NCBI GenBank assembly: GCA_016763715.1
Contig: JAESTG010000301.1
Span: 1 to 5,639, forward strand
Direction: 5' to 3'
DNA from: Flavobacteriaceae bacterium
Lineage (GTDB): Bacteria; Bacteroidota; Bacteroidia; Flavobacteriales; Flavobacteriaceae
DNA length: 5,639 bases
Shown: positions 1-5,639 of the stretch, one piece after another
Numbering within the stretch: position 1 is the first letter of the stretch
How the letters are laid out: each line of letters begins with the position of its first letter
Made by a program: the position numbers and the translations under genes
Notes under the pieces: generated by a model
What the model was told of the DNA's origin: nothing
What the model saw: only the letters and a program-made list of their open reading frames with translations
Database searches by the model: none

Positions 1-36
1 GCTGATTTATCAACCTTTCAATGGATAGAAACTTGA
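1..36 (+). CDS. Possible 3' end of an upstream gene (partial)
   Basis: Frame 1 is open from the window edge to a TGA at 34-36 and reads ADLSTFQWIET. Another frame is open only to position 27, and the reverse strand is also open for about 35 codons over 14-120, so the choice of frame is weak. The support for a gene end is that a small hairpin follows within ten bases and no longer forward ORF exists before position 258. Nothing can be said about function. Confidence 0.25.
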   Translation, partial: ADLSTFQWIET

Positions 37-44
37 TATAACAG

Positions 45-64
45 AAGAGGAATAGACTCCTCTT
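45..64 (+). terminator. Hairpin, possible intrinsic terminator of the upstream gene
   Basis: A perfect 7-bp inverted repeat, AAGAGGA (45-51) and TCCTCTT (58-64), encloses a 6-base loop and sits nine bases after the possible stop at 34-36. The T-tract is short (the stem ends in TT and only one further T follows before GGG), so termination strength is doubtful. The rest of 65-162 holds no gene that I can support; it is AT-rich intergenic sequence. Confidence 0.35.
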
Positions 65-162
65 TGGGATATAAAACCATAAAGGAATTTCAAATTGAAA
101 TATTTAATCAAAAAGTAGCTGCATGACTCTTAACTAAATGCCCGCTTTTTTATCGCAAGTCC

Positions 163-201
163 ATGTTACACCCGTAACATATTATGTTACAATAGTTACA
201 G
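163..201 (+). promoter_or_regulatory. Predicted AraC-type operator upstream of the regulator gene
   Basis: ATGTTAC occurs at 163-169 and again at 184-190, a 21-bp period, and a third box GTTACA begins at 195 after four bases. The first box also pairs with GTAACAT (174-180) to form a perfect inverted repeat with a 4-base centre. The boxes lie where the -33 element would be for the -7 element at 222. The same arrangement occurs at 3227-3265 ahead of the next gene cluster. AraC-family proteins are known to use direct repeats of about 21 bp, each monomer contacting two adjacent major grooves. I infer this is the site of the AraC domain encoded directly downstream, giving autoregulation. Confidence 0.7.
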
Positions 202-221
202 CCATAAATAATTGATTCATC

Positions 222-229
222 TAGTATTG
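222..229 (+). promoter_or_regulatory. Predicted -7 element of the regulator gene promoter
   Basis: TAGTATTG matches the Bacteroidota TAnnTTTG -7 consensus except for one base. It starts 27 bases after the start of the last GTTA box and 36 bases before the ATG at 258, the same geometry as the better promoter at 3286. The -33 region is occupied by operator boxes rather than a TTTG element, which suggests dependence on an activator. An alternative -7 candidate, TATCTTTA at 232-239, lies 10 bp further on. Confidence 0.5.
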
Positions 230-257
230 TGTATCTTTAATATAATCCAACCATTGC

Positions 258-995
258 ATGAAAGTAATTTTCATTTTTAGCAGTCTACTCATTTCCGTTT
301 ATAGCCTTGCACAAGAGCAACCCTATGTCGATACCATTAGCACAAAAGATTCTATAAAGATAGCAGCCTACCGTACAAAACTAAGCCAATACGTGAACCC
401 TATTCCCGATAGTGCTATTTTTTATGGTAAAAAAATAAAAGCATTAGTCACCCAATTAAATTACGGCAAGGGTATTGCAGATTCGGATTACTTTTTAGGC
501 ACTTGTTTTAAGCGTGTTCAAAAAAATGATAGTGCAATACACTATTTTAAAAAATCATTAGCACTTTCTGAAAAGCTAGATTATGATATTGGAAAAGGCC
601 GCGCTCACAATAACTTGGGGCGTACGTATTATCTACTAGGCAAAATGGATAGCTCTATTATCGAATGTAAAAAAGCTATATTAAGTATAAAAGAAGATGC
701 GCCAATAGCAAGAATGATTATAGCAGACTCCTACATTGCTCTAGCTACCGCTTATTCTAGAAAAAATGACATGAACAATGCCATAACTCACTTGCTAAAA
801 GTAGATTCTATGCATCAAAAATCTTCTTTAAGACCAGACATTATTGCCGCTGCGTATCAAAATCTTGGCAATATCTATTTAGAATTAGAAGAATTTCCAT
901 CTGCCATTGAGCAATTTAAAAAAGCAAATATTCTATTTGAAAAACTACCTAAAGGGGCGTCACAATTTTATAAAATACTACCAATGTATATTTAG
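258..995 (+). CDS. N-terminal part of a TPR-sensor hybrid two-component regulator (frameshifted)
   Basis: This is the sensor end of the protein that continues in another frame from about 992. Residues 1-18 form a signal peptide (hydrophobic core, then SLA before Q19), so the following part should be exported to the periplasm. Four TPR-like helical pairs follow at about 72-106, 113-147, 154-186 and 197-231, with typical NLGxxY and small-residue positions such as NNLGRTYYLLG and QNLGNIYLELEEF. The frame closes with TAG at 993-995 in helix A of a fifth repeat, which is where the other frame resumes with LGIVYLQSEKIKEA. The start at 258 is chosen because it gives the signal peptide directly and lies 36 bases from the predicted -7 element. 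TPR sensors of this family presumably bind a protein or peptide partner; the signal is unknown. If the frameshift is real, this piece alone would be a secreted TPR protein without kinase. Confidence 0.85.
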   Translation: MKVIFIFSSLLISVYSLAQEQPYVDTISTKDSIKIAAYRTKLSQYVNPIPDSAIFYGKKIKALVTQLNYGKGIADSDYFLGTCFKRVQKNDSAIHYFKKSLALSEKLDYDIGKGRAHNNLGRTYYLLGKMDSSIIECKKAILSIKEDAPIARMIIADSYIALATAYSRKNDMNNAITHLLKVDSMHQKSSLRPDIIAAAYQNLGNIYLELEEFPSAIEQFKKANILFEKLPKGASQFYKILPMYI

Positions 996-997
996 GT
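984..997 (+). other. Frameshift site splitting the regulator gene
   Basis: Frame 0 reads M-Y-I-stop at 984-995, while the -1 frame resumes the TPR consensus at 992 with LGIVYLQ. Adding one A after position 990 gives MYNLGIVYLQ, an uninterrupted TPR helix with the expected Asn before Leu-Gly, so a one-base deletion is the simplest explanation. There is no long homopolymer and no X-XXY-YYZ slippery heptamer, which argues against programmed frameshifting. It may be a real mutation or an assembly error; sequence alone cannot decide. Confidence 0.8.
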
Positions 998-1039
998 ATA
1001 GTCTATTTACAAAGCGAAAAAATTAAAGAAGCAGATAGT

Positions 1040-3199
1040 TTGCTCTCTAATTCCTACACTTATTTTAAGGAAGTTAAAGATCAACGTTTAGTCGCCGAAA
1101 TAGCTATGTTACGTGGTCAATTGGCACTTAAAAAGAATAATCCTATAACAGCAGAAACATTTTTTATTGAAGGTTTCATCATTCATAAAGAGAATGACCA
1201 GCCTTTTGAAGCTGCTCAAGGTGCCCTCGAAATCACCAAACTCGAACTTTATAAAAACAAACCAGAAAAAGCGCTCTTTTATATTGAAGAAGCCAATACG
1301 CTAAACCAAGCTGCCGAAAACAGTAAATTACGGCAAGAACTTCTGTTTTATAAAGCACAGGCATACAGCCAAAAAGGAAATTACAAAGAAGCGTATAGAT
1401 ATAGCAGTCAATCCAAAAAACTAAAAGATTCTTTACAAAAAATCCAAAGTGCAGAAAAAATAAAAGAAATTGAAGGCATCTATCAGACAGAGAGAAGGGA
1501 TAAAGAAATAGCACTTCTTACTTATCAAAAAAAACTAGCCGAAGAACAAAAATCAAATCAACGTAATTTATTTATTGCAGGTATTTCGGTTACCTCCATC
1601 GCAGCATTATTTTTCTTTTTTCAATATATAAATAGGCAAAAAATAAATAAAAAATTACGCGAATTAGACACTGCAAAATCTACCTTTTTTACAAATATTT
1701 CTCACGATTTTAGAACTCCTTTAACGCTCATAAAAGGCCCTATTGAAGATCAATTGGAAGATGCTTCACTAAGCCTGAATAGACGTAAAAACCTAAATGT
1801 AGCGTATAGTAATACAGAGCGGCTAGAAAACTTAGTAGATCAATTAATGTCCCTTTCAAAATTAAACAGCAGTGCAATGCCATTACAAGTACAACCAATA
1901 CTTGTTGACCCTTTTTTACAAGTGTACACGGAGGGGTTTCAATATCAAAGTGAAGAACAAGGGTTTCAATTTTCATTAAACACACAAATAGAAGAAAGCG
2001 AAACATGGTTGGATCAAGATGTCCTCGAGAAAATTTTATATAACCTTTTAGGAAACGCATTAAAATACACTTCAGAGAATGGAAAAATTGAGGTAAACGG
2101 AACTACCAAAATGGGAGTTTTTCAATTAAGTGTTTATAATTCGGCACGAGCACTTTCAGAAAAAGAAAAAGAACTACTATTCACTCGCTTTTATCAAACC
2201 AATACTAAAAATCAAGGCACTGGTATTGGCTTGTCTCTTATAAAGCAATTGGTAACACTGCACAAAGGAACCATTTCAGTAGAAAACGAAAAAGAAGGGA
2301 TTCTATTTACAGTTCATATTCCAACCGAGAAGGCTTTATACAATCCTGATGAAATTTTAAATGAAGCATTACGTGCTAAAACATTGCCTGCAGAAACACT
2401 ACACGAAGAAGACTCACAACTTATAGAAATAAACAATGACGCACCAGTATTACTCGTTGTTGATGACACAAAAGAGATTAGAGATTACATACAAAGTATT
2501 TTTCAGGAAAAGTTTAATGTGTTAATGGCAAAAGATGGAGAAGAAGGGCGAGCTATAGCAAAAGAGCATATACCAGATATAATAATAAGTGACATTGTGA
2601 TGCCAATAATGGATGGTTATGCCCTGACTAAACACATTAAAGAAGATCCAATTACATCTCACATTCCTATTATTCTACTCACAGCAAAAAATAAGGAAGT
2701 AGATCAATTAGAAGCCATGGGTCTTGGAGCAGACATCTATACTACAAAACCTTTTAGCCCTAAACTATTAAGGGCTAATGTTGAAAATCTTATTGAAAAT
2801 AGAAGAAAGTTACAGGAGCGTTTTGCGCAAGAATTAATCCTTACACCTAAAGAAATCGCAGTTACTACAGCTGATGAAGAATTCTTAAATAGACTACAAG
2901 AGGTTTTAAATGAATATCTAACGCAACCAGATTTTACAGCAGCAAAATTTAGTAAAGTGATGCTAATGAATAGAATGCAATTGCACCGCAAATTAAAAGC
3001 ACTAACAGGGCTCTCCTCCTCTGAATTTATAAAAAATCAACGCTTAGTAATGGCTGCACAACTCATAAAAACGAAAGACTTAAATATTTCTGAAGTGGGT
3101 TATAGCATTGGTTTTAATGACCCTTCCTATTTTGCAAAATGTTTTAAGCAAGAATTTGGTGTTTCCCCCAAAGAATTTGCTGTAAAAAACGAAGAATAA
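1040..3199 (+). CDS. Hybrid sensor histidine kinase / response regulator with AraC-type DNA-binding domain (C-terminal part)
   Basis: This is the main body of a one-protein two-component system. Numbering from the TTG at 1040: remaining TPR helices at about 19-130, a charged coiled coil at about 125-175, one membrane helix at 176-197, a HisKA domain with the H-box SHDFRTPL (His222), an HATPase domain with N-box Asn335/Asn339 and GTGIGL at 393-398, a receiver at about 469-590 (acidic pair Asp475/476, phosphoacceptor Asp518, Thr548, Lys570), and an AraC-type helix-turn-helix at about 613-715 ending in the usual YFAKCFKQEFGVSP. The HATPase G1 box lacks the DxGxG pattern and reads YNSARAL at 366-372. 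The frame is coding back to 992, so 1040 is a nominal start and the true protein begins at 258, about 980 residues in all. The fused layout fits cytoplasmic phosphotransfer from His222 to Asp518 followed by promoter binding; the matching operators at 163 and 3227 give its likely targets. Confidence 0.93.
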   Translation: MLSNSYTYFKEVKDQRLVAEIAMLRGQLALKKNNPITAETFFIEGFIIHKENDQPFEAAQGALEITKLELYKNKPEKALFYIEEANTLNQAAENSKLRQELLFYKAQAYSQKGNYKEAYRYSSQSKKLKDSLQKIQSAEKIKEIEGIYQTERRDKEIALLTYQKKLAEEQKSNQRNLFIAGISVTSIAALFFFFQYINRQKINKKLRELDTAKSTFFTNISHDFRTPLTLIKGPIEDQLEDASLSLNRRKNLNVAYSNTERLENLVDQLMSLSKLNSSAMPLQVQPILVDPFLQVYTEGFQYQSEEQGFQFSLNTQIEESETWLDQDVLEKILYNLLGNALKYTSENGKIEVNGTTKMGVFQLSVYNSARALSEKEKELLFTRFYQTNTKNQGTGIGLSLIKQLVTLHKGTISVENEKEGILFTVHIPTEKALYNPDEILNEALRAKTLPAETLHEEDSQLIEINNDAPVLLVVDDTKEIRDYIQSIFQEKFNVLMAKDGEEGRAIAKEHIPDIIISDIVMPIMDGYALTKHIKEDPITSHIPIILLTAKNKEVDQLEAMGLGADIYTTKPFSPKLLRANVENLIENRRKLQERFAQELILTPKEIAVTTADEEFLNRLQEVLNEYLTQPDFTAAKFSKVMLMNRMQLHRKLKALTGLSSSEFIKNQRLVMAAQLIKTKDLNISEVGYSIGFNDPSYFAKCFKQEFGVSPKEFAVKNEE

Positions 3200-3226
3200 A
3201 CACTTCAACACCCTATAAAACAAGGG

Positions 3227-3265
3227 ATGTTACAGGATTACCTTTATATGTTACATACGTTATAA
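3227..3265 (+). promoter_or_regulatory. Predicted AraC-type operator upstream of the envelope-protein operon
   Basis: ATGTTAC at 3227-3233 and 3248-3254 has the same 21-bp period as the boxes at 163 and 184, and GTTATA follows four bases after the second box, as GTTACA does upstream of the regulator gene. Bases between boxes are not conserved between the two copies, so the match is in the boxes and their spacing rather than a duplicated segment. The inverted arm seen at 174-180 is absent here (only a partial ATTAC at 3237-3241), so direct repeats are the shared element. The site starts 28 bases after the regulator stop codon and overlaps the -33 position of the next promoter. Confidence 0.7.
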
Positions 3266-3285
3266 TCAATTGGTTATTACACGAC

Positions 3286-3293
3286 TATGTTTG
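3286..3293 (+). promoter_or_regulatory. Predicted -7 element of the downstream operon promoter
   Basis: TATGTTTG is a full match to the Bacteroidota TAnnTTTG -7 consensus. It starts 27 bases after the start of the last operator box and 35 bases before the ATG at 3321, nearly identical to the regulator gene promoter (27 and 36). No TTTG is found at the usual -33 distance; the only nearby TTG (3270-3272) leaves a 13-base gap, shorter than usual, so activator-dependent transcription is likely. Confidence 0.65.
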
Positions 3294-3320
3294 TGGTGTA
3301 ATTAAGCAAAACCATAAATT

Positions 3321-3557
3321 ATGAAAACGTTATTATCTTATTTTAGGTGGTTAATTTGCAATGAAATTTTTGAAAAAAAAATGTTCGTGAAAACTATTAT
3401 TACCTATAACATTATAGAGAATGATACTTCGCTAGAACTTAATTGTAGCCCAGACTCCTCCTTATCTCTTTATGAGCTACAATCTAGGTATTTCAAAAAA
3501 GAAAATAATTCTTTTCATTTTAGACTGGGTGCAAAAAACAACTTTCAACCTTACTAA
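3321..3557 (+). CDS. Small protein of unknown function, first gene of the operon (possibly frameshifted)
   Basis: A 78-residue product not recognised as any family. The start at 3321 is favoured by its distance from the promoter; an alternative ATG at 3381 follows an A-tract and gives 58 residues beginning MFVKTIITYN. No convincing signal peptide is seen. From about residue 22 the sequence alternates polar and hydrophobic residues, as in beta strands, with one Cys at 42. The stop codon at 3555-3557 overlaps the next ATG as TAATG. Two readings are possible: a coupled pair of small genes, or one gene of about 129 residues broken by a missing base near 3556, since one added base joins the frames. 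The short lengths and the strand-like character of both halves make the second reading credible. Confidence 0.5.
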   Translation: MKTLLSYFRWLICNEIFEKKMFVKTIITYNIIENDTSLELNCSPDSSLSLYELQSRYFKKENNSFHFRLGAKNNFQPY

Positions 3558-3709
3558 TGCCAAAAGGCCAAAAAAAGTATTATGGTGATCTGCCATCACT
3601 ACCTAGAAAGCAGATTTACCTAAATACCAAACATCTTGAAAAGGGAGAATATCTTTTAAAAATTACAGATAAGAATAAGGTCATTAAATACATAACATTT
3701 AGAAAATGA
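3557..3709 (+). CDS. Small 50-residue ORF coupled to its neighbours, or the C-terminal half of the preceding gene
   Basis: The ATG at 3557 overlaps the previous stop (TAATG), and the TGA at 3707-3709 overlaps the next start (ATGA), so the frame exactly fills the gap between two genes. The product begins MPKGQKKYYGDLPSLP, is strongly basic, and ends in a strand-rich segment with HLEKGEYLLKI followed by VIKYITFRK. This ending resembles the L-x-K-G-x-Y-x-L-x-I...K-x-I-x-F-x-K pattern of many Bacteroidota secreted beta-sandwich tails, including type IX secretion sorting domains, but without an export signal on this fragment the resemblance is only suggestive. The frame is open back to 3524, so it may be the end of a frameshifted longer gene starting at 3321. 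Confidence 0.5.
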   Translation: MPKGQKKYYGDLPSLPRKQIYLNTKHLEKGEYLLKITDKNKVIKYITFRK

Positions 3710-4353
3710 AAACAATCATCACTGCAATACTAGTAAGTTCAATCCTCTTTTTTATTGGATGTAAAGAAGAAAAAAAGATACCGGTCAAAAGTGCTACAAA
3801 TACTTCGGAAAACATGCCGACCGAAAACAAGACTGCAAAGACGTTAAAAAACCAAATACTTAAGCAACAAGGTAGTTATACCGAATTATTTAAAAGAGAA
3901 CCCAGGGACTGCGGTTTTATCTCTTCGGAAATATTAGCGGCTTCATTACAAGTCAGTAACGAAATAATTAAACAAGGATATAATACCTGTATCTACAACC
4001 TTACTGAAGAAAATGATAAAAAAACACGATTTTATTTTACCGTAGAGCCGTGGAGTAACAAGAGAATTTTAAAAGAAATAAATATGGCTAAGGATAATGC
4101 TGAAGCTTTTGGCAAAGATTCAAAATTAAGTCAATATAGAATAAGTGAAACAGGTGACACGTATCTATCCATGCACCAGAACAGAATGGTCCGTTTGTTA
4201 AACGAGAAAAGTAATAACGTCATTATTATTTTTTACAATGTGGAGATTGATCCTAGTGATACAGATTATGACAAGAAAAACATGCTTAAAGATATAGCTA
4301 GAGAGCAAGCCTATTCAATTGCAAATTTTCTTTTGAACACTTATAAAAAATAA
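3706..4353 (+). CDS. Lipoprotein of unknown function, possibly surface-exposed
   Basis: A 215-residue protein with a type II signal peptide: a hydrophobic stretch ending FFIGC, with Cys19 as the lipidated residue. The next residues are Lys-Glu-Glu, which match the minimal K-(D/E)2 lipoprotein export signal described for Capnocytophaga, so transport to the outer face of the outer membrane is possible. A Thr/Asn/Lys-rich linker runs to about residue 47. The rest is a compact domain with two cysteines (69 and 95) that could form a disulphide, in the order CGFISSEIL, then CIYNL, a strand-rich middle, and a C-terminal helix. This order recalls small DUF3558-like lipoproteins of other phyla, at the level of fold only. 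The start overlaps the previous stop as ATGA, indicating coupled translation in one operon. No enzyme motif is seen. Confidence 0.88.
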   Translation: MKTIITAILVSSILFFIGCKEEKKIPVKSATNTSENMPTENKTAKTLKNQILKQQGSYTELFKREPRDCGFISSEILAASLQVSNEIIKQGYNTCIYNLTEENDKKTRFYFTVEPWSNKRILKEINMAKDNAEAFGKDSKLSQYRISETGDTYLSMHQNRMVRLLNEKSNNVIIIFYNVEIDPSDTDYDKKNMLKDIAREQAYSIANFLLNTYKK

Positions 4354-4380
4354 ATTTAATTAGCACTTAACAATTTTATT

Positions 4381-5639
4381 ATGAAAAATATTATCACCCT
4401 TTGCCTAACTATAGCTATTCTTCTTCTGTGCAACCTCAATAGTTTTGCACAACCTTATACGTTAGATAAGAATGTAATTCCAGAAAAATTAGAACTTCTT
4501 GAAGATAAAAATGTAGAAGGCGCAAAAGGTATTATTAAAAATGCCACGATTGAAGACGAAGATCAGTATTTTTTTATAAAAGGACACGATATGTTTCAGT
4601 TTGTAGATGTATATATTATGGCAAACTATGGCGATCCTTCACTAACGGTTGATCTTGCATATATAAACTGGAATGATGTAGAACAAAAGAAGACCACAAC
4701 ACAAGAAGAAGATGGTATTATTAACTTTAAGCTTCGTGTGCAAGATGCCTTTGGTATTCGTATTTACGCAACAGATGAACCAGTAAATTATACAATTGCA
4801 GTATACGCAAGCGCACCAAGAAAAGAATATTTAGGTACACTTTTTAGAAAGGCTACTCAAAATGATTTAAAGACATCAGCTGCCTCGTTGGTAGTTGATG
4901 GAGGTGACGCAAACAACTCAGGAAATTCTGGATCTTCAAATATGATGCTCTATATTATTTTAGGTATCGCTTTATTAATAATTGGCTTTCTAGCGGCAAA
5001 GTTACTTGGCAAAAATAAAAACACAACCATGTTATTACTATTTCTGCTTACTGGTATTGGTACCGCAAATGCTCAAATGCACAACCAAAATACTTGGGAC
5101 CCTTCTGGAATGGACGGTGGTAGGAGTGGCTCCTATGGTCAATGGTTACAGGGCGAAGCAGAGCAAAACAGAACTGGTAGAGAATATGATGTGAATCAAG
5201 TAAATCAAGGATTAAAAAGGCTTGGAAAGCTTGGTACTCAGTTTGGCAAAGCAGTAGAAACCTATCGCAAAACAAGTGATTTATATGACCAATATAATGG
5301 TTTAGGAAACTGCATGTCTGTAGGGCCACCTCCCGGTATGCCAACTATACCTAGTTTTTGTGAGACAGGAGCATGTGAACAATGTTTTAGCGATGCGAGA
5401 GCGAGTCTAGATAGAAACAGATACACGTTTGAGCAAATGCGTACTATTTACAAATGCTCAAAAAACTTTACTAATAGTGCGATTGCTTTTGGTAATAATG
5501 TTTCTGGTTACCACGGCGTGTCAGGGATGGCTTGGCAAAGTGCGCTTATAGGTATTAAAAAATCTGTGAAGGAATTAGAAACTGCCTATGACAAAAAATA
5601 TATTGAGCTACTTGCAAGTCAAAAAATAATATTACAAGA
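4381..5639 (+). CDS. Large membrane-anchored protein with PPC-like domain and Cys-rich second half (partial, runs off the window)
   Basis: Open from the ATG at 4381 to the window end, 419 residues without a stop. Residues 1-23 are a signal peptide ending SFA before Gln24. Residues 24-165 are a strand-rich domain whose end (GIRIYATDEPVNYTIAVYAS) resembles bacterial pre-peptidase C-terminal beta-sandwich domains. A Gly/Ser/Asn linker leads to a membrane helix at 188-209, a short lysine-containing loop (KNKNTT), then a second hydrophobic stretch at 217-231 ending ANA before Gln232 that looks like another signal peptide. The remainder carries five cysteines (311, 327, 332, 335, 359, including a CxxC), a Pro/Gly-rich stretch and, near the end, long amphipathic helices. 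This suggests two exported proteins fused in one frame, or a hairpin of two helices with both large domains outside the cytoplasm. An internal ATG at 5029 would start the second half alone. It lies 27 bases after the lipoprotein gene with no terminator, so it is probably co-transcribed. No family is recognised with certainty. Confidence 0.88.
   Translation, partial: MKNIITLCLTIAILLLCNLNSFAQPYTLDKNVIPEKLELLEDKNVEGAKGIIKNATIEDEDQYFFIKGHDMFQFVDVYIMANYGDPSLTVDLAYINWNDVEQKKTTTQEEDGIINFKLRVQDAFGIRIYATDEPVNYTIAVYASAPRKEYLGTLFRKATQNDLKTSAASLVVDGGDANNSGNSGSSNMMLYIILGIALLIIGFLAAKLLGKNKNTTMLLLFLLTGIGTANAQMHNQNTWDPSGMDGGRSGSYGQWLQGEAEQNRTGREYDVNQVNQGLKRLGKLGTQFGKAVETYRKTSDLYDQYNGLGNCMSVGPPPGMPTIPSFCETGACEQCFSDARASLDRNRYTFEQMRTIYKCSKNFTNSAIAFGNNVSGYHGVSGMAWQSALIGIKKSVKELETAYDKKYIELLASQKIILQ

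Follow-up and report, generated by a model that had tools for sequence, protein, structure and literature searches.

Probable paired operator-promoters of matching geometry at a TPR-sensor hybrid two-component regulator gene and its neighbouring operon in a Flavobacteriaceae bacterium

Among the regulators of Bacteroides polysaccharide loci, hybrid two-component systems (HTCS) and ECF sigma pairs are said to be the commonest (accessible text of PMC11501099). For Bacteroides thetaiotaomicron, the accessible text of Ravcheev et al. 2013 (PMC3878776) presents HTCS with a large carbohydrate-sensing domain and operators built of direct repeats averaging 21 bp apart, for which binding by dimers on one face of the DNA was predicted. 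A binding motif could not be predicted for 20 of the 36 HTCS in that study, and the same text states neither a fixed distance to the -7 element nor HTCS autoregulation. S/CHIP-DK is given as the motif of the REC-DBD interface in HTCS, where it is linked to REC-DBD inhibition (accessible part of PMC11253607). The -7 element of the primary Bacteroidota promoter is TAnnTTTG according to the accessible parts of PMC7366714 and PMC9723704.

The window analysed here is a stretch of 5,639 nucleotides from a Flavobacteriaceae bacterium (contig JAESTG010000301.1); all features lie on the forward strand. The spaced pattern ATGTTAC-N14-ATGTTAC-N4-GTTA matches exactly twice, with starts at 163 and 3227, once before a regulator gene and once before the operon that follows it. 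A sequence-only reading had reported this shared geometry, and all ten of its coordinates were confirmed on re-reading, so the observation is real. The upstream copy reads ATGTTAC at 163 and 184, GTTACA at 195, TAGTATTG at 222 and ATG at 258, and the downstream copy reads ATGTTAC at 3227 and 3248, GTTATA at 3259, TATGTTTG at 3286 and ATG at 3321. Measured from the start of the -7 element, the ATG follows at 36 nt upstream and 35 nt downstream, as the reading had it (35-36 bases). The gap between GTTAyA and the -7 element, given there as 22 bases, counts 21 (201-221 and 3265-3285). GTTAyA had also been taken for a separate third box but belongs to the second repeat unit, as its looser latter half: the operator unit recurs with a period of 21 bp and consists of TGTTACA (A box) followed by a looser B half. 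At the regulator promoter the distal unit spans 164-179 (A box TGTTACA 164-170, B box GTAACA 174-179), the proximal unit 185-200 (A box TGTTACA 185-191, B box GTTACA 195-200, the former third box) and the -7 element TAGTATTG 222-229, with one mismatch to TAnnTTTG (TAnnATTG) and a putative +1 near 234. At the downstream operon the corresponding positions are 3228-3243 (A box TGTTACA 3228-3234, weak B box TTACCT 3238-3243), 3249-3264 (A box TGTTACA 3249-3255, B box GTTATA 3259-3264) and 3286-3293 (TATGTTTG, an exact TAnnTTTG), with a putative +1 near 3298. In each copy the -7 element follows 37 nt after the proximal TGTTACA. An Rfam search of the window gave nothing at gathering thresholds, a sigma70-type promoter scan was uninformative for this phylum, and searches with a peptide at 37-123 yielded no identification.

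As in B. thetaiotaomicron, a pair of direct sites spaced by about 21 bp precedes the target operon near an HTCS gene, and TAnnwTTG stands in both promoters about where a primary Bacteroidota promoter would have it. Since operators of 21-bp direct repeats have been published for HTCS (accessible text of PMC3878776), this kind of operator is already known; the sequence-only reading likewise gave about 21 bp as the spacing of the direct repeats that AraC-family proteins bind next to promoters. In the same text the operators serve polysaccharide utilisation, whereas here they are found with an HTCS whose sensor is of the TPR type, at a probable surface-protein operon and at the regulator's own promoter. 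A literature search for TGTTACA returned titles that look unrelated among the matches listed, and PMC12125979, considered as a parallel to HTCS operators, concerns a Vibrio XylR-like regulator instead, judging from its accessible part.

That the boxes are a chance arrangement of AT-rich hexamers is hardly conceivable: the window looks AT-rich by eye, but none of 200 dinucleotide shuffles contained a match, 3000 first-order Markov copies gave no full pattern and one two-box pattern, and the layout is conserved among orthologues. Boxes and spacing that are identical within one window could also stem from a recent duplication of one promoter without functional message. However, outside the boxes the two copies agree, over the first 67 positions, at 14 of 41 (34%) against 29.5% expected from composition, a near-chance level that leaves no clear trace of such an event and bears out the remark that the intervening bases are largely different. 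Moreover, two relatives (L001/L089 and L090) carry both copies with diverged flanks. Recent duplication is consequently very improbable. In favour of selection, as the sequence-only reading had it, 17 of the 18 full-length orthologues, with identities as low as about 36%, have kept the downstream copy at the same distance to -7. Both copies may go back to an old duplication on which selection then acted.

The gene between the two promoters encodes TPR, HisKA, HATPase, REC and AraC DBD domains, which is the architecture of an HTCS with a TPR sensor. Its reading frame is broken in the window, a feature that the earlier reading had missed. The first open part (258-995) contains TPR repeats (Pfam) and, by eye, a putative signal peptide, and the second (1040-3199) contains HisKA, HATPase_c, Response_reg and HTH_18 (AraC). 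The product of 258-974 is 73% identical to residues 1-239 of the intact, 980-aa orthologue in L001; at 974 the homology moves to the second frame, with one break near there. The broken frame may leave the circuit non-functional in this particular sequence. The HisKA, HATPase, REC and AraC-type HTH domains, all present in the second open part, lie in one polypeptide in the 980-aa orthologue and in the five further loci tested. Besides the TPR domain, the sensor part shows, by eye, the putative signal peptide and one hydrophobic stretch, a candidate transmembrane segment. A large carbohydrate-sensing domain is absent from it, Pfam giving TPR-type families only in the window, L001 and the further loci; hence we regard the protein as a TPR-sensor variant and not as a standard HTCS member. 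FimS has a TPR sensor as well. Both open parts match the FimS-type histidine kinase family (NCBIfam NF053520), but far below its cut-off, at 22.3 and 99.3 bits against 600, and the window protein differs from that family by its additional REC and AraC domains. The alpha3-beta4 loop of its REC domain reads TSHIPIILL and thus contains SHIP, which, together with the AraC-type output domain, resembles the REC-DBD-inhibited HTCS in the accessible part of PMC11253607, the comparison covering the S/CHIP part of the motif.

The 18 full-length orthologues were chosen by protein similarity alone. Comparing the intergenic regions of relatives, as the sequence-only reading had suggested, places the downstream operator 19-145 nt behind the regulator stop in 17 of them, with 0-2 mismatches of 14; in the 18th (L103) it lies 3.0 kb on, behind a tandem second HTCS. 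The second half of the operator unit is highly variable among relatives. The whole-genome motif scan that the sequence-only reading suggested was run in relatives. In genome G001 the exact ATGTTAC form has no match, since the conserved string there is TGTTACA and does not include the first A; at up to two mismatches the full pattern occurs twice, the number expected from the two known copies, in keeping with the dedicated operator that had been proposed. These data also bear on the idea that another AraC or HTCS protein of the same genome binds the sites and that the adjacent regulator is a mere neighbour. These genomes abound in HTCS-like matches, and one motif may serve several paralogues (accessible text of PMC3878776). 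We nevertheless consider this explanation improbable: 17 of 18 genomes have the operator immediately after the orthologous regulator, G001 has no more than the two sites at up to two mismatches, and exact two-box sites occur in 9 of 59 relatives, several of them right behind HTCS stops.

The codons of NRMQLHRKL (2969-2995) lie in the first HTH of the AraC-type domain, and this peptide is presumably the recognition helix, an assignment made from general knowledge of the AraC family. The MQLH signature occurs in 41 of 41 operator-bearing HTCS and in 1 of 63 others, in a set that was partly chosen for its operator and is essentially one clade; the single exception is L103, counted as operator-negative. 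Since the operator-bearing HTCS form roughly one clade, signature and operator share descent. In a further sample the association was weaker, with an operator nearby in 6 of 12 MQLH HTCS and 3 of 43 other HTCS. The operator tracks HTCS genes and the signature, which makes the AraC domain, the binder named by the sequence-only reading, the predicted binder here as well.

The distance to the -7 element is constant. In the window and 17 orthologues, exactly 37 nt separate the proximal box from a -7 element with at most one mismatch. The element has this offset in 25 of 25 loci (16 exact, 9 with one mismatch), seven of which (L079, L080, L082-L086) were chosen because of their operator and 18 were not; across offsets 0 to 112, none but 37 is found in more than 2 of the 25. 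With N30 the full pattern is present in 130 of 397 family genomes against 12 of 397 for the reversed control, and shifted by 5 bp in 40 of 397 against 28. Among the matches listed, at least 35 are exact with N30 and none is exact for the shifted pattern. The same 21/37 phase is weakly visible for HTCS with unrelated boxes (lag/offset scan, both strands). No statement of a fixed distance between HTCS operator and -7 was found in the accessible parts of the HTCS and promoter literature. If TAnnTTTG is placed at -12 to -5 (accessible part of PMC9723704), the proximal unit covers about -49 to -34. It had been expected to occupy the -33 position; it abuts -33 and does not lie on it, and in ending near -34 it departs from the primary promoter of the phylum.

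We see an even chance that HTCS-activated promoters throughout Bacteroidota follow one rigid design whatever their letters, with MQLH as the sequence of the first recognition helix in TGTTACA-class HTCS and some TPR-sensor HTCS activating themselves. Such a design would consist of two units of 16 nt with a 21-bp period, the proximal unit beginning 37 nt upstream of the -7 element and ending 21 nt upstream of it; from this rigid placement it would follow that tandem AraC domains replace the -33 element. If the fixed distance is general, target promoters could be found from sequence even where the recognised letters are not known, and a helix signature that goes with an established box would be a first step towards a recognition code.

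Taken as a whole, the two regions are very probably operator-promoters of the TPR-sensor HTCS encoded between them, which would activate both the surface-protein operon and its own gene; the comparison supports the overall interpretation of the sequence-only reading. We infer the following sequence of events. The TPR sensor, presumably periplasmic, would signal to the kinase, which would phosphorylate the fused receiver domain and so free the AraC-type DNA-binding domain. Two AraC domains would then bind in tandem, one per 16-nt unit (TGTTACA plus a looser half of the GTyAyA kind), and 21 bp, two helical turns, would put them on the same face of the DNA. With the proximal unit ending near -34, next to region 4 of the sigma factor, and exactly 37 nt to the -7 element, the bound protein could recruit polymerase, switching on the operon for cell-surface or secreted proteins and, in this lineage, the regulator gene itself by positive feedback. 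This marine-type bacterium would thus possess a one-protein sensor and switch. Matched paired sites at one distance from the start signal precede the regulator's own gene and the probable target genes, relatives retain this arrangement, and the window joins the HTCS layout to a TPR sensor and to an operon for putative surface proteins.

The copy before the regulator gene is a minority feature, being present in 6 of 21 loci and not found in the other 15 between -400 and +150, a scan that returned the same six loci as earlier scans tied to the chosen ORF start. L089 and L090 have it at the same place with a 21-bp period, and L091 with a 22-bp period and one mismatch. It holds inverted GTAAC/GTTAC arms, for which the activator model has no need. 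Many regulators are autorepressed, and the regulator might activate the downstream operon while repressing its own gene through the upstream copy, the inverted GTAAC arm marking a negative-feedback site. GTAAC inverted to GTTAC is found in 6 of 6 upstream copies and in 0 of 20 downstream distal units compared, and the upstream -7 is of the weaker TAnnATTG form in all six. However, all six also retain the same 37-nt phase to -7, and the layout fits an activator site beside -33 better than a site covering -7 or +1; we therefore judge autorepression unlikely. Self-activation of TPR-sensor HTCS is probable in some lineages. It is not typical, given the 15 loci in which the copy was not found and B. 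thetaiotaomicron BT1754, an HTCS whose own promoter does not respond to its signal (accessible part of PMC3404733).

The downstream operon is predicted to encode cell-surface or secreted proteins and is probably turned on by the adjacent regulator. A short open frame (3321-3557) comes first. At its position L089, L090 and L091 encode a protein of 362-367 aa, and the L001 counterpart contains DUF7452 and Por_Secre_tail; homology of the 3321 frame to this 367-aa secreted protein of L001 was not demonstrated (best E 0.19). It is followed by a putative lipoprotein of 215 aa, assigned by eye (3706-4353, similarity cluster c8), and by a putative membrane protein that runs off the window (4381-5637), has a 95% identical relative in L001 and gives a weak DUF4064 match below the cut-off. 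Searches found no relative of the latter protein in viral contigs and no DNA similar to the window among plasmids. By sequence alone, 12 viral contigs contain the spaced operator pattern.

The spaced pattern ATGTTAC-N14-ATGTTAC-N4-GTTA occurs exactly twice in the window, at 163-198 before the regulator gene and at 3227-3262 before the next operon, and had no copy in any of 200 shuffles of the window. Outside the boxes, the two copies are identical at 14 of 41 compared positions, compared with 29.5% expected from composition. The sequence-only reading had described the same operator-promoter geometry ahead of both transcription units. Its coordinates are all correct, but 21 nt rather than 22 separate GTTAyA from the -7 element, and the GTTAyA box, although present, is the second half of the second unit rather than a separate third box. 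Each unit consists of TGTTACA, 3 nt and a looser half, which reads GTTACA, GTTATA or GTCATA in near relatives and varies more in other loci. In the upstream copy (163-190), GTAAC arms are inverted to the direct boxes, as ATGTTAC-N4-GTAACAT and GTAACATA-N-TATGTTAC.

The gene between the two copies (258-3199) encodes TPR repeats, HisKA, HATPase_c, a receiver domain and an AraC-type HTH. This is the architecture of a hybrid two-component system (HTCS), which we name a TPR-sensor variant because the TPR sensor replaces the large carbohydrate-sensing domain. The closest structure by sequence is a solved HTCS fragment (12aw). In the window the gene is split in two open frames by a single break near 974, where homology to the intact 980-aa orthologue of L001, a MAG labelled uncultured Ulvibacter, changes frame; the break may be real decay or a sequencing error. 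The second open part is 76% identical to the L001 regulator.

A search with the protein's sensor part as query gave matches in 20 of 397 genomes of the same family. Eighteen are regulators of 980-1011 aa extending to the AraC domain; the remaining two (L106 and L108) are shorter proteins, for which neither an AraC region nor the operator was found. In 17 of the 18 full-length orthologues, the two-box operator lies 19-145 nt past the regulator stop with 0-2 mismatches over 14 positions. In the eighteenth, L103, an exact operator is located 3.0 kb further on, behind a second HTCS. This genome (G190) carries a tandem pair of HTCS genes with the exact operator behind the second only. L001 has both sites, in the form TGTTAC-N15-TGTTAC and with differing flanks.

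The distance from operator to promoter is rigid. In all 25 downstream-operator loci the start of TAnnTTTG, allowing one mismatch (16 exact), follows the first base of the proximal TGTTACA at exactly 37 nt, whereas at most 2 of the 25 have any other offset between 0 and 112 in common. Seven of these loci were fetched because of their operator; the other 18 (the window and 17 orthologues) were not, and all keep the rule, 12 exactly and six with one mismatch. Given the published -7 box position of -12 to -5 (PMC9723704), the proximal unit would extend from about -49 to -34 and the distal unit from about -70 to -55.

The copy before the regulator is less common. It was found in 6 of 21 loci with this regulator type, namely the window, the 18 orthologues, L079 and L080 (L079, L080, L103, L105 and L107 were domain-typed, the TPR score of L080 being slightly below the cut-off). 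The window, L089 and L090 have two full boxes with the 21-bp period; in L091 the period is 22 bp and one base is mismatched, and L079 and L103 retain the proximal box and GTAACA with a degenerate distal box. All six carry TAnnATTG at offset 37 and an inverted GTAAC arm; the arm is absent from all 20 downstream distal units in the comparison. The upstream copy predicts that, in a minority of lineages, the TPR-sensor HTCS controls its own gene; such self-regulation in some lineages is probable. For the HTCS BT1754, PMC3404733 describes an own promoter that is low, constitutive and unresponsive to fructose.

The operator (up to 3 mismatches) stands behind 41 of 104 distinct HTCS C-termini. MQLH in the first recognition helix marks all 41, versus 1 of 63 without operator, this one being L103 with its operator further on. 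Because part of the set was fetched for its operator and the operator-bearing HTCS are essentially one clade (43 leaves contain all 41), this association does not amount to independent evidence. A further sample comprised 55 HTCS, the best matches in 395 phylum genomes outside the first set; here the operator was found in 6 of 12 MQLH HTCS versus 3 of 43 without MQLH (Fisher p 0.002). The six MQLH HTCS lacking it count against a simple code.

The DNA behind 105 HTCS without TGTTACA operators (58 of 60 regions first scanned, 45 later and two others) was scanned for any 16-nt direct repeat ahead of a -7 element. The strongest lag was 21, and the best cell was lag 21 at offset 38. With at least 12 of 16 repeat matches, offset 35-39 and up to one -7 mismatch, lag 21 occurred in 9 of 105, versus 0-2 for each of 23 other lags; an exact -7 left 4 versus 0-1, and a looser cut of 11 of 16 gave 13 versus 0-6. 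The effect is clear but extends to few loci, in line with many HTCS having their target genes at other places.

Of 59 relatives, 9 have exact TGTTACA-N14-TGTTACA and 4 the reversed pattern. With up to 2 mismatches allowed, 130 of 397 genomes contain the full pattern with the -7 at the right distance, while its reversed control occurs in 12; with the -7 moved by 5 bp the count is 40 (reversed control 28), some of the 40 being true operators that match through mismatches. Among the matches listed, at least 35 were exact at the right distance and none at the shifted one. Of 30 full-pattern loci listed, 16 have by inspection a co-oriented HTCS C-terminus no more than about 530 nt upstream. Genomes G001 and G006 hold two full patterns each and G007 one. 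The exact spaced pattern is also found in 12 IMG/VR viral contigs (L002-L013).

Since direct repeats with a mean spacing of 21 bp are reported as predicted operators of 16 HTCS of B. thetaiotaomicron (PMC3878776), the box geometry is already known in kind. In our limited literature search, no source mentioned a constant distance between operator and -7 element, and this rigidity merits testing. The sequence-only interpretation was right in substance: the window sites are a known kind of predicted HTCS operator, and the HTCS is unusual for its TPR sensor, predicted surface-protein targets, probable self-regulation in some lineages and rigid operator-promoter distance.

At the window start, a peptide (1-125) with an in-frame TGA at 34-36 had no match in Pfam or a plasmid search; we take it to resemble the end of an IS3-type transposase. 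The first frame past the downstream promoter (3321-3708) is short and may run on in another frame. At this place three relatives encode a protein of 362-367 aa, to which homology could not be demonstrated. The genes behind the L001 regulator encode a DUF7452 protein bearing a type IX sorting tail, a putative lipoprotein, a protein whose DUF4064 match is below threshold, an OmpA protein and one protein with an endosialidase-chaperone domain (L001 13226-15439). Several similarity clusters of these proteins are found again behind other orthologues. The cluster with the endosialidase-chaperone protein (c5) recurs behind the regulators of L079, L080, L094 and L097, sometimes as the first gene past the operator.
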